Below are positions 1 through 64,000 of a DNA stretch of 64,000 nucleotides, piece after piece. The position numbers and the translations under genes were made by a program. Under the pieces are notes generated by a model, which had not been told where the DNA came from, made no database searches, and worked only from the letters and a program-made list of their open reading frames with translations. This DNA is from Anaeromyxobacter dehalogenans 2CP-1. Its GTDB lineage: Bacteria; Myxococcota; Myxococcia; Myxococcales; Anaeromyxobacteraceae. The DNA lies in assembly GCF_000022145.1 (NCBI RefSeq), contig NC_011891.1, forward strand, positions 1,116,001-1,180,000, given 5' to 3'. Numbering within the stretch: the stretch's first letter is position 1; every line of letters begins with the position of its first letter.

Positions 1-1
1 G

Positions 2-523
2 CTGGCGCGGCGCGCGGCGGCACTGGTCGCGGGGGACGGCGCCCGGGTGGTGGACGCCTGGGGGCTCGACCACGGCACCTGGAGCGTGCTCGTGCACCTG
101 TTCCCGGCGGCCGACGTTCCGGTGGTGCAGCTTTCCATCTCCGCGGAGCTGGACCCGGCCGCCCACCTCGCGCTGGGCCGGGCGCTGGCGCCGCTCCGCG
201 ACGAGGGCGTGCTGGTGATGGGCAGCGGCAACCTGGTGCACGACCTGCGGCACGCGTTCGACGCGTGGCGCAGGGGCGACGCCACCACGCCGGCGTGGGC
301 CGCGCGGTTCGACGCGGACGCGGCCGCCGCGCTGGAGCGCGGCGACGCGCGCTGGCTGGTGGAGGCGCTCGGGACGCCGGACGGCCGGCGCGCGCACCCC
401 ACGCCCGAGCACTACCTGCCGCTGCTGTACGCGGCCGGGGCGGCGGGCGCGGACCCGGTGCGGTTCCCCATCACCGGCTTCGACATGGGCTCGCTGTCGA
501 TGCGCGCCGCGCTGTTCGGCTAG
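2..523 (+). CDS. ygiD: Extradiol dioxygenase, YgiD/LigB family (C-terminal part; 5' end outside window)
   Basis: The reading frame is open from base 2, so the gene starts upstream of the window and only about the last 173 residues are present. The segment DHGTWSVLVHLFP, then PVVQLSI and VMGSGNLVHDLR, is the typical C-terminal half of class III extradiol dioxygenases of the 4,5-DOPA dioxygenase (YgiD) type, which open catechol rings using a non-haem Fe(II) or Zn site. The HGTW histidine is a metal or catalytic residue in the family. It ends GFDMGSLSMRAALFG, usual for YgiD. It converges on the PhaR-type gene with a 4-base gap. Cytosolic; natural substrate unknown. Confidence 0.85.
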   Translation: MARRAAALVAGDGARVVDAWGLDHGTWSVLVHLFPAADVPVVQLSISAELDPAAHLALGRALAPLRDEGVLVMGSGNLVHDLRHAFDAWRRGDATTPAWAARFDADAAAALERGDARWLVEALGTPDGRRAHPTPEHYLPLLYAAGAAGADPVRFPITGFDMGSLSMRAALFG

Positions 524-527
524 CGCG

Positions 528-1160
528 TCACTGCGCGGCGGGAGGCTCCTGCGGCGGCGGCGGCCGGTCGTCGCGCGCCGACTCCTCCAGCTTCCGCTCC
601 AGCTCGTGCAGGCGCGCGGTGATCTCGTCGAGCTGCCGGCGCACCTCGGAGAGGCTGGAGACGCCGTCCACGGCCGCGCGCACCCGCTCGTCGACCCGGC
701 GCTGGAGGGACGCCATGGCCTCCTGCGAGGCGGCCATCAGCTCCTTGGCGCGATCGCCGGTGGCCTGGCTCCGCGCCATCAGGTTCTGCACCCGCTGCTC
801 GGCCGCGGCCCGGACCGCCTCGACCCGCCCGCGGAGCTCGGCCTGCGTCCCCACCACCAGCCGCTGGGCCACCTCGCCGCCGTGGCGGATGAGGTCCCGG
901 AGCGTCTCGAGGCTCATCTTGGAGGTCTTCTTCTCCTCCTCGAAGATGATCTGCGCGAGCGTGATGGAGGTGAGGTCCTCCTTGGTGCGGTTGTCGATGA
1001 TCTTGACCTCGGCACCGCCCTTGATCATCTCGGCGATCTCGTCGAGCGTGACGTACCGGGACTCCACCGTGTCGTAGAGCTTCCGGTTCGTGTACCGCTT
1101 GATGACCTTCGGCTCGACGGCGGCGCTGGTGTCCGTACCTTCGGTGTGCTGGTCGCTCAT
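528..1160 (-). CDS. phaR: PhaR-type polyhydroxyalkanoate synthesis regulator
   Basis: A protein of 210 residues. Residues about 17-75 (VIKRYTNRKLYDT, then VTLDEIAEMI and IIDNRTKEDLT) are the PHB/PHA accumulation regulator DNA-binding domain, followed by a region that binds granules in PhaR proteins. The C-terminal half is Glu/Arg/Ala-rich and probably coiled coil (residues about 90-190), ending in a Pro-rich tail. In known systems PhaR represses phasin and PHA genes until PHA granules titrate it. I chose the ATG at 1160 (MSDQHTEG) rather than the in-frame ATG at 1235, because the extra 25 residues are not family-like and the upstream ATG would overlap the predicted promoter. No phasin or PHA synthase is in the window. 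Confidence 0.85.
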   Translation of the reverse strand: MSDQHTEGTDTSAAVEPKVIKRYTNRKLYDTVESRYVTLDEIAEMIKGGAEVKIIDNRTKEDLTSITLAQIIFEEEKKTSKMSLETLRDLIRHGGEVAQRLVVGTQAELRGRVEAVRAAAEQRVQNLMARSQATGDRAKELMAASQEAMASLQRRVDERVRAAVDGVSSLSEVRRQLDEITARLHELERKLEESARDDRPPPPQEPPAAQ

Positions 1161-1198
1161 CGCTCCATCCGCGGCGGTAAGTGTGCGAAACTTCGGGC

Positions 1199-1228
1199 AT
1201 TGTTCCTGCGGTTGGCGCTTGGTGTCAA
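1199..1228 (-). promoter_or_regulatory. Predicted sigma-70-type promoter of the phaR-like gene
   Basis: On the minus strand a perfect -35 TTGACA (1228-1223) is followed after 18 bases by AACAAT (1204-1199), a 4/6 match to TATAAT. Transcription would start near 1192, about 32 bases before the ATG at 1160. The -35 lies inside a GCTTG-gtgt-CAAGC inverted repeat (1217-1230), which could be an operator, possibly for autoregulation as known for PhaR; that part is inference. Confidence 0.5.
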
Positions 1229-1264
1229 GCGGCATGACGGTGTAACGTCCTGCCGGCGCCCCGC

Positions 1265-3046
1265 ATGATCGCCCACTGCACCCACTGCCAGGCGAAGTTC
1301 CGGATCGCGGACGACAAGATCGGCCCGCGCGGCGCGAAGGTGCGCTGCTCGCATTGCAAGACGGTGTTCGCGGTCCGTCGGCCCGACGCCCCGCCGGTCG
1401 CCGCGCCGCCGGAGCCTCGTCCGGCGCCGCTCCCGCCGCCGGGCCCGGCGCTCCCCGGCCCGGCCGATCCTTTCGCGGAGCCTGCCTTCGCGGCGGCGCA
1501 GGATCCGTTCGCCGCCGATCCGTTCGCAGCCCCGCGTCCGCCCGTCCAGGCGCCGGCGCCGGATCCGTTCGGCCCCGATCCGTTCGCCGGTCCGGCCCGC
1601 GGGGCGCCGGCCGCGGACCCGTTCGCGCTCGAGACGCCCCCGACCGGCTTCGCGGGGCCCGATGGCGCGGATCCGTTCGCGTTCACGATGGGTGATCGCC
1701 CCGGCGCCGAGGCCGCCGCCGGCCCGGCCGATCCGTTCGCGCCGGAGGCCGGGGGCGCGGACCCGTTCGCCGCTGCGCTCGCCGGCGCAGCCGATCCGTT
1801 CGCGGCGTCCGTGTCGCCCCGCCGCAGGGCGGCCGCCGCCGAGATCCCGGCGGGCCTGGCGGCGCCCGCGCCGGGCGCCGCGCCGGGCGGCTCGTCGGCG
1901 CTGCCGCTCACCGATCTCTCCGACCTGCTCGGCGACGCGCCCGCGCCGCCGCCGCCGCTCCCCGCGCCGCCCGCGCTCGCGCCCGAGCCGCTGCCGCCCG
2001 CGGGCGGCCTCGACCTCGCGTTCCCGCCCGAGCCGGCTCCCGGCCTTCCGGCCGGGCTGGCCCTGGAGCTCGCCGGCCCGTCCGAGCTGGAGGCACCGCT
2101 CGACCCGCCGGCGCCGCCGCCCGCCATGGACCTCGACCTCGCCGGCGGGCCCGATCTCGGCCTCCCCGGCGGCCCGCTGGCCGGTCCGGACCTGGCGCTC
2201 GAGGAGCGCTCGACGCCGGCGCCGGCGCGGCTGGACGAGCCGCCGCTCGAGGACGATCCGTTCGCGCGGGCCGCGCCGTGGGCGGCGGGCGGCGGCGACG
2301 CCGGTCCGAACGAGCTCTCGTTCGCGGATCGCGGCGAGGAGACGCTGGCGCTCGCCACCGAGCCGTCCGGCCCGCAGGAGGCCCCGCCTCCGCTCCCCCC
2401 GGAGCCCCCCCGGCCTGCCCGGGCGGCCGCGGTCGCGGAGGCGCCGGCGGAGGCGTCGGCGCGCGACGCGTCGAGGCCCGCGGGCCCGCGCGGCGGGCGG
2501 CTGCGCTCGATGGCGGTGAACGCCGCGGCCCTGGCGGCGCTGCTGCTGGTCGCGCTCGCGTTCCGGGTGGCGTGGCGCGGCGACGCGCCGCTCGAGCCGG
2601 GCGCGTTCCGGCCCTCGTCGGTGCTGGGCGCGGTGGGCGTGGGCGAGCGCGCCGCCGGACCGCTCTCGGTGGCCGAGCTGCGCAGCGGGCTCTACGACCG
2701 CGCGCGCGGCGGTCCGGTGCTGTTCGTGCGCGGCAAGGTCGTCTCGCGCGCGCCGTCGCCGGTGGCCCGCGCGCGCGTGGAGGTGGAGCTCGTCCGCGAC
2801 GGCCAGGTGATCGCGCGCGGCACCGCGCCGGCCGGCGCCGTCGCGACGCCGGAGGAGCTGCACGGCGCCGGCGGGGCCGCCGAGCTCGAGGCGGTGGCCC
2901 GCGCCGTGGAAGCGCGCGCGCCCGCCCGGATCCGCCCCGGCGAGTCGCTGCCGTTCCTGGTCGTGCTGCCGGACGCGCCGGACGACCTGGCCGGCGCCAC
3001 CGTGCGGGTGGCGGCGATCGGCGGCGTGGAGGCGGCGGCCCGATGA
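1265..3046 (+). CDS. Zinc-ribbon membrane protein with DPFA repeats
   Basis: A 593-residue protein. Residues 1-40 form an MJ0042-type zinc ribbon with two CxxC pairs (CTHC at 5-8, CSHC at 28-31). Residues 68-180 hold ten DPFA/DPFG units, with an eleventh near 330, inside a long Ala/Pro/Gly-rich linker. A hydrophobic segment at about 418-437 is a likely transmembrane helix. The C-terminal 150 residues (VLFVRGKVVS, then ARVEVELVRDG and RPGESLPFLVVLPD) resemble DUF3426, usually extracytoplasmic. The architecture, zinc ribbon-linker-TM-DUF3426, is common in deltaproteobacteria but has no assigned function. The stop overlaps the next start (ATGA), so the two genes are translationally coupled. Start is the ATG that opens directly onto the zinc ribbon. 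Confidence 0.75.
   Translation: MIAHCTHCQAKFRIADDKIGPRGAKVRCSHCKTVFAVRRPDAPPVAAPPEPRPAPLPPPGPALPGPADPFAEPAFAAAQDPFAADPFAAPRPPVQAPAPDPFGPDPFAGPARGAPAADPFALETPPTGFAGPDGADPFAFTMGDRPGAEAAAGPADPFAPEAGGADPFAAALAGAADPFAASVSPRRRAAAAEIPAGLAAPAPGAAPGGSSALPLTDLSDLLGDAPAPPPPLPAPPALAPEPLPPAGGLDLAFPPEPAPGLPAGLALELAGPSELEAPLDPPAPPPAMDLDLAGGPDLGLPGGPLAGPDLALEERSTPAPARLDEPPLEDDPFARAAPWAAGGGDAGPNELSFADRGEETLALATEPSGPQEAPPPLPPEPPRPARAAAVAEAPAEASARDASRPAGPRGGRLRSMAVNAAALAALLLVALAFRVAWRGDAPLEPGAFRPSSVLGAVGVGERAAGPLSVAELRSGLYDRARGGPVLFVRGKVVSRAPSPVARARVEVELVRDGQVIARGTAPAGAVATPEELHGAGGAAELEAVARAVEARAPARIRPGESLPFLVVLPDAPDDLAGATVRVAAIGGVEAAAR
1466..1806 (+). repeat. Irregular GATCCGTTCG (DPFA) repeat array within coding sequence
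   Basis: Ten copies of a decamer encoding Asp-Pro-Phe-Ala/Gly, seven of them exactly GATCCGTTCG and the others GATCCTTTCG or GACCCGTTCG, spaced 15-60 bases apart. One further copy lies at about 2256. Spacers vary in length and sequence while the decamer is conserved at the nucleotide level. Confidence 0.85.
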
Positions 3047-3798
3047 CCGCGGGCGCGGCGCCCGGGCCGGAGGCGGAGGCCCGCGCGCTGATCCGCCGGC
3101 TGTACGCGCTGGAGGAGGGGCCCATGCGCGCGCGCGCCGCGGCGCGCGCGCTCGGGGCCGTGGAGCCGGAGCGGGCGGCGGAGCTGATCGCCGCGCTGGC
3201 CCGCCGCGGCGCGGGCGAGGCGCGGGGCGCGATGGCGGCGATCGGCCAGGCGCTGCGCGATCCCGAGCCCGACCTCCCCTACGCCTGGCGCGCCGACCTC
3301 TACGCCGTGGCCGCCGGGCGCGGCCTCGCCGAGGTCACCGGGCTCCTGGTGGCCCCGCCGCCCCGGGCGCCCTGGCGCCCGCCGCGGGACAAGGCCGACG
3401 CGCGCCTCGCGCATCTGACGCTCGGCCACAAGAAGGCGCTGGCGCGCGCGCACCGCGATCCGGACCTGCTGGCGCGGCTCGCGGCGGAGGGCGAGCCGTC
3501 GGTGGTCCGCGAGCTGCTCCGCAACCCGCAGCTCACCGAGCCGTTCGTGGTGCGGATCGCGGCCCGGCGCCCGTGCCGCCCCGAGACGCTGCGCTGCGTG
3601 GTCGAGTCGCCGCGCTGGCGCACGCGGACCGCGGTGGCGCTCGCGGTGGTGCGCAACCCGTACGCCGAGACGGAGCTGGCCCTGAAGCTGCTGGCGGTGC
3701 TGCCCGGCGCCGAGGTCGCGGACGTGGCCCGCGACGGCGCGCTGCACCCGCTGGTGCGGGCGGTGGCAGCGCGGCTCGTGGCGGGGCGCGCCGGGTGA
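3043..3798 (+). CDS. Conserved hypothetical protein, HEAT/leucine-rich-variant-like helical repeats
   Basis: A 251-residue soluble protein beginning at an ATG that overlaps the stop of the zinc-ribbon gene by 4 bases. The sequence is Ala/Arg/Leu-rich and helical, and has degenerate repeats in the second half (LARLAAEGEPSVVRELLRNPQLTEPFVVRIAARRP, split here only as description of the pattern) in which short helices end in an Asn-Pro turn. Two such NP turns (RNPQLTE and RNPYAETE) point to a leucine-rich-variant or HEAT-like scaffold. No catalytic motif is visible. Coupling with the membrane zinc-ribbon protein suggests that they act together. The family is not one I can name with certainty. Confidence 0.7.
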   Translation: MTAGAAPGPEAEARALIRRLYALEEGPMRARAAARALGAVEPERAAELIAALARRGAGEARGAMAAIGQALRDPEPDLPYAWRADLYAVAAGRGLAEVTGLLVAPPPRAPWRPPRDKADARLAHLTLGHKKALARAHRDPDLLARLAAEGEPSVVRELLRNPQLTEPFVVRIAARRPCRPETLRCVVESPRWRTRTAVALAVVRNPYAETELALKLLAVLPGAEVADVARDGALHPLVRAVAARLVAGRAG

Positions 3799-3811
3799 GC
3801 CCGGCGCCGGG

Positions 3812-3964
3812 TCAGGGCCGCGGCGGCTGCTCGGGCCCGCGGTCGCCGCGCGCGGCGGCCCGGACCCCGCGCACCGCCCGGCCCAGCGCGTCCCCCAGCG
3901 CCGGGATCCGGGTGGCGCCGAAGACCAGCAGCGCGACGAAGGCGACGATGAGGAGCTCGGTCAT
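3812..3964 (-). CDS. tatA: TatA/E-type Sec-independent translocase component (very short)
   Basis: A 50-residue open frame: start ATG at 3964, stop at 3812. It begins MTELLIVAFVALLVFGATRIPALGDALGRA, split here as an N-terminal hydrophobic helix (residues 3-15), the FGxxRIPxLG hinge typical of TatA (residues 15-24) and an amphipathic Arg/Ala helix, followed by a short charged tail GDRGPEQPPRP. TatA multimers form the pore of the twin-arginine pathway with TatC. The tail is much shorter than in E. coli TatA (about 89 residues). No tatB or tatC is nearby, so this is an orphan copy. It sits between the convergent gene 3043-3798 and the divergent phosphodiesterase gene. Confidence 0.8.
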   Translation of the reverse strand: MTELLIVAFVALLVFGATRIPALGDALGRAVRGVRAAARGDRGPEQPPRP

Positions 3965-4091
3965 CCGGGGGTTCCGTGCCCGCGCCGCGGCGATCCCGCG
4001 GCAGGCGGCGCGCTAGGATAGTCGCGCGACCCTCCGGGCGCCAGGCGGCAAGGCGCCCGGCGGCGCGGAGGCGCAGGAGCGCGACGCCGGC

Positions 4092-4865
4092 ATGCCCACC
4101 CCGAACCGCAGGGCCCCCCGCGCAGACGGCCGCCCGCTCGTGCTCGGCCACCGGGGCGCGAGCGCCGACGCGCCCGAGAACACGCTCGCCGCCTTCCGCC
4201 TGGCCCTCGCGCAGGGCGCCGACGGGGTGGAGCTGGACGTCTGGCGGTGCCGCACCGGGGAGGTGGTGGTCGTCCACGACGAGGACACCGGGCGCGTGGC
4301 CGGCGCGCGGTTCCGGGTGGACGCCACGCCGCTCGCCGAGCTGCGCGCGCTCGACGTGGGCGCGTGGAAGGGCGAGCGGTTCCGGGGCGCGCGGATCTCG
4401 ACGCTGCCGGAGGTGCTGGAGGCGCTCCCGGGGGCGGTGGTGAACGTGGAGCTGAAGTCGCGCGGGCGCGACCTGCGCCTGGCCGAGGCGGTGGCGCGCG
4501 ACGTGCGGCGCGCCGGTGCGGGGGGGAGGGTGATCGCCTCCTCCTTCGACTACCGGCTGGTGGCCGCGTTCCGGCTGGCGGCGCCGGAGGTGCCGGTGGG
4601 GCTGCTCTTCGAGCCGGGGCACCGCTGGCGCCTGCGCACGGCGCTCGCCGCGCGGCTGCTCGGCGCCGCCGCCGTCCACCCGGACGCCTCGCTCGTCACC
4701 CCGGCGCGCGCCGAGGCGTGGCGGGCGCGCGGCCTGGCGGTGAACGCCTGGACCGTGGACGCGCCGGACGAGGTGGCCCGGCTCACCGGGCTCGGTGCGG
4801 CCGCCCTCATCACCAACGTCCCGGGCCGCACCCGGGCGCAGGTGCGCGCGCTCACCGGCCGCTAG
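4092..4865 (+). CDS. Glycerophosphodiester phosphodiesterase (GDPD family)
   Basis: A 257-residue protein with no signal peptide. The core motifs of the GDPD TIM barrel are present: LGHRGASADAPENT (catalytic His and Asn/Glu, residues about 18-31), VELDVWR (metal-binding Glu and Asp), VVVHDE (second catalytic His), VELKSR (Glu and Lys), then VNAWTVD and ALITNVPG near the end. It hydrolyses glycerophosphodiesters to sn-glycerol-3-phosphate and an alcohol, recycling phospholipid head groups in the cytosol, like UgpQ. It is divergent from the tatA-like gene. Length and motif order are normal. Confidence 0.88.
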   Translation: MPTPNRRAPRADGRPLVLGHRGASADAPENTLAAFRLALAQGADGVELDVWRCRTGEVVVVHDEDTGRVAGARFRVDATPLAELRALDVGAWKGERFRGARISTLPEVLEALPGAVVNVELKSRGRDLRLAEAVARDVRRAGAGGRVIASSFDYRLVAAFRLAAPEVPVGLLFEPGHRWRLRTALAARLLGAAAVHPDASLVTPARAEAWRARGLAVNAWTVDAPDEVARLTGLGAAALITNVPGRTRAQVRALTGR

Positions 4866-4925
4866 CGCGCGCGGGAGGGCGGGCGATCGCCGCCGCGCCC
4901 GCGCGCGTCCGCCGCCGGGCCCCGC

Positions 4926-5198
4926 CTATGCGCCGGTCACGATGCCGCCGGCCGTGTACGGGCTCTCGAGCCCGCGGCGCTTCGGGACCGCGACCTCCTT
5001 CGCGAGCTTGTTGTACAGGCCCATGATCAGGATCGACGGCGCCCACTGGCCGACGAAGTTCCCGAGCTGCTTGCGCCCGGTGATCACGAGCGCGGCCGAC
5101 GCGGCCATCGCCCCGAGCGCGATCCCCAGGAACGCCAGCGACGGCACCCGCGCCGTCGTCCCCTCCACCATCTCCGTCGCACGATCCTCGTGTTCCAT
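4926..5198 (-). CDS. Small conserved membrane protein
   Basis: A 90-residue protein from the ATG at 5198 (MEHEDRATEM). Residues 19-40 (LAFLGIALGAMAASAALVI) form one clear transmembrane helix. Residues 48-64 (FVGQWAPSILIMGLYNKL) form a second weaker hydrophobic stretch, and the C-terminus is polar. I know of similar short proteins in myxobacteria but no function. An in-frame upstream extension to 6362 is an antisense shadow of cydA. The gene is divergent from cydA, sharing the 201-base gap 5199-5399, so the two may share control. Confidence 0.65.
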   Translation of the reverse strand: MEHEDRATEMVEGTTARVPSLAFLGIALGAMAASAALVITGRKQLGNFVGQWAPSILIMGLYNKLAKEVAVPKRRGLESPYTAGGIVTGA

Positions 5199-5399
5199 CC
5201 CGTCCTCCGTGTCCGCAGGTCTTCGCGAATCTGGCGACGTGCCCGCGCCGGTGCGAGGCCGCGGGGCGGGCGCGGAGGCGAGCGCCGGGCGGCGGCCTGG
5301 CGTGCACCGGAAACCGCGGCGCGCCGGGCGCAAGCGACACGCTGCCGCACCCGGAGAGGCCGGGCGAACAGCCGTCCGGGTGGGCAAGTATCGGCCGCC

Positions 5400-6746
5400 G
5401 TGACCGACCTCCTCGCCGCCCGCGCGCTCTTCGGCGTCTCGCTCGCCTTCCACATCGTCTTCGCCGCCGTCGGCGTGGCCATGCCGCTGTTCATGGTCCT
5501 GGCCGAATGGCGCTGGCGCCGCACCGGCTCGGAGGTGCACCTGGAGCTGGCGCGCCGGTGGGCGAAGGGCACCGCCATCCTGTTCGCGGTGGGCGCCGTC
5601 TCCGGCACGGTCATCTCGTTCGAGCTGGGGCTGCTCTGGCCGCGCTTCATGCAGTTCGCGGGTCCCATCATCGGCATGCCGTTCTCGCTGGAGGGCTTCG
5701 CGTTCTTCGCGGAGGCGATCTTCCTCGGCATCTACCTGTACGGCTGGGGCCGCGTCGGCCCGCGCCTGCACCTCGCCGCCGGGTGGGTGGTCGCGGCGAG
5801 CGGCGCCACCTCCGCGTTCTTCGTGACGCTCGCGAACGTCTGGATGAACGTGCCGGCCGGCTTCGAGCTGGGCGCCGGCGGGGTGGCGGCCGGCGCCGCC
5901 GCCATCGACCCGTTCGTCGCGATGTTCCCGCCCGGCTGGCAGCACCAGGTCATCCACGTCCTCATCTCGTGCTACGCGGCGACCGGCTTCGCGGTGGCGG
6001 GCATCCACGCGTTCATGCTCCTGCGCGAGCGGGACAACCCGTTCCACCGCGCCGCGCTCCGCATCGCGTTCGGCGTGGGCGCGCTCGCGGCGCTGCTGCA
6101 GCCGCTCTCGGGCGACTTCTCCGCGCGCCAGATCGCGACCACGCAGCCGGTGAAGCTCGCCGCGCTGGAGGGTCACTTCCGGACCGAGCGCGGCGCGCCG
6201 CTGCGCATCGGCGGCATCCCCGACGAGGAGCGGCGCGAGACGCGCTACGCGCTGGAGATCCCGTACGGCCTCTCGCTGCTCGCGTTCCACGACCCGCAGG
6301 CCGAGGTGCGCGGCCTGGAGGCGTTCCCGCGCGACCGCTGGCCCAACACGCTGCTCGTGCACCTCGCCTTCCAGGTGATGGTCGGGCTGGGCTCGATCAT
6401 GGCGCTGCTCGCCGCGGCCTGGGCGGTGCGCCGGGTGCGCCGCCGCGAGCCGGGGCGCTGGCTGCTGCGGGCGCTGGTCGTGGCGTCCCCGTTCGGCTTC
6501 GTGGCGCTCGAGGCGGGCTGGCTCGTGACGGAGTGGGGCCGCCAGCCGTTCACGGTGTGGGGCGTGCTGCGCACCGCCGACTCGGTGACGCCGGTGACGA
6601 ACCTCGCGATCCCGTTCATCGGCTTCATGGTGCTCTACGTGTTCCTCGCCGTGGTGGTGGTGGCGCTGCTCTGGCGCCAGATCGCGAAGAGCCCGCGCGC
6701 CGTCGCCCTCGGCCCCGGCGCCGGCACCGCGGAGGTGCGGCCGTGA
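5400..6746 (+). CDS. cydA: Cytochrome bd-type quinol oxidase subunit I
   Basis: A 448-residue membrane protein starting at GTG 5400 (VTDLLAARALFGVSLAFH). It has the CydA features: an N-terminal RxLFGxxxxFHxxFA segment carrying the axial His of haem b595, the second axial His region HVLISCYAATGFAVAGIHAF, and the GRQPF signature near the haem b558/quinol site. The Q-loop is short, as in cyanide-insensitive (CIO) and other non-enterobacterial oxidases. The complex oxidises quinol and reduces oxygen to water in the inner membrane with high O2 affinity. A longer in-frame ORF to 5190 is not family-like. Its stop overlaps the cydB start (GTGA). No clear FNR or ArcA box is seen upstream. Confidence 0.93.
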   Translation: MTDLLAARALFGVSLAFHIVFAAVGVAMPLFMVLAEWRWRRTGSEVHLELARRWAKGTAILFAVGAVSGTVISFELGLLWPRFMQFAGPIIGMPFSLEGFAFFAEAIFLGIYLYGWGRVGPRLHLAAGWVVAASGATSAFFVTLANVWMNVPAGFELGAGGVAAGAAAIDPFVAMFPPGWQHQVIHVLISCYAATGFAVAGIHAFMLLRERDNPFHRAALRIAFGVGALAALLQPLSGDFSARQIATTQPVKLAALEGHFRTERGAPLRIGGIPDEERRETRYALEIPYGLSLLAFHDPQAEVRGLEAFPRDRWPNTLLVHLAFQVMVGLGSIMALLAAAWAVRRVRRREPGRWLLRALVVASPFGFVALEAGWLVTEWGRQPFTVWGVLRTADSVTPVTNLAIPFIGFMVLYVFLAVVVVALLWRQIAKSPRAVALGPGAGTAEVRP

Positions 6747-7759
6747 CGCCGGCCGACCTGCTGGGCGGGGTGATCCTCGTCGCCGCGGTCCTGTACGCGC
6801 TGCTCGGCGGGGCGGACTTCGGCGCCGGCATCTGGGACCTGCTCGCCGGCGGTCCGCGCAAGAAGGAGCAGCGCGCGCTGATCGAGGAGGCGCTCGGGCC
6901 GATCTGGGAGGCGAACCACGTCTGGCTGATCCTGATCGTGGTGCTGCTGTTCACGGCGTTCCCGCCGGCGTTCGCGGCCATCACCATCGCGCTGTTCGTC
7001 CCGCTCATGCTCCTGCTGGTCGGCATCGTGCTCCGCGGCGCGGCGTTCACGTTCCGGACCTACGACGCGCCCGAGGACCGCGTGCAGGCGCGCTGGGGGC
7101 TCGTGTTCTCCGGGTCGTCGGTGGTGGCGCCGCTCACGCTCGGCGTCATCGTGGGCGCGCTCGCCTCCGGCGGCTTGGGCGCGGCCGCGCGCGGCGAGGC
7201 GCCGTTCGCCTGGGCGGCGCCGTTCCCGCTGGCGGTGGGCGCGTTCGCCGCCGCGCTGTTCGCGTACGTGGCCGCGGCGTACCTGGCGGTCGAGGCGGGG
7301 GGCGCGCTGCGCGAGGACTTCCGGCGCCGCGCCATCGGCGCGGGCGTGGCGGTGTTCCTGACCGCGGCCCTGTCGGCCGCGCTCTCCTGGCGCGAGGCGC
7401 CGCTCGTGTTCGCCGGGCTGACGCGGCGCGGCTGGTCGATCCCGCTGCACCTCGCCACCGGCGCCGCGGCGGTCACCGCGTTCGCCGCGCTGTACCGCGG
7501 GCAGGTACGCCTGGCGCGCGCCGCGGCGGCGGCGCAGGTCACGCTCATCGTGCTCGGCTGGGGCGCGTCGCAGTACCCGTACCTCGTGGTGCCGGACCAC
7601 ACGCTCGCGTCGGCGAGCGCGCCGCGCGCGACGCAGGTGCCGGTGCTCTGGGCGCTCGCCGCCGGGGCGGTGCTGCTGTTCCCGGCGCTCTACCTGCTGT
7701 TCCGCGTCTTCAAGGGCGAGCGGCCCTTCGCCATCCTCGACCGCGATCGTCCGCGCTGA
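6743..7759 (+). CDS. cydB: Cytochrome bd-type quinol oxidase subunit II
   Basis: A 338-residue, roughly eight-helix membrane protein whose GTG start overlaps the cydA stop by four bases. Conserved CydB landmarks are LGGADFGAGIWDL near residue 24-36, the EANHVWLI motif (a conserved acidic/Trp segment) and FRTYD. It pairs with CydA to make the bd oxidase. No cydX-like small gene or cydDC exporter is visible downstream; the next gene is convergent, 18 bases away. Confidence 0.93.
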   Translation: MTPADLLGGVILVAAVLYALLGGADFGAGIWDLLAGGPRKKEQRALIEEALGPIWEANHVWLILIVVLLFTAFPPAFAAITIALFVPLMLLLVGIVLRGAAFTFRTYDAPEDRVQARWGLVFSGSSVVAPLTLGVIVGALASGGLGAAARGEAPFAWAAPFPLAVGAFAAALFAYVAAAYLAVEAGGALREDFRRRAIGAGVAVFLTAALSAALSWREAPLVFAGLTRRGWSIPLHLATGAAAVTAFAALYRGQVRLARAAAAAQVTLIVLGWGASQYPYLVVPDHTLASASAPRATQVPVLWALAAGAVLLFPALYLLFRVFKGERPFAILDRDRPR

Positions 7760-7777
7760 CGCGGCGAGGCGGCGCCG

Positions 7778-8947
7778 CTACACCGGGATCCGGCCGCGCA
7801 GGTCGGCCGCGCGGTGCGGCCCCTGCTCGGCCACCAGCGCGCGGGCGGCGTCCAGCTTGCCGAACGCGCCCCAGGTCACCACGCCCCGGACGCGCCCGTC
7901 GGCGAGGTAGTAGATCACGCCCCGGCGGAACGGCTCCTGCCAGTCGGCGACGGTCTCGAGCCGCGCGTCCACCACGCCGACCGCCTCGTACCCGAGGTCG
8001 AACAGGTCGGAGTAGAAGAACGGGAGGTGGCCGTAGACGACGTCCGCGCCGGCCATGGCGCGCCCCGCCGTCTCGCCCATCTTGTTCGCGTTGTCCTCGT
8101 GCTCCACGCGGAGGAGCCGGCCCAGCGCGGGGTTCCAGAAGCGCGCCACGTCGCCCGCGGCGAACACGTCCGGATCGCGGGTGCGGAGCGACGCGTCCAC
8201 CACGATGCCGTCGTCCACGTCCAGCCCGGCGCCGCGCGCCAGCGCGTCGTTCGGCGCGATCCCGAGCCCCGCCACCACCAGGTCCGCCGGGAGCTCGCCG
8301 CCGCCGGTGCGCACGGCGAAGCCGTCCCCGCGCCGCTCCACGCCGGAGACCCGCGTGGCCGGCAGCACCTCCACCCCGTGCTCGCCGTAGTAGCCGTTCA
8401 GGTGCAGGCCCAGGTCGCGCGGGAACGTCCGCGCACCGATGGTCTCCTCCGGGAACACGAGCGTCACCCGGTAGCCGGCGTCGGAGAGCGCCGAGGACAC
8501 CTCCGAGCCGATGAAGCCGCCGCCGACCACCACCACGCGCCGACCGGCCGGGAGCGCGCGCAGCCGGCGGAAGTCCGCCACGGTGCGGAAGTGGATCACC
8601 CCTTCCGCGGCCCCGGGCAGCCGCCGCGGCGTCCCTCCGGTCGCGAGCAGCAGCTTGCGGTACTCGATCGCCCCGCCGCCCTCGAGCTCGACCCGGTGCG
8701 CGGCGCGGTCGATCGCGCTCACGCGCACGCCGGTACGGAGCGTGGTCCCGGCCACCTCGGGCAGCCAGATCGAGCCCTCCTCCTGCCCGCGCCAGAGCGC
8801 CTTGGAGAGCGGGGGCCGGGCGTAGGGCCGCTCCGGCTCGTCGCCCAGGATGGCGATGGAGCCGGCGCCGTCCACCAGCCGGATCCCCTGGGCCGCGGCG
8901 TGCCCCGCCATCCCGCCGCCCACCACCACGTAGTCGAAGCCGGCCAT
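7778..8947 (-). CDS. NAD(P)/FAD-dependent oxidoreductase (AIF/ferredoxin reductase-like)
   Basis: A 389-residue flavoprotein of the pyridine nucleotide-disulphide reductase fold. The N-terminal FAD Rossmann motif VVVGGGMAGHAAA (residues 7-19), PLSKALW, the central NAD(P) Rossmann motif VVVGGGFIGSE (about 138-148) and the FAD motif VFAAGDVA (about 260-267) are all present. The C-terminal domain (LPFFYSDLFDLGYEAVG, then GVIYYLADGRVRGVV) is that of the rubredoxin/ferredoxin reductase and AIF group. It likely transfers electrons between NAD(P)H and a small redox protein; the partner is unknown. It may be cotranscribed with the threonine aldolase gene 72 bases upstream, though that gap could also hold a promoter. 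Confidence 0.85.
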   Translation of the reverse strand: MAGFDYVVVGGGMAGHAAAQGIRLVDGAGSIAILGDEPERPYARPPLSKALWRGQEEGSIWLPEVAGTTLRTGVRVSAIDRAAHRVELEGGGAIEYRKLLLATGGTPRRLPGAAEGVIHFRTVADFRRLRALPAGRRVVVVGGGFIGSEVSSALSDAGYRVTLVFPEETIGARTFPRDLGLHLNGYYGEHGVEVLPATRVSGVERRGDGFAVRTGGGELPADLVVAGLGIAPNDALARGAGLDVDDGIVVDASLRTRDPDVFAAGDVARFWNPALGRLLRVEHEDNANKMGETAGRAMAGADVVYGHLPFFYSDLFDLGYEAVGVVDARLETVADWQEPFRRGVIYYLADGRVRGVVTWGAFGKLDAARALVAEQGPHRAADLRGRIPV

Positions 8948-9019
8948 CGCGTCCTCCGCGGCGCGGCGCCGCCGGGCGCCGCTGCGAACCCCATAGTGGA
9001 TGCGGCCGCGGGGATCGCG

Positions 9020-10135
9020 TTACGGGAGGGCCGGGTGCGCGCCCTGGCGCTCGCGCGGGCCGGCCACCGCCACCCGGAGGTCGGCGGCGAACGCCTCCAC
9101 GTCGGCGGGCGTCACGTCCCAGGCGCACATGAGCCGGACGCCGCCGGAGCCGATGAAGTCGTAGAAGCGCCAGCCCTTCGCGCGCAGCCGCGCGGCGGCG
9201 TCGCCCGGCAGCGTCGCGAACACCGAGTTCGCCTGCACCGGCTGGAGGATCTCCACCCCGGGGACGGCGCGGAGCGCGCGCTCCAGCAGCGCGGCCATCG
9301 CGTTGGTGTGCCGGGCGTGGCGCAGCCAGGCACCGCCCCGGAGCATGCCCACCCACGGCGCCGCCAGGAAGCGCATCTTGCTCGCGAGCTGCCCGGCCTG
9401 CTTGCAGCGGTAGTCGAAGTCGGCCGCCAGCGCGCGGTCGAAGAACACGATCGCCTCGCCCACCGCCATGCCGGCCTTGGTGCCGCCGAAGCAGAGCACG
9501 TCCACGCCCACCTTCCAGGTGAGGTCCTTGGGGGCGACGCCCAGCGCCGCCACGGCGTTGCCGAAGCGCGAGCCGTCCATGTGGAAGCGCAGCCCGTTCG
9601 CGCGCGCGCGCTCGCCGATCGCGCCGAGCTCGTCCACCGTGTAGAGCGTGCCCAGCTCGGTCGGCAGCGTCACCGAGACCGCGCGCGGCTTCGGGTAGTG
9701 GATGTCGGTGCGGCGCCGGACCATGTGGTCGATGCCGTCGGGCCGGAGCTTGCCGTTCGGGCCGGGCAGGGTGAGGACCTTGGTGCCGTTGGAGAAGAAC
9801 TCCGGCGCGCCGCACTCGTCGGTCTCGACGTGCGCCGTCTCGTGGCAGAGGATCGAGTGGTACGACTGGCAGAGCGCGGCCAGCGCGAGCGAGTTCGCGG
9901 CCGTGCCGTTGAACGCGAAGAACACCTCGCAGTCGGTCTCGAACGTCTCGCGCAGCAGGTCGGCCGCCTCCTGCGTCCAGCGGTCGTCGCCGTAGCCCGG
10001 CGAGTGGCCCACGTTCGCCTCGGCCATGGCCGCGAACGCCTCGGGGCAGATGCCGCCGTAGTTGTCGGAGGCGAAGTGGCGGAGCGGGCCCGAGGGGGCG
10101 GGCGGGGCGGGGTGGGACGGGGTGCCGGGGTTCAT
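9020..10135 (-). CDS. ltaE: Low-specificity L-threonine aldolase
   Basis: A 371-residue fold-type I PLP enzyme. HFASDNYGGICPEAF near the N-terminus, NVGHSPGYGDD, the substrate/PLP region CHETAHVETDECGAPEFF, FHMDGSRFGNA (the PLP-binding Asp) and LCFGGTKAGM (Schiff-base Lys) are all in family order. It cleaves L-threonine or allo-threonine to glycine and acetaldehyde in the cytosol. Length is normal for the bacterial enzyme. The gap to the next upstream gene is 69 bases and contains an imperfect CCGTT-tt-AACGG dyad at about 10180-10191. Confidence 0.9.
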   Translation of the reverse strand: MNPGTPSHPAPPAPSGPLRHFASDNYGGICPEAFAAMAEANVGHSPGYGDDRWTQEAADLLRETFETDCEVFFAFNGTAANSLALAALCQSYHSILCHETAHVETDECGAPEFFSNGTKVLTLPGPNGKLRPDGIDHMVRRRTDIHYPKPRAVSVTLPTELGTLYTVDELGAIGERARANGLRFHMDGSRFGNAVAALGVAPKDLTWKVGVDVLCFGGTKAGMAVGEAIVFFDRALAADFDYRCKQAGQLASKMRFLAAPWVGMLRGGAWLRHARHTNAMAALLERALRAVPGVEILQPVQANSVFATLPGDAAARLRAKGWRFYDFIGSGGVRLMCAWDVTPADVEAFAADLRVAVAGPRERQGAHPALP

Positions 10136-10204
10136 GGCCGCGGACTGTACGCTTTCGCGGACGACTGTCCAGCGGTTCCGTTTTAACGGATGGACGCGGA
10201 GATC

Positions 10205-12361
<2,157 letters not shown>

Positions 12362-12417
12362 GCCCGGGGCTTAACCGGCGCGGGGGTGCGATTCACGCGC
12401 GCGGGCGCGCTCCGCCG

Positions 12418-12795
12418 TCAGGGCCAGGCCCGGCCCTTGCCGGCGATCGGCCCGCGCTGCGGGTTGACCACGCAGAAGCGCTGTCCGGTCGGCGCCTCCA
12501 TCACCCACCAGCGATGCACGAACCCGATGCGCTTCGCGCCGAGCGCCTCGAGCCGCCTCACCTCGGCCTCGAGGTCGTCCGATTCGATGTCGAGGTGCAC
12601 GCGGCTCGGGTGATCCACGCGCTGGACGAGCACGACCGGCTCGCCGCCGGCGTCCTCCAGCTCGCGGTAGCTCGGGCTGTCGGGGTCGGGCGGCCGGAGC
12701 GGCCGTCCCAGGGCGGCGCTCCAGAACGCCGCCGCGCGGTCCACGTCCCCGTCCTGGCAATCGATGACGATGCCCACCAACCGGCTCCGGTGCAT
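12418..12795 (-). CDS. VOC (glyoxalase-like) family protein
   Basis: A 125-residue single VOC module: RLVGIVIDC opens the first beta-alpha-beta-beta-beta unit, FWSAALGRPL is the usual helix, and VHLDIESDDLEAEVRRLEALGA opens the second unit, ending MEAPTGQRFCVVNPQ. Members bind metals or bulky ligands, often as glyoxalase-like enzymes or resistance proteins; this one resembles the uncharacterised glyoxalase-like group. It precedes the YyaL-type gene on the same strand by 56 bases. Specific substrate unknown. Confidence 0.85.
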   Translation of the reverse strand: MHRSRLVGIVIDCQDGDVDRAAAFWSAALGRPLRPPDPDSPSYRELEDAGGEPVVLVQRVDHPSRVHLDIESDDLEAEVRRLEALGAKRIGFVHRWWVMEAPTGQRFCVVNPQRGPIAGKGRAWP

Positions 12796-12870
12796 TCGGG
12801 CGTCCCTCCGGCGGAGGGGTCTACGCGGGGAGCACGCTCCGCGAAAGGCGCCGCTCGGGGCTGCGCACCC

Positions 12871-13110
12871 TCAGAACAGCTCGTCCAGGGCCCGCGCGAT
12901 GCGCTCCTCGATCTCGCGGCGCATCTGGCGCGCGGCCTGGACGGTCTCCTCGATGGCCGCCTGGAGGTCGCCCGCCGGGCCGCCCGGGATGACCCGCAGC
13001 GCCTCGCGGGACAGCCGCGGCGGGCCGTCCGGCTCCGCGCCGGCGCGCCCGCCCCGCAGCAGCTCGAGCCTCGGACGTGGTTGCCGGGGCGGATCGCCCG
13101 CGTCGCCCAT
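12871..13110 (-). CDS. Small hypothetical protein with C-terminal amphipathic helix
   Basis: A 79-residue frame. The first 45 residues are Pro/Arg/Gly-rich and likely disordered; residues about 48-79 form a strongly amphipathic, acidic/basic helix (AIEETVQAARQMRREIEERIARALDELF), which could be a dimerising or docking coiled coil. No homology recognised. It is placed on the same strand between the VOC gene and rtcB, with gaps of 75 and 55 bases. The codon pattern (GC-rich third positions) supports coding, but the short length keeps this tentative. Confidence 0.5.
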   Translation of the reverse strand: MGDAGDPPRQPRPRLELLRGGRAGAEPDGPPRLSREALRVIPGGPAGDLQAAIEETVQAARQMRREIEERIARALDELF

Positions 13111-13165
13111 GCTCCCAAGCTAGGCACGCGCGGCGGCCCGGCGAAGCGGGTCCGCCCGACGGTCC

Positions 13166-14632
13166 TCAGCCCTTGACCACCGCGAGCGGGTCGAGCCGCG
13201 CCACCAGCCGGGAGATGCCCGCCCCGTCCATCACGGCCACCACCTGGGCCACGTCCTTGTACGCCTCGCTCATCTCCTCGCCGAGGGTCTTGCGCCCCCG
13301 CGCGAGGACCTCGATGCCGCGATCGGCCAGCTCCCGCGCGATGGAGCGCCCCCGGGCGCGTCGCAGCGCCTCGCCGCGCGAGAGGAGGCGCCCCGCGCCG
13401 TGGCACGAGCTGCCGAACGTGTCGCGCATGGCCTTCTCGGTCCCGGCGAGGACGTAGGAGTACCGGCCCATGTCCCCGGGGATGAGCACCGGCTGGCCGA
13501 CGTCGCGGTACGGCGCCGGGACGCGCGGATCGCCGGGGCCGAACGCGCGGGTGGCGCCCTTGCGGTGGACGAGCACCCGCCGCACGCCGCCGTCCACCAG
13601 GTGGTCCTCGAGCTTGGCCACGTTGTGGCAGACGTCGTACAGGAGCCGCGCGCCCAGCTCGCGGTCGGAGACGCCGAGCGTCTCGAGCAGCGCCCGCACC
13701 GCCAGGCCGGTCATCACCTGGCGGTTGGCCCAGGCGAAGTTCGCCGCCGCCTGCATGGCCGCGAGGTAGCGGCGCCCCTCCGGACTGCCGACGGGGGCGC
13801 AGGCGAGCTGCCGGTCGGGCAGGGCGGCGTAGTCCGGGCCGTAGGACGCCAGCCGCGGCGCCAGCTCCGCGAGCGCCTCGTCGCACACCTGGTAGCCGAG
13901 GCCGCGCGAGCCGGAGTGGATCTGGACGACGAGCTGCCCGGGGAACAGCCCGAACGCCTCGGCGGCGGCGTCGTCGTGGATCCGGGCGACCCGGTCCAGC
14001 TCGAGAAAGTGATTGCCGCTGCCGAGCGTGCCGAGCTGGTCGCTGCCGCGCTCGCGGGCCCGCGCGCTGACCGCGGCGGGATCCGCGCCGGCGAGCCGCC
14101 CGCCCTCCTCGCAGCGATCGGCGTCGTCCGCCGCGGCGCGGAAGCCGCGCGCCACCGCCCAGCGCGCCCCCTCCGCCAGCACCTCGTCCAGCTCCCGCGA
14201 GGTCAGCCTCGGGATCGCGGCGCTCGCGCCCACGCCGGTGGGGACGTCGCGGTAGATCCGGGCGGCGAGCGCGTGGAGCCGCGGCCGGAGCGCCTCCGCG
14301 TCGAGCCTGGTGGTGACCACGCGCACGCCGCAGTTGATGTCGTAGCCCACCCCGCCCGGCGACACGGCGCCGTGCTCCGCGTCCACCGCCGCCACGCCGC
14401 CGAGGGGGAACCCGTATCCCCAGTGGACGTCGGGCATGGCCAGCGACCAGCGCAGGATCCCCGGCAGGTGGGCCACGTTCGCCACCTGCTGCAGGGCCGG
14501 ATCGTCCGGGGCCGGCGGCCCCGGGGAGTAGACGCGCCCGGGCACCTTCATCCCGCCGTGCCGCGGGATCTCCCAGAGGTCGCCCTCGATCCGCCGCAGC
14601 GGCACGTGCTCGCCCTGGCGCGCCGTCGTCAT
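13166..14632 (-). CDS. rtcB: RNA-splicing ligase RtcB
   Basis: A 488-residue protein. RtcB signatures in order are MPDVHWGYGFPLGGV (residues about 66-80), GVGYDINCGVR with the metal-binding Cys, LGTLGSGNHFLEL, VVQIHSGSRGLGY, VLVHRKGATRAF and GSSCHGAGRLLSR, which holds the His that accepts GMP. RtcB joins RNA ends bearing 2',3'-cyclic phosphate or 3'-phosphate to 5'-OH using GTP and Mn2+, in tRNA splicing or RNA repair. It lies 20 bases behind the archease gene, its known activating partner. No RtcR activator or sigma-54 site is seen upstream of the pair, unlike in E. coli. Confidence 0.93.
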   Translation of the reverse strand: MTTARQGEHVPLRRIEGDLWEIPRHGGMKVPGRVYSPGPPAPDDPALQQVANVAHLPGILRWSLAMPDVHWGYGFPLGGVAAVDAEHGAVSPGGVGYDINCGVRVVTTRLDAEALRPRLHALAARIYRDVPTGVGASAAIPRLTSRELDEVLAEGARWAVARGFRAAADDADRCEEGGRLAGADPAAVSARARERGSDQLGTLGSGNHFLELDRVARIHDDAAAEAFGLFPGQLVVQIHSGSRGLGYQVCDEALAELAPRLASYGPDYAALPDRQLACAPVGSPEGRRYLAAMQAAANFAWANRQVMTGLAVRALLETLGVSDRELGARLLYDVCHNVAKLEDHLVDGGVRRVLVHRKGATRAFGPGDPRVPAPYRDVGQPVLIPGDMGRYSYVLAGTEKAMRDTFGSSCHGAGRLLSRGEALRRARGRSIARELADRGIEVLARGRKTLGEEMSEAYKDVAQVVAVMDGAGISRLVARLDPLAVVKG

Positions 14633-14652
14633 CGCGTCCCCCGCCCCATCCG

Positions 14653-15090
14653 TCAGATGTCCAGCACCGCCTGCGCCACCCAGCCGCCGCCCTCCGGCTC
14701 GAGCCGCGCCGCGTGCCAGGTGACCGCCTTCACGTCCGCGCCCTCGGCGTGCAGCGCCGGGTCCCAGCGCGCCCAGCCGACCACCGCCTCGGCGGCGTCC
14801 TCGGTGCAGGCCGTGACCTCGATCGCGGCCGGGATGCGCCGGGCCGTGGCGAAGCGCCAGAGCAGCTCGCGCAGCAGCGCCACCGCGGTCCCGGCCAGCC
14901 CGGGCCCGCCGCGCACCGCGAGCCGCTCCTCCGCGCCCTCGACCGGCGCCGGGCCGCCCCCCGCGAGCAGCGCGCCCAGCGCGAGCGCCAGCCGCGCGAG
15001 CGCCTCCTCCGCGGTGGCGCCGCGCGCCCGCACGCCCACGTCGGCGACGTGGCCGAGGTCCTCGTAGGGCTGGGGCAGCGCGAGCCGCAT
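14653..15090 (-). CDS. Archease (RtcB cofactor)
   Basis: A 145-residue protein starting at ATG 15090 (MRLALPQPYEDLGHVADVGV). The LGHVADVG segment near the N-terminus, RELLWRF in the middle, and DVKAVTWHAARLE near the end fit archease, a small protein that speeds RtcB guanylylation and allows multiple turnover. The C-terminal metal-binding Asp and Ile (AVLDI) are at the usual place. It is followed by rtcB 20 bases later, so the two form an operon. A longer in-frame extension upstream is antisense to the MATE gene. Confidence 0.88.
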   Translation of the reverse strand: MRLALPQPYEDLGHVADVGVRARGATAEEALARLALALGALLAGGGPAPVEGAEERLAVRGGPGLAGTAVALLRELLWRFATARRIPAAIEVTACTEDAAEAVVGWARWDPALHAEGADVKAVTWHAARLEPEGGGWVAQAVLDI

Positions 15091-15146
15091 CGCCCCGCAG
15101 GATAGCAACGCGCGCCGGCCGGGGCGGGCGGGACGCCGGGGCGCCG

Positions 15147-16541
15147 CTACGCGGCGGCGCGCTCGGCGAGCGGCACGATGCCGCGCGCGGAGACCCGCAG
15201 GAACCTGCCGAGGAGCGCGATCGCGACCGCGGTGAGGCCGAAGCAGAAGCCGCCCCACAGCCCGACCACCCCGTGACCGAGGGTGAAGCCGAGCAGCAGC
15301 GTCGCGGGCAGCCCGATCAGCCAGTGGCCGGCGAGGTTCGCGGCGAACGTGAAGCGGGTCTCGCCCGCGCCGCGCAGCACGCCGGCCCCGACCGCCTGGA
15401 GCCCGTCGGAGAGCTGGAAGATCGCGGCCACGCGCAGCAGCGGGACCGCCAGCGCGAGCACGCCCGGATCGTCGGTCATGAGCCGGCCGATGACGCCGGG
15501 CGCGAAGGTGAAGGCGAGCGCGGGGACGAGCATGATCGACGCCCCGCCCGCGAACGCGCACAGCCCGGCGCGGCGGGCGCCGGCGCGATCGTGCGCGCCC
15601 ACCGCGAGCCCCACCCGCACGCTGCCCGCGTCGCCGAGGCCCACCGCCATGGTGAACGTGAGGCTCGCCACCGACAGCGCGATCTGGTGCGCCCCGAGCG
15701 CCTCGGCGCCGAGCCGGCCGGCGAGGAAGCTCACCAGCGAGAAGAAGCCCACCTCGGCGAACATGTGCAGCCCGACCGGCCCGCCCACCCGCACCGCGGT
15801 CCCGAGCGCGGCGCGGTCCGGCCGCGCCAGCCCCGCCGGCCGCGGACCCGCGAGCGGCACGGCGCGCGTGGCGCGCACGAGGACCAGGGCCTGGAGCGCG
15901 ATGCACAGGCTGGTGGCGATGGCGGCGCCGGCCGCGCCCAGCGCCGGCACCAGCCGGAGCGGCCCGGTCCACGCCGGCAGCGACGCGCCGCCGAACACGA
16001 GCAGCAGGTCGGCGGGCACGTTCAGGAGGTTCGCGCCCACCGTCGCCACGACCATGGGCCGGCCCAGGCCGTGCGCCTGCAGGTAGGCGCGCGCGCCGAA
16101 GTAATAGAGGAAGAAGAACAGGCCGGGGAGCCGCCACCAGATGTACGGCGCCGCCTGCGCCGCGACGTCGGGCGAGATGCCGAGCGGCACCAGCACCGCC
16201 GGGAGGAGCGCGATGGGGATGGTGAACGCGGCGGCGAGGAACGCCGCCAGCCACGCCGCCTGCCACAGCATGCGCCGGGCGCGCCGCTCGTCGCCCGCGC
16301 CGATGGCCTGCGAGATGAGCGGGTCGAGCCCGTGCATGATCCCCATGCCGAGCACCGCCACCGCGAAGAACAGCGAGGCGCCGAGGCCGGTGCCGGCGAG
16401 CGGCACCGCGCCCGCGCGTCCCACGATGGCGGCGTCCACCACGCCCATCAGCGCCTGGCCGCCGTGCGCGAGCGAGAGCGGCAGGGCGAGCCGGAGGAGC
16501 GCGCGGAGCTCCGTGCGAAGGACGTGCGGCGGCGGGGACAT
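15147..16541 (-). CDS. MATE family efflux transporter
   Basis: A 464-residue, twelve-helix protein with two homologous halves. Residues 1-40 carry LRLALPLSLAHGGQALMGVVDAAIVGR, the usual MATE/NorM opening, and PLISQAIGAGDERRARR is the conserved cytoplasmic loop. The C-terminal half begins near PAGLARPDRAALGTAVRVGGPVGLH. It would export cationic compounds in exchange for Na+ or H+. I chose the ATG at 16541 over one at 16580, because the extra residues are not family-like. It is divergent from kup, with 230 bases between. Confidence 0.87.
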   Translation of the reverse strand: MSPPPHVLRTELRALLRLALPLSLAHGGQALMGVVDAAIVGRAGAVPLAGTGLGASLFFAVAVLGMGIMHGLDPLISQAIGAGDERRARRMLWQAAWLAAFLAAAFTIPIALLPAVLVPLGISPDVAAQAAPYIWWRLPGLFFFLYYFGARAYLQAHGLGRPMVVATVGANLLNVPADLLLVFGGASLPAWTGPLRLVPALGAAGAAIATSLCIALQALVLVRATRAVPLAGPRPAGLARPDRAALGTAVRVGGPVGLHMFAEVGFFSLVSFLAGRLGAEALGAHQIALSVASLTFTMAVGLGDAGSVRVGLAVGAHDRAGARRAGLCAFAGGASIMLVPALAFTFAPGVIGRLMTDDPGVLALAVPLLRVAAIFQLSDGLQAVGAGVLRGAGETRFTFAANLAGHWLIGLPATLLLGFTLGHGVVGLWGGFCFGLTAVAIALLGRFLRVSARGIVPLAERAAA

Positions 16542-16665
16542 GGGGGCGCGCAACATACCCGAGGTGCGGGAGGGCTGCACGGGCGCCGCCGCCGGCCCGC
16601 CGTGCCGGTCTCCGGGCGCACGGCCGCGGCTCCGCGAGGTGCCCCGTTCGGGCGGGCCAGTCTGG

Positions 16666-16725
16666 GGCTGGTCGAATTCCAGCCTCCGTCTGCAGGGTTC
16701 GCCCTGCGAGCGGGTTTGGGGCTCG
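16666..16725 (+). promoter_or_regulatory. Structured leader of kup with three adjacent stem-loops
   Basis: Three perfect short stems sit in a row upstream of kup: GGCTGG/CCAGCC (16666-16684, 7-base loop), GCAGGG/CCCTGC closing a TTCG loop (16692-16707), and CGAGC/GCTCG (16707-16725, 9-base loop GGGTTTGGG), the last two sharing base 16707 so they could stack. Forty-six bases separate the last stem from the ATG. No Shine-Dalgarno precedes the ATG; instead a pyrimidine tract, CCTCCTTTCCTCC, ends two bases before it. I could not match this to ydaO, GEMM or another known riboswitch, so the function is inference. Confidence 0.4.
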
Positions 16726-16771
16726 ACGGCCGGGTTCCAATCTGCTTACTTCGCGCCCTCCTTTCCTCCGG

Positions 16772-18787
16772 ATGTCCCAGATCCCCTCACCCAACGACCC
16801 CGCGTCAACCGGCGCCGCGCCCTCCTCCGCCGCCGTTCCGGCCGGCCCCAGCGCCACGCCCGCCCCGTCGCCCACCGCCGGCTTCTCGCTGCCCGGGCAC
16901 CGCCCGCCCCCCAGCGGGAAGGCGCTCGCGGCGCTCGCGGTCGGCGCGCTCGGGGTCGTCTACGGGGACATCGGGACGAGCCCGCTCTACTCGCTGAAGG
17001 AGTGCTTCGGGGGGCCGCACGGGGTCCGGCCCACCGACGCGAACGTGCTCGGCGTCCTGTCGCTCGTGTTCTGGGCGATGACGTTCGTGGTGACGTTCAA
17101 GTACATGTCGTTCGTCATGCGCGCGGACAACCGCGGGGAGGGCGGGATCCTCGCGCTCATGGCGCTGGTGGGGAAGACCGAGACCACGCGCCTCGGCCGG
17201 CGCATGCTGCTCATGCTGGGCCTGTTCGGCGCCGCGCTGCTGTACGGCGACGGCATCATCACGCCCGCCATCTCGGTGCTGGGCGCGGTGGAGGGCGTCG
17301 CCGTCGCGGCGCCGGCCATGGAGCGGGCGGTGGTGCCGGCCACCGTGGTGATCCTGGTGTTCCTGTTCCTGTTCCAGAAGCAGGGCACCGCCAAGGTCGG
17401 CGCGGTGTTCGGCCCGGTCATGCTGGTCTGGTTCGCGACCATCGCGGTGCTGGGCGTGCGCGGCATCCTCCACGACCCCACCATCCTGCGCGCGCTCCTG
17501 CCCACCCACGGGCTCTCCTTCTTCGCGCGGAACGGCTGGCACGGCTTCCTGGTGCTGGGCGGCGTGGTGCTGGTCATCACCGGCGGCGAGGCGCTGTACG
17601 CGGACATGGGCCACTTCGGGAAGCGCCCCATCCGCGTGGCGTGGCTGGGCCTCGCCATGCCGGCGCTGCTCCTCAACTACCTGGGGCAGGGGGCGCTGCT
17701 GCTCCACGACCCCGGCGCCGCCCGCAACCCGTTCTACCTGCTCGCGCCGGAGTGGGCGCTCTACCCCACCATCGCCATCGCCACCGCCGCGGCCATCGTG
17801 GCGTCGCAGGCCCTCATCTCCGGCGCGTACTCGCTCACCCAGCAGGCCATCCAGCTCGGCTACTCGCCGCGCGTCACCATCCGCCACACCTCGCAGCGCG
17901 AGATCGGGCAGATCTACCTGCCCGAGGTGAACTGGATGCTCGGCACCGCCTGCCTGGCGCTGGTGCTCGGGTTCCAGACCTCCTCGCGCCTCGCCTCTGC
18001 GTACGGCATCGCCGTCACCGGGACGATGATCGTCACCACGCTCCTGTTCCACCGGGTGATGCGCGACCGGTGGGGCTGGGCGCGCTGGAAGGCCTGGCCG
18101 CTCACGGTCCTGTTCCTCACCGTGGACGCGGCGTTCTTCCTCGCGAACGTGGTCAAGTTCCGCGACGGCGGCTGGTTCCCCATCGCGGCGGCGGCGCTGG
18201 TGTTCACGCTCATGTCCACCTGGAAGCGCGGCCGCGACGCGCTCGCGCTCATGCTGAAGGACGCCGGGCTCCCGCTCGACCTGTTCATGGCCGACGTGGC
18301 GCGGCGCAAGGTCCAGCGCGTGGCCGGGACGGCGGTGTTCATGACCTCCAACCCCGGCGGCGTCCCGCCGGTGCTGCTCCACCACCTGAAGCACAACAAG
18401 GTGCTGCACGAGCGCGTGGTCCTGGTCTCCATCCTGGCGCACGAGATCCCGTTCGTGAACGAGCCGGAGCGGGTGAACGCGCGCGAGCTGGGCAGCGGCT
18501 TCTTCCAGGTGATCGCGCACTACGGCTTCATGGAGACGCCGGACGTGCCGGCGCTGCTCGACTCGCTCCCCCGCCGCGAGCTGGCCGGGCCGCGCCTCAC
18601 CATCGTCCCCATGGAGACGACGTACTTCCTCGGGCGCGAGACGCTGCTCGCGAACGGCCCGTCGACCATCCCGACCTGGCGCAAGCGGCTGTTCATCGTG
18701 ATGGCCCGCAACGCGCAGACCGCGAGCGCGTTCTTCGGCCTGCCACCCAACCGCGTGGTGGAGATGGGCGCGCAGATCCAGCTGTAG
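16772..18787 (+). CDS. kup: Low-affinity potassium transporter Kup
   Basis: A 671-residue KUP/HAK/KT protein. After a Pro/Ala-rich, probably disordered N-terminus (1-45), the family hallmark ALGVVYGDIGTSPLYSLKECF appears, followed by RADNRGEGGILALMAL and GDGIITPAISVLGAVEG. About twelve transmembrane helices follow, then a hydrophilic cytosolic C-terminal domain (from about residue 480) ending EMGAQIQL. It imports K+ with H+ at the inner membrane. The ATG lacks a Shine-Dalgarno sequence and follows a folded leader. It is 13 bases from the next gene and may share a transcript with it. Confidence 0.93.
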   Translation: MSQIPSPNDPASTGAAPSSAAVPAGPSATPAPSPTAGFSLPGHRPPPSGKALAALAVGALGVVYGDIGTSPLYSLKECFGGPHGVRPTDANVLGVLSLVFWAMTFVVTFKYMSFVMRADNRGEGGILALMALVGKTETTRLGRRMLLMLGLFGAALLYGDGIITPAISVLGAVEGVAVAAPAMERAVVPATVVILVFLFLFQKQGTAKVGAVFGPVMLVWFATIAVLGVRGILHDPTILRALLPTHGLSFFARNGWHGFLVLGGVVLVITGGEALYADMGHFGKRPIRVAWLGLAMPALLLNYLGQGALLLHDPGAARNPFYLLAPEWALYPTIAIATAAAIVASQALISGAYSLTQQAIQLGYSPRVTIRHTSQREIGQIYLPEVNWMLGTACLALVLGFQTSSRLASAYGIAVTGTMIVTTLLFHRVMRDRWGWARWKAWPLTVLFLTVDAAFFLANVVKFRDGGWFPIAAAALVFTLMSTWKRGRDALALMLKDAGLPLDLFMADVARRKVQRVAGTAVFMTSNPGGVPPVLLHHLKHNKVLHERVVLVSILAHEIPFVNEPERVNARELGSGFFQVIAHYGFMETPDVPALLDSLPRRELAGPRLTIVPMETTYFLGRETLLANGPSTIPTWRKRLFIVMARNAQTASAFFGLPPNRVVEMGAQIQL

Positions 18788-18800
18788 CGCTCGAGCCGCG

Positions 18801-20045
18801 ATGCGCTGGCCGAACGCCCTCCGCTCGCTCCGCCAGCGCGACCTGCGGCTGTTCTTCGCCGGCCAGACCGTGTCGCTGGCCGGCAACTGGATGCAGTCCG
18901 TCGCCCAGGCGTGGCTGGTGTGGCGGCTCACCCGCTCGTCCCAGATGCTCGGCCTGGTCAACTTCCTCGGCCAGGTGCCGGTGTTCCTGTTCAGCGTCTG
19001 GGCGGGCTCGCTCGCCGACCGCTACCCGCGCCGGCGCATGGTGCTGCTCACCCAGAGCAACGCCATCGTGCAGTCGGTGCTGCTCGCGGCGCTCACGCTC
19101 GCCGGGGCGGTGCAGCCCTGGCACGTGATGGTGCTCGCCGCCATGCTGGGCCTCACCTACGCGTTCGAGATCCCGGCCCGCCAGGCGCTGCTCGCCGACA
19201 TCGCCGGCAGGGACATGCCCAACGCGATCGCGCTCAACTCGTCGATCGTGAACGCCGCGCGCGCGGTGGGCCCGGCGCTGGCCGGCGTGCTGGTGGCGGC
19301 GCTCGGCGAGGGCGTGTGCTTCGGCCTGAACGCGCTCTCGTTCCTGGGGACCTACGCCGCGCTCTGGGTGATGCGGCCGCCGCCGCAGCCGCCGCCCGCG
19401 CTCGGGCACCGCGCCCACCTGCTCGAGGGGATCGCCTACGCCGGCCGGACCGCGCACGTGCGCGCGCTGCTCGCGCTGCTCGCGGTCTCGAGCTTCTTCG
19501 CCATGCCGTACCAGACGCTGCTGCCCGCCCTCGCCGCCGACGTGCTGCACGGCGGCGCCTCGCTGTACGGCGCGCTCCTCGCGGCCGCCGGCATCGGCGC
19601 GCTGGCGGGCGCGGTCCGGCTGCTGGTGCGCCGCAGCCTGCGCGGCCTCGGCCGGATCGTGGCGCTCGGCGCGACGCTGCTCGGCCTGGGCGTGCTGGGG
19701 CTGTCGCTGTCGCGCCACCCGGCGCTCAGCGCCATCGCGCTGCTCGTCACCGGCTTCGGCTTCGTCACCCAGACCGCCGGCACCATGACGCTGCTCCAGG
19801 GGCTCGCGCCGCCGGAGATGCGCGGGCGGGTCATGGGCGTGTTCTCGATGCTGTTCATCGGCGTGACGCCGTTCGGCGCGCTCGCGGCCGGGTTCGTGGC
19901 CCACCGGGCCGGCGTGCCGCGGACGCTCGGCGTCTCCGCCGTGGTCGTGCTCGCCGCCAGCGTCGCGTTCCACCTCGCGCTACCGCGGCTGCGCAAGGTG
20001 GTGCTCGCCGAGCACCCGACGATGTTCCCGCCCGCCGCGAGCTGA
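18801..20045 (+). CDS. MFS exporter, EntS/MFS_3 type
   Basis: A 414-residue, twelve-helix permease. The opening LRQRDLRLFFAGQTVSLAGNWMQSVAQAWLVW is typical of the MFS_3/EntS group, and the loop SLADRYPRRRMVLLTQ is the usual MFS motif A. AFEIPARQALLADI and MRGRVMGVFSMLF are also characteristic of this family, which exports siderophores or drugs. Start is the ATG at 18801, 13 bases after kup. There is no siderophore gene in the window, so the substrate is unknown. Confidence 0.87.
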   Translation: MRWPNALRSLRQRDLRLFFAGQTVSLAGNWMQSVAQAWLVWRLTRSSQMLGLVNFLGQVPVFLFSVWAGSLADRYPRRRMVLLTQSNAIVQSVLLAALTLAGAVQPWHVMVLAAMLGLTYAFEIPARQALLADIAGRDMPNAIALNSSIVNAARAVGPALAGVLVAALGEGVCFGLNALSFLGTYAALWVMRPPPQPPPALGHRAHLLEGIAYAGRTAHVRALLALLAVSSFFAMPYQTLLPALAADVLHGGASLYGALLAAAGIGALAGAVRLLVRRSLRGLGRIVALGATLLGLGVLGLSLSRHPALSAIALLVTGFGFVTQTAGTMTLLQGLAPPEMRGRVMGVFSMLFIGVTPFGALAAGFVAHRAGVPRTLGVSAVVVLAASVAFHLALPRLRKVVLAEHPTMFPPAAS

Positions 20046-20112
20046 GCCGGGCGGTCGCGCGACCCGCGCGCCGGGCGCTGGACGCCGGTTCAGGCTGTGC
20101 TACGGTGCCCGC

Positions 20113-20670
20113 GTGATCGTGCTCGGCATCGACCCCGGCTCCCGCCGCTGCGGCTACGGGGTCGTCGCGCGGGAGGGGGCCAGGCTGACGGTGGTCGAGT
20201 CCGGGGTGCTCGTCCCGGGCGACCTGCCCATGGCCCAGCGGCTGGGGCGCATCCTCGACGGCCTCGACGCGCTCATCGCCCGGGCCCGCCCGCTGGAGGC
20301 GTCGGTCGAGTCGGTCTTCTCCGGCGCCTCGCCGCGCTCGGCGCTGGTGCTCGGGCAGGCGCGCGGCGTCGCGCTCGCCGCCGCCGCGCGCGCCGGGCTC
20401 CCCGTCTTCGAGTACGCGCCGTCCGAGGTGAAGCTCGCCTTCACCGGCAACGGGCGCGCCGGCAAGGACCAGATGCTCCGCACCGCCCGCATGCTCCTCG
20501 GCGCGGCGCCCGGCCTCTCCGACGAGGCCGACGCGCTCGCCATCGCCGTGTGCCACCTCGCCCGGCGCGCCTTCGCGGTGCCGGCGGCCGGCGCCGGCCG
20601 CGCCGCCGCGGCGCGCGCGGCCGCGGCCCGGCTCCGCCCCTCGCGCCGCGACCACCGGGGGACCCCGTGA
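20113..20670 (+). CDS. ruvC: Holliday junction endodeoxyribonuclease RuvC
   Basis: A 185-residue protein from GTG 20113. The RNase H-like fold is marked by [16 protein letters not shown] (catalytic Asp7), the second acidic residue in SVESVF, the DNA-binding segment [37 protein letters not shown], and the final catalytic pair in [13 protein letters not shown]. It resolves Holliday junctions made by RuvAB. The last 25 residues are an Ala/Arg-rich tail. The ruvA start overlaps its stop (GTGA). The order ruvC-ruvA-ruvB is the usual operon. Confidence 0.93.
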
Positions 20671-21260
20671 TCGCGCGCCTGGCCGGGCGGATCGCCGAGA
20701 AGCGCGACGACCACGCCATCGTGGACGTGGGCGGGGTCGGCTACCTCGTGCACCTCTCGCAGCTCTCGCTGGCCTCGCTCCCGCCGCCGGGCGAGCCCGC
20801 CGCGCTCCGCGTCTACACCCACGTCCGCGAGGACGCGCTCGACCTGTACGGCTTCGCGACCGAGGACGAGGAGGCGGTGTTCCGCGCCCTCATCGACGTG
20901 AAGGGGGTGGGGCCGCGCGCGGCGCAGAACATCCTCTCCGGCATCGAGGCGCGCGAGCTGGCGCAGGCGGTGGCGCAGGGCGACGTCGCCCGGCTCACCA
21001 AGGTCCAGGGCATCGGGAAGAAGACCGCCGAGCGGCTGGTGCTGGAGCTGAAGGAGAAGCTGGTCGCGCTGGCGCGCGCTGCCGGGCCCGCCCGCGCCGG
21101 CGCGGAGGCGGACGTGCTCGAGCAGCTCCGGACCGCGCTGCTCAACCTCGGCTACCGGCCGCCGCAGGCGGAGGGCGTGGCGGAGGCGCTGCGCGACTCG
21201 GCCGAGGGCCGGCCGCTCGACGAGCTGCTGCGCGAGGCGCTGAAGCTGCTGCGCGGGTAG
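20667..21260 (+). CDS. ruvA: Holliday junction branch migration protein RuvA
   Basis: A 197-residue protein starting at GTG 20667, overlapping ruvC by four bases. It has an N-terminal OB fold ([12 protein letters not shown]-type opening, here with GTG), two helix-hairpin-helix motifs ([16 protein letters not shown] and [19 protein letters not shown]), and a C-terminal UBA-like RuvB-binding domain ([14 protein letters not shown]). A tetramer holds the four-way junction while RuvB drives branch migration. Length and domain order are normal. Confidence 0.94.
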
Positions 21261-21269
21261 GGAGCGACC

Positions 21270-22298
21270 ATGACCGTGAAGCCGCTCCGCGACGTGACCC
21301 CGAAGCCGCTCGAGGGCGAGGAGCGCCTGGAGCAGTCGCTCCGCCCGGCCACCTTCGACGACTACGTCGGCCAGGTGAAGATCGTCGACAACGTGAAGGT
21401 GTACGCCGCCGCCGCCCGCCAGCGCGGCGAGTCGCTCGACCACGTGCTGCTCTCCGGCCCGCCCGGCCTGGGCAAGACCTCGCTCGCCCACATCCTGGCG
21501 CGCGAGCTGGGCGTCACCCTGCACGTGACGAGCGGCCCGGCGCTGGTGAAGAAGGGCGACCTGGCCGGCCTGCTCACCGCGCTCGCCCCGCGCGACATCC
21601 TCTTCATCGACGAGATCCACCGGCTCTCGCCGGCCGTGGAGGAGGCGCTCTACCCGGCCATGGAGGACTACCGCTTCGACGTGGTGCTCGGCGCAGGCCT
21701 CGGCGCCCAGACCATGGAGATGAAGCTGGAGCGATTCACGCTGGTCGGGGCCACCACCCGCACCGGCCTGCTCGCGAGCCCGCTCCGCGACCGCTTCCCC
21801 ATCCAGGAGCGGCTCGAGTACTACGGCCCGGCCGAGCTGAAGGAGATCGCGGTGCGGGCCGCGCGCAAGCTGGGGCTGCCGGTGGACGAGGACGGCGCCG
21901 AGGAGCTGGCGCGCCGCGCCCGCGGCACCCCGCGCATCGCCATCCGCCTGCTGCAGCGCGCCCGCGACTTCGCGCAGGTGGAGGGGGATGGGCGGCTCAC
22001 GCGCGAGGTGGTGGACCGCACGCTGCGCCGCCTGGAGGTGGACGCCCGCGGCCTCGACGCGATGGACCGCCGCATTCTGGCGGCGGTCATCGACACGTTC
22101 GGCGGCGGGCCGGTGGGCATCGACGCGGTGGCCGCCGCGGTGGGCGAGGAGTCGGGCACGCTCGAGGACGTGTACGAGCCGTTCCTGGTGCGCGAGGGGT
22201 ACCTGGCGCGCACGCCGCGCGGGCGGGTGGCGCTGCCCGCCGCGTACGCGCACCTCGGGCGCGACCGCCCCGGTGGCAAGCAGGGCTCGCTGGTCTGA
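21270..22298 (+). CDS. ruvB: Holliday junction branch migration helicase RuvB
   Basis: A 342-residue AAA+ motor. Features seen are [11 protein letters not shown] near the N-terminus, Walker [13 protein letters not shown], Walker [11 protein letters not shown], sensor 1 LVGATTRTG, the [14 protein letters not shown] segment with the Arg finger, and a C-terminal winged helix ([20 protein letters not shown]). It uses ATP to pull DNA through the RuvA-junction complex. An RBS (GGGAG) sits seven bases before the ATG, nine bases after ruvA. It converges on the rhomboid gene. Confidence 0.95.
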
Positions 22299-22313
22299 TC
22301 GCGGCCCCCGCGG

Positions 22314-23054
22314 CTACCAGCTCACCCGGCGCGCGCGCCAGGTCGGGCGCCGCCCCATGAGCCGCACCAGCAGCCATCCCGCCACGAACCCGCCCACGTG
22401 CGCGAACAGCGCCACGCCGGTGTTGCCGCCGAAGAAGATGGAGAGGACCTGCAGCAGGAACCACAGGCCGATGAAGAACGCGGCCGGCACCGGGATGATC
22501 CGGATGAAGATCACGATGATGACGAGCGTGGTCACCCGGGCCCGGGGGAACAGCACCATGTAGGCGGCCAGCACGCCGGCGATGGCGCCGCTCGCGCCCA
22601 CCATCGGGACCTCGAGATCGCCGGTGGCCGCCGAGGCGACCACCTGGACCACCGCGGCCACCACGCCGCACGCCAGGTAGAACAGCACGAAGCGCCCGCG
22701 TCCCAGCGCGTCCTCCACGTTGTTCCCGAAGATCCACAGGAACAGCATGTTGGAGCCGACGTGGACCAGCCCCCCGTGCAGGAACATGGCGGTGAGGACG
22801 GTGAGCGGCGGCGGCACGAGATCGCGCGGGTAGACGTCGGAGAACGTCAGGATCTCGAACGGCACCACCCCGCCGCGGAGCGCGGTGTCGCCCAGGCGCG
22901 CGCCCACGTACTCCATGAGGCGGCCGGAGGCGAGCGCGTCGGGCAGGGCGAGCACGTCCACCTGCCACAGGAACGCGAGCACGTTCGCCGCGATGAAGAG
23001 CAGGGTGACCGCCGGTGTGCGTTCGGTGGGGACGTCGTCGCTGAGCGGGATCAC
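22314..23054 (-). CDS. Rhomboid family intramembrane serine protease
   Basis: A 246-residue protein with about six transmembrane helices. The catalytic dyad is present: Ser in VGASGAIAGVLAAY and His in LFAHVGGFVAG, with the oxyanion-region segment MFLHGGLVHVGSNMLFLWIFG carrying the conserved HxxxN. Family members cleave substrates inside the inner membrane. This is the compact bacterial form with a Phe/Tyr-rich second half and a basic C-terminal tail. Start is the ATG at 23054. Substrate unknown. Confidence 0.88.
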   Translation of the reverse strand: MIPLSDDVPTERTPAVTLLFIAANVLAFLWQVDVLALPDALASGRLMEYVGARLGDTALRGGVVPFEILTFSDVYPRDLVPPPLTVLTAMFLHGGLVHVGSNMLFLWIFGNNVEDALGRGRFVLFYLACGVVAAVVQVVASAATGDLEVPMVGASGAIAGVLAAYMVLFPRARVTTLVIIVIFIRIIPVPAAFFIGLWFLLQVLSIFFGGNTGVALFAHVGGFVAGWLLVRLMGRRPTWRARRVSW

Positions 23055-23128
23055 GTGGGCTCGCCTCGGCCGGCAATGCTATAAGGCCGCCCGCCCACCC
23101 GGTGACCCGATCGTCCGCTCTGACATCC

Positions 23129-23168
23129 GTGTCGTGGCGGTGTCGCCCGGAGGACGGGGTTCCGACAC
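23129..23168. promoter_or_regulatory. Candidate enhancer (upstream activator) site for the lpxC sigma-54 promoter
   Basis: A GTGTCG half-site recurs at 23129-23134 and 23140-23145 and in inverted form as CGACAC at 23163-23168; the last two make a perfect dyad with a 17-base spacer. A TGACA at 23121-23125 adds a near-matching inverted half next to the first copy. The site lies about 115-155 bases upstream of the -24 element, the usual enhancer position for sigma-54 activators. Confidence 0.4.
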
Positions 23169-23280
23169 CCTCGCGGAGCGGACTGACCCGGCCGCGGGAG
23201 GGTGGGGCGAAAAGGCTCGGTAGGAACGAGGGGTTAGCGGCAGTGCCGCGGACCCATGAAGTGCCCGGAAATCGGGTTGA

Positions 23281-23297
23281 TTGGCACGTCGATTGCT
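23281..23297 (+). promoter_or_regulatory. Sigma-54 (RpoN) -24/-12 promoter of lpxC
   Basis: The sequence TTGGCACG-tcga-TTGCT matches the RpoN consensus YTGGCACG-N4-TTGCW at every defined position, with GG (23283-23284) and GC (23295-23296) separated by exactly ten bases. A start near 23308 would leave a leader of about 34 bases to the lpxC ATG at 23342. A possible extended -10 (TGC-TATAAG, 23077-23085) further upstream could give a second, sigma-70 transcript. Confidence 0.75.
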
Positions 23298-23341
23298 CGG
23301 AAGGGGGCCGCCCGGGCGACGCGCCCAGAACGGACTTGGAC

Positions 23342-24268
23342 ATGGCTTCCTGGAATCAGCGAACGGTCGCGAAGCGGGTCTCCTGCACGGGGGTGGGCCT
23401 CCACTCCGGCCGGCCCGCGACCCTGACGCTCGCGCCCGCCCCGGCCGACGCCGGCATCACGTTCGTCCGCATGGACCTCGGCGTCGAGATCCCCGCGCGC
23501 AACGAGCACGTGGTCGACACGATGCTCTCGACCTCGCTCGGCCGCGGCAGCGCCCGCGTGGCCACGGTCGAGCACGTCATGGCCGCGCTGCACGGCATGG
23601 GCATCGACAACTGCCGCGTCGAGGTGGACGGCCCGGAGATCCCGATCCTGGACGGCTCCGCCGCGCCGTTCACCTGCCTCGTGCAGGAGGCCGGCGTGAA
23701 GGTGCAGCCCGCCGGCAAGCGCTACCTGGTCGTCGACCAGGCCGTCGAGATCCGCGACGGCGACAAGCTGGCGCGCCTCGAGCCCGCGGAGGGCTTCTCG
23801 GTCTCCTTCACCGCGGACTTCGGCCACCCGCTCATCACCGACCAGTCGTTCCAGGTGAAGCTGGGCGAGCGCGCCTTCGAGCGCGAGGTGGCCCGCGCGC
23901 GCACGTTCTGCTTCCGGCGCGACATCGAGAAGATGCAGGCGATGGGGCTGGCCAGGGGCGGCAGCCTCGAGAACGCCATCGTGGTGGACGAGTTCTCGAT
24001 CCTGAACCCCGAGGGGCTGCGCTTCCCGGACGAGTTCGCGCGGCACAAGGTGCTCGACGCGATCGGCGACCTGGCGCTGTTCGGGCTCCCGGTGGTGGGC
24101 GCGCTCGTCGCGGTGAAGAGCGGCCACGCCATGAACCAGGCGCTGGTGAAGAAGGTCCTGGCCGACCCCGCCTCGCATCGCGTGGTCCGGGTGACCGGCG
24201 AGGCCGACGCGCCGGCGCTCCGCGCGAAGGTGCCGGCCCTCGCGATCCACGAGGGCTCCGCGGCCTAG
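23342..24268 (+). CDS. lpxC: UDP-3-O-acyl-N-acetylglucosamine deacetylase LpxC
   Basis: A 308-residue protein from ATG 23342. Both LpxC domains are complete: TGVGLHSGRPATLTL at the N-terminus, VATVEHVMAALHGMGIDNC (zinc-binding His), EIPILDGSAAPF, the RTFCFRRDIEKM loop, FARHKVLDAIGDLALFG (zinc-binding His and Asp) and SGHAMNQALVK (third conserved His). It catalyses the committed, Zn-dependent step of lipid A synthesis in the cytosol. It stands alone rather than at the end of a cell-division cluster as in gamma-proteobacteria, and is preceded by a sigma-54 promoter. Confidence 0.95.
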   Translation: MASWNQRTVAKRVSCTGVGLHSGRPATLTLAPAPADAGITFVRMDLGVEIPARNEHVVDTMLSTSLGRGSARVATVEHVMAALHGMGIDNCRVEVDGPEIPILDGSAAPFTCLVQEAGVKVQPAGKRYLVVDQAVEIRDGDKLARLEPAEGFSVSFTADFGHPLITDQSFQVKLGERAFEREVARARTFCFRRDIEKMQAMGLARGGSLENAIVVDEFSILNPEGLRFPDEFARHKVLDAIGDLALFGLPVVGALVAVKSGHAMNQALVKKVLADPASHRVVRVTGEADAPALRAKVPALAIHEGSAA

Positions 24269-24355
24269 CGGCTGCGCCGCCCCGGCGCGCGCACGCGTTG
24301 GGGCGCGTCCGCCCGGGCCGCCCCGGCGCGCCGCGCCCGGCGGTACGCTCGCGGC

Positions 24356-25387
24356 GTGGACCTCGCGCCCCGCCCGCTCCCCGCCGCGCCGGCCGCCATC
24401 CTCGACGCCGCAGGGACGCCGTGCCTCGGCGCCTACCACGGCACCGTCGCCTCCGCGGCGCTGCGGCCGCTCGCGCCGCCCGGTCTCGCCGGCGCGGTCG
24501 CGCACCTGGCGCGCGCGAAGCGCTGGGTCTACGTGTTCGCGGCGGGTGAACGGGCCGCGCTCGGGCTGGCGGTGGTCGAGGCGGGGTGGTTCGCCGGCGC
24601 GTTCCTGTGGGTGCTGGACCGCACCGCCGGGCGGATGCTGGCGGAGCGGCGCGGCTCGGGCCTCCCCGGGGTGAACGCGCGGGTGGAGGAGCGCCCGTGG
24701 GGCGGCGCCACCTGGCGCGGGGGCGGCCTGGAGCTCCGCGTCACCGGCGCGCCCGGTGCGCTGCGGGTGGAGGGCGCCGGCCGCGGGGGGCTCGCGCTGG
24801 ACCTCTCGCTCGACGCCGCCGGCGCGCCCGGTCCGCTCACCGTGATCGCGCCGGTGCCCGGCGCCGGGCCGCGGCTCACCGAGAAGCGGGCCGGGATGGC
24901 GGCGCGCGGCGCGGTGCGCCTGGGCGGCCGGAGCCTGCCGCTCGACGGCGGCGCCGGCGGCGCCGACTTCACGGCCGGGCTGCTCGCCCGCCGCACCGAC
25001 TGGCGCTGGGCCTTCGGCACCGGCTTCGCCGCGGACGGCGCGGCGCTCGGCTTCAACCTGTGCGCCGGCTTCGGCCTGCCGCCCGGCGACGCCGCGGAGA
25101 ACGCGCTGCTCGCCGGCGACGGGCCGCTGGCGCTGCCGGCGGTCGCGTTCGCGTTCGACCCGGCGCGACCGCTCGCGCCGTGGCGCGTGGAGAGCGCCGG
25201 CGGCGCCGTGCGCCTCGCGTTCCGGCCGGAGGCGGTCCACCGCGAGGACGTCGCGCGCGGCGTGGTGCGGACGCGCTTCGCGCAGGTGGCGGGGACGTTC
25301 GAGGGGGTGCTCCCCGCGCCCGGCGGCGGTGCGCTGGCCGTCGCCGGGCTGCCCGGGGTGGTGGAGGACCACCGCGCGGTCTGGTGA
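24356..25387 (+). CDS. DUF2804 family protein
   Basis: A 343-residue protein from GTG 24356. The family landmarks include ARAKRWVYVFAAGER, the duplicated beta-rich halves, RRTDWRWAFGTGFAADGAALGFNLC and ENALL, then WRVESAGGAVRLAFRPEA. DUF2804 proteins are large lipocalin-like beta barrels of unknown function, probably binding a lipid or other hydrophobic ligand; there is no signal peptide. It is 87 bases downstream of lpxC on the same strand and converges on the SRPBCC gene immediately at its stop. Confidence 0.8.
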   Translation: MDLAPRPLPAAPAAILDAAGTPCLGAYHGTVASAALRPLAPPGLAGAVAHLARAKRWVYVFAAGERAALGLAVVEAGWFAGAFLWVLDRTAGRMLAERRGSGLPGVNARVEERPWGGATWRGGGLELRVTGAPGALRVEGAGRGGLALDLSLDAAGAPGPLTVIAPVPGAGPRLTEKRAGMAARGAVRLGGRSLPLDGGAGGADFTAGLLARRTDWRWAFGTGFAADGAALGFNLCAGFGLPPGDAAENALLAGDGPLALPAVAFAFDPARPLAPWRVESAGGAVRLAFRPEAVHREDVARGVVRTRFAQVAGTFEGVLPAPGGGALAVAGLPGVVEDHRAVW

Positions 25388-25867
25388 TCAGCGCATGGGA
25401 TCGTGGTGCGGCTCGCCGGGGCGGATCTCGCCGCGCCAGCCGCCGGACTCGACGCCCCGCTCCTCGATGTAGCGCTTGAAGCGCTCGAGGTCGCCCTCCA
25501 CGCGCCGCGACACCACGCCGAGGATGTCCCCCGCCTTCTCCACGAAGCCCTGCGGGTCGTACTCGAGCGCGAGCGTCACGCGGCAGTGCCCGTCGTCGAT
25601 GGGCGTGAACGTCACCACGCCGCGGTTCACCGCGCCGCGGGTGTGGCGCCAGGCGATCTGCTGGTCGGGCATCTGCTGCACGATCTCGGCCTCCCACTCC
25701 TCGCGCTTCCCGGCGATCTTCGCGACCCAGTGCAGCGTCCGCTCGTCGAGCTGGTGCACCGCCTCGACGCCCTCCATGAAGCGCGGGAACTCCTCGAACT
25801 GCGTCCACTGGTCGTAGACCGTCCGCACGGGGCGGTCGATCTCGATGCTCTTCTCCACGCGTGCCAT
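25388..25867 (-). CDS. SRPBCC family protein (polyketide cyclase/dehydrase-like)
   Basis: A 159-residue START-like fold: VEKSIEIDRPVRTVYDQWTQFEEFPRFMEGVEAV is the classic opening of the cyclase/dehydrase subgroup, followed by WVAKIAGKREEWEAEI, IAWRHTRGAVNRGVVTF and the long C-terminal helix GVVSRRVEGDLERFKRYIEER. Proteins of this group bind hydrophobic ligands and are often stress-induced; no catalytic residues can be assigned. It abuts the DUF2804 stop without a gap. Start ATG at 25867 with an upstream GGAGGA. Confidence 0.85.
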   Translation of the reverse strand: MARVEKSIEIDRPVRTVYDQWTQFEEFPRFMEGVEAVHQLDERTLHWVAKIAGKREEWEAEIVQQMPDQQIAWRHTRGAVNRGVVTFTPIDDGHCRVTLALEYDPQGFVEKAGDILGVVSRRVEGDLERFKRYIEERGVESGGWRGEIRPGEPHHDPMR

Positions 25868-26055
25868 GTCGTCCTCCTCGTACCCGCGAACCTAGGCATG
25901 GACCCCTGGTGCGTCCGGACGCCCGCGGTGGCGCGCGGCCGGAGGGCCCCGGTCCGTCCGCCGGGGCGTGCGCTCGCGGCGCGCGGGGCCGGCGCCCGGC
26001 CGGCGGGCGCGGGCGGGGCGGGCGCGCGAGGGCGGCGCGGCACCGGCGCCGGGCC

Positions 26056-26538
26056 GTGGCCATCCTCGTGGACGTGCTCGCGGCGCGTCAGATCGGGGGC
26101 GGGGAGGCGGGGCGCTCCTGGGAGCGCCCGCTCGCGCTGGGCCAGGGCGCGTTCTACGCGGCCACCGGCGCGTGGCCGCTCGTCCACATGCCGAGCTTCG
26201 TGGCGGTCACCGGGCCGAAGCTCGAGCCCTGGCTGGTCCGGACGGTGGGCGTGCTGATCGGCACGATCGGCGCGACGCTCCTCGCCGCCGGCGCACGGCG
26301 CCGGATCACGCCCGAGGTCCGGCTGCTCGCGCTCGCGAGCGCGGCGGGCATCGCGGCGGTCGAGCTCTGGTATGCGGGGAGGCGCCGCCGGATCGCGCCG
26401 GTGTACCTGCTGGACGGCGCGGGCGAGCTGGCGCTCGCGGCCGCGTGGGCGGCGGTAGGGGCCGGGCGGCGGCTCCGCCGCGGCGCCGGCCGAGGGTGGG
26501 CGGAGGCCGGGGCGACCGGCCGGGAGGAAGCGCGATGA
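26056..26538 (+). CDS. Hypothetical integral membrane protein
   Basis: A 160-residue protein from GTG 26056. Four hydrophobic stretches (residues about 32-50, 58-76, 86-100 and 112-128) suggest a small four-helix membrane protein with short loops and a charged C-terminal tail. An open frame continues upstream to 25861 but is Arg/Gly-rich and unlike coding sequence, so I use the GTG. No family recognised. The stop overlaps the ATG of the cysteine-rich gene (ATGA), implying coupled translation. Confidence 0.6.
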   Translation: MAILVDVLAARQIGGGEAGRSWERPLALGQGAFYAATGAWPLVHMPSFVAVTGPKLEPWLVRTVGVLIGTIGATLLAAGARRRITPEVRLLALASAAGIAAVELWYAGRRRRIAPVYLLDGAGELALAAAWAAVGAGRRLRRGAGRGWAEAGATGREEAR

Positions 26539-26774
26539 CGGGGAGCTGCGAGGTCTGCGGGAACGAGTACGACAAGGTGTTCGAGATCACGGCGAGCGGG
26601 AAGCGGCACGTGTTCGACAGCTTCGAGTGCGCCATCCAGGCGCTCGCGCCGCGCTGCGCGCACTGCGGGTGCAGGGTGATCGGGCACGGCACGGAGGCGG
26701 GGGGGCGGATGTTCTGCTGCGCGCACTGCGCCCACCACGCGGGCGCGCACGAGATCCAGGACCGGGTCCAGTGA
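26535..26774 (+). CDS. Small cysteine-rich metal-binding protein (zinc-ribbon/metallothionein-like)
   Basis: A 79-residue protein with nine Cys and several His: CEVCGNEYDK near the N-terminus, a lone Cys in FECAIQAL, then CAHCGC and CCAHCAHH. The spacing resembles small zinc-binding TRASH or prokaryotic metallothionein-like proteins, which I recall as widespread in soil bacteria, but the biochemical role is unknown. The start overlaps the membrane protein stop by four bases. It could buffer zinc or act as a metal-dependent partner of that protein; this is inference. Confidence 0.75.
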   Translation: MTGSCEVCGNEYDKVFEITASGKRHVFDSFECAIQALAPRCAHCGCRVIGHGTEAGGRMFCCAHCAHHAGAHEIQDRVQ

Positions 26775-26831
26775 GCAGCGCGGCGGCGCTCCCGTAGACG
26801 CGCCGCCGCGCCCGTGCGCCGCGGCCCCGCC

Positions 26832-27275
26832 TCAGCGGGCGCGGGCCGCGGCGGGCGCAGCGCGCGCCGGAGGCGGGCGCAGGTAGCGGTCCACCACCGC
26901 GCGGCGCACCAGCGCCACGGCCAGCGTGCTCGCCGCCGCGGCGGCCGCCTTGCGCAGCACGCTCGGCTCGGCGGCCACGCGGTGCGGGTGATCGAGCAGC
27001 CGCGCCAGCGCGCGCCGGGCGTCGCGGGCCCGCACCGCCGGGCGCCGCCGCTCCGAGCGGGCGCGCACCGCGAGCGCGATCAGGCCGCCGACCACCAGCG
27101 CCGCGGCGCTCGCCGCGATCGCCGCCGCCACCGGGTGGCGCCGCGCCTGCAGGCCGAGGTCGAACAGCTCGCTCCGGCGGCGGTCCAGCTCGCCGACCAG
27201 CATCCCCAGCTCCCCGCGCAGCGCGTCGATCTCCCCCGACACGCGGCGCACCTGCCCGTCGGCGTCCGGCGTCAT
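26832..27275 (-). CDS. Hypothetical membrane protein paired with a YqjE-type protein
   Basis: A 147-residue protein starting at ATG 27275 (MTPDADGQVRRVSGEIDALR). Residues about 1-40 are a charged helix, residues 49-70 (AAAIAASAAALVVGGLIALAV) a transmembrane segment, and the Ala/Arg-rich remainder has a second weakly hydrophobic stretch (about 112-128) near the C-terminus. This helical-then-membrane layout resembles the YqjD/DUF3618-like partners often encoded next to YqjE proteins, though I cannot assign the family firmly. The start overlaps the stop of the upstream gene. Confidence 0.6.
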   Translation of the reverse strand: MTPDADGQVRRVSGEIDALRGELGMLVGELDRRRSELFDLGLQARRHPVAAAIAASAAALVVGGLIALAVRARSERRRPAVRARDARRALARLLDHPHRVAAEPSVLRKAAAAAASTLAVALVRRAVVDRYLRPPPARAAPAAARAR

Positions 27276-27724
27276 GCCACCTGCTCCTTCGCCCAGCGGA
27301 CGCCGTCCTGCAGCGACCGGCGGGTCGTGTCGAGCGGCTTGCGCACGCGGCGCCCCCAGCCCCACAGGCCGGCCGCGGTCCCGACGGCCAGCACCACCGC
27401 GGCGACCACCAGCGCCGCCGCCCAGCCCGGCAGCACGCCCGCCTCCATGAGCGCCAGCACCACCGCGGTGAGCAGGAGCTGCACGGTGAAGATCCCGCAC
27501 AGGCCCGCCACGCCCAGCCCGCTCGCCATCTTCGCCTCGGCGCGCAGGTCGGCCCGGAGCTCCGCCTTGGCGAGCTCGACCTCCTTGCGGGCGAGCGCGC
27601 TGGCCTTGCGCGCCAGCTCCGTCACGAGATCGCGCGTCGGCAGCTGGCGCACCGCTTCGGTCGCGCCGCCCGGGTGCACGGGCGGGACATGCGTGGGCCG
27701 GCCGGGCCGGTGCTGCGCGGTCAT
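27272..27724 (-). CDS. Phage-holin superfamily III / YqjE-like membrane protein
   Basis: A 150-residue protein from ATG 27724 (MTAQHRPGRP), chosen over 27769. Residues 30-70 form a charged helix (LVTELARKASALARKEVELAKAELRADLRAE), typical of the Phage_holin_3_6/YqjE family, followed by two transmembrane helices (about 76-100 and 104-128). Despite the name such proteins are chromosomal, membrane-located and of unclear role, often ribosome- or stress-associated. It is coupled with the 147-residue gene (overlap of four bases). Confidence 0.78.
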   Translation of the reverse strand: MTAQHRPGRPTHVPPVHPGGATEAVRQLPTRDLVTELARKASALARKEVELAKAELRADLRAEAKMASGLGVAGLCGIFTVQLLLTAVVLALMEAGVLPGWAAALVVAAVVLAVGTAAGLWGWGRRVRKPLDTTRRSLQDGVRWAKEQVA

Positions 27725-27854
27725 GGCTCTCTCTCCCCCCGGCGCGGTGAGTGCGCGCGCCGAGGACAAGGTGCGACCGCGGCGCAGGGCGCGCCACGCG
27801 CCGCAGGCGTGCCGCCGCCGCGGCCGGGGCGCCCGCAGGCGCCGCCGATGGGGC

Positions 27855-28796
27855 TCACGCGCCGGCCGCCCGCTCGAGCTCCGCCGGGGCGGGCAGGCGC
27901 TGGCGCAGCGTCAGCACCGGGGCGAACAGGTCCCCCACGCGCTCGACCCGCCGGAGCACCGCGCCTGCCTCGAACACCAGCCCGCCCGCGTCGCGGGTCC
28001 GCACGGCCTTCTCCACCTCTGCCCAGCGGAGCGGGGTGGAGACGGTGGGGCGCGGCCGCGCCCGGAGCGAGTAGACGCAGACGGTGGTCTTGTGCGGGTC
28101 GTTCTGGCTCCAGTCCACCAGCACCTTGCCGCCGCGGAGCGCCTTCGCCATGCGCTCGACCACGAGCTGCGGGTGGCGGCGCTCCAGCACGCGGGCGACG
28201 GCGTGCGCGAACGGCTTCGTGTCCGCGTAGGTGGCGCCGGAGAGCGGCACGTACAGCTGCATGCCCTTCGAGCCGGAGCTCTTCGGGAACGCCTCCAGGC
28301 CCAGCGCGGCGAGCAGCCGCCGCAGCAGCAGCGCCACCTCGCAGCAGGCGAGCAGCTCGGCGGGCGGGCCCGGGTCGAGGTCGAACACGAGCGCGGTGGG
28401 CCGCTCCACGTCGTCCACCCGCGACAGCGAGGGGTGGAGCTCCAGGTCGGCGATGCTGGCGAGCCACACCAGCGAGGACAGGTCGTCCACCACGCAGTAG
28501 TCGATGTAGTCCTGGTTGCCCTCGCTCCAGATCGCCTCGGTCCGGAACCAGTCCGGGCGGTGGCGCGGACAGCGCTTCTCGTAGAAGTGCGGCCCGTCCA
28601 CGCCCTCCGGGTAGCGCTTCAGCGTGAGCGGCCGATCCCGCAGGTGCGGCAGGAGCACGGGGGCGACGCGGCGGTAGTAGTCCACCACCTCACCCTTGGT
28701 GAAGCCGGCCTCGGGGTAGAAGACCTTGTCGAGGTTGCGCAGCTGGATCCGCCGCCCCTCCACCTCGACCTCCACGCCCTGCTGCGCGCGCGCCAC
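27855..28796 (-). CDS. LigD-type NHEJ DNA polymerase/primase (stand-alone polymerase domain)
   Basis: A 313-residue protein comprising only the archaeo-eukaryotic primase-like polymerase domain of LigD. The N-terminus LRNLDKVFYPEAGFTKGEVVDYY, RPLTLKRYPEGVDG, the YCVVDDLSSLVWLASIADLELH block, the catalytic DLDPG, FPKSSGSKGMQLYVPL and VLVDWSQNDPHKTTV are all present and in order. It fills and extends ends, preferring ribonucleotides, during non-homologous end joining. No ligase or phosphoesterase domain is attached; those functions must be encoded elsewhere. It starts 3 bases after the ku stop, so the two form an operon. Confidence 0.9.
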   Translation of the reverse strand: MARAQQGVEVEVEGRRIQLRNLDKVFYPEAGFTKGEVVDYYRRVAPVLLPHLRDRPLTLKRYPEGVDGPHFYEKRCPRHRPDWFRTEAIWSEGNQDYIDYCVVDDLSSLVWLASIADLELHPSLSRVDDVERPTALVFDLDPGPPAELLACCEVALLLRRLLAALGLEAFPKSSGSKGMQLYVPLSGATYADTKPFAHAVARVLERRHPQLVVERMAKALRGGKVLVDWSQNDPHKTTVCVYSLRARPRPTVSTPLRWAEVEKAVRTRDAGGLVFEAGAVLRRVERVGDLFAPVLTLRQRLPAPAELERAAGA

Positions 28797-28799
28797 GGA

Positions 28800-29690
28800 T
28801 CACCCGCGCTTCTTGCGCGACGCGCGCGCGGCGCGGGGCCGGCCGGTGGTCCGGGCCGCGGCCGCGGGCGCGTGGCGTCGCTCGCCTCGCGCCGGCGCCT
28901 CGGGCTCGGCTCCCCGCCGGCGGGCCGCCGCGAGGCTGGCGGAGAGCGCGTCGGCGAGGCTCACCACCTCGGCGCCGGCCGGCTCGGCGGCGGGCGCCTC
29001 GATGGTCTGGCCCTCGGCCTTGCGCTCGATGAGCTCGAGGACGCGCTCGCGACGCAGGTCCGGGTAGCGCTCGGGCTCGAACGGCCCGGAGAGCGACGCG
29101 ACGAGCTGCTCCGCCATCTGCAGCTCGCGCGAGGACGGCTCGCCCGCCTCCGGCAGCTCCAGCGAGCCCGGCGAGTCGATCTCGTCGGCGCGGTTCATGG
29201 TGGAGAGCGCCAGCGCGCCGCCGGCCGCCGGGCGCACGCAGCAGAGCGACTCGCGCGTGCGCAGCACCGCGGTGGCGATCGCGACCTTGCCCGCCTTGCG
29301 CATGGCGTCGCCGAGCAGCCGGTACGCCTTCGCCGCGCTGCGGTCGGGCACGAGGTAGTAGCTCGCCTCGAAGAACGCCGGGTCGATCTCGGAGAGCTCC
29401 ACGAAGTCGTGGATCTCCACCGTGCGCGTGGCCTTCGGGTCGAACGCCTCCAGCTCCTCGCGCGTCACCGTCACGTAGCGGCCGGGCGACACCTCGTACC
29501 CCTTCACGATGTGCTCGTAGGGGACCTCCTTCTCCTCTGTCGAGCAGAAGCGGCGCAGCTGGATGCGGGCGCCGTCCGCGTCGTGCAGCATGTGGAACCG
29601 CACCTCCTTCTGGTGCACCGCGGTGTAGAGCTTCACCGGGATGTTCACCAGGCCGAAGGTCAGCGCGCCGCTCCAGATCGCCCTCGCCAT
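28800..29690 (-). CDS. ku: Ku protein (NHEJ DNA end-binding)
   Basis: A 296-residue protein from ATG 29690 (MARAIWSGALTFGLVNIPVKLYTA), the canonical bacterial Ku opening. Other landmarks are KGYEVSPGRYVTVTREELEAF, ESSYYL-type segment FFEASYYLVP and YPDLRRERVLELIERKAEG, followed by a Lys/Arg/Ala-rich C-terminal tail of about 60 residues (ending ASRKKRG). Bacterial Ku homodimers encircle broken ends and recruit LigD. The basic tail is longer than in the minimal Ku and may aid DNA binding or threading. The in-frame ATG at 29717 would add nine residues not seen in the family. Confidence 0.93.
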   Translation of the reverse strand: MARAIWSGALTFGLVNIPVKLYTAVHQKEVRFHMLHDADGARIQLRRFCSTEEKEVPYEHIVKGYEVSPGRYVTVTREELEAFDPKATRTVEIHDFVELSEIDPAFFEASYYLVPDRSAAKAYRLLGDAMRKAGKVAIATAVLRTRESLCCVRPAAGGALALSTMNRADEIDSPGSLELPEAGEPSSRELQMAEQLVASLSGPFEPERYPDLRRERVLELIERKAEGQTIEAPAAEPAGAEVVSLADALSASLAAARRRGAEPEAPARGERRHAPAAAARTTGRPRAARASRKKRG

Positions 29691-29805
29691 CGGGATGCCT
29701 CCGGACGAACGTTCCATCCCCCGGCCGGCGGCGGCAACGCGCGCCGGCGAGGACGGGGTTCACCTCGGCTGGTGATAGCCCCAGCTTGCGGGGAGGGGAG
29801 GAACC

Positions 29806-29982
29806 ATGAAGGGCGAGCCCAAGGATCAGCCACGCAAGGACCCGAGCAAGGCGCCGCGCACCGATCTCCCGCCGACGCGGGAGCCCTATGACGACGGCTA
29901 CTTCGGCACGGGCGAGGAGGAGGGCGTCGAGCGCGAGCGCGAGGCCCCCGAGCCGGCGAAGGATCGGGAGCGCGGGCGGTAG
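29806..29982 (+). CDS. Small, highly charged hypothetical protein
   Basis: A 58-residue frame beginning MKGEPKDQPRKDPSKAPRTD, split as a Lys/Pro-rich first half, a central PYDDGYFGTGEEEG patch and an acidic/basic EREREAPEPAKDRERGR end. It has no hydrophobic residues to speak of and is likely unstructured. A strong RBS (GGGAGGGGAGG) lies directly before the ATG, which is the main reason to call it. It is divergent from ku. Homology not recognised; short proteins of this type recur in myxobacteria. Confidence 0.55.
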   Translation: MKGEPKDQPRKDPSKAPRTDLPPTREPYDDGYFGTGEEEGVEREREAPEPAKDRERGR

Positions 29983-30032
29983 GCGGGACGCCGGGTTGGC
30001 CGGAACCACGCGCTGCGGCATGCTGCGTCGCG

Positions 30033-31232
30033 ATGAGGACGCGCGTCGACGTCACGGATCTGCGGGGATGGGGCCGGCTCGCGTTCGACGCGACGCTCGG
30101 GGTGACCGCCGTCGTCGAGGGCATGCACCACAACATCGCGCGCGGCCCGTGGTTCCTCGACGCGCCGCCGAGCGCGCGCACCCGCGGCCTCACCGGCCTG
30201 GTGTATGGCGCGGTCCGGGGCGTCACCCGGATCGTGGGGGAGGGCTACGACGCGGCGCTCTCGCGGGCCGCCGGCCGGACCGGGCAGGCCAGCTCGCCCC
30301 GGCGCGAGGCGGTCCTGGCGGCGCTGAACGGCGTGCTCGGCGATCACCTCGTCGCCTCCCGCAACCCGCTCGCGATCCCGATGCAGCTCCGGTCCGGCGG
30401 CCGGCCGGTCGCGCTCGAGCCGCGCGCGCTGCGCGAGGCGATCCCGGGTGCGACCGGGAAGGTGGTGGTGCTCGTCCACGGCCTGTGCACGAACCACCTG
30501 CGCTGGCGGCGCCGCGGCCACGATCACGGCGCCGCGCTCGCGCGCGATCTCGGCTACACGCCGCTGTACCTGCACTACAACAGCGGGCTGCACGTCTCGA
30601 CCAGCGGGCGGGGGCTGGACGAGGTCCTGGAGGCGCTGGTGCGCGCCTGGCCGATGCCGCTCGAGGAGCTGAGCCTGCTCGGCCACAGCCTCGGCGGGCT
30701 CGTCGTGCGGAGCGCCTGGCACCAGGGGGCGGCCGCGGGGCACGCCTGGCCGCGGCGGCTGCGGAGCGCGGTGTTCCTCGGCACCCCGCACCACGGCGCC
30801 GCGCTGGAGCGCGGCGGCAACTGGATCGACGTCGTGCTGGGCGTCAGCCCGTACACCGCGCCGCTCGCGCGCCTCGGGCGGATCCGCAGCGCCGGGATCA
30901 CCGACCTGCGCCACGGCAACGTGCTCGACGAGGACTGGCAGGGCCGGGACCGCTTCGCGCGATCGCCGGACCGGCGCCGGCCGGTGCCGCTGCCGCCCGG
31001 CGTCCGGTGCCTCGCGGTCGCAGGGACGACCGCGCGCGGGCGGGGCGCCGCGGCCGACCTCCTGGGCGACGGGCTGGTCCCGCTCGCCAGCGCGCTGGGC
31101 CGCCACCGGGATCCCCGGCGCACCCTCGCGTTCGGTCCGGCGGGCCGCGCCATCGCGCCCGGGGTGGGCCACCTCGACCTGCTCTGCGACCCGGGCGTCT
31201 ACGCGCGCGTGCGCGAGTGGCTCGCCGGCTAG
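30033..31232 (+). CDS. Alpha/beta hydrolase, PGAP1/lipase-like
   Basis: A 399-residue protein without a clear signal peptide. The hydrolase core has VVVLVHGLCTNHLRW (oxyanion region), LSLLGHSLGGLVVRSA (nucleophile Ser in GHSLGG), LGTPHHGAALERGGN, GDGLVPL (likely acid region) and a late His in VGHLDLLCDP. The N-terminal 140 residues contain no obvious motif but hold a long Ala/Arg-rich stretch. The order resembles triacylglycerol lipases and PGAP1-like esterases. Start ATG at 30033; no Shine-Dalgarno is obvious. It converges on the CoA transferase gene. Confidence 0.8.
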   Translation: MRTRVDVTDLRGWGRLAFDATLGVTAVVEGMHHNIARGPWFLDAPPSARTRGLTGLVYGAVRGVTRIVGEGYDAALSRAAGRTGQASSPRREAVLAALNGVLGDHLVASRNPLAIPMQLRSGGRPVALEPRALREAIPGATGKVVVLVHGLCTNHLRWRRRGHDHGAALARDLGYTPLYLHYNSGLHVSTSGRGLDEVLEALVRAWPMPLEELSLLGHSLGGLVVRSAWHQGAAAGHAWPRRLRSAVFLGTPHHGAALERGGNWIDVVLGVSPYTAPLARLGRIRSAGITDLRHGNVLDEDWQGRDRFARSPDRRRPVPLPPGVRCLAVAGTTARGRGAAADLLGDGLVPLASALGRHRDPRRTLAFGPAGRAIAPGVGHLDLLCDPGVYARVREWLAG

Positions 31233-31250
31233 CGCGGCGCGGCGGCCCGG

Positions 31251-32525
31251 CTACCAGGATCCGAACCGGCGGCGCGCCTCGGCGGTGAGGACGTCGCGAT
31301 GCTTCGGGTGCGCCACCGCGATGAGCGCGGCTGCGCGCTGGCGCAGGTTCTTGCCGAACAGGTCGGCGATGCCGTGCTCGGTGACCACGAAGTGGACGTG
31401 CGCGCGGGTGGTGACGACGCCCGCGCCCGGGCGCAGCACCGGGACGATGCGCGACTCGCCGGCCGCGTTCGTGGAGGGCAGCGCGATGATGGGCTTGCCG
31501 CCGTCGGAGAGCGCCGCGCCGCGGATGAAGTCCATCTGGCCGCCCACGCCGGACACCTGCCGCTCGCCCACCGAGTCGGCGCACACCTGGCCGGTGAGGT
31601 CCACCTCGATGGCGCTGTTGATGGCGGTGACCTTGGGGTTGCGGCGGATCACCGCGGTGTCGTTCACGTAGGCGATGTCGAGCATCGCGACGAGCGGGTT
31701 GTCGTCCAGGAAGTCGTAGAGCCGGCGGGTGCCGTGCGCGAAGCCGGCCACGATCTTGCCCGGGTGCACGCGCTTCAGCTCGCCGGTGATGACGCCCTTC
31801 TCCACCAGGTCCACCACGCCGTCGGAGATCATCTCGGTGTGGATGCCGAGCCGGTGGTGGTCGCCGAGCGACGCCAGGGTGGCCTGCGGGATCGCCCCGA
31901 TGCCGAGCTGCAGGCAGGCGCCGTCGTCCACCAGCTCGGCGCAGTGCCGGCCGATGGCGCGCTCCACGTCGGTGAGCGCCCGCACCGGCGCCTCGTGGAT
32001 GGGCTCGTCCACCTCGACCATGTAGTCGATCGCGTCCACGTGGATGAGGCCGTCGCCGTGGGTGCGCGGCATGCGCGGGTTCACCTGCGCGATCACGGTC
32101 CGGGCGGTCTGCACCGCGGCGCGGGTGACGTCCACCGACACGCCCAGCGAGCAGAAGCCGTGGCGGTCCGGCGGCGAGACGTGCACCAGCGCCACGTCGA
32201 GCGGCAGGATCCCGGAGCGGAAGAGCTGCGGCACCTCGGAGAGGAACACCGGCAGGTAGTCGCCGCGCCCCTCCTCGATCGCCTTGCGCACGTTCGGCCC
32301 GACGAACAGCGCGTTCACGCGGAAGTGCCGGGCCATCTCGGGCGCGGCGTACGGCGCGTCCCCCTCGGTGTGGATCGAGACGATCTCGACGACGCTCAGC
32401 TCGGGCGCCCGCGCGGTGAGCGCCTCGATGAGCCGGCGCGGCGCCGCGGCGACGCTGTGCAGGAACACCCGGTGGCCGGACTTGACGACGGAGACGGCCT
32501 CCTCGGCGGAGACGATGCGGCTCAT
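31251..32525 (-). CDS. Acetyl-CoA hydrolase/4-hydroxybutyrate CoA-transferase family protein
   Basis: A 424-residue protein with both halves of the type I CoA-transferase fold. SGHRVFLHSVAAAPRRLIEAL starts the N-terminal domain; DVALVHVSPPDRHGFCSLGVSVD and LQLGIGAIPQATLASL follow, and HTEMISDGVVDLVEKG contains the catalytic Glu. GVGGQMDFIRGA, TTRAHVHFVVTEHGIADLFGKN and AHPKHRDVL end the protein. It transfers CoA between acetyl- or butyrate-type acids, or hydrolyses acetyl-CoA, in the cytosol. Which acid is used cannot be read from the sequence. Confidence 0.88.
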   Translation of the reverse strand: MSRIVSAEEAVSVVKSGHRVFLHSVAAAPRRLIEALTARAPELSVVEIVSIHTEGDAPYAAPEMARHFRVNALFVGPNVRKAIEEGRGDYLPVFLSEVPQLFRSGILPLDVALVHVSPPDRHGFCSLGVSVDVTRAAVQTARTVIAQVNPRMPRTHGDGLIHVDAIDYMVEVDEPIHEAPVRALTDVERAIGRHCAELVDDGACLQLGIGAIPQATLASLGDHHRLGIHTEMISDGVVDLVEKGVITGELKRVHPGKIVAGFAHGTRRLYDFLDDNPLVAMLDIAYVNDTAVIRRNPKVTAINSAIEVDLTGQVCADSVGERQVSGVGGQMDFIRGAALSDGGKPIIALPSTNAAGESRIVPVLRPGAGVVTTRAHVHFVVTEHGIADLFGKNLRQRAAALIAVAHPKHRDVLTAEARRRFGSW

Positions 32526-32643
32526 CGGCAGGGCTCTCCTCTCGAGCAGGGCGGTGCGGCGCGCCAGTGTACCAGCGGGGGGCGCGCCTTTGCACCCGTG
32601 CCGGGCACCTCGCCGCCGGCCGCGCGGCCCAGGGCGCGGCGCG

Positions 32644-33408
32644 TCAGGACCGCATGTCCCACGCCAGCTTGACGGCCAGGGCGAGCGTCACCAGGACCGC
32701 GGTGCGCCGGACCAGCGCGTCGCCGCGCCGGACCGCGAGGTGCGCGCCGATCCACCCGCCGGCGAGCTGGGCGGCGGCCATGGGCACCGCGATGCGCCAG
32801 ACCACCACGCCCTTGATCGAGAACAACGCCACCGCCGCCAGGTTGGACGCGAAGTTCACCACCTTCGCGCCCGCCGAGGCGCGCGCCAGCCCGTCGCCGA
32901 GCAGCGCCACGAACGCGACGATGAGGAACGTGCCGGTGCCCGGGCCGAAGAAGCCGTCGTAGGCGCCGATCGCGAGCGCGATCGCCCCGGCGACGAGCGG
33001 CGTCCCCTCTCGGCGCGCGCCCTCCGGGCGGGCGGGTGGCCCGCGGCGGAGCCCCACGAACAGCGCGGCGAACGCGAGCAGCGCCAGGACGACCGGCCGC
33101 AGCGTGGCCGGGGGCACGAGCAGCACCAGCCCGGCGCCGGCCAGCGAGCCGGCGAGGCCGAGCGGGAACGTGACCCGCGCGCGCCGCCCGTCCACCATCC
33201 CGGCGCGCGAGAACCGCACCAGCGCCGCGAAGGAGCCGAACACCGACTGGCCCTTGTTCGTCCCGAGCGCGAGGTGCGGCGGCAGCCCGGTCCAGAGCAG
33301 CGCCGGGAGCGTGAGCAGGCCGCCGCCCCCGGCGATCGCGTCCACCACGCCGGCGAGCAGGGCGACGGCGGTGAGCGGGGCGAGCTGGGCGAGGCCGACC
33401 TCGGGCAT
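32644..33408 (-). CDS. TSUP family sulfite exporter TauE/SafE-like permease
   Basis: A 254-residue protein with about eight transmembrane helices in two repeats. The first repeat begins with the family motif GVVDAIAGGGGLLTLPALL and LGTNKGQSVFGS, and the second carries AIGAYDGFFGPGTGTFLI and NFASNLAAVALF. TSUP permeases move sulfur-containing or other organic anions across the inner membrane. I use the ATG at 33408 rather than the one 6 codons upstream. It follows the response regulator gene on the same strand. Confidence 0.85.
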   Translation of the reverse strand: MPEVGLAQLAPLTAVALLAGVVDAIAGGGGLLTLPALLWTGLPPHLALGTNKGQSVFGSFAALVRFSRAGMVDGRRARVTFPLGLAGSLAGAGLVLLVPPATLRPVVLALLAFAALFVGLRRGPPARPEGARREGTPLVAGAIALAIGAYDGFFGPGTGTFLIVAFVALLGDGLARASAGAKVVNFASNLAAVALFSIKGVVVWRIAVPMAAAQLAGGWIGAHLAVRRGDALVRRTAVLVTLALAVKLAWDMRS

Positions 33409-33447
33409 GGCGCGCGGTTCTACCACGCGCCGGCCCGGGCGCGCGGT

Positions 33448-33810
33448 TCACCGCGCGTTGCGCTCGACCGCGTCGATGAGCTCGCCCAGGCCGATGGGCT
33501 TGTAGAGGATCTCGCGGGCGGTGAGCGGCGCGCCGTCGAGCCCCCGGCTCGCGGTCATCACCACCACCGGGATGTCGCGGAGCCGGTCGTCGCGGAGCTG
33601 CGCCTCCCGGAACTGCCAGCCGTTCATCTCCGGCATCATGAGGTCGAGGAGGATCAGGCTCGGGTCGCCGCCGTGCCGCAGGTAGTCGAGCGCCTCGCGC
33701 CCGTTCTCGAACAGGCGCGGCTCGTAGCCCTCCTCCTCGAGCAGCTCGCCCAGCGTCTCGCGGAGGTCGGGGTCGTCGTCCACGACGACGATGGTTTCGT
33801 GGTCCGCCAT
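33448..33810 (-). CDS. Single-domain response regulator
   Basis: A 120-residue stand-alone receiver from ATG 33810. The acidic pocket VVVDDDPDLRE, the phosphoacceptor Asp in LILLDLMMPEMNGWQF, the Thr/Ser position in VVMTASRG and the Lys in ILYKPIGLGEL are all present. With no output domain it probably acts by protein-protein contact or as a phosphate relay, as do many myxobacterial CheY-like proteins. No kinase is adjacent. Longer upstream start at 33849 rejected because it precedes the beta-1 strand by 13 non-family residues. Confidence 0.88.
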   Translation of the reverse strand: MADHETIVVVDDDPDLRETLGELLEEEGYEPRLFENGREALDYLRHGGDPSLILLDLMMPEMNGWQFREAQLRDDRLRDIPVVVMTASRGLDGAPLTAREILYKPIGLGELIDAVERNAR

Positions 33811-34009
33811 GTGCGCTCGACTCGTATAGCCCCGGACGGCGGCCCGCAACCTCGCGCCCTGGCCGGTGCTGCCCCCCGCCTCTGAGGGTGGCCCCTGCTG
33901 GCGCGCCCGGCACGTCCATCGAGCGTGGGACGGGCCGGCAGACGGGCGCCTCCTGGTGGGTCGTCGGGTGGCCCCGCACGCGCACCGCCGGTTCGGTTAG
34001 GCTCCCCGC

Positions 34010-34612
34010 GTGGAGCCGCTCACCGCCCTGGCGCAGGCGCTCGGCCTCGCGTTCGCGTCGGGGATCAGCGCGTACGCGGCCGCCGCGTTCGTGGGGCTCG
34101 CGGGCCACCTCGGCTGGATCGGACCGCTGCCGGGCGCGCTCGGTCTGCTGACGGACCCGTGGGTGTTCGGGACGGCGGGCGCGCTCGCGCTCGTCGAGGC
34201 GCTCGCGATGCTCGTGCCCGGGATCGCCACCGCCTGGGAGGCGATCCACACCGCGATCCGGCCGTTCGCGGCCGCGGCGCTGGCGGTCCTCGCCACCTGG
34301 GGCGAGCCGCGCCTCGCGGTCGTCGCCGCGCTGCTCGGCGGCGCGCTCGGCCTCGCCACGCACGCGACCAAGCTCGGGCTCCGCGCCACCATCGACACGT
34401 CGCCCGAGCCGGTGACGAACGCGGCCGCGACCACCGGCGAGCTCGGGGTGGTGGCGGCGCTCGCCTGGGCGATCTGGGCGCACCCCTGGATCGCGCTCGC
34501 GGCGGCGCTCGTGCTGCTCACCGCGCTGCTCTATGTCGTGCGGGCGCTCTGGCGGACCGTGGCCCGCGCCATCGCGGCCCTGTTCTCGCCGCCCACCGCG
34601 CCGGGGTCCTGA
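34010..34612 (+). CDS. DUF4126 integral membrane protein
   Basis: A 200-residue membrane protein from GTG 34010. [28 protein letters not shown] opens the DUF4126 domain, followed by hydrophobic helices at residues about 45-70, 84-104 and 140-175, with [33 protein letters not shown] between. The role of the family is unknown. Its last 82 bases overlap the convergent ogt gene, so one of the two 3' ends is unusual (see findings). Confidence 0.8.
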
Positions 34613-35145
34613 GCGAGGCCGGTGGGCGCGCGGAGGGCGGCGCCGTCCAGCGCGGCGCGCTCGTGCGCCAGCAGCCAGCGCTTCCGGTCGAGGCCGCCGG
34701 CGTAGCCGGTCAGGCTCCCGTCCGCCCCGATGACGCGGTGGCAGGGGATGGCGATCGCGATCGGGTTCCGCCCGTTCGCGAGGCCCACCGCCCGCGCCGC
34801 GCCCGGCCGCCCCAGCGCGGCCGCGAGCGCGCCGTAGCTGCGGGTCTCGCCGGCCGGGATGCGGCGCAGCTCGGCCCAGACCTGCCGCTGGAACGGCGTG
34901 CCCCCCGGATCGAGCGGGAGCCCGTCCAGCGCGCCGAGGTCGCCCGCGAACCAGGCGCGCGCGCGGGACGCCAGGCCGAGCGGGTCGCGGCCCGCGCGCA
35001 GCGCGAGGTCGGGGCCGAAGCGCCGCGCCAGCGCCGGGCGCAGCAGCGGCGTGTCCCCCAGGTCGAGCGCGCAGAGCGCGCGCCCGTCCGAGACGAGGTG
35101 CACCGGGCCGATGGGCGACTCCACCACCACGTGCTCGAGCGTCAT
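34531..35145 (-). CDS. ogt: Methylated-DNA--protein-cysteine S-methyltransferase Ogt
   Basis: A 204-residue suicide repair protein from ATG 35145. It has [22 protein letters not shown], the Arg-finger and the DNA-binding helix, and [29 protein letters not shown] with the acceptor Cys in PCHRV. It removes alkyl groups from O6-alkylguanine. The core ends near residue 170; a 30-residue unstructured tail ([18 protein letters not shown] and onward) is encoded in the region that overlaps the DUF4126 gene. The alkA start-stop overlap (TCATGA) places both repair genes in one operon. Confidence 0.92.
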
Positions 35146-36683
35146 GACCGCCTCCCCTTCTTCCGTGCGCCGGGCGCCGCGCGTGCGCGGGGCCGCAGGC
35201 TCGTCCACAGGTGCAGCGCCGCGTACGCCCGCCACGGGCGCCAGCGCTCGGCGCGTCGCAGCAGCTCCCCGGGCGCCGCCCGCCCGCGGCCGCGCAGGCC
35301 GCCGAGCGCGGCGAGCAGGCCGAGGTCGCCCTCCGGGAACGCGTCCGGCTGGTGCAGCGCCCGCATCGCCACGTACTGCGCGGTCCAGCGCCCGATGCCG
35401 GGCAGCGCGTCGAGGCGCGCCACCGCGTCCTCCAGCTCGCCGCCCGGCGCGAGCAGGGACGGGTCGTCTCGCACCGCGGCGCCGATCGCGGCGAGCGTGG
35501 CGGCGCGGGCGCGGGTCAGCCCGAGCCCCTCCAGGTCGGCGCCGGCGAGCGCCTCCGGGCCGGGGAACAGCCGCGACAGCGCGGGGTCGCCGGAGTCCAC
35601 CGGGGCGCCGAGCCGCGCCGCGAGGCGGCCCGCCAGCGTGCGGGCCGCGGCGACGCTCACCTGCTGCCCGAGCACCGCGCGCACCACCAGCTCGAACGGC
35701 TCCCACGCGCCCGGCACGCGCAGCCCGGGCCGCGCCGCGACGAGCGGCGCGAGCAGCGGATCGCCCGAGAGGTGCGCGCCGATCGCCCGGGCGTCCGCGT
35801 CGAGGTCGAGCAGCCGCCGCAGGCGCTCCACCGCGGGCGCGATCGCCGCCACCCCCGGCAGCCGCAACGTCGCGACCAGGCCGCGGCCCCGCGGATCGGG
35901 CCGGACCTCGACCGTGCCCGCGGCGCCGTCGAGCGCCACGGTGCGGCGGTACGCGCCGTCCGACACCTGCTCGACGCCCGGGATCGCGCGCGCGCCCAGG
36001 AACCCGAGCAGCGCCGGCCAGTCGTACGGCGCGGTGTGCGGCAGCGCGATCGCGATCGCGCCGTCCGGCGGCGGGGCGGACGCGCCGCGCCGCAGCGCGC
36101 CCGGCGGACGCCGGAACGTGCGCCGCACCGCCTCGTTGAAGCGACGCACGCTCCCGAAGCCCGCCGCGGAGGCCACGTCGGCGAGCGGCAGGGTGGTGTC
36201 GGCGAGCAGCCGCCGGGCCAGCAGCACGCGCTGCGCCTGCGCGATCCGGACCGGCGGCGCGCCCACGTGCCGGGCGAACAGGCGGCGGAGCTGCCGGCCG
36301 CCGACGCCGACGCGCTCGGCGAGCGCCTCCACGTCGTCGCGCTCGCCCCAGGCGCCCGCCGAGATGAGCGCGAGCGCGCGCGCCACCGTGTTCGCGGTGC
36401 CCCGCCAGCCGGCCACGCCGGGCGCGAGCTCCGGCCGGCAGCGCAGGCACGGCCGGAAACCGGCCGCCTGCGCGGCGGCGGCGCTCGGGTAGAACGCGCA
36501 GTGCTCCCGGCGCGGCGTGCGCGCCCGGCAGATCGGGCGGCAGAAGATCCCGGTGGAGAGCACCGCGGTGAAGAAGCGGCCGTCGAACCGCGCGTCGCGG
36601 GCGACGTGGGCGCGCCAGCAGGCGCCGGCGTCGAGGCCGGGGATCGCGGGCGGCGGGGCGGGGCGGGGCATGCGCGGCATCAT
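35142..36683 (-). CDS. alkA: Ada-like regulator fused to AlkA-type 3-methyladenine DNA glycosylase
   Basis: A 513-residue fusion. Residues about 18-90 form the Ada zinc domain with [16 protein letters not shown] and [10 protein letters not shown] (the Cys cluster that accepts methyl groups from phosphotriesters). Residues about 100-200 are an AraC helix-turn-helix ([43 protein letters not shown]). Residues about 210-490 are an AlkA glycosylase with the helix-hairpin-helix [20 protein letters not shown] and the catalytic Asp in [10 protein letters not shown]. It senses alkylation damage and removes alkylated bases. The stop overlaps the ogt start, so the module probably self-induces with ogt. 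Confidence 0.92.
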
Positions 36684-36754
36684 GGCCGCGGTCCGGCCGC
36701 GGCGCTCGCCGTTTTCGGACCTCGATGCCGCGGCCCGTCCCGTCGCCGGGCGCG

Positions 36755-37273
36755 TCAGCCGTCGACGCGCTCGCCGTCGAACCAGGCGCCGCCCTCGGGC
36801 CGGGCGGTGAAGCCCGCCAGGTAGCGCCGCTCCTTCGGCCCGCCCGGCGCCGCGCCCGCGAACAGGCCCACCTTGCCGGAGTCGGGGTACACGGTGATGT
36901 CGGTGGGGAGCATCGTGGAGAGCGCGAGGTACTGCAGCGGCTCCGCGCCGTCGTTGCGGAGCTGGTGGGCGGCGCCCGGGCCCGCGGGCAGCGCGACGTA
37001 GTCGCCCGGGCCGACCCGCACCTCGGCGTCGCCGACGCGCAGCAGCCCGCTCCCGGCGATCACGAAGATCGCCTCCTCGTTCGCGCAGTGGAAGTGGTGC
37101 GCCCAGGCGGTCTTGCCCGGCGGCAGCTCCATGTGGCTGCAGCCGAGCTGCTCGCCGCCGCTCTCGGCGGACAGCTGGCGGCGCCGGAACGCGAACCGCG
37201 TGCCCTTCTCTGCGACGGTCTGGGGGATCTCGGCGACGTTCACAACGTGCGGGTGCCGGCGCGTGGAGCTCAT
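36755..37273 (-). CDS. Cupin-domain protein
   Basis: A 172-residue single cupin. [26 protein letters not shown] is the first cupin motif with metal-ligand His/Glu residues, and [18 protein letters not shown] is the second. These beta barrels hold Fe, Zn or Ni and range from dioxygenases to isomerases and binding proteins; nothing specifies the reaction here. Start ATG at 37273. A strong perfect hairpin lies 96 bases upstream and may affect its expression. Confidence 0.82.
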
Positions 37274-37368
37274 GGCGTCTCCTGCCCGAAGGCGATGGGA
37301 AACCAGAACTCTACCGTCCGCCCGGGGCGGCGGGCTCGCCGGGCGCGGGCGCGCCCCGAGAAGGCGAT

Positions 37369-37406
37369 CCCCTCGTCCCGGAGCAGGGGGGCTCCGGGAC
37401 GAGGGG
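37369..37406. terminator. Perfect 16-bp GC-rich stem-loop between cytochrome operon and cupin gene
   Basis: Two perfectly complementary 16-base arms (37369-37384 and 37391-37406) with the 6-base loop AGGGGG make a stem without mismatch. It lies 150 bases past the stop of the octahaem cytochrome gene and 96 bases upstream of the cupin start, on the same strand. No T-tract follows on either strand, so termination would need Rho or stem stability alone. It may equally be an operator or RNA-processing element. Confidence 0.5.
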
Positions 37407-37555
37407 CGTCGCTCAGCGCCGGAGGCCCACGCCGGCCGGAGCTCGCGGCCGCCCGCGCGGCGGCGGCGAGCCCGGAGGGCGGACCTGGGCTCCTGCGCGT
37501 GAGGGCCGCGCAGCGGCCGCGCCGCTTGGGGAACGCGGGCGCGCTGCGCGGGCCG

Positions 37556-38935
37556 TCACCACTCTTCCTTCTGCTTCTCGACGAGCTGCTTGAAGTAGAG
37601 CTCCGGGTTCGTCAGCTTCTTCACCTCGGCGGGCGCGTACCCGAGCTCGCGGAAGTTCAGCACGCCGTTCACGCCGTGGCAGTTGACGCAGTTCAGCGCC
37701 TTCGACCGCGTCACCAGGTGGTTGCTGCCGAAGTAGATCGTCTGCCAGCCGGGCACCGCGGCCTTCGCCACCGCCGCCGGATCCTTCATCCCCAGCGTCC
37801 GCGCGGCCGACTCGACGCCGGCGCGGGTGTCGCCGTTCGCCATCGGCGGCGCGAAGTCCATGGAGAGCAGCTTCCCCGACTTCGCGTCGTAGAACGCCTT
37901 CCCCATGTAGATCTTGAACGGGTAGATCTTGCTCTTCCCGTCCTTGCGGCTGCCCTTCGGGCCGATGAAGTGCGGCTCGTTGCGGACCTTCTGGTCGTAC
38001 CAGGCGTAGACCGGGACGGTCTCGTTCGCGTCCTTCTTCAGCGTGGTCGGCTCGTAGAAGCCGTCGCCGCCCTTCTCCCAGACCGTGAAGTCCTTCGCCA
38101 CCGCGCCGCCGGTGCGCGGGATGTGGCAGGTCTGGCAGGCGATCCGCGCGGTGTGGCGGTTGTAGTCCGCGCTCTTGTGCGGCTTCTCGCCGTGGCAGCC
38201 GTCGCAGGAGAGGCGCAGGCCGTCGTTCGCCCAGTTGTTCGGGTCGAAGCCGGTCGGGATGCGGTGGTCCTTCGCCTGGTGGCAGTCCACGCACACCATG
38301 CCCTTCGCGGCGTGCGCGTCGGTGTCCTTCGTGAACGAGAAGCCGCGCTTCACCAGCACGCCGCCGCCCGCGGTCTCGTGGCAGGTCATGCAGTTCTTCA
38401 CGGTGGGCTTGCCGATCGCGAGCGCGGCCTTCGTGCTGCGGTCCTGGCCCATCACCACGCGGCCCTGCTCGTCCTTGTACGGCTTGCGCTGGCGGAAGTC
38501 GTACTCGGTGGAGTGGCAGACCAGGCAGTCCACCGCCGCCTCCGCCTCGGGCCCGCTGCTGCCCACGTCGTTCAGGTGGTTGCCGGGGTGGCAGGTGTTG
38601 CAGCCCGTGAACTTGGACTTGCCGTCCGCGTTCTTCGGGATCTCCTTCAGGTTGTTCACGATGTCGTTGCCGTTGCACATCGTGTAGATGCGGTTCTTCA
38701 TCCCGTATTCCTGCTTCGGGTCCAGGTTCTCGACGTTGTCCACCTTGGAGGCGTGCTTCCAGTGGACCGTGCCGAGGAACTCCTTGGCCTTGCCGGGATG
38801 GCACTCCTCGCAGGTGGACGGGCCCTTGTAGCCGTCCTTCTCGATCTGGCTCCGGCCCGGGTGCTCAGCGGCGAGCGCGCCGGGGGCCTGGAGCAGCGCG
38901 ATCAGCGCGGACGCGACTGCCGCCGAACGTCTCAT
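37556..38935 (-). CDS. Octahaem c-type cytochrome, OTR-like
   Basis: A 459-residue secreted cytochrome with a signal peptide (residues 1-22, cut after ALAAE). Eight CxxCH haem sites are present: CEECH, CNTCH, CLVCH, CMTCH, CVDCH, CDGCH, CQTCH and CVNCH. The block CDGCHGEKPHKSADYNRHTARIACQTCH and the segment KIYPFKIYMGKAFYD resemble the octahaem tetrathionate reductase (OTR) family, whose physiological substrates are uncertain (tetrathionate, nitrite and hydroxylamine are reduced in vitro). It is the last gene of the porin-small protein-cytochrome operon, 43 bases after the previous stop. The periplasm is the likely location. Confidence 0.9.
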   Translation of the reverse strand: MRRSAAVASALIALLQAPGALAAEHPGRSQIEKDGYKGPSTCEECHPGKAKEFLGTVHWKHASKVDNVENLDPKQEYGMKNRIYTMCNGNDIVNNLKEIPKNADGKSKFTGCNTCHPGNHLNDVGSSGPEAEAAVDCLVCHSTEYDFRQRKPYKDEQGRVVMGQDRSTKAALAIGKPTVKNCMTCHETAGGGVLVKRGFSFTKDTDAHAAKGMVCVDCHQAKDHRIPTGFDPNNWANDGLRLSCDGCHGEKPHKSADYNRHTARIACQTCHIPRTGGAVAKDFTVWEKGGDGFYEPTTLKKDANETVPVYAWYDQKVRNEPHFIGPKGSRKDGKSKIYPFKIYMGKAFYDAKSGKLLSMDFAPPMANGDTRAGVESAARTLGMKDPAAVAKAAVPGWQTIYFGSNHLVTRSKALNCVNCHGVNGVLNFRELGYAPAEVKKLTNPELYFKQLVEKQKEEW

Positions 38936-38978
38936 GGTCTGGTTCCTCGGTCGGGGGGACGTGGGAGGGGCGCCGCGA

Positions 38979-39305
38979 TCAGCAGCCGGCCGTCTTGCGG
39001 AAGTAGGTCGACAGCTTCTTGCCGTCCTTGACCTCGTACTTGCACCGGATCTCGTCGCCCTCGACGATGCGGTGGTCCTTGAACTTGTCGAGCGTGAGGT
39101 CGTCCTGGATCACCACCTCGACCAGCTCCTCGGTCTTGACGTCCTTCAGGACGACCGTCGCGGTCTTCGCGTCCTTCCCCGCGAGCTCGATCTTCGTGAT
39201 GACGCCCACCATCTTCGTCTCGTCGGCCCGGGCGACGCCGCTCAGCGCCACCACGCACATCGCCAGCTGGACGACCGCGACCACGACTGCGAGAGCCTTC
39301 TTCAT
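38979..39305 (-). CDS. Small secreted (periplasmic) protein of the cytochrome operon
   Basis: A 108-residue protein from ATG 39305 with the RBS AAGGAGAT. Residues 1-27 are a signal peptide (MKKALAVVVAVVQLAMCVVALSG, cleavage near ARA-DE). The mature domain (about 80 residues) is beta-rich: GVITKIELAGKDAKTATVVLKDV, then LVEVVIQDDLTLDKFKDHRIVEGDEIRCKYE, suggesting an OB-like or small barrel. It ends in a single Cys. No haem motif is visible. Sitting between porin and cytochrome, it may be a structural or donor partner; that is inference. Confidence 0.82.
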   Translation of the reverse strand: MKKALAVVVAVVQLAMCVVALSGVARADETKMVGVITKIELAGKDAKTATVVLKDVKTEELVEVVIQDDLTLDKFKDHRIVEGDEIRCKYEVKDGKKLSTYFRKTAGC

Positions 39306-39454
39306 TGGGATCTCCTTGGAACGGGTGCTGCTGCTGCGGGGGAGGGTTGGTGCCTGCTGCGGCGTGAGCCAGGTGCGGCGCGGGCGGGTTCGGCGTGCGA
39401 CGAGAGGCCGCACGCGGCGAGGGACGGCCTCGTCCCCCGCCGCGCGCGCGTGGC
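39306..39454 (-). other. Intergenic spacer with a hairpin between porin and small protein genes
   Basis: The 149-base gap inside the operon holds a GAGGCCG/CGGCCTC stem (39404-39431, 14-base loop) shortly after the porin stop, and the RBS of the small protein gene at its other end. The hairpin may process or protect the upstream mRNA, or attenuate the downstream genes. No other gene is seen. Confidence 0.35.
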
Positions 39455-40921
39455 CTAGAACCGCACCTCGAACGTGCCGTAGAAGTCCTGCGCGGACTTC
39501 ATGGGCGGGAGCATCTGCGCGTTCATGGGGCTGGCCATCAGCTCCGAGATCTTCACCGGGGCGCCGATCCAGTTGTTGCTGCCGGTGTAGTCGAAGTCGT
39601 AGTACTGCCAGCCCACCTTGAAGAACGCCTTGCTGACGAACGAGGAGATCGCCGGCAGCGGCAGCTCCTGGATCAGGTACGCCTCGTAGACGTTGCCGCG
39701 GGTGCCGAGCTTGCTCGTCCACAGGTCGTCGGCGGCGGGGTCGAACGGCATCCAGTACTTCGAGCCGTGGTTGTACTCGCCGCCGATCTTGGTGCCGGCG
39801 GGCAGGTCGTAGCGGAGGCCCGCGTACGCGCCCCAGCCAGTGCGGTCGGAGTCGTCCGGGCCGCTGGTGAGCAGGCCGGCGCCGGAGTCCATCCCGCCGA
39901 GCAGCATGTGCTTCCCGTTCGGGTGGGTGATGCTGACGCCGCCGCTCGCGAACGAGGTGAGGCTGCCGGGGCCGATGCCCTTCAGCGTGCTGAGCACGCC
40001 CACGCCGTACCAGTCGATGTCGCCGAGCTCGACGCCCACGTTGTTCGGGTCGTCGAAGATGTTGAACCCGCGGTTCCACTGGAAGTCGACGCGGAGCGGA
40101 TCCGTGTCCACCGGAACGACCTGGACGCCGACCATGTCGGTGTCCTTCAGGTCGTTGGTGTTGCTGTAGCCGGCCTCGAAGCCGCGGCCGTAGCAGAGCT
40201 TCGCGAACGCGCCGGGGAGCGCGTCGATCTCCGGCGCCCAGCCCAGCGTCATGCCGTCGAACGCGTAGTCCACCAGCAGGCCGGGCACGCCGCCGTTGCC
40301 GGGGCGCTCGCCGTTCTGCCGCACGTGGGTGGGCGAACCGCCCGTGGACGGGCGGCGGCCGACCGAGAACCACACCGGCTGGTCGAAGATGTTGCTCCAG
40401 GTGGCGAACACCTGGTCCACGCGGAGGACGTTGTCCGTCGGGATGTGGCCGATGGTGCCGTCCAGGACCGACATCCGGTCCGCGAAGAAGCCGGCGTTGG
40501 TCGCGTCGGCGGTCTGCATGCCGCTCGTCTTGTTCATGAGCAGGCGCGTCGTGACCGTGACGTTCCGCGTCGCCTTGGCCTTCAGGTTCAGGCCGAAGCG
40601 GTTCGTCATCAGCGTCCCGTTCTCCGGGTCGAAGCCGGGCATCGGCACCGGCATGGCCGCCGGCCCCATGTACTGGTAGTACGCGGGGACCTCGCCCTTC
40701 AGCGAGTCGAGGCGGAACCGGTAGTCGCCGCTCACGGTCAGCCACTTGCTGAGCGACTTCTCCTCGTCCTTCTTCACCTGCTGCTTCAGCGCCTCGAGCT
40801 CCTTCGCCAGCTCGTCGAGCTTCTTCTGCTGCGGATCGGGGTCGGCGGCGCGGCCGGCCAGCGGCAGCGTCAGGGCGGCCAGCGCCGCCCCCGTCACGAT
40901 GATTCGGATCAGCTTGCGCAC
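39455..40921 (-). CDS. DUF3373-type outer-membrane beta-barrel (porin-like)
   Basis: A 488-residue protein from GTG 40921, which has a strong RBS (CAGGAGAT) and opens with a signal peptide (VRKLIRIIVTGAALAALTLPLAGRA). After cleavage comes a coiled-coil segment (DPQQKKLDELAKELEALKQQVKKDEEKSLSKW, about residues 27-58), as in many porins with periplasmic anchors, then a beta-strand-rich domain (WLTVSGDYRFRLDSLK, WSNIFDQPVWFSVGRRP, GWGAYAGLRYDLPAGTKIGGEYNHGSKYW) ending in FEVRF, the outer-membrane C-terminal Phe. DUF3373 proteins occur with multihaem cytochromes in metal reducers. A longer in-frame start at 41119 would read through the regulatory gap. First gene of the operon. Confidence 0.87.
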   Translation of the reverse strand: MRKLIRIIVTGAALAALTLPLAGRAADPDPQQKKLDELAKELEALKQQVKKDEEKSLSKWLTVSGDYRFRLDSLKGEVPAYYQYMGPAAMPVPMPGFDPENGTLMTNRFGLNLKAKATRNVTVTTRLLMNKTSGMQTADATNAGFFADRMSVLDGTIGHIPTDNVLRVDQVFATWSNIFDQPVWFSVGRRPSTGGSPTHVRQNGERPGNGGVPGLLVDYAFDGMTLGWAPEIDALPGAFAKLCYGRGFEAGYSNTNDLKDTDMVGVQVVPVDTDPLRVDFQWNRGFNIFDDPNNVGVELGDIDWYGVGVLSTLKGIGPGSLTSFASGGVSITHPNGKHMLLGGMDSGAGLLTSGPDDSDRTGWGAYAGLRYDLPAGTKIGGEYNHGSKYWMPFDPAADDLWTSKLGTRGNVYEAYLIQELPLPAISSFVSKAFFKVGWQYYDFDYTGSNNWIGAPVKISELMASPMNAQMLPPMKSAQDFYGTFEVRF

Positions 40922-40971
40922 GCGGGATCTCCTGTTCAGTGGACGGCCGCACGGGCCTCGCTCATGCCCTT

Positions 40972-40987
40972 TGCGGGACGCGTGCCT
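40972..40987 (-). promoter_or_regulatory. Candidate sigma-54 promoter of the porin-cytochrome operon
   Basis: On the minus strand AGGCACG-cgtc-CCGCA aligns to TGGCACG-N4-TTGCA. GG (40986-40985) and GC (40974-40973) are ten bases apart and the GGCACG core is intact, but the TT of the -12 element is CC. Start would be near 40961, 40 bases before the GTG. The weak -12 keeps this below the lpxC site in strength; its place opposite a sigma-54 activator gene is the main support. Confidence 0.5.
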
Positions 40988-41048
40988 GCGACCGAGTGCC
41001 CTGATTCCGAGCGGTTGCGACGGGCGCGCCGGTCGCGACGACACGGAA

Positions 41049-41078
41049 CGTTTCAGCGCGACGAAACACCGCGTTTCG
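41049..41078. promoter_or_regulatory. Three half-site operator for the divergent sigma-54 activator
   Basis: A perfect dyad CGAAAC-accgc-GTTTCG (41062-41078) is joined by a third half-site CGTTTC (41049-41054) 8 bases before it. It is 60-95 bases upstream of the candidate -24 element of the porin operon and 32-61 bases upstream of the activator ATG, so one protein bound here could drive the operon and repress its own gene. Such divergent autoregulated layouts are common for bacterial enhancer-binding proteins. Confidence 0.5.
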
Positions 41079-41109
41079 CGCTGCGACGCGACATGCCAGC
41101 CTGCGGCAC

Positions 41110-42459
41110 ATGAGCGCATCGGAGCAGGGCAGCGAGGTCGCCTTCGCCGCGGTGAACGCGGCCTTCGGATCCCTCGGGCGCGTGTGCATGGCGCTCGACG
41201 ACCAGTTCCGGGTGCGGCACGTGTCGTCGCGCCTGGACGTGCTGCTCGGGGAAGGCGCCGCGGCGCGGACGGTCGGGACGCCGGTGGAGGCGCTGCTCGG
41301 CGCCGAGCTGTTCGGCGCGGACGGCCCCATCCGCCACGCGCTGCTGGCGGGCGAGAAGCGCGAGGGCTGGCGCGCGCTGCTCCGGGCCGGCGACGGTGCC
41401 TCGCACCTGCTCTCCGTCACCGCCGCGCCGCTCCAGCTCGATCCGCACGGCGTGTGCGCGCGGGACGCGCGCTACCTGGTGGTGCTCCGGCCCGCCGAGG
41501 AGGAGGCGGGCGACGCCGCCGCCGCGCTGGCCACCACCGGCATCATCAGCCGCTCGCGCGCCATGGGCCGGGTGGTGCGGCTGGTGGAGAGCCTGCAGTA
41601 CAGCGAGGCCTCGGTGCTCGTCACCGGCGAGAGCGGCTCGGGCAAGGAGGTCCTGGCGCGGCTCATCCACGCGCACTCGCCGCGCCGGAGCGGGCCGTTC
41701 GTGGCGGTGAACGCCGCCGCGCTGCCGGGCGACCTGCTCGAGAGCGAGCTGTTCGGCCACGTGCGCGGCGCGTTCACCGGCGCCACCCGCGACCGGCCGG
41801 GCCGCTTCGCCGCGGCCGCCCAGGGCACGCTGTTCCTCGACGAGGTCGGCGACCTGCCGCTGCACCTGCAGGTCAAGTTGCTGCGCGTGCTGCAGGAGCA
41901 CACCTACGAGCGCGTCGGCGAGAACCAGCCGCGCCGCGCCGACGCGCGCATCATCGCGGCCACGAACCGCGACCTGCGCCGCGCCGTGGCGGACGGGACG
42001 TTCCGCGAGGACCTGTACTACCGCCTGCGCGTGTTCCCGGTGGAGATCCCCCCGCTCCGTGAGCGGCGGGAGGACATCGAGCCGATGGCGCAGCTCCTCC
42101 TGTCCCGCGTCTGCGCGCGGGCCGGCCGGGCGGTGCGCTTCTCGCCGGACGCGCTCCGGGCGCTCATGTCGCACTCGTGGCCGGGCAACGTGCGCGAGCT
42201 CGAGAACGCGCTCGAGTTCGCCGTGACGGTGTGCCGGGGCCAGACGGTGCAGCCCGAGGACCTGCCGCCGGAGGTGCTCGGCGGCGGGGCGCCGGAGCAC
42301 GCGCCGGTGCGCGCGTTCGAGCCGGCGGACGCGTACGAGCGCGCCGCCATCGAGGCCGCCCTGCAGGCGCACCGCTGGAGCCGCGCGGAGGCGGCGCGAG
42401 CGCTGGGGCTCTCGCGCAGCACGCTCTGGCGGCGCATGCGCTCGCTCAACATCGGGTGA
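41110..42459 (+). CDS. Sigma-54-dependent transcriptional activator (PAS-AAA+-Fis)
   Basis: A 449-residue enhancer-binding protein. Residues 14-130 form a PAS-like sensor ([25 protein letters not shown] and the later [14 protein letters not shown]-type strand). The central AAA+ domain has Walker [10 protein letters not shown], the sigma-54-contacting loop [10 protein letters not shown], Walker [14 protein letters not shown] and the [15 protein letters not shown] helix. The C-terminal Fis-type HTH is [22 protein letters not shown]. No receiver domain is present, so it probably answers to a ligand or redox signal through PAS. It is divergent from the porin-cytochrome operon. Confidence 0.93.
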
Positions 42460-42527
42460 GCCCGGGCGCGCCGCCCGGAGGCGGCTTGAGCGCCGCCGCC
42501 GGAGGGGCTACACCTCGGCTCCCCCCG

Positions 42528-43766
42528 ATGCCACGCCTCACCCCCGCCACCGCCCGGCACCACGGGCGGCTCGCAGTGCTGCTCGCCGCGCTCTCGGCGC
42601 TCGGCCCGTTCTCCACCGACGCGTACCTCCCGTCGTTCCCGGAGATCGGGCGGGTCTTCGGCGCGCCGGCGGTGCTGGTGCAGCAGACGCTCACCGCGTA
42701 CATGGTGCCGTTCTCGGTGATGACGCTCTGGCAGGGCGCCATCTCCGACGCGCTGGGCCGCCGGCGCGTGACGCTCGCGATGCTGGCGCTGTTCGCGCTC
42801 GCCTCCGTCGGCTGCATGCTCTCCTGGCGCATCGAGGCGCTCGTCGCGTTCCGGGCGCTGCAGGGCGCGACCGCCGGGGCGGGCATGGTGATCGGCCGCG
42901 CGGTGGTGCGCGACCTGCTCGACGGGGCCGAGGCCCGCCGGCTGATGAGCCGCATCGCGCTGGTGTTCGCGATCGCGCCGGCGCTCGGGCCGGTCGTGGG
43001 CGGCTGGCTGCACGTGTGGCTGGGCTGGCGCGCGGTGTTCGGCTTCCTGGCGCTGTTCTCCGCGGCCCTGTGCGCCTGGTGCTGGCGCGCGCTGCCCGAG
43101 ACGCTGGCGCCGGCGCAGCGGCGGCCGCTCCAGGTCCGCTCCATGCTGCGCGGCTACCGCGAGGTGCTCTCGTCCCGCGCGTTCCTGGCGCTGGTGGCGG
43201 GCGTCACCTGCAGCTTCTCGGCGGTCTTCCTGTACATCGTGGCCGCGCCGGTGTTCCTGCTCCGCCACCTCGGGGTCGGCGAGACCGGCTTCCTCTGGCT
43301 GTTCGGCCCCATCAGCGGCGGCATGATGCTCGGCAACTGGGCGTCCGGCGCGCTCGCGGGACGGATGACGAACCAGCGCACCGTCGCCTGGGGCTTCGCC
43401 GCGATGGCGGTGGCCGCCCTCGCGAACGTGCTGTTCCACGCGCTGCACGCGCCCGCCCTGCCGTGGAGCGTGCTGCCGCTCGTCGGCTACGTGCTGGGCA
43501 CGTCCCTCGCGATGCCCTCGCTGACCCTCATGGCGCTCGACCTGTTCCCGGAACGGCGCGGGATGGCCTCCTCCTGCCAGGCGTTCGTGCAGACGGCGGG
43601 CAACGCCCTGGTGGCGGCGGCGCTCGCGCCGCTGCTGTGGGGCTCGGCACGGACGCTCTCGCTCGGCATGGCGGGCGGCCTCGCGGTGGGCGCGCTCGCG
43701 TTCGCCGCGTACGCCGCGGTCCCGCCGTCCGAGCCCGCCAGCCGACCCGAGCGCCGCGCGGCCTGA
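42528..43766 (+). CDS. MFS multidrug exporter, Bcr/CflA type
   Basis: A 412-residue, twelve-helix permease starting at ATG 42528. LAALSALGPFSTDAYLPSFPEIGRVF is the hallmark opening of the Bcr/CflA group; GAISDALGRRRVTLAMLALF is MFS motif A, and FRALQGATAGAGMVIGRAVVRDL and APALGPVVGGWL follow. It likely exports drugs or other small molecules by H+ antiport. A longer frame upstream overlaps the activator gene and is rejected. The LysR gene 106 bases downstream may regulate it. Confidence 0.88.
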   Translation: MPRLTPATARHHGRLAVLLAALSALGPFSTDAYLPSFPEIGRVFGAPAVLVQQTLTAYMVPFSVMTLWQGAISDALGRRRVTLAMLALFALASVGCMLSWRIEALVAFRALQGATAGAGMVIGRAVVRDLLDGAEARRLMSRIALVFAIAPALGPVVGGWLHVWLGWRAVFGFLALFSAALCAWCWRALPETLAPAQRRPLQVRSMLRGYREVLSSRAFLALVAGVTCSFSAVFLYIVAAPVFLLRHLGVGETGFLWLFGPISGGMMLGNWASGALAGRMTNQRTVAWGFAAMAVAALANVLFHALHAPALPWSVLPLVGYVLGTSLAMPSLTLMALDLFPERRGMASSCQAFVQTAGNALVAAALAPLLWGSARTLSLGMAGGLAVGALAFAAYAAVPPSEPASRPERRAA

Positions 43767-43872
43767 CCGGGCGAGCCCGGCCCGCCCTTCGCCGTGCTAT
43801 CACCTCTGCCCGTGCGGGCGCTCCGGCGTCCGCGCCGCCCCGCCCGCGGCACGAGGGGCGGGGAGGCGTGCG

Positions 43873-44757
43873 ATGGCGAGGAACCCGCGCGCGGTGGACC
43901 CGATGCGCGCCGCGATGGCGCGGTCGGGCCCGCTCGACTGGGGAAACCTGCTGTTCTTCCTCGAGCTGTCCCGCAGCGGCAGCCTCGCCCGCGCGGCGAA
44001 GCGGCTCGGGGTGGATCGCAACACCGTCGGGCGCCGCGTGGCCGCGCTGGAGGAGGAGCTCGGCCTGCCGCTGTTCGAGCGCGGCCCGCAGGGCTGGGCC
44101 TGCACCGCCGCGGGCGAGGAGCTGGCGGCGCTCGCCTCGCGCGTGGAGGAGGACGTCCTCGCCATCGCGCGGCACGCCGACGCGCGCGACCGGACGCCGG
44201 CCGGCACGGTGCCGTCGCTCCGCGCGCGGCATCCCCGCCTGCTCCTGGACGTGTCGGCCGACTTCCGGAACTACGACCTCACGCGCCGCGAGGCGGACCT
44301 GGCGCTCCGGCTGGGCCGCCCGAGCGACGCGGGCCTGGTCGCGCGGAAGCTCGCGTCGGTCGCCTACGGCATCTACGCCTCGCCCGCGTTCGCGGCGGAG
44401 CGGCGCGGCCGGATGGACCTGGCCCGCGACCCGGTGCTCGCCTACGAGGGCGCGACCTCGCCCCAGGAGCGCTGGATGGACGACCTCGCGCCGGCCCGGG
44501 CCGTGGCGTTCCGCTGCAACACCAGCCTGGCGCTCGCCGCGGCCGCGCGCACCGGGATCGGGGCCGCGGTGCTGCCGTGCTTCGTCGCCGACGGCGACCC
44601 GGCGCTCGTCCGGCTCGACGGCCCGGAGCCGCCCTCGTACGACCTGTGGCTCCTCGTGCACGGCGACCTGCGGCGCGTCCCGCGGGTGCGGGCGGTGATC
44701 GAGTGGGTAGACGGGGTGGTGGACGACGCGCGGGAGCTGCTCGCCGGCACGCGCTGA
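43873..44757 (+). CDS. LysR-family transcriptional regulator with shortened effector domain
   Basis: A 294-residue protein. The winged HTH is intact at residues 16-75 (LLFFLELSRSGSLARAAKRLGVDRNTVGRRVAALEEELG, split here only as description), followed by the linker helix. The effector domain begins AGTVPSLRARHPRLLLDVSADFRNYDLTRREADLAL, where the first strand and helix expected between GTV and the RARHP segment (about 20-25 residues in typical members) are absent. The second subdomain and the C-terminal part are normal. It is downstream of the Bcr-type exporter and could regulate it. The in-frame loss may alter ligand control. Confidence 0.85.
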   Translation: MARNPRAVDPMRAAMARSGPLDWGNLLFFLELSRSGSLARAAKRLGVDRNTVGRRVAALEEELGLPLFERGPQGWACTAAGEELAALASRVEEDVLAIARHADARDRTPAGTVPSLRARHPRLLLDVSADFRNYDLTRREADLALRLGRPSDAGLVARKLASVAYGIYASPAFAAERRGRMDLARDPVLAYEGATSPQERWMDDLAPARAVAFRCNTSLALAAAARTGIGAAVLPCFVADGDPALVRLDGPEPPSYDLWLLVHGDLRRVPRVRAVIEWVDGVVDDARELLAGTR

Positions 44758-44826
44758 CGCCTCGCCGCGGCCGGCGGGCGCTCGCCGCCCGGCCCGCCGC
44801 GGCGCCAACGGGGGGGGGAGGGGCTG

Positions 44827-44914
44827 GCCGCCGGACCGGCGGCAGCGTACAACTCCGTGGCAGCAACATCGCGCCGACCTCCGTTCGCGTCGAACGGTCG
44901 CCCTCGCGAAGAGG
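44827..44914 (+). promoter_or_regulatory. Leader region with palindrome and two hairpins before the DUF3553-like gene
   Basis: A perfect GCCGCCGG-a-CCGGCGGC palindrome (44827-44843), a CCGTTCG-cgt-CGAACGG stem (44881-44897) and a CCTC-gcgaa-GAGG stem (44902-44914) follow one another. The third stem covers the GAGGAG ribosome-binding site of the ATG at 44923, so it could mask it. TACAAC at 44848-44853 might be a -10 element. Function is unproven. Confidence 0.35.
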
Positions 44915-44922
44915 AGCGACCC

Positions 44923-45879
44923 ATGGATGATCTGTCGACGGGCACGCTGGTCCGGCACGCGACCCTGGGCCTCGGGCGCGTGGTGGCGCTCGAGCCGAAC
45001 GCGGTGCACGTGTTCTTCCCCGCGGCCGAGTCGCGCTTCGCTGCGAAGCTCCGCCTGCCGGACGCGCGGCGCCTGCTCCGCCGCGAGGCCGCCGGGAACG
45101 ATCCCTGGCTGGAGGGGCTCACGCCGTTCTCGCTCGACGCCGAGACGCGACGCTACGCGCTGGCGGCGAGCTGGATCACGCACGATCAGGCGGTGGCGCA
45201 GTTCACGGCGGCGTACCCCGGCGGCTTCTCCGGCGAGGCGTACCTCGCGCCCGGCGGCCGCGCCGCTGCCTGGCGCGCCGCCGCCGCCGAGATGGAGGGC
45301 GCGTTCGGGGACGGCGCCGCCGCGGCGCTGCTCGCGGACGGCGATCACCGCGCGCTGGTCGAGCGCGCCCTGCGGGTGCTCGGGAAGGCCGCCGCCGCGG
45401 GCACCGTGGACCTCGACGAGGTAGAAGCGGCGCTCGCCGACGCGGAGACCGCGCTCCCGTTCTTCGAGGCGGTGCTCGCGGTGCTGTCGGTGCCCTCGCC
45501 CGCGCGGGCACGGTTCGAGCGCCTGTTCGCCGCCGCGGGCGCGCTCGGCGACTCGGCCGTGGCGTGGCCGCTCGCGACCGCGCTCCCGTTCGTCGCCTCG
45601 CCGGCGAAGCAGGTGTTCCTGTCGCCGCGGATCGCCTCGGCCGCCGCGGATCGCCTCGGGTTCGACCTGCGCCTCGACGCGGCGCCCGGGTGGAGCGCCT
45701 ACGCGGCGCTGCGGACCTTCTCCGACGGGCTGCTCGAGCGCCTGCGGCCGCTCGGCGCGCGCGATCTCGTGGACGTGGAGGCGTTCCTGCACGCGATCGC
45801 GACGCGGCGCGCGGGGTCGACGGCCGGCCGGTCGAGGGCGACGCGCCCGTCCGCCGCCCGCTCGAAGCCGGCGCGCTGA
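44923..45879 (+). CDS. DUF3553-like N-terminal domain protein of unknown function
   Basis: A 318-residue protein from ATG 44923 with RBS GAGGAG. Residues 3-50 (LSTGTLVRHATLGLGRVVALEPNAVHVFF) resemble the small beta-barrel (Tudor/DUF3553/CarD-like) that binds nucleic acids or polymerase. The rest is helical, Ala-rich and not recognised: blocks near residues 55-75 (WLEGLTPFSLDAETRRY) and a basic tail at the C-terminus (RSRATRPSAARSKPAR). It is a plausible transcription-related factor, but this rests on the N-terminal fold only. Downstream is an APC permease gene 21 bases away. Confidence 0.65.
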   Translation: MDDLSTGTLVRHATLGLGRVVALEPNAVHVFFPAAESRFAAKLRLPDARRLLRREAAGNDPWLEGLTPFSLDAETRRYALAASWITHDQAVAQFTAAYPGGFSGEAYLAPGGRAAAWRAAAAEMEGAFGDGAAAALLADGDHRALVERALRVLGKAAAAGTVDLDEVEAALADAETALPFFEAVLAVLSVPSPARARFERLFAAAGALGDSAVAWPLATALPFVASPAKQVFLSPRIASAAADRLGFDLRLDAAPGWSAYAALRTFSDGLLERLRPLGARDLVDVEAFLHAIATRRAGSTAGRSRATRPSAARSKPAR

Positions 45880-45900
45880 TCCCGTGCACAACGTCGAGGG

Positions 45901-47874
45901 GTGCGCCGGCTCCGGCACGCCGTCCTCGGCACCGATCCCGACCTGTCGGATCCGCGGGTGCTCGACCGGGTCACGGTCGGCGTCCTCGCCGCCTGGATCG
46001 CGATGGGCGGGGACCTCCTCGGCTCCTGCGTGTACGGCCCGGACGTGCTCGGCCGCGCCAGCGGCGGGCACCGCGGCGTGCTGGTGGTCGCGGGGCTGGC
46101 CACGCTGGCGACGCTCGCGGTCCTCGCGCTCGCCTACACGCGGATGGTGGTGCACTTCCCGCACGGCGGCGGCGGCTACACCGCCGCGCGGTACGCCGCG
46201 GGCGAGCGCGCGGCGCTGGTGTCGGGCGTGGCGCTGGTGCTCGACGCCGGCTTCAACGTCGCGGTGTCGGTGGTCACCTGCGTCGAGGCCGCCGCGGCCG
46301 TGCTCCCGGCCGGCTGGGCGGCGATGCGCCTCCCGGCGGCGCTGGCGCTCGTGGCGCTGCTCGCGATCGTGAACCTCCGGGGCGTGAAGGAGTCGGTCGC
46401 GCTCCTCGCCCCCATCCTGCTCGCGTTCGTCGGCTCGCACCTGCTGGTGCTCGGGGCGGCGCTCGCCCAGCGCGCCGGCGCCATCCCGGACGCGGTCGCG
46501 GCCGTGCCGGGCGACCTCTCGAGGCTCGCCGCCGATCGCGGCGCGGTCGGCGCGCTGGGCACGGTGGTGCGGGCGTACGCGATGGGTGGGGCCATCTACA
46601 CCGGGCTCGAGGCGGTCTCGAACGGCGTGCCCATCCTGCGCGAGCCCAAGGTCCGCTCCGCGCGGCGCACCATGCTGCTCCTGGCGGGCGTTCCGGCGCT
46701 GCTCATCACCGTCATCCTGGCCGGCTACCTCGCGTACGACGTCCGCCCGTCGCCCGGGGTCCCCATGAACGCGGCGCTGTTCGAGCGCGCCGCCGCGCAG
46801 CTGGTGGGGGGCGGCTTGGCCGGGCGGCTGGCGGTCGCGGTCCCGCTGCTCGCCGAGGCGGCCCTCCTGGTGATGGCGGCGCAGACCGGGTTCGTGGACG
46901 GCCCGCGCATCCTCGGCGCGCTCGCCACCGACCGGTACCTGCCGCGCCGCCTGTCGCGGCTGAACGGGCGGCTCGCGCCCGCGGCCGGCATCCTGGTGGT
47001 CGCCACCGTCGCGCTCGCCGCGACCGCGCTCACCGGCGCCGCGCTGGAGCCGCTCATCGCGGTGTTCGTCACCAGCGTGTTCGTGACGTTCAGCATCAGC
47101 CAGTGGGCGATGCTGCGGCACGCGCTCCGCCGCCGGCTGCTGCACGCGCCCTGGCGCGCGGACGCCGCGCTCCACGCCCTGGCGCTCACGCTCTGCGCGG
47201 TGATCCTGGCTGGCACCGCCGCCCGCTGGCGCGCAGGGGCCGCGGTCACGCTCCTGCTCGTGGCCGCCGCCGTGGCGCTGGCCCTCGCGATCCGCCGCCG
47301 CTACGAGGCGGTGGCGCGCGCCGCGGAGGCGGCGGCGGGCCAGGCCTCCCCGCCGGTGGTGCCGGAGGAGCGCCAGGCCGAGGTGGTCGGCGCCGGGACG
47401 CTCATCGGGCGAGACGTCCCCATCGCCGTGCTGGTGCTGGGCGATCGCACCGCGCTCGCGCGCGTCGGCCTCGCGTGGCTGGCGCGGCTCACCGCCGGCC
47501 TGGGAGGGGTGATCCTGGCCGGCGCCACCCTGCTCGACGCCGAGGCGGTGCAGGGGGAGGAGCACCTGCGCGCGCGCGAGCGGCAGCGCCGCCGGCAGCT
47601 CGAGGCCCTCGCCGAGGAGGTCCGCCGGAGCGGGCTTCCGGTCGCCATCGCGCTGCGCCGGGGCGCCGACGCGCTCGAGACCACCGCGTCACTGATCGCC
47701 GACCTGATGCGCCGGCGGCCCGCGCCGAGCGTGGTGGTGGGCTTCCGCTCCACGCCCGAGGGCGCGGCCGTCGATCCGCTCCTGCGCGACGACGACCTGT
47801 CGGTTCGGCTCCAGACGCGCCTGCAGCGCGAGGGGATCCCGATGGTCGTCGTGTCGGTGCCGCTGGACGCGTGA
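45901..47874 (+). CDS. APC superfamily permease with cytosolic C-terminal domain
   Basis: A 657-residue protein from GTG 45901. It has about twelve transmembrane helices (residues 30-480), with GGGGYTAARYAAGERAALVSG and NLRGVKESVALLAPI matching amino-acid/polyamine APC carriers, the KUP/APC-like AYAMGGAIYTGLEAVSNGV, and a hydrophilic domain of about 150 residues at the end (PIAVLVLGDRTALARV and PMVVVSVPLDA) that resembles universal-stress-type folds. The substrate is not readable; amino acids or K+ are both plausible. It is close downstream of the DUF3553-like gene and converges on the 229-residue gene. Confidence 0.75.
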   Translation: MRRLRHAVLGTDPDLSDPRVLDRVTVGVLAAWIAMGGDLLGSCVYGPDVLGRASGGHRGVLVVAGLATLATLAVLALAYTRMVVHFPHGGGGYTAARYAAGERAALVSGVALVLDAGFNVAVSVVTCVEAAAAVLPAGWAAMRLPAALALVALLAIVNLRGVKESVALLAPILLAFVGSHLLVLGAALAQRAGAIPDAVAAVPGDLSRLAADRGAVGALGTVVRAYAMGGAIYTGLEAVSNGVPILREPKVRSARRTMLLLAGVPALLITVILAGYLAYDVRPSPGVPMNAALFERAAAQLVGGGLAGRLAVAVPLLAEAALLVMAAQTGFVDGPRILGALATDRYLPRRLSRLNGRLAPAAGILVVATVALAATALTGAALEPLIAVFVTSVFVTFSISQWAMLRHALRRRLLHAPWRADAALHALALTLCAVILAGTAARWRAGAAVTLLLVAAAVALALAIRRRYEAVARAAEAAAGQASPPVVPEERQAEVVGAGTLIGRDVPIAVLVLGDRTALARVGLAWLARLTAGLGGVILAGATLLDAEAVQGEEHLRARERQRRRQLEALAEEVRRSGLPVAIALRRGADALETTASLIADLMRRRPAPSVVVGFRSTPEGAAVDPLLRDDDLSVRLQTRLQREGIPMVVVSVPLDA

Positions 47875-47909
47875 GCCGGCGGCGCGGCGGCCGCCGGCTC
47901 CGGTCCGGC

Positions 47910-48599
47910 TCAGTCGAGCACGTCCGTGTACTCCTTCGCCGCCCAGCCGGCGACCGCCGTCCATGGTGCGGGGGAGGGGGCGCGGACGCGCTCGGCGATG
48001 GAGGTCCTCACGATCGCGCCTGCCGCGGTGCGGCTCTCCACGCGCCGCGGATACTCCCCGGCGACGTCCCACAGGACGCGGGTCGTGCCCTCGGCGGTGC
48101 GCCGCTCGTACCAGCGCGCGCCCGCCGGCGCGGGGCGCGCCGACGGGGTCATGGCCGCGAGCGCACGCGCCGGGATGAAGCGCGAGGACGTCTCCCAGTC
48201 GCCCTCGAAGCCCACCGCCGCGCGATCGGGCTCCGGGACCTCGAGCACCAGCTTCCGATCCGGCACCACCAGGCGCAGCCGGATGCCCTGGCCCGCGGGC
48301 GTGATCCAGCGCGCGGCGGTGGCGAGGTCCTCGTGGGCGTGTCCCTCGTGGCCCGCCGCGCCACCGGGCGCGGCGGCGTGCGCCTCGTGCGGAAGCACCC
48401 GCTCGATCCAGACGACGTCGGCCCGGCGGTGGACGCGCTCGCGGAACGCGGTGGTGCGCGTGACGCCGTCGGCGCCGTTCGAGACCACGGTGTGGCGGAG
48501 CTCGAGGTCCAGCGGCGGCGGGGAGGCGACGCCGGCCGCGGGCAGGGCCGCGGCCGAGGCCACCCCGATCGCGAGGGTGCAGGCGATCATCCGGCGCAT
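47910..48599 (-). CDS. Secreted protein with His-rich loop, end of alkaline phosphatase operon
   Basis: A 229-residue protein with a signal peptide (residues 1-25, cleavage near VASPPP). The mature part is beta-rich (LDLELRHTVVSNGADG, IRLRLVVPDRKLVLEVPE, TRVLWDVAGEYPRRVES). Residues about 70-95 carry a His-rich loop, HEAHAAAPGGAAGHEGHAHED, with at least five His. No family recognised. It begins 2 bases after the phoA stop, so it is last in a three-gene operon with the two alkaline phosphatases. Zinc loading or binding is a possible role, by inference. Confidence 0.7.
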   Translation of the reverse strand: MRRMIACTLAIGVASAAALPAAGVASPPPLDLELRHTVVSNGADGVTRTTAFRERVHRRADVVWIERVLPHEAHAAAPGGAAGHEGHAHEDLATAARWITPAGQGIRLRLVVPDRKLVLEVPEPDRAAVGFEGDWETSSRFIPARALAAMTPSARPAPAGARWYERRTAEGTTRVLWDVAGEYPRRVESRTAAGAIVRTSIAERVRAPSPAPWTAVAGWAAKEYTDVLD

Positions 48600-48601
48600 C
48601 G

Positions 48602-50008
48602 CTACAGCCCCATCGCCGCGCGCACCAGGCCGAACACGCGCGTGTTGTCGATCGTCCCCTTGAACCCGGCGCTCCCGGCGCCCTTCGCGAACAGCATCAC
48701 GTCGCCGCCGCCGTGCGTCTCGGAACCCGGGGTGCCGAGCTGGACGCCGACGTCCTGCAGGTAGCCGGGGGCGGTGGTGTCGACCAGGCTCGGGTCGGCC
48801 CGGTCGGCGTTCCGGGGCGTGCCGCCGTTGCCGAAGACGAGCGTCGTGTACGCCCGGCCGTCGGCGGCGAGCGCCGGGACGGGTGCGCCGGTCACCGCGG
48901 TCTGCTTGAGGTCGGTGGAGAGGCCGAGCACCGGATTGCCGCGGTGGGCATAGCCGTTGAACGCGAGGGTGTGGTCGTGGTCGGCGGTGACCACGATGAG
49001 CGTGTCGGCAGGGTCCACGAGCGCGAGCGCCCGCGCGATGGCGTCGTCGAACGCGACCGTGTCCTCGAGCGCGCGCCGCGCGTTCGTCCCGTGGAGCGCG
49101 TGGTCGATGCGGCCGCCCTCGACCATGAGGAAGAAGCCGTCGCCGTCCCTGGAGAGGATGCGGATGGCCTTCTCGGTCATGTCCGCGAGGCTGGGCTCGT
49201 CGGCGCCGTTCGCGACACGGTCCAGCTCGTACGACAGGTGATCGCGGTTGAACAGGCCCAGGAGGCGGGTGGTCGCGGCGGGGTCCACCGCCGCGAGCGC
49301 GCTGCCGCTGGTGACGTAGGTGTAGCCGGCCCCGGTGAACAGCGCGGTGAGGTCGGTCGCGTCGGACCGCTTGCTGCCGGTGGTGGTGCTGGGGACGAAG
49401 TGCCGCCAGCCGCCGCCGAGCAGCACGTCCACACCGGCGCCCAGGGCGGGGTTGAAGCCCGGATGCCCCGGGGTCACCTGCTCCGCGATGGTGTTCTCGC
49501 CGTCGCGGTGGCAGAGGTGCGAGTACGTCGCGGCCGGGGTGGCGTGGGTGACGCGGGTGGTGGTCACCGCGCCGACCGCCTTGCCGGCGGCCTTGGCGAG
49601 CTCGAGCAGCGTGGTCACCGGCGAGCCGTTGCCGGTCTCGGGGCAGGTGGAGTCCGCGCCGGAGACGTAAGGGGCCGGCGGGGTGACGGACAGGTCCGCC
49701 GCGGAGGTCTCCGCGGACATCGAGACCACCTCGTTGTTCATCTTCACGCCGGTCATGTACGCCGACATGGAGGGCGCGCTGTCGGTGGTCTGGGCGTTCG
49801 CGGAGTAGGTCTTGACCCGGGCCGTGCGGCCGAGGCCGTCCATGGCGAGGGCGCCGGCCTCGCCGTGCGCGAAGATGCGTGCGGCGGTCACGGTGGTGGG
49901 ACCCATCCCGTCGCCGAGGAAGAAGATGACGTTCTTGGCCGGGCCGGCGGCGACGGCGTCGCCGGCGGAGAGCGCGAGCGCGAGCGCCGCGAGGGTGCGT
50001 GCGTGCAT
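48602..50008 (-). CDS. phoA: Alkaline phosphatase (PhoA family)
   Basis: A 468-residue protein with a cleaved signal peptide (residues 1-20, ending AVAA). VIFFLGDGMGPTT carries the first metal-binding Asp, TDSAPSMSAYMTGVK the nucleophile Ser, DGFFLMVEGGRIDHALHG the second metal site and VVTADHDHTLAFNGY and ETHGGGDVMLFAKG the remaining ligands. It hydrolyses phosphomonoesters in the periplasm. It lies 24 bases after a paralogue and 2 bases ahead of the His-rich gene. No Pho box was found. Confidence 0.93.
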   Translation of the reverse strand: MHARTLAALALALSAGDAVAAGPAKNVIFFLGDGMGPTTVTAARIFAHGEAGALAMDGLGRTARVKTYSANAQTTDSAPSMSAYMTGVKMNNEVVSMSAETSAADLSVTPPAPYVSGADSTCPETGNGSPVTTLLELAKAAGKAVGAVTTTRVTHATPAATYSHLCHRDGENTIAEQVTPGHPGFNPALGAGVDVLLGGGWRHFVPSTTTGSKRSDATDLTALFTGAGYTYVTSGSALAAVDPAATTRLLGLFNRDHLSYELDRVANGADEPSLADMTEKAIRILSRDGDGFFLMVEGGRIDHALHGTNARRALEDTVAFDDAIARALALVDPADTLIVVTADHDHTLAFNGYAHRGNPVLGLSTDLKQTAVTGAPVPALAADGRAYTTLVFGNGGTPRNADRADPSLVDTTAPGYLQDVGVQLGTPGSETHGGGDVMLFAKGAGSAGFKGTIDNTRVFGLVRAAMGL

Positions 50009-50032
50009 GGGAGTGTCTCCTGGGAGCGAGGG

Positions 50033-51469
50033 CTAGAGGCCCGCGGCCCGGCGGACCAGCGTGAAGACGGCGGTGTTGTCGATGACCCCGGTGAAGCGCT
50101 CCGCGCCGAGCCCGGCTGCGCCGATGAACACGTCGGTGCCGCCGTGGGTCTCGCCGCCGGCCGGCATGGGGACGGCGGCCTCCTGGTGGTAGGTGCTCGC
50201 GGAGACGGTCGCGTCGTCGAGCGCGGTGCGCGTGGCCGGGCGGCTCTCGCCGTTCCCGAAGCCGATCACCGTGTACGGGAGCCCGCCCACGTCCGGGTCG
50301 GGCGCGCCGGTGAGCACGTTGCGGACGAGGCCGAGGACACCTGGGGCGGCCGCGGTGGTCGGGCCCGTCCGCCGCGCGTAGCCGTTCAGGACGAGCGTGT
50401 GGTCGTGGTCGGCGGTGACCACCACGAGCGTGTTCTTCAGGCCGGGGTCGACCTGCTGCATGCGCGCGAGCGCGGTCGCGATGGCGTGGTCGAACGCCAC
50501 GGTGTCCTGGAGCGCCTTCTTCGCGGTGGTCTCGTGGAGGGCGTGGTCGATGCGCCCGCCCTCGACCATCAAGAAGAAGCCCTTCGGGTTGCGCGTGAGC
50601 ACGTCGAGCGCCTTCCCGGTCATCTCGGCCAGGCTGGGCTGCGCGGCCGGGTCGCGGTCGAGGTCGTAGGCCATGTGGCTTCCCGTGAACAGGCCGAGGA
50701 GCCGGCCGCCGGCCGGCGCGGCGTCCAGCTCCGCCTCGGTGGAGGCGTAGGCCCAGCCCGCCGCCTTCAGCTCGGCGACGAGGTCGCGCCCGTCGGTGCG
50801 GGCGCCGCCCTTGGCGGCGGGGAGGAAGTGCCGGCGGCCGCCGCCCAGCACCACGTCGACCCCCGAGCCGAGCGCCGCGTTGAAGCCGGCGCCCGGGACG
50901 AGCTGCGCGGCGATCGTGTTCTCGGCGTCGCGGTGGCAGACGTGGGCGTAGGTCGCGGCCGGCGTGGCGTGGGTGACGCGGGTGGTGGTCACGACGCCGG
51001 TGGCGCGGCCGGCCGCCTTCGCGAGCTCGAGCAGCGTGGTCACGGGCGCGCCGTTGCCGCTGGGCGGGCAGGCGCTGTCCGCGCCGGAGAGGTAGTCGAC
51101 GCCGGCGGCGTCGAACGCGCGCGTGTCGGGGGACATCGAGATGACCTCGTTGTTCGCCTTCACGCCGGTCATGTACGCGGCCATGGACGGCGCGCTGTCG
51201 GTGACCTGGGCGTCGTTCGAGTAGGTCTTGACGAAGCCGGTCTCGGGCAGCGCGTCGATGGTGAGCGCGCCGTCCTCGCCGACCGAGTAGATGCGCGCGG
51301 CGGTGAGCGTGGTCATGCCCATGCCGTCGCCCAGGAAGAAGAGGACGTTGCGCGGCGGGGCCGGGGGCGGGCTCGACGAGGAGTCGGACGAGCAGCCGCC
51401 GAGCGCGAGGGCGCCCGCGGCGAGCGCCGCGAGCGCGCGGTGGGAGAAGGAGCCGGGTGAAGATCGCAT
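50033..51469 (-). CDS. Alkaline phosphatase, predicted lipoprotein paralogue
   Basis: A 478-residue PhoA-family protein from ATG 51469. The N-terminus ends in a lipobox, ALALGGC at about residue 20-26, followed by a Ser-rich linker SSDSSSS, so it is probably membrane-anchored. The catalytic order matches the neighbour: LFFLGDGMGMTT, TDSAPSMAAYMTGVK (Ser nucleophile), GFFLMVEGGRIDHALHE, VVTADHDHTLVLNGY and ETHGGTDVFIGAAG. It is first in the operon and appears to be a tandem duplicate of the 468-residue gene. An AAGGAC-c-GTCCTT palindrome (51473-51485) lies across its RBS. Confidence 0.92.
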   Translation of the reverse strand: MRSSPGSFSHRALAALAAGALALGGCSSDSSSSPPPAPPRNVLFFLGDGMGMTTLTAARIYSVGEDGALTIDALPETGFVKTYSNDAQVTDSAPSMAAYMTGVKANNEVISMSPDTRAFDAAGVDYLSGADSACPPSGNGAPVTTLLELAKAAGRATGVVTTTRVTHATPAATYAHVCHRDAENTIAAQLVPGAGFNAALGSGVDVVLGGGRRHFLPAAKGGARTDGRDLVAELKAAGWAYASTEAELDAAPAGGRLLGLFTGSHMAYDLDRDPAAQPSLAEMTGKALDVLTRNPKGFFLMVEGGRIDHALHETTAKKALQDTVAFDHAIATALARMQQVDPGLKNTLVVVTADHDHTLVLNGYARRTGPTTAAAPGVLGLVRNVLTGAPDPDVGGLPYTVIGFGNGESRPATRTALDDATVSASTYHQEAAVPMPAGGETHGGTDVFIGAAGLGAERFTGVIDNTAVFTLVRRAAGL

Positions 51470-51578
51470 GCGAAGGACCGTCCTTTGCGTGGAGTGGGAG
51501 GAGCCGGGTATAGGCGCCGCCGCGTGGCGAGCCGGTGCCGAGCGCGTGAGCTTCTCGCGCAGCGCCCAGCCGGGACGA

Positions 51579-51935
51579 TCAGGGGGAGGCGGGCGCCGAG
51601 CGCACCGCGTCCCCGCGCGAGAGCGCGGCGAGCGCGAGCCCCTCGTCGAGCGCGTGGCGGAGCGGCGTGCCGTGGTGGAACGGCTCGCCCCAGGTCTCCG
51701 GGCCGGAGGTGTCGAGGTGCGCGTCCACGTGCACCACCGCCACCGGTCCGTGGCGCGCGGCGACCGCCCGCAGCGCCGGCAGCGCGATCGAGTGGTCGCC
51801 GCCCACCAGGAACGGCACGGCCCCGCCCTCCAGCACCGCAGCGACGGCAGCCTGCACGGCCGCGCGCATGGCCGCGGGATCGAACGGCGGGAACGCGACG
51901 TTGCCGCCGTCCACCGCGGGGAGCGCGTCGAAACA
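51579..51935 (-). pseudogene. Agmatinase/ureohydrolase gene fragment
   Basis: About 115 residues of a ureohydrolase are readable on this strand: FDALPAVDGGNVAFPP, a helix, VPFLVGGDHSIALPAL (first metal-ligand His), VVHVDAHLDTSG (Asp and His ligands) and FHHGTPLRHALDEGL. The N-terminal third and the second metal site (the SxDxDxxDP block) are missing, and the frame ends after a short unrelated tail. A full-length enzyme needs about 300 residues, so it is not functional. The upstream break coincides with the metallophosphoesterase remnant. Confidence 0.7.
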
Positions 51936-52252
51936 CCTGGAGCCCGTGCCCCTGGCTGGGCTGGCCCAACGCGGCCGAGCTGGCCCGCGGGCAGGAGCTG
52001 CTCGGGCTGCTCCGCGGGCGCTGCGATCTCGTCGCGCACGGCCACCGTCACGCGGCCAGCGCGCACGTGATCGCCGACGCGTACCGGCCGCTCCACGTCC
52101 TCAACGCGGGGAGCACGCCCGAGCTCGGCTGGGCGCGCGTCCTCGTCCACGCGGGCGGTCGCATCGTGCCCGAGCGGCGCCTGGCGCTCGGCGCGGCGGA
52201 GGCGCGCCGGGACGTGGTCCGGGCCACGGCCGGGCTGCGCACGGCGGCCTGA
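51932..52252 (+). pseudogene. Metallophosphoesterase C-terminal fragment
   Basis: About 106 residues of the C-terminal end of a calcineurin-like phosphoesterase: WPNAAELARGQELLGLLRGRCD, the metal-binding DLVAHGHRHAA (GHxH), LHVLNAGSTPELGWARVLVH and an end at AATAGLRTAA. No N-terminal half with the DxH and GD motifs precedes it; upstream lies the antisense agmatinase remnant. An upstream in-frame extension to 51485 is not family-like. Read as a truncated gene at a rearrangement junction near 51930-51940. Confidence 0.65.
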
Positions 52253-52373
52253 TTCGGCACGGCCGGGCGGCCACGCGGCGGTGACCCGGAATCGTCACGC
52301 GCGCGCCGCAGGACGGCCACGGCCGGTGCCCAGCATGCCGTTCCGCGGCGCCCCGCCGCATCGAGGAGCCGCC

Positions 52374-53615
52374 GTGCACGGCAACGCCCACCCTCTCCCG
52401 GCCACCGCGCCGGAACGTCGAGCTGGGCCGCGCGACGGCGTCTGCGAGGCGCGCCTCGCGGACGTCCTCACCGGCGACGCCCAGGTGTCGCCGGAGGAGC
52501 AGGTCGAGCGCGTGGCGGAGCGGTTCTTCGCGGACCCCGCGCTCGACGCGATGGTGCTGGTCGAGCCGGAGAGCGGCCGCCCTGTGGGGCTGCTCACGCG
52601 CGGACGGCTCCTCGTGAAGCTCGCCCGCAACTTCGGCCACGAGCTGTACGCGCGGAAGCCCGTGACCCGGATCGCCGACCTGTCGCCGCTGGTGCTGCCT
52701 CACGACCTTCCGCTGCCGCTGGCGGTCGAGCGGGCGCTGGCGCGCGAGGCGGCGTCCGTCTACGACGAGGTGATCGCGGTGGACGCGGCGGGGCGGTACA
52801 TGGGCCACGCCGCGGTCCGCGAGCTGGCGCGCGAGCAGGGCGCTGCGCTGGAGCGGAGCGACGCCGCGCGGGAGGCCGCCCTGGCACGCGCCAGGGACCT
52901 CGAGGAGGTGGATCGCCTTCGGGCGCGATTCCTGGCCCACGCCACCCACGAGCTGCGCTCGCCGGTGAACGCCATCGTGGCGCTGGCGGAGCTCCTGCGC
53001 ATGGCGTGCGCCCGCAGGAGCCTCGCCGACGTGGAGGCGAAGATCCCCGTGCTCGCGCGCTCGGCGGCCGAGCTGCGCGGGACCGTCAACGAGCTGCTCG
53101 ACCTCAGCAAGCTCGAGGCCGGCCGGATGGAGGTCTCGATCGCGCCGGCGGACCTGGGCGCGCTCGTGTCCGAGGTCGCCGCGACCGTCCGGCTCCTCGT
53201 CGGCGACGCGCCCGTCGAGGTTCGCGCCGACGCGGCACCTGGGCTCCTGCTCGAGACCGACGGGCCCAAGGTCCGGAGGATCCTGCTCAACCTGGGCGCG
53301 AACGCCGCGAAGTTCACCAGGGCCGGCTCCGTCCGCCTCGCGGGCGCGCCGGACGGCCGCGGCGGCGTGCTGCTGACCGTGGCGGACACCGGCTGCGGCA
53401 TCGACGAGGCCGACCTGCCGCGGCTGTTCGTGCCGTTCAGCCAGCTCGAGGACGCTGCCACGCGCACGCGCGAAGGCACCGGCCTCGGCCTCGCCATCAC
53501 CCGCTCGCTCGCAACGCTGCTCGGCGGCACGGTCTCCGTCGAGAGCCGCCGCGGTGCGGGCACCACCTTCACGGTCCGGCTTCCGGCCCGGCCCCCCACG
53601 AGAGAGAACGCATGA
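52374..53615 (+). CDS. Sensor histidine kinase with N-terminal CBS-like pair
   Basis: A 413-residue soluble kinase from GTG 52374, which has GAGGAG 8 bases upstream; ATGs at 52281 and 52335 lack an RBS. Residues about 15-150 resemble two CBS-like units (ADVLTGDAQVSPEEQVERVAERF, LVEPESGRPVGLLTRGRLLVKLA, ARKPVTRIADLSPLVLP, IAVDAAGRYMGHAAV). Residues about 175-400 hold the H-box HATHELRSPVNAIVALAELL, N-box LLNLGANAAKFT, G1 DTGCGIDEADL and G2 GTGLGLAITRSL. No transmembrane helix is present. The stop overlaps the receiver gene start (ATGA), so the two form a pair. Confidence 0.88.
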   Translation: MHGNAHPLPATAPERRAGPRDGVCEARLADVLTGDAQVSPEEQVERVAERFFADPALDAMVLVEPESGRPVGLLTRGRLLVKLARNFGHELYARKPVTRIADLSPLVLPHDLPLPLAVERALAREAASVYDEVIAVDAAGRYMGHAAVRELAREQGAALERSDAAREAALARARDLEEVDRLRARFLAHATHELRSPVNAIVALAELLRMACARRSLADVEAKIPVLARSAAELRGTVNELLDLSKLEAGRMEVSIAPADLGALVSEVAATVRLLVGDAPVEVRADAAPGLLLETDGPKVRRILLNLGANAAKFTRAGSVRLAGAPDGRGGVLLTVADTGCGIDEADLPRLFVPFSQLEDAATRTREGTGLGLAITRSLATLLGGTVSVESRRGAGTTFTVRLPARPPTRENA

Positions 53616-54028
53616 GCACGGCCCCGAGGATCCTGGTCATCGACGACGACGCCACCCACCTGCTCCTGACCCGCGAGCTGCTCGAGGCGGAGGGGTACGA
53701 CGTGCAGGTCCACGAAACCGCGTTCGGCGCCACCGAGCGGATCATCCAGCAAGCGCCCGATCTCGTGCTGGTGGACGTGAACATGCCGGCGCTCTCCGGG
53801 GAGGGGCTGGTGAGCGTGCTCCGCCGCCGCGAGCGGACCCGCGGCGTCCGGGTGTTCCTGCACTCGTCGAACGACGAGCACGCGCTGCGAGAGGCCGCGG
53901 CGCGGCTCGGCATCGAGGGCTACGTGCCCAAGGGCGACCCCGAGCTGCTCCGCCGGCGCGTCGCCGCGGCGCTCCGCGAGCGCCCGCCCGCCTCGCCGCC
54001 GCACCGCGACGAGGGCGCGGTGCGGTGA
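53612..54028 (+). CDS. Response regulator receiver protein
   Basis: A 138-residue single-domain receiver with ATG at 53612 inside the kinase stop. ILVIDDDATHLLLTRELLEAE gives the acidic pocket, VLVDVNMPALSGEGLV the phosphoacceptor Asp, VRVFLHSSNDEHA the Ser, and YVPKGDPELLRRR the Lys position. A charged C-terminal tail of about 20 residues follows. It is probably phosphorylated by the upstream CBS-like kinase. No DNA-binding output domain exists, so the downstream partner is unknown. Confidence 0.88.
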   Translation: MSTAPRILVIDDDATHLLLTRELLEAEGYDVQVHETAFGATERIIQQAPDLVLVDVNMPALSGEGLVSVLRRRERTRGVRVFLHSSNDEHALREAAARLGIEGYVPKGDPELLRRRVAAALRERPPASPPHRDEGAVR

Positions 54029-54082
54029 CTACCGTGTACGCCGCGAGGCGTGCAGGCGGCGGCCTCGCGGAGGGGAACCGCC

Positions 54083-55552
54083 ATGCGGCGCGTCATCGCC
54101 GTGCGGCCACGGCGCAGCGCGAGGGCCGCCTGGGCGGCGCTGGCCCTCGCCGCGGCCTGCGCCCGCAACCCGGCCACCGGCGAGCGGCAGCTCTCGCTCG
54201 TCTCGAAGGACCAGGAGATCGCGCTCGGCAAGCAGGCCGCCGAGCAGGTGCGCGAGACCATGGGCCGGTACGACGATCCGGAGCTCCAGGCCTACGTGGA
54301 GCGGGTCGGGATGCGCATCGCGAAGGGGTCCGAGCGGCCGGAGCTCCCCTGGAGCTTCACCGTCGTCGACGACCCGGCGGTCAACGCGTTCGCGCTGCCG
54401 GGCGGGCCGGTGTTCGTGACCCGCGGCCTGCTCACGTACCTGACCTCGGAGGCGGAGCTGGCCGCGGTGCTCGGCCACGAGATCGGGCACATCACGGCGC
54501 GCCACTCGGTCGAGCAGCTCTCGAAGGCACAGCTGGCGCAGGTGGGCCTGGGCGTGGGGATGGTGGTCAGCGAGGACGTGCGCCGGTACGGCCAGGTCGC
54601 CGGGGCCGGGATGCAGCTCCTGTTCCTCAAGTTCGGGCGCGACGACGAGCGGCAGGCCGACGCGCTCGGCTTCCGCTACATGGTCGAGCAGCGGTACGAC
54701 CCGCGACAGATGGCGGCGGTCTTCCGCACTTTGGAGGCGGTGTCCGCGCGCGAGGGCGGCGGGCGGGTGCCGGGCTGGCTCTCCACGCACCCGGATCCGG
54801 GCGACCGCGCCGAGACCGCGGCGAGGCGGGCCGCGAAGGTCGAGGCCCCCGACCGGATGGAGGTGGACCGCGAGCAGTACCTGGCGAAGGTGGACGACGT
54901 GGTGTTCGGCGAGGATCCGCGGCAGGGCTACCTGAAGGGCAGCACCTTCGTCCACCCGCAGCTCGGGTTCCAGCTCACGCTGCCCCAGGGGTGGAAGGCG
55001 CAGAACACGGCCGCCGCGCTCGTCGCGGTCAGCCCGCAGCAGGACGCCGCGCTCCAGCTCACCGGGGCCGGGAAGGCCTCGCCGGAGGAGGCGGTCCAGA
55101 AGTTCTTCGCGCAGCAGGGCGTCCGCGCGGTGCAGGCGCCGGCCCCGGCCGTCCCGCACGGCGGCGCGGCGCGCTGGTTCGAGGCCACGACCGAGCAGGG
55201 GAACGTGGGCGGCGTGGTCGCGTTCGTCCCGGCCGGCGGCACCACGCTGCAGATCGTCGAGTACGCGCCGGCGGAGCGGCTCCAGGGCGCGGCGGACACG
55301 TTCCAGCGCGTGCTCGCGAGCTTCGGGCCGGTGACCGATCCGGCCGCGCGCGCGGTGCAGCCGGCCCGCATCGACGTCGTGAGGGTGCCGCGCGACATGT
55401 CGCTCGCCGACTTCGCGCGCGAGTTCCCCTCGACCGCGCCGCCCGACGTGCTGGCGGCCCTGAACGGCGTCGCGCCGGGCGGGGCGCTGCGAGCGGGCCA
55501 GGCGGCGAAGCGGGTGGTCGGGGGCAACCCGGAGCTGGTCTCGGGGCGGTGA
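54083..55552 (+). CDS. M48 family zinc metalloprotease, predicted lipoprotein
   Basis: A 489-residue protein from ATG 54083 with an upstream GGAGGGG. Residues 1-28 contain a lipoprotein signal with LALAAAC at the cleavage site. The catalytic GHEIGHITARHSVEQ (HEXXH) follows NAFALPGGPVFVTRGLL, and FGRDDERQADALGFRYM supplies the third Zn ligand Glu and downstream acidic residue. A C-terminal domain (LGFQLTLPQGWK and later QIVEYAPAERL) of about 250 residues follows. BepA-like M48 proteases act on misfolded outer-membrane proteins in the periplasm, and the C-terminal domain may bind such substrates. Confidence 0.85.
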   Translation: MRRVIAVRPRRSARAAWAALALAAACARNPATGERQLSLVSKDQEIALGKQAAEQVRETMGRYDDPELQAYVERVGMRIAKGSERPELPWSFTVVDDPAVNAFALPGGPVFVTRGLLTYLTSEAELAAVLGHEIGHITARHSVEQLSKAQLAQVGLGVGMVVSEDVRRYGQVAGAGMQLLFLKFGRDDERQADALGFRYMVEQRYDPRQMAAVFRTLEAVSAREGGGRVPGWLSTHPDPGDRAETAARRAAKVEAPDRMEVDREQYLAKVDDVVFGEDPRQGYLKGSTFVHPQLGFQLTLPQGWKAQNTAAALVAVSPQQDAALQLTGAGKASPEEAVQKFFAQQGVRAVQAPAPAVPHGGAARWFEATTEQGNVGGVVAFVPAGGTTLQIVEYAPAERLQGAADTFQRVLASFGPVTDPAARAVQPARIDVVRVPRDMSLADFAREFPSTAPPDVLAALNGVAPGGALRAGQAAKRVVGGNPELVSGR

Positions 55553-55580
55553 GGAGCGCGGGACGGGAGGGGAGCGGGCC

Positions 55581-55886
55581 ATGTGCGAGCACCTGGAGAA
55601 GGTGGAGAGCCGGCGGGCGGCGGTGCGACCGCGGACGCAGGGCTGCGAGGAGTGCCTGGCGTCCGGTGATCGCTGGGTCCAGCTCCGGCTCTGCCTCACC
55701 TGCGGCCACGTCGGCTGCTGCGACAGCTCGCCGAACCGGCACGCCACCCGGCACTTCCACGAGACCGATCACCCGGTGGTGCGCTCGTTCGAGCCGGGGG
55801 CGGACTGGGCGTGGTGCTACGTGGACGAGGAGATGGCCCACGGCGTGCGCGGGTTCCCGGCGGAGTCGCCGGGCGAGCACGCCTGA
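55581..55886 (+). CDS. UBP-type zinc finger protein
   Basis: A 101-residue protein almost entirely made of a UBP/HIT-type zinc finger: QGCEECLASGDRWVQLRLCLTCGHVGCCDSSPNRHATRHFHETDHPVV (conserved CxxC, GHVGCC and HAxxHF/H pattern), then the DWAWCYVDEE segment. In eukaryotes the domain binds the ubiquitin C-terminus; stand-alone bacterial copies are common in actinobacteria and deltaproteobacteria but have no assigned function. It is 28 bases downstream of the M48 gene. Confidence 0.88.
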   Translation: MCEHLEKVESRRAAVRPRTQGCEECLASGDRWVQLRLCLTCGHVGCCDSSPNRHATRHFHETDHPVVRSFEPGADWAWCYVDEEMAHGVRGFPAESPGEHA

Positions 55887-55915
55887 GCGCGAGCGCGCGC
55901 GGAAGGAGACGGCGG

Positions 55916-56323
55916 ATGCCGGAGAAGGCGACGGAGCGGCGGGCCAAGGCGGCCCTGCGCAACGGGAAGAAGCCCACCACCGCGGCGGGCGAGTTCGTGC
56001 GCGAGGAGATCGAGCACGTGCGCCGCGGCAAGCACGGGGCGCGGTCCACGAAGCAGGCCATCGCGATCGGGCTCTCGAAGGCGCGGCGCGCCGGCATCCC
56101 GCTGAAGCCGCCGAAGCAGGGCCAGGCGTCGCGCCGGACCCGCCGCTCGGCCGAGGCGGCCTACGAGGTCGGTCAGCGCAAGCGCAAGCCGCGCGCCCCC
56201 TCGCGCCGGCGGAGCGCCGCCTCGGAGCGCGCGCTGAAGCGCGAGGGCAAGGCCGCCGCGTCCCGGCGCGCGCTCTCGTCGCAGGCGCGGCGCGCGGCGG
56301 CGCGGCGCCGGTCGCGGCGGTGA
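55916..56323 (+). CDS. Basic DUF6496-type protein
   Basis: A 135-residue, highly basic protein from ATG 55916 (RBS GGAAGGAG). Residues about 18-60 carry KKPTTAAGEFVREEIEHVRRGKHGARSTKQAIAIGLSKARRAGI, typical of DUF6496, with a helix and a short loop. The remaining 75 residues are Arg/Lys/Ala/Ser-rich (RRTRRSAEAAYEV, RSAASERALKREG), as in histone H1-like tails. It may bind nucleic acids, by inference from charge. It converges on the cspA gene across a shared terminator. Confidence 0.75.
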   Translation: MPEKATERRAKAALRNGKKPTTAAGEFVREEIEHVRRGKHGARSTKQAIAIGLSKARRAGIPLKPPKQGQASRRTRRSAEAAYEVGQRKRKPRAPSRRRSAASERALKREGKAAASRRALSSQARRAAARRRSRR

Positions 56324-56341
56324 TCGCTGGCACGAAAACGA

Positions 56342-56369
56342 AGAAGCCCGGCCGAAGGGCCGGGCTTCT
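56342..56369. terminator. Bidirectional intrinsic terminator between the DUF6496 gene and cspA
   Basis: Twelve perfect base pairs (56342-56353 with 56358-56369) enclose a GAAG loop, read as CTTC on the minus strand. On the minus strand, the direction of cspA, it is followed by TTCGTTTTCG, a T-rich tract. It starts 29 bases after the cspA stop and 19 bases after that of the convergent gene. Confidence 0.8.
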
Positions 56370-56397
56370 CGCGTCGACGGAGCGACGGATCGCGCGG

Positions 56398-56601
56398 TTA
56401 GATCGCGCGGACGTTCGCCGCCTGCAGGCCCTTCGGGCCACGCGTCACGTCGAACTCGACCTTCTGCCCCTCGGCGAGCGTGCGGAAGCCGTCGGCCTGG
56501 ATGGCAGTGTGGTGGCAGAACACGTCGTCCCCGCCGCCGTCCTGCGTGATGAAGCCGAAGCCCTTCGCATCGTTGAACCACTTCACGGTACCGGTAGCCA
56601 T
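56398..56601 (-). CDS. cspA: Cold-shock domain protein
   Basis: A 67-residue CspA-type OB fold. [18 protein letters not shown] holds RNP1 (KGFGFI) and [11 protein letters not shown] holds RNP2, here with a Cys where Val-Phe-Val-His is usual, then [20 protein letters not shown]. It binds single-stranded RNA and DNA and acts as an RNA chaperone. The 80-base leader and a strong predicted promoter precede it; no strong RBS is near the ATG. A clear intrinsic terminator follows. Confidence 0.95.
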
Positions 56602-56687
56602 TACTGTGTAGACTCGTTTCTTCTCATTGTTCGCGGGCGATGAAAAACCGCCCGGTCCCCGCCTGGAGTTGGGGATGGGGAGCCGCG

Positions 56688-56716
56688 TGAATACACTTTA
56701 TCCTGGGTAAAGTCGA
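56688..56716 (-). promoter_or_regulatory. Predicted promoter of cspA
   Basis: On the minus strand TCGACT (56716-56711) and TATTCA (56693-56688) lie 17 bases apart and match -35 and -10 in 4-5 of 6 positions each. A start near 56681 gives an 80-base 5' leader, consistent with long cold-shock leaders. The spacer is unusually A/T-rich for this genome. Confidence 0.5.
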
Positions 56717-56860
56717 GCCCCCTCTTTCGCGCGCCACGCCTGGGCCCCCGTGCAGGGGGGGCGCCGCGCGGCGACCCGCACATTCCGTCGCATCCCCCTA
56801 CCGAGCTCAGGCGTTTCCCTCCACCCCCGCTGGAAGCGGGCGGCGCGCCGAGGGACGCTG

Positions 56861-57790
56861 GTGGCGGTGCTCCGGATCGCCCACCTCTCCGACCTGCACG
56901 TGCGCTCGCCCCGCGGGGCCGAGTGGCGGCGCATCCTGTTCAACAAGCGCATCACCGGGTACGCCAACCTGATCCGGCAGCGCGGTCGCGTGTACCGGCG
57001 CGAGTACCTCGCGGCGGTGCTCGCGGCGGCCGCGGCGCGCGCCGATCACGTGGTGGTGACCGGCGACGTCACCAACCTCGCCCTGGAGCGCGAGCTGGAG
57101 GAGGCGCGCTCGCTCCTGGACGCGATGGCGCGCCGGGTCGAGGTGACGGTCGTGCCGGGGAACCACGACGTCTACCTCGCGTCCATCCAGGACGGTCGCC
57201 GCTTCCCGCACCACTTCGGCGCGTTCCTGCGCGGCGATCTCCCGGACCTCGCCCTCGACCTCGCGGCCGGCCCCTTCCCCTGCGTGAAGCTGCGCGGTCC
57301 GGCGGCCATCATCGGGCTCTCGAGCGCGGTGCCGCGCCCGCCGTTCGTGGCGAGCGGCCGCCTGGGCGAGGCGCAGCTCGAGGCGCTGGAGGCGGTGCTC
57401 GCCCACCCCGAGGTGGCCAGGCGCACGCCGGTGGTGCTGCTGCACCACCCGCCGGTGGACGGCCGGATCCGGGCGCTCCAGCTCCGCGACGGGCTGGTGG
57501 ACGCGGACCGGCTGCGGGCGGTGCTCTGCCGCCTCGGCCGCGGGCTGGTGCTGTTCGGCCACCTGCACGCGCGCGTGCGCTGGCGGCTGCCCACCGCCGC
57601 CGGCGCGCTCCAGGTGATCGGCGCGAGCGGCGCCGCGCTCGACCACCCGCACCCGCGCGTCCGGGCCGGCTTCAACAGCTACGATCTCAGGGACGACGGG
57701 AGCCTGGCCGCCGTCGAGGCGCACGTGGTCGCGCCCGACGGGCGCTCCGTGGAGCGCGTGGCGCTGCCGGAGGCGGAGGCCGTCGCATGA
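56861..57790 (+). CDS. Metallophosphoesterase (calcineurin-like)
   Basis: A 309-residue enzyme from GTG 56861. It has IAHLSDLHV (DxH), VVVTGDVTNL (GDxxN), VVPGNHDVYL (GNHD), VVLLHHPPVD (H) and LVLFGHLHARVRW (GHxH), the full set of metal ligands of the class. A short C-terminal subdomain follows (SYDLRDDGSLAAVEAHVV). It would cleave a phosphate ester or a phosphodiester in the cytosol. The ATG of the downstream fusion overlaps its stop by four bases, which ties the two functionally. Confidence 0.88.
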   Translation: MAVLRIAHLSDLHVRSPRGAEWRRILFNKRITGYANLIRQRGRVYRREYLAAVLAAAAARADHVVVTGDVTNLALERELEEARSLLDAMARRVEVTVVPGNHDVYLASIQDGRRFPHHFGAFLRGDLPDLALDLAAGPFPCVKLRGPAAIIGLSSAVPRPPFVASGRLGEAQLEALEAVLAHPEVARRTPVVLLHHPPVDGRIRALQLRDGLVDADRLRAVLCRLGRGLVLFGHLHARVRWRLPTAAGALQVIGASGAALDHPHPRVRAGFNSYDLRDDGSLAAVEAHVVAPDGRSVERVALPEAEAVA

Positions 57791-60489
57791 GGTACCGCCG
57801 CGTGCTCGCGTTGGTGGAGCAGGGCGCCGACGCCGGCCCGGCCTTCGGCGCCGTGCGCGCGCTCGCGCCGGACGCGGAGTCGCTGGGCGTGGTGGCCTGC
57901 CCGCCGCCGCGGCCGCACGCCTGGCTCCCAGGGGTGGCCGCGCCGGCGCCGGCCGGCGGCGCGGGGACTGGGTGGCTCGACCGGCTGCGCGAGGAGGCTG
58001 TCCCGCTGGCGGGGCGGGTGGCGGTGGGCGCGGTGCCGGACCTGGATCCCGAGGCGCTCGCGGCGCTCGCCGGGGACCGCGAGGTGGACCTGGTCGTCGC
58101 GGGGCCGCTCCCGGCGGCGGCCGGCGAGGCGGTCTCCGAGCTGCGCCGCCTCCGGCCACTCGCGGTCGCGTGGGTGGCCGCCGCCGCGGCGGCGGCGACC
58201 GCGCGCCTCCGTGAGCCGGCGCGGGAGCTGCTCTGCGTCGCGCCGGGCGACCGCGCCCGCGCGGCGCTGGCCGGCTTCCTGCGCGATCACGGGGATCCCT
58301 CCCAGCGCGTCACGCTCCTGGCGCTCGCGTCGCCCTCGCGCGACGCGCTCGCCGCCGCGCTGGAGGTGGCCGGCATCCGCGCCCGGGTCGAGCTGGCCGG
58401 CGGCTTCGGCTCCGGGACGTGGCGGACGCTGGAGACGGTCGCCCGGGAGCGACGGCTCGACCTGGTCGTTCTGTCGCGGCTGCCCGGGGCGCTGCTGCGC
58501 AGCGCACCCTGGCCGGCGCCGCTGCTGGTGCTGCCGCCGGCGGCGCCGAGCCGGACCGGCCTGCGGCGCCCGCTCGACGTGCCGGACCTCGTGGACGCCG
58601 GCGGCCCCCTCCGGCTGCGCGCCGGCTACGGTTACGGCGTCGGCCGCAACCCGCCGGTCGAGGACCAGGAGCTGGCGCTCGTGTCGGACGGCCGCGTCGT
58701 GGCCCGCGTGCGCACGCGCGGCGGCGAGGCGGAGCTGCCGGCGGGGCTCGCCGCCGGCTCGCTGGGCGTGTTCCGCGCGCGCGACGCCGAGGGCCTCGAC
58801 CCGGTCGTCGCGGTGGAGCGGCAGGTCGCGGTGATCCGCCCGGGCGTGCTGCCGCTCCTGCCGTTCGACGCCGAGCTGGCCCCGGAGGACCTCGCCGCCC
58901 TCGCCCGCGTGGACGGCGCCGAGCCGCTCGCGGTGCGCCTGCGCCCGGCGCGGAGCTGCCACCTGCTGCGCGAGCGGCTGCGCGGCGCCGGGCTCGCCGC
59001 GCGCGTGGTGGACGCGAGCGCGGTGCTGGACGAGGGCGAGGCGGCCGACGTGAGCGAGGCGCACGACGCCGTGCGCCTGGCGCGGGTGGGCGGCCGCCTG
59101 CGCGCGGCCGGGTTCCCGGTCGCGGCGATCGTGCATCGCGGACCGCACCCTCCCGCCGCGATCGGGTTCGAGGCGCTGGAGGCGCGCCAGCTCGCCGGGC
59201 GGGCCTGGCGAGCGCCACCGCTCGCGCCCCGTCCCGACACGCTCGACGCGCGGCTCGACGCGGCCACGGCCGCGCCCGCGATCGAGGGAAACCGCGTCGA
59301 GCTGGAGCTCGACAACGTCACCGCCCGCGGCTGGCTGCTCGAGGCGATCCGCGGCGCGCGCCGGACGCTCCACCTCCAGGTCTACCTGGCCACCGACGAC
59401 GACGCCGGCCGGCGCGTCGAGGCCGCGCTCGCCGGCGCCGGGCGCCGCGGCGTGAAGGTGCGGGTGCTGGTGGACTCCCTGCACGGCCTGCACGGCTCCT
59501 TCGGCCTGGAGAACCCGCTCCTCGCGCGCCTCGCGACGCGGCCCGGGGTCGAGGTGCGGGTCTCGCGGCCGGTGGCGGCGGTCCCGAGCGTGGAGGACCT
59601 GAAGCGGCGCGACCACCGCAAGCTGGTGGTGGCCGACGGAGCGGTGGCGCTGGTGGGCGGACGGAACCTCGCGCACGAGTACTACACCGGGTTCGACGAG
59701 GTCCGGGTCGGGCCGCGGACGCCGTGGCGCGAGGTGCCCTGGCTGGACGGCGGGGCGCGGGTGCGCGGGCCGGCGGTGGCCGCGGTGGAGCGCGCCTTCC
59801 TGGAGGCGTGGACCGGCGCGGGCGGCGCGCCGTTCGAGGTGGCGGCGCCCGGCGTGGCCGGGGCGGAGCGGGTGCGGGTGGTGGTGCACCAGGGCCTGCG
59901 GGACGCGAGCACGCTCGAGGCCTACCTGGCGCTCGTCGAGAGCGCGCGCCACCGGCTGGTCGCGGTGAACGGGTTCCCGCTGCTGCTCGAGCTGGAGCAC
60001 GCGCTCTCTCGCGCGCTGCGCCGCGGCGTGCGGGTGCAGGTGCTCCTCGGCGAGGTCACGCCCACGCACGGCGGCGAGCCGTTCGAGGGGCCCTGGGCCA
60101 GCGCGCGCACCGCGGCCACCTGGCTGGTGCACTCGCGCATCGACGCGCTGGTGGCGGCCGGGGCCGAGGCCAGGCTGCTCGGCGTGCGCGACGTGCCGGG
60201 CTGGTCGCCCGAGCTCGGCCTGGTGCACCCGCACGTGCACGCGAAGGCGATGATCGCCGATGGGCGCGCCTGCGCGGTGGGCAGCGCCAACCTGGACGTC
60301 ACCGCGAGCTACTGGGAGGACGAGCTGCTGCTCGTCGTCGAGGACGAGGCGGTCGCCGGCGCGTTCGAGGCGCGGGTGCAGGCGCTCCTGGCCGGCTCGA
60401 CGCGCGTGGATCGCGCCGACCCGGCCTGGCAGCGGCGCGTGCGCGCGCGGGACTGGGCGCGCCACTGGCCGGGGATCCTGTCGATCTGA
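57787..60489 (+). CDS. Fusion protein: USP-like repeats, unknown beta-rich domain, phospholipase D
   Basis: A 900-residue protein. Residues about 1-125 and 140-260 look like two universal-stress-type units (YRRVLALVEQGADAGPAFGAVRAL with VDLVVAGPLP, and ARELLCVAPGDRARAALAGFL with LDLVVLSRLPGALLRSAPWPAPLLVLPP). Residues about 260-500 have no recognised family and are beta-rich (LRLRAGYGYGVGRNPPVEDQ). Residues 510-900 are a two-lobe phospholipase D/cardiolipin synthase-like domain with HxKxxxxD motifs near residues 608 (RDHRKLVVADGAVALVGGRN) and 816 (HVHAKAMIADG). Its start overlaps the phosphoesterase stop. The architecture is unusual and probably cytosolic. Confidence 0.75.
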   Translation: MRYRRVLALVEQGADAGPAFGAVRALAPDAESLGVVACPPPRPHAWLPGVAAPAPAGGAGTGWLDRLREEAVPLAGRVAVGAVPDLDPEALAALAGDREVDLVVAGPLPAAAGEAVSELRRLRPLAVAWVAAAAAAATARLREPARELLCVAPGDRARAALAGFLRDHGDPSQRVTLLALASPSRDALAAALEVAGIRARVELAGGFGSGTWRTLETVARERRLDLVVLSRLPGALLRSAPWPAPLLVLPPAAPSRTGLRRPLDVPDLVDAGGPLRLRAGYGYGVGRNPPVEDQELALVSDGRVVARVRTRGGEAELPAGLAAGSLGVFRARDAEGLDPVVAVERQVAVIRPGVLPLLPFDAELAPEDLAALARVDGAEPLAVRLRPARSCHLLRERLRGAGLAARVVDASAVLDEGEAADVSEAHDAVRLARVGGRLRAAGFPVAAIVHRGPHPPAAIGFEALEARQLAGRAWRAPPLAPRPDTLDARLDAATAAPAIEGNRVELELDNVTARGWLLEAIRGARRTLHLQVYLATDDDAGRRVEAALAGAGRRGVKVRVLVDSLHGLHGSFGLENPLLARLATRPGVEVRVSRPVAAVPSVEDLKRRDHRKLVVADGAVALVGGRNLAHEYYTGFDEVRVGPRTPWREVPWLDGGARVRGPAVAAVERAFLEAWTGAGGAPFEVAAPGVAGAERVRVVVHQGLRDASTLEAYLALVESARHRLVAVNGFPLLLELEHALSRALRRGVRVQVLLGEVTPTHGGEPFEGPWASARTAATWLVHSRIDALVAAGAEARLLGVRDVPGWSPELGLVHPHVHAKAMIADGRACAVGSANLDVTASYWEDELLLVVEDEAVAGAFEARVQALLAGSTRVDRADPAWQRRVRARDWARHWPGILSI

Positions 60490-60530
60490 GGCAGGGCTGC
60501 GGGCGCCCGGTGGCAGCGGCCGCGCCGCGG

Positions 60531-60953
60531 CTATCGAAGCGCCGGCTTCAGGTCCACCACCGGCGTGCCGTCGATCGCCTCGATGGGACCGATGCGCAGC
60601 CGGTGGCGTTCCACGGACCGGACCGTCACCGGGTGCAGGCCGAGCGGGTTGGGGCGATCCGGCGATCGGGTGGCGAACACGCCCGTGAGCGGGATGCGTG
60701 CATCGCCGCGCGGGTGGACGCGGAGCACCGAGCGATCGCCGAGGTGCAGCCAGGTGACGACCAAGAGCGCATCGCCGGCGGCGATCCCGTCCAGGCCGTC
60801 GGCGGCCCACGGGTACACCTCCAGCCACGCGTCCGGCGCGCCCTCCGACCCCTGCTTCGGCGCGTCGCCGCGGGCGCCGAGGACGGAGCGGATGACGCCG
60901 ATCGGCCGGAGCAGCGGCGCTTCGGGGCGGGGTTCCGGCGGGGTGACGGTCAC
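60531..60953 (-). CDS. trmO: tRNA N6-threonylcarbamoyladenosine methyltransferase TrmO
   Basis: A 140-residue TsaA/TrmO-type protein from GTG 60953, which has GGAGGT 6 bases before it. LLRPIGVIRSVL, AWLEVYPWAADGLDGIAAGDALLVVTWLH, the SAM-binding DRSVLRVHPRGDARIPLTGVFATRSPDRPNPLGLHPVTV, and IEAIDGTPVVDLKP match the TrmO beta barrel. It methylates t6A37 of threonine tRNAs using SAM. Length matches the compact TrmO lacking the C-terminal extension of the E. coli enzyme. It is convergent with the USP-PLD gene. Confidence 0.88.
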   Translation of the reverse strand: MTVTPPEPRPEAPLLRPIGVIRSVLGARGDAPKQGSEGAPDAWLEVYPWAADGLDGIAAGDALLVVTWLHLGDRSVLRVHPRGDARIPLTGVFATRSPDRPNPLGLHPVTVRSVERHRLRIGPIEAIDGTPVVDLKPALR

Positions 60954-61188
60954 GAGCGACCTCCGGGGGCACGCGGCCCGTCGCCGGCGGCGTGCGCTCG
61001 ATGACGGGGCGCCGAGGAAAGCACGCACGGTGCGGGCGCGCAACGGCGTCCCCCCGCTGCCCCCGCCGAGGGACGCCGAGGGTCGGCCCCCGCGCCGCCT
61101 GCCCCCGCGGAGGCGAGCCACCCTGCGCCGGGGTCTGGTATGGGCCTTGGGCCGCACGCCGCGGACGCACTCAGGGGGATCGCATTCC

Positions 61189-62751
61189 ATGCAACGGAGC
61201 TCGTGGATGGTGCTGCTCGCCGCGCTGGCCTGCGCCGGCTCGGGCGGCTCGTCGGAATCGTCTCCGCAGGTGCAGCAGGCGGGGATGCCCGCCTTCTCGC
61301 CACCCGGCGGGACCTACGCCTCCGCGCAGCACGTGACGGTGGCGAGCGCCACGCCGGGCGCCGCCGTGCGCTGCACCGTGGACGGCAGCGCGCCCACGGC
61401 GGCGTCGCCGGCGTGCACGTCGCTGGAGGTGGCGGAGACCACCACGGTGCGCGCGGTCGCCATCGCGCCCGGGTACACGGACAGCGCGGTCGCGAGCGCG
61501 ACGTACACGATCGAGGCGGCGGTGCCGGCGGCGTCGGCGCCCACGTTCTCTCCGCCCGGCGGGACGTACGCCTCGGCGCAGCAGGTGACGGTGTCCAGCG
61601 CCACCCCGGGCGCCACGGTGCGCTGCACGCTGGACGGGACGCCGCCGACCGCGGCGACGCCGGCGTGCGCCAGCCCGGTCGCGATCCCGGCCACGGCCAC
61701 CCTCCGCGCGATCGCCGTCGCGCCCGGGTACGCGAACAGCGCGGTCGCGAGCTCGACGTACACGATCGAGACGCCGGCGCCGGTGGAGGCCATGCCGCCG
61801 ACGTTCTCGCCGCCCGGAGGCACCTACGCCTCGGCGCAGCAGGTGACGGTGTCCAGCGCCACCGCGGGCGCCACCGTGCGCTGCACGCTGGACGGGACGC
61901 TGCCGACGGCGGCGACCCCTGCGTGCGCCAGCCCCGTGACGATCCAGGCGACCGCCACCCTCCGGGCCATCGCCACCGCGGACGGTTTCGCTCCCAGCGC
62001 GGTGCGCGCAGCCACCTACACGATCCAGGCGCCCCCGCCGACGGATCCCACGCTGGCGCAGAAGCTCCAGGCGCTCGCGTCGAAGCGGCAGCTCCTCGCG
62101 CACCAGAGCGTCGGCAACAACATCCTGTACGGGAACGGGGCCGGCGGGCTCGACGGGCTCCTGGACGCCAACCCGGGCAGCGGGGTCACGATCGCGTATC
62201 ACCCTGCCAGCGCGGCAGCGGTACCGGTGGGCGCCGTGGCCGACACCGCGATCGGCGTGAACGGGCAGCCGGTCGGGAAGGTCCTGGACTTCGACGCGCA
62301 GGTCCGCACGCGCTTCGGCGGCGCCCTGGACTACTTCGGCTTCAAGTTCTGCTTCACCGACATCTGGACGGCGCAGGACGTCTCCGACACATGGGCCCAG
62401 TACCAGGCCACCATGGATGCCCTCGAGGCCGCATATCCGGGGAAGATCATCTACTGGACCGTGCCGCTCATGCCCGACGTGACCGACGTCGACGGCAACA
62501 CGCAGCGTGAGGCGCTGAGCAACCTCATCCGCGAGAAGTACCGAGGCACCGGGCGGGTGTTCGACCTCGCGTACCACGAGTCGCATGACGCGCAGGGCAA
62601 CCCGTTCACGCTGGGAGGCGTGCCCGCGCTGGCCCACGACTGGAGCGCCGACGGCGGGCATGACGCCCATCTCAATGCCGTGGGCGCCACGATGGTCGCG
62701 ACCCGGTGGGTCGAGTTCATGTACCGGGTGGCCACCGGCGCAGCGCCGTGA
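61189..62751 (+). CDS. Putative lipoprotein with three chitobiase C-terminal-like repeats and an SGNH-like domain
   Basis: A 520-residue protein from ATG 61189 (RBS AGGGGGAT). Residues 1-20 are a signal ending near LAC, a weak lipobox. Three repeats of about 75 residues follow (35-109, 119-194, 205-280), each beginning with FSPPGGTYASAQ and VTV and ending in ATYTIE/Q, like CHB_HEX_C-type modules of carbohydrate enzymes. Residues about 290-520 form an SGNH/GDSL-like domain with LLAHQSVGNNI at the nucleophile position, YFGFKFCFTDIW, and DAHLNAVG giving the late Asp-His. The most likely role is a secreted carbohydrate-related esterase; the substrate is unknown. Confidence 0.75.
   Translation: MQRSSWMVLLAALACAGSGGSSESSPQVQQAGMPAFSPPGGTYASAQHVTVASATPGAAVRCTVDGSAPTAASPACTSLEVAETTTVRAVAIAPGYTDSAVASATYTIEAAVPAASAPTFSPPGGTYASAQQVTVSSATPGATVRCTLDGTPPTAATPACASPVAIPATATLRAIAVAPGYANSAVASSTYTIETPAPVEAMPPTFSPPGGTYASAQQVTVSSATAGATVRCTLDGTLPTAATPACASPVTIQATATLRAIATADGFAPSAVRAATYTIQAPPPTDPTLAQKLQALASKRQLLAHQSVGNNILYGNGAGGLDGLLDANPGSGVTIAYHPASAAAVPVGAVADTAIGVNGQPVGKVLDFDAQVRTRFGGALDYFGFKFCFTDIWTAQDVSDTWAQYQATMDALEAAYPGKIIYWTVPLMPDVTDVDGNTQREALSNLIREKYRGTGRVFDLAYHESHDAQGNPFTLGGVPALAHDWSADGGHDAHLNAVGATMVATRWVEFMYRVATGAAP
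61291..62028 (+). repeat. Three tandem repeats within the SGNH-type lipoprotein gene
   Basis: Units at about 61291-61515, 61543-61770 and 61801-62028 encode three closely similar modules. Units 2 and 3 are most alike; the nucleotide sequence starting near ggcacctacgcctcggcgc and caggtgacggtgtccagcg is nearly identical in both. This points to recent duplication of a module within the gene. Confidence 0.85.
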
Positions 62752-63138
62752 GCGCGCTGCCGGCGCCCGGCCGGTCCGCCGGCTGATCCCGGCTGCCCGC
62801 GCGAGCGATCCCATCGGGAGCAGCCGCGGGGCGCTTCCAGGATCTGCACGCCGGCCATGGCGAGCGATGTGAGGACCGCCGGCGGGCGACCTCGAGCTCC
62901 CTCGAGCTCGAGCCACGCGACCGGTCGCGTCGCGGCGTGCTTCGGGAGGAGCGCGGTCGCCGCGTCCTCTCCCCCGCGTCCACCACCGCGCCGGCGAGCG
63001 TCCCGCGAGCGGGTCCTCGCGATCGGTCCGCCCTGCGACGACGGGGCCCCCGCGCGCCAGGCGGCGGCGCCGCACGGTGCCCCTGTCACGGACGCCCGGT
63101 CGAGCCCTCCCAACGGAGGGGAGCACAGAGGACCCGTC
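62752..63138. other. 387-base intergenic region with no confident gene
   Basis: Between the lipoprotein stop and the TTG start of the final gene I find no promoter-like element of note. The minus strand keeps a reading frame through 62826-62966 with protein-like composition (see findings), but no start, stop or family supports a gene. A run of CTCGAG palindromes sits near 62890-62915. Confidence 0.4.
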
Positions 63139-64000
63139 TTGAAGCCGAACGCCGTCGCCATCACCTGCCTGCTCGCCGCCTCGGCCGCCGCCGCGGCGCC
63201 GGAGAACGCGCCGACCGGGGACGCCGTCGTGGCGGCGCGGACCCCGCGGCCCATCTCCCTGGACGGCCGCCTCGACGAGGAGGAGTGGGCCGCCGCGCCG
63301 GCGTACTCGCGGTTCGTGGAGAGCTTCCCGAACCCCGGGCTGCCCGCGAGCTTCCGCACCGAGGTCCGGGTCCTGTACGACGACGCCATGCTGTACGTCG
63401 GCGTGGTCTGCTTCGACCCGCAGCCCCGCGCCATCGTGCGTCAGCTCGCCCGCCGCGACACCGACACCACGGCGGACCGGGTGGAGGTCGCGATCGACTC
63501 GGGAGGGGGCGGGCGCACCGCCTACGTCTTCACCGTGAACGCCGCGGGCGTGCTCCGCGACCAGCTCGTCTACGCGGACGTGAACACCACCGACAGCTGG
63601 GATGCGGTCTGGGACGCGGCGGTCGCCGGCGACGCGCGCGGCTGGTCGGTCGAGCTCGCCATCCCGCTCCGGCAGCTCCGCTTCTCCTCGGCGCCCGAGC
63701 AGCAGTGGGGGTTCGTGGTGCGCCGGCACGTGCCGCGGACGCACCAGGTGTTCGGCTCGGTGCTGGTGCCCCGGGAGGCGAACCCGCTCAACCCGGGCAA
63801 CCTGGTGGTCTCGCGGTTCGGGCGCCTGGAGGGGCTCTCGGAGCTGGACCCGCCGCGCGGCCTCGAGCTCCTGCCGTACGTCGCGGCGCGCGCCACCGTC
63901 CGGCCGCAGTACTCCGACCCGGCCCGGCCCGAGCCGCGGCTGGTGGACCCCCTGGTGGACGTCGGGCTCGACCTGAAGTCGCCGCTCGGCTCGGGGCTGA
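63139..64000 (+). CDS. CBM9/DUF5916-type outer-membrane protein (N-terminal part; 3' end outside window)
   Basis: An open frame runs from TTG 63139 to the window edge, about 287 residues. It starts with a signal peptide (LKPNAVAITCLLAASAAAAA). PISLDGRLDEEEWAAAPAY opens a CBM9-like domain, VRVLYDDAMLYVGVVCFDP and DRVEVAIDSGGGGRTAYVFTVNAAGV follow, and ADVNTTDSWDAVWDAAVAGDARGWSVELAIPLRQLRF is typical of DUF5916/CBM9-like proteins, in which a beta barrel follows. It probably binds or imports a carbohydrate at the outer membrane. The start is inferred, as no in-frame ATG or GTG precedes the signal; GAGGAC lies 8 bases before the TTG. Confidence 0.78.
   Translation, partial: MKPNAVAITCLLAASAAAAAPENAPTGDAVVAARTPRPISLDGRLDEEEWAAAPAYSRFVESFPNPGLPASFRTEVRVLYDDAMLYVGVVCFDPQPRAIVRQLARRDTDTTADRVEVAIDSGGGGRTAYVFTVNAAGVLRDQLVYADVNTTDSWDAVWDAAVAGDARGWSVELAIPLRQLRFSSAPEQQWGFVVRRHVPRTHQVFGSVLVPREANPLNPGNLVVSRFGRLEGLSELDPPRGLELLPYVAARATVRPQYSDPARPEPRLVDPLVDVGLDLKSPLGSGL

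Follow-up and report, generated by a model that had tools for sequence, protein, structure and literature searches.

In Desulfovibrio vulgaris, lpxC (DVU2917) is the sole target of the sigma-54-dependent response regulator DVU2934 (PMC3333781), and this pair has been placed under lipid A biosynthesis in the sigma-54 regulome of the bacterium (PMC4641369). The validated DVU2934 motif was found in front of lpxC in Desulfovibrio relatives alone (PMC3333781). A 2025 survey lists COG0774 (LpxC) among the gene families in which predicted sigma-54 promoters are enriched in Myxococcia (PMC12316311), and lpxC of Leptospira was reported to have a putative sigma-54 promoter (PMC12655853). Given these D. 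vulgaris, Myxococcia and Leptospira records, the statement in the original prediction for the locus studied here, that no such case had been described, was wrong. A regulator of related type is the two-component system NtrYX of Rhodobacter sphaeroides, which controls the cell envelope (PMC7240162).

The myxobacterial locus resembles the D. vulgaris system, with its single-target regulator DVU2934, in that lpxC would be controlled by a sigma-54-dependent activator of the NtrC family (in Myxococcia this is a proposal), but D. vulgaris belongs to a different phylum, and in the Myxococcota loci no gene for an enhancer-binding protein (EBP) adjoins lpxC. The survey entry concerns the same gene family and class, rests on a promoter matrix and is one item in a list; the available portions of that paper mention no enhancer site, spacing, Myxococcus xanthus lpxC or link to essentiality (PMC12316311). 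The Leptospira promoter shares the predicted -24/-12 element, but it belongs to a spirochaete, is a prediction only, and is presented in the accessible text without an enhancer site (PMC12655853). R. sphaeroides NtrYX is alike in that an NtrC-family regulator is connected with the envelope and with the lpxC transcript level, but its effect on lpxC is negative and was judged indirect, and its proposed site is GCA-N9-TGC, not the GACA-N4-TGTC described below (PMC7240162). A search of open-licence papers found no account of a GACA-N4-TGTC site, of retained spacing, of an M. xanthus lpxC promoter or of an lpxC-based explanation of sigma-54 essentiality. What is new here is the palindrome, its retained spacing, the breadth of the arrangement and the hypothesis linking lpxC to the essentiality of sigma-54 in M. 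xanthus.

LpxC catalyses the first committed step in the synthesis of outer-membrane lipid A. The gene lies in a 64,000-nucleotide stretch of the Anaeromyxobacter dehalogenans 2CP-1 genome (the window; NC_011891.1, positions 1,116,001-1,180,000), at 23342-24268 of the plus strand, and encodes a UDP-3-O-acyl-N-acetylglucosamine deacetylase of 308 amino acids, which scores 358 bits with TIGR00325 (curated cut-off 187) and 361 bits with PF03331. The other border of the upstream intergenic region is formed by a divergent gene for a rhomboid-family protease (22314-23054, minus strand; PF01694, 117.7 bits), a neighbour that adjoins lpxC in 24 of 109 Myxococcota loci. On the downstream side, a DUF2804 protein gene (24356-25387, plus strand) begins 87 bp past lpxC and may be co-transcribed with it.

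The sequence at 23281-23297 of the window (plus strand), TTGGCACGTCGATTGCT, is located 61 bp upstream of the lpxC ATG (23342) and has the structure of a -24/-12 element, TTGGCACG-TCGA-TTGCT, with the -24 GG at 23283-23284 and the -12 GC at 23295-23296 in the YTGGCACG-N4-TTGCW context of sigma-54-dependent promoters. It was originally claimed to fit the RpoN consensus everywhere, and it is indeed identical at all non-spacer positions to TTGGCACGGTTTTTGCT, the consensus published for Geobacter sulfurreducens (PMC2725144). A pattern search of the 5,029,329-bp genome with TTGGCACGNNNNTTGCW yielded a single match, the one at lpxC, against about 0.1 chance matches per genome estimated from base composition and no match to the reversed control pattern in the 5.03 Mb. 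At sigma-54 promoters transcription begins 12 nt past the -12 GC and requires RpoN together with an activator that hydrolyses ATP. By this geometry the lpxC transcript is predicted to start at 23308 (plus strand) with a leader of 34 nt. The machinery for such a promoter is encoded in the same genome, which has rpoN (PF04552 match) and EBPs (39 strong PF00158 matches).

In a set of nine genomes of the genus, whose LpxC proteins are 82-100% identical, YTGGCAYRTCGATTGCT is found at the same place in all nine, while the rest of the intergenic region has largely diverged. Absence of the -24/-12 element from near relatives still carrying lpxC would have contradicted the original prediction; within the genus no such loss was seen. 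Anaeromyxobacter sp. PSR-1 (L267) carries the same lpxC box and palindrome as one of the genus genomes (G006). In the phylum Myxococcota, lpxC was located in 160 of 179 genomes, and 100 further loci were analysed together with the nine from the genus. The pattern GGC[AG][CT]-N5-TTGC was present 20-140 bp upstream of 84 of these 109 lpxC genes, whereas of the 723 other genes predicted in these loci 19 had it, and a strict form of the box preceded 76 of the 109, compared with 1.3% of random 140-mers. This conservation across the class Myxococcia and beyond argues that lpxC probably has the sigma-54 promoter that had been proposed for it.

The original prediction had also pointed to repeats of GTGTCG in the same upstream region. 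Three copies are present (at 23129, 23140 and, in reverse orientation, 23163; 0.14 would be expected in 221 bp), and the latter two form the inverted repeat GGTGTCG-N17-CGACACC (23139-23169), so that this part of the claim stood. Among the genomes of the genus, only the three closest (L001-L003, LpxC 97% identical) have an intact dyad, and the others have lost it; it is therefore unlikely to be a functional element, and we rejected it as a regulatory site. A different palindrome, GACA-TCCG-TGTC at 23122-23133 (GACATCCGTGTC), whose right half overlaps the GTGTCG copy at 23129, is conserved: GACA-N4-TGTC is present in all nine genomes of the genus. Its centre precedes the -24 GG by about 155 bp, and upstream activator sites are typically found about 80-200 bp upstream of sigma-54 promoters. 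The conserved palindrome thus has the position of an upstream activator site, and we propose it as the putative binding site, and likely the enhancer, of an NtrC-family activator.

The strict GACA-N4-TGTC core was found in 71 of the 109 Myxococcota lpxC upstream regions, and the flanks of these 71 palindromes were also symmetric, giving the extended consensus AyCnyGACAnnnnTGTCrnGGT. A weight matrix for the palindrome was built from these loci themselves, which makes its scores partly circular; counts of the strict core are free of this problem. In the class Myxococcia, with a slightly different box pattern, 86 of 95 lpxC loci had the box, 77 had the palindrome and 75 had both. Outside this class, 4 of 14 Myxococcota loci had the box. 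The two elements tend to occur together (Fisher p 1.4e-6 over loci and 0.002 over genera), but the loci are related by descent and the locus-level values overstate their independence. The A. dehalogenans genome contains seven copies of GACA-N4-TGTC, and in a regulon search among these seven a convincing sigma-54 box was seen only near the copy at lpxC.

The distance between the palindrome centre and the -24 GG is 154-159 bp in Anaeromyxobacter as well as in most Myxococcus, Corallococcus and relatives, whereas the distance from box to ATG changes from about 61-69 bp in the former to about 110-125 bp in most of the latter. A steady distance between palindrome and box combined with a drifting distance between box and ATG is what is predicted for a promoter with its own enhancer site. 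Other genera show other spacings between palindrome and box, mostly about 104-150 bp, and a test for helical phasing of this spacing gave a weak result (p 0.04-0.15). Upstream of lpxC of M. xanthus AM003 the two elements are GTGGCATGCTGCTTGCT at -120 and GACATCGGTGTC at -282, placing the predicted 5' end about 93 (± 2) nt before the ATG; Pyxidicoccus and Corallococcus have similar pairs of box and palindrome.

Five Myxococcota genomes (G130, G133, G134, G095 and G047) have kept rpoN and lack both elements at lpxC, so the link between sigma-54 and lpxC is not obligatory, and some lineages appear to have rewired lpxC control. That sigma-54 control of lpxC was lost in genomes without detectable rpoN was considered and rejected: two such genomes (G131 and G135) still encode EBPs, and for this reason the missing rpoN is probably an assembly gap.

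The -24/-12 box extends beyond the phylum. Its strict form was found at 10 of 12 lpxC loci in records of Desulfobacteraceae, Desulfuromonadaceae, Geobacteraceae and other deltaproteobacterial types, and at 2 of 51 loci of gamma- and betaproteobacterial type. Among 30 lpxC loci from the phylum of a Desulfobacteraceae metagenome-assembled genome (the Desulfobacterota set), 26 had the strict box, compared with 3.8% of random 140-mers, and on the reverse strand of the same 30 loci it was found in none. GACA-N4-TGTC, tried as a general Desulfobacterota site, was not supported: it occurred only in L271/L336 and L343. Of 20 wide loci of the Desulfobacterota set, four (L369, L377, L380 and L381) have genes for a kinase of the NtrY type and a sigma-54 activator of the NtrX type after lpxC. 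Between lpxC and the ntrY-like gene, three of the four have a small DUF4390-like gene, with no DUF4390-like ORF seen in L369; of these four loci, the Pfam and NCBIfam scan covered the proteins of L380. The gene order suggests that an NtrYX-type system controls lpxC in those genomes. A second recurrent dyad, with a T-run in its loop (e.g. TGTGGTTTTTTTGCCACA), was noticed about 210-320 bp before lpxC in L271, L272, L275, L278 and L291; in these genomes of Desulfobacterota type it may act as a terminator or as a site for a regulator.

We consider it very probable that lpxC is transcribed by sigma-54 RNA polymerase from the element at 23281-23297 with the help of an NtrC-family activator acting at GACA-N4-TGTC. 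The polymerase would wait there as a closed complex, with transcription starting near 23308. A dimer of an AAA+ EBP of the NtrC family would bind the palindrome at 23122-23133 and then assemble, loop out the intervening 155 bp or so of DNA, and open the lpxC promoter by ATP hydrolysis. The arrangement of box and palindrome is probably ancestral in the class Myxococcia, with the -24/-12 part common to the Desulfobacterota. We infer promoter activity, sigma-54 dependence, looping and the activator from comparison of sequences.

At close to even chances, the sigma-54 promoter exists but plays an auxiliary part, the basal lpxC transcript coming from a sigma-70 promoter and sigma-54 adding regulated output. 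This is compatible with the explanation given above and competes only with sigma-54 as the sole route. It would be risky for an essential gene to have no basal promoter and, according to the 2025 survey, essential sigma-54 targets often have other inputs (PMC12316311). An extended -10-like sequence, TGCTATAAG at 23077-23085, is kept in all nine genomes of the genus (as TGGTATAAG in one of them); it may be an extended -10 directed toward lpxC, though it also fits the -10 of the divergent rhomboid gene. On the other hand, in alignments of the genus and of Myxococcaceae the -24/-12 box is the sole clearly conserved promoter-like island between palindrome and ATG, a soft argument, as sigma-70 promoters conserve weakly. 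It is improbable that the palindrome is instead an operator of the rhomboid gene or the site of another regulator and not a sigma-54 enhancer. In the window it does sit between divergent genes, with the start codon of the rhomboid gene 68 bp away, but 58 loci have the palindrome and no divergent rhomboid gene, and it therefore belongs with lpxC; moreover, it correlates with the box, and its spacing to the box is kept while ATG distances change. Sigma-54 bound to DNA independently of an activator can disturb other promoters, and the holoenzyme could for this general reason act mainly as a block to transcription from an upstream promoter rather than drive lpxC; we regard this as very improbable, since the conserved palindrome, at a distance usual for enhancers, is in keeping with activation, and lpxC of D. 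vulgaris is the target of a sigma-54 activator. Least credible of all is a chance or non-functional -24/-12 match: a consensus match by itself is weak evidence, but this reading is already contradicted by the conservation of the strict box in Myxococcota and the Desulfobacterota set far above its frequency in random 140-mers, by its scarcity at gamma- and betaproteobacterial lpxC genes and by its absence from the reverse strand.

If the sigma-54 promoter of lpxC is as proposed, a class-wide enhancer-dependent promoter would mean that in myxobacteria, and probably in Desulfobacterota too, lipid A flux is set by a different logic, that of signal-gated transcription. In M. xanthus deletion of sigma-54 was not possible, and the cause has been described as awaiting elucidation (PMC2725144); it is likewise not deletable in G. 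sulfurreducens (PMC2725144, PMC4641369). An essential lpxC behind a sigma-54 promoter would be a direct candidate reason for the M. xanthus observation. In the strongest form of this hypothesis, which we put forward tentatively and think rather unlikely to hold in full, the sigma-54 promoter with GACA-N4-TGTC is the only or limiting route to lpxC in Myxococcia, so that a single EBP would gate lipid A synthesis and rpoN would for this reason be undeletable in M. xanthus. Were this true, expression of lpxC from a sigma-54-independent promoter should render rpoN wholly or almost wholly dispensable.

None of the 109 Myxococcota loci, some of them shorter than the distance covered, showed an EBP gene within about 6 kb of lpxC, and the linkage of ntrY-ntrX to lpxC seen in four loci of the Desulfobacterota set did not occur in these 109. 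NtrX was not supported as the myxobacterial activator: among the EBPs parsed from two small myxobacterial genomes (G150 and G152) none was NtrX-like, and G152 has both box and palindrome. Among the EBPs of the A. dehalogenans genome (G000), L151 (G000:2656703) and L148 (G000:4891102), both well conserved, were rejected, having no orthologues in G045 and G046 despite strong palindromes there. L164, L155, L154 and L150 were rejected as a clean dedicated regulator, their orthologues being present also in genomes without the lpxC unit. L164 (G000:814504) is 64% identical in G150, with a near-invariant recognition helix, and together with L156 it is a weak candidate for the lpxC activator.

Two other regions of the window were noted. 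About 17 kb downstream of lpxC, a gene at 41110-42459 (plus strand) encodes a sigma-54 activator of 449 amino acids without receiver domain (PF00158 and a Fis-type helix-turn-helix), its start overlapping that of a divergent predicted ORF (39455-41119, minus strand). Adjacent genes at 27855-29717 (minus strand) resemble, by eye, those of a LigD-type primase/polymerase domain protein and Ku, the bacterial end-joining pair.
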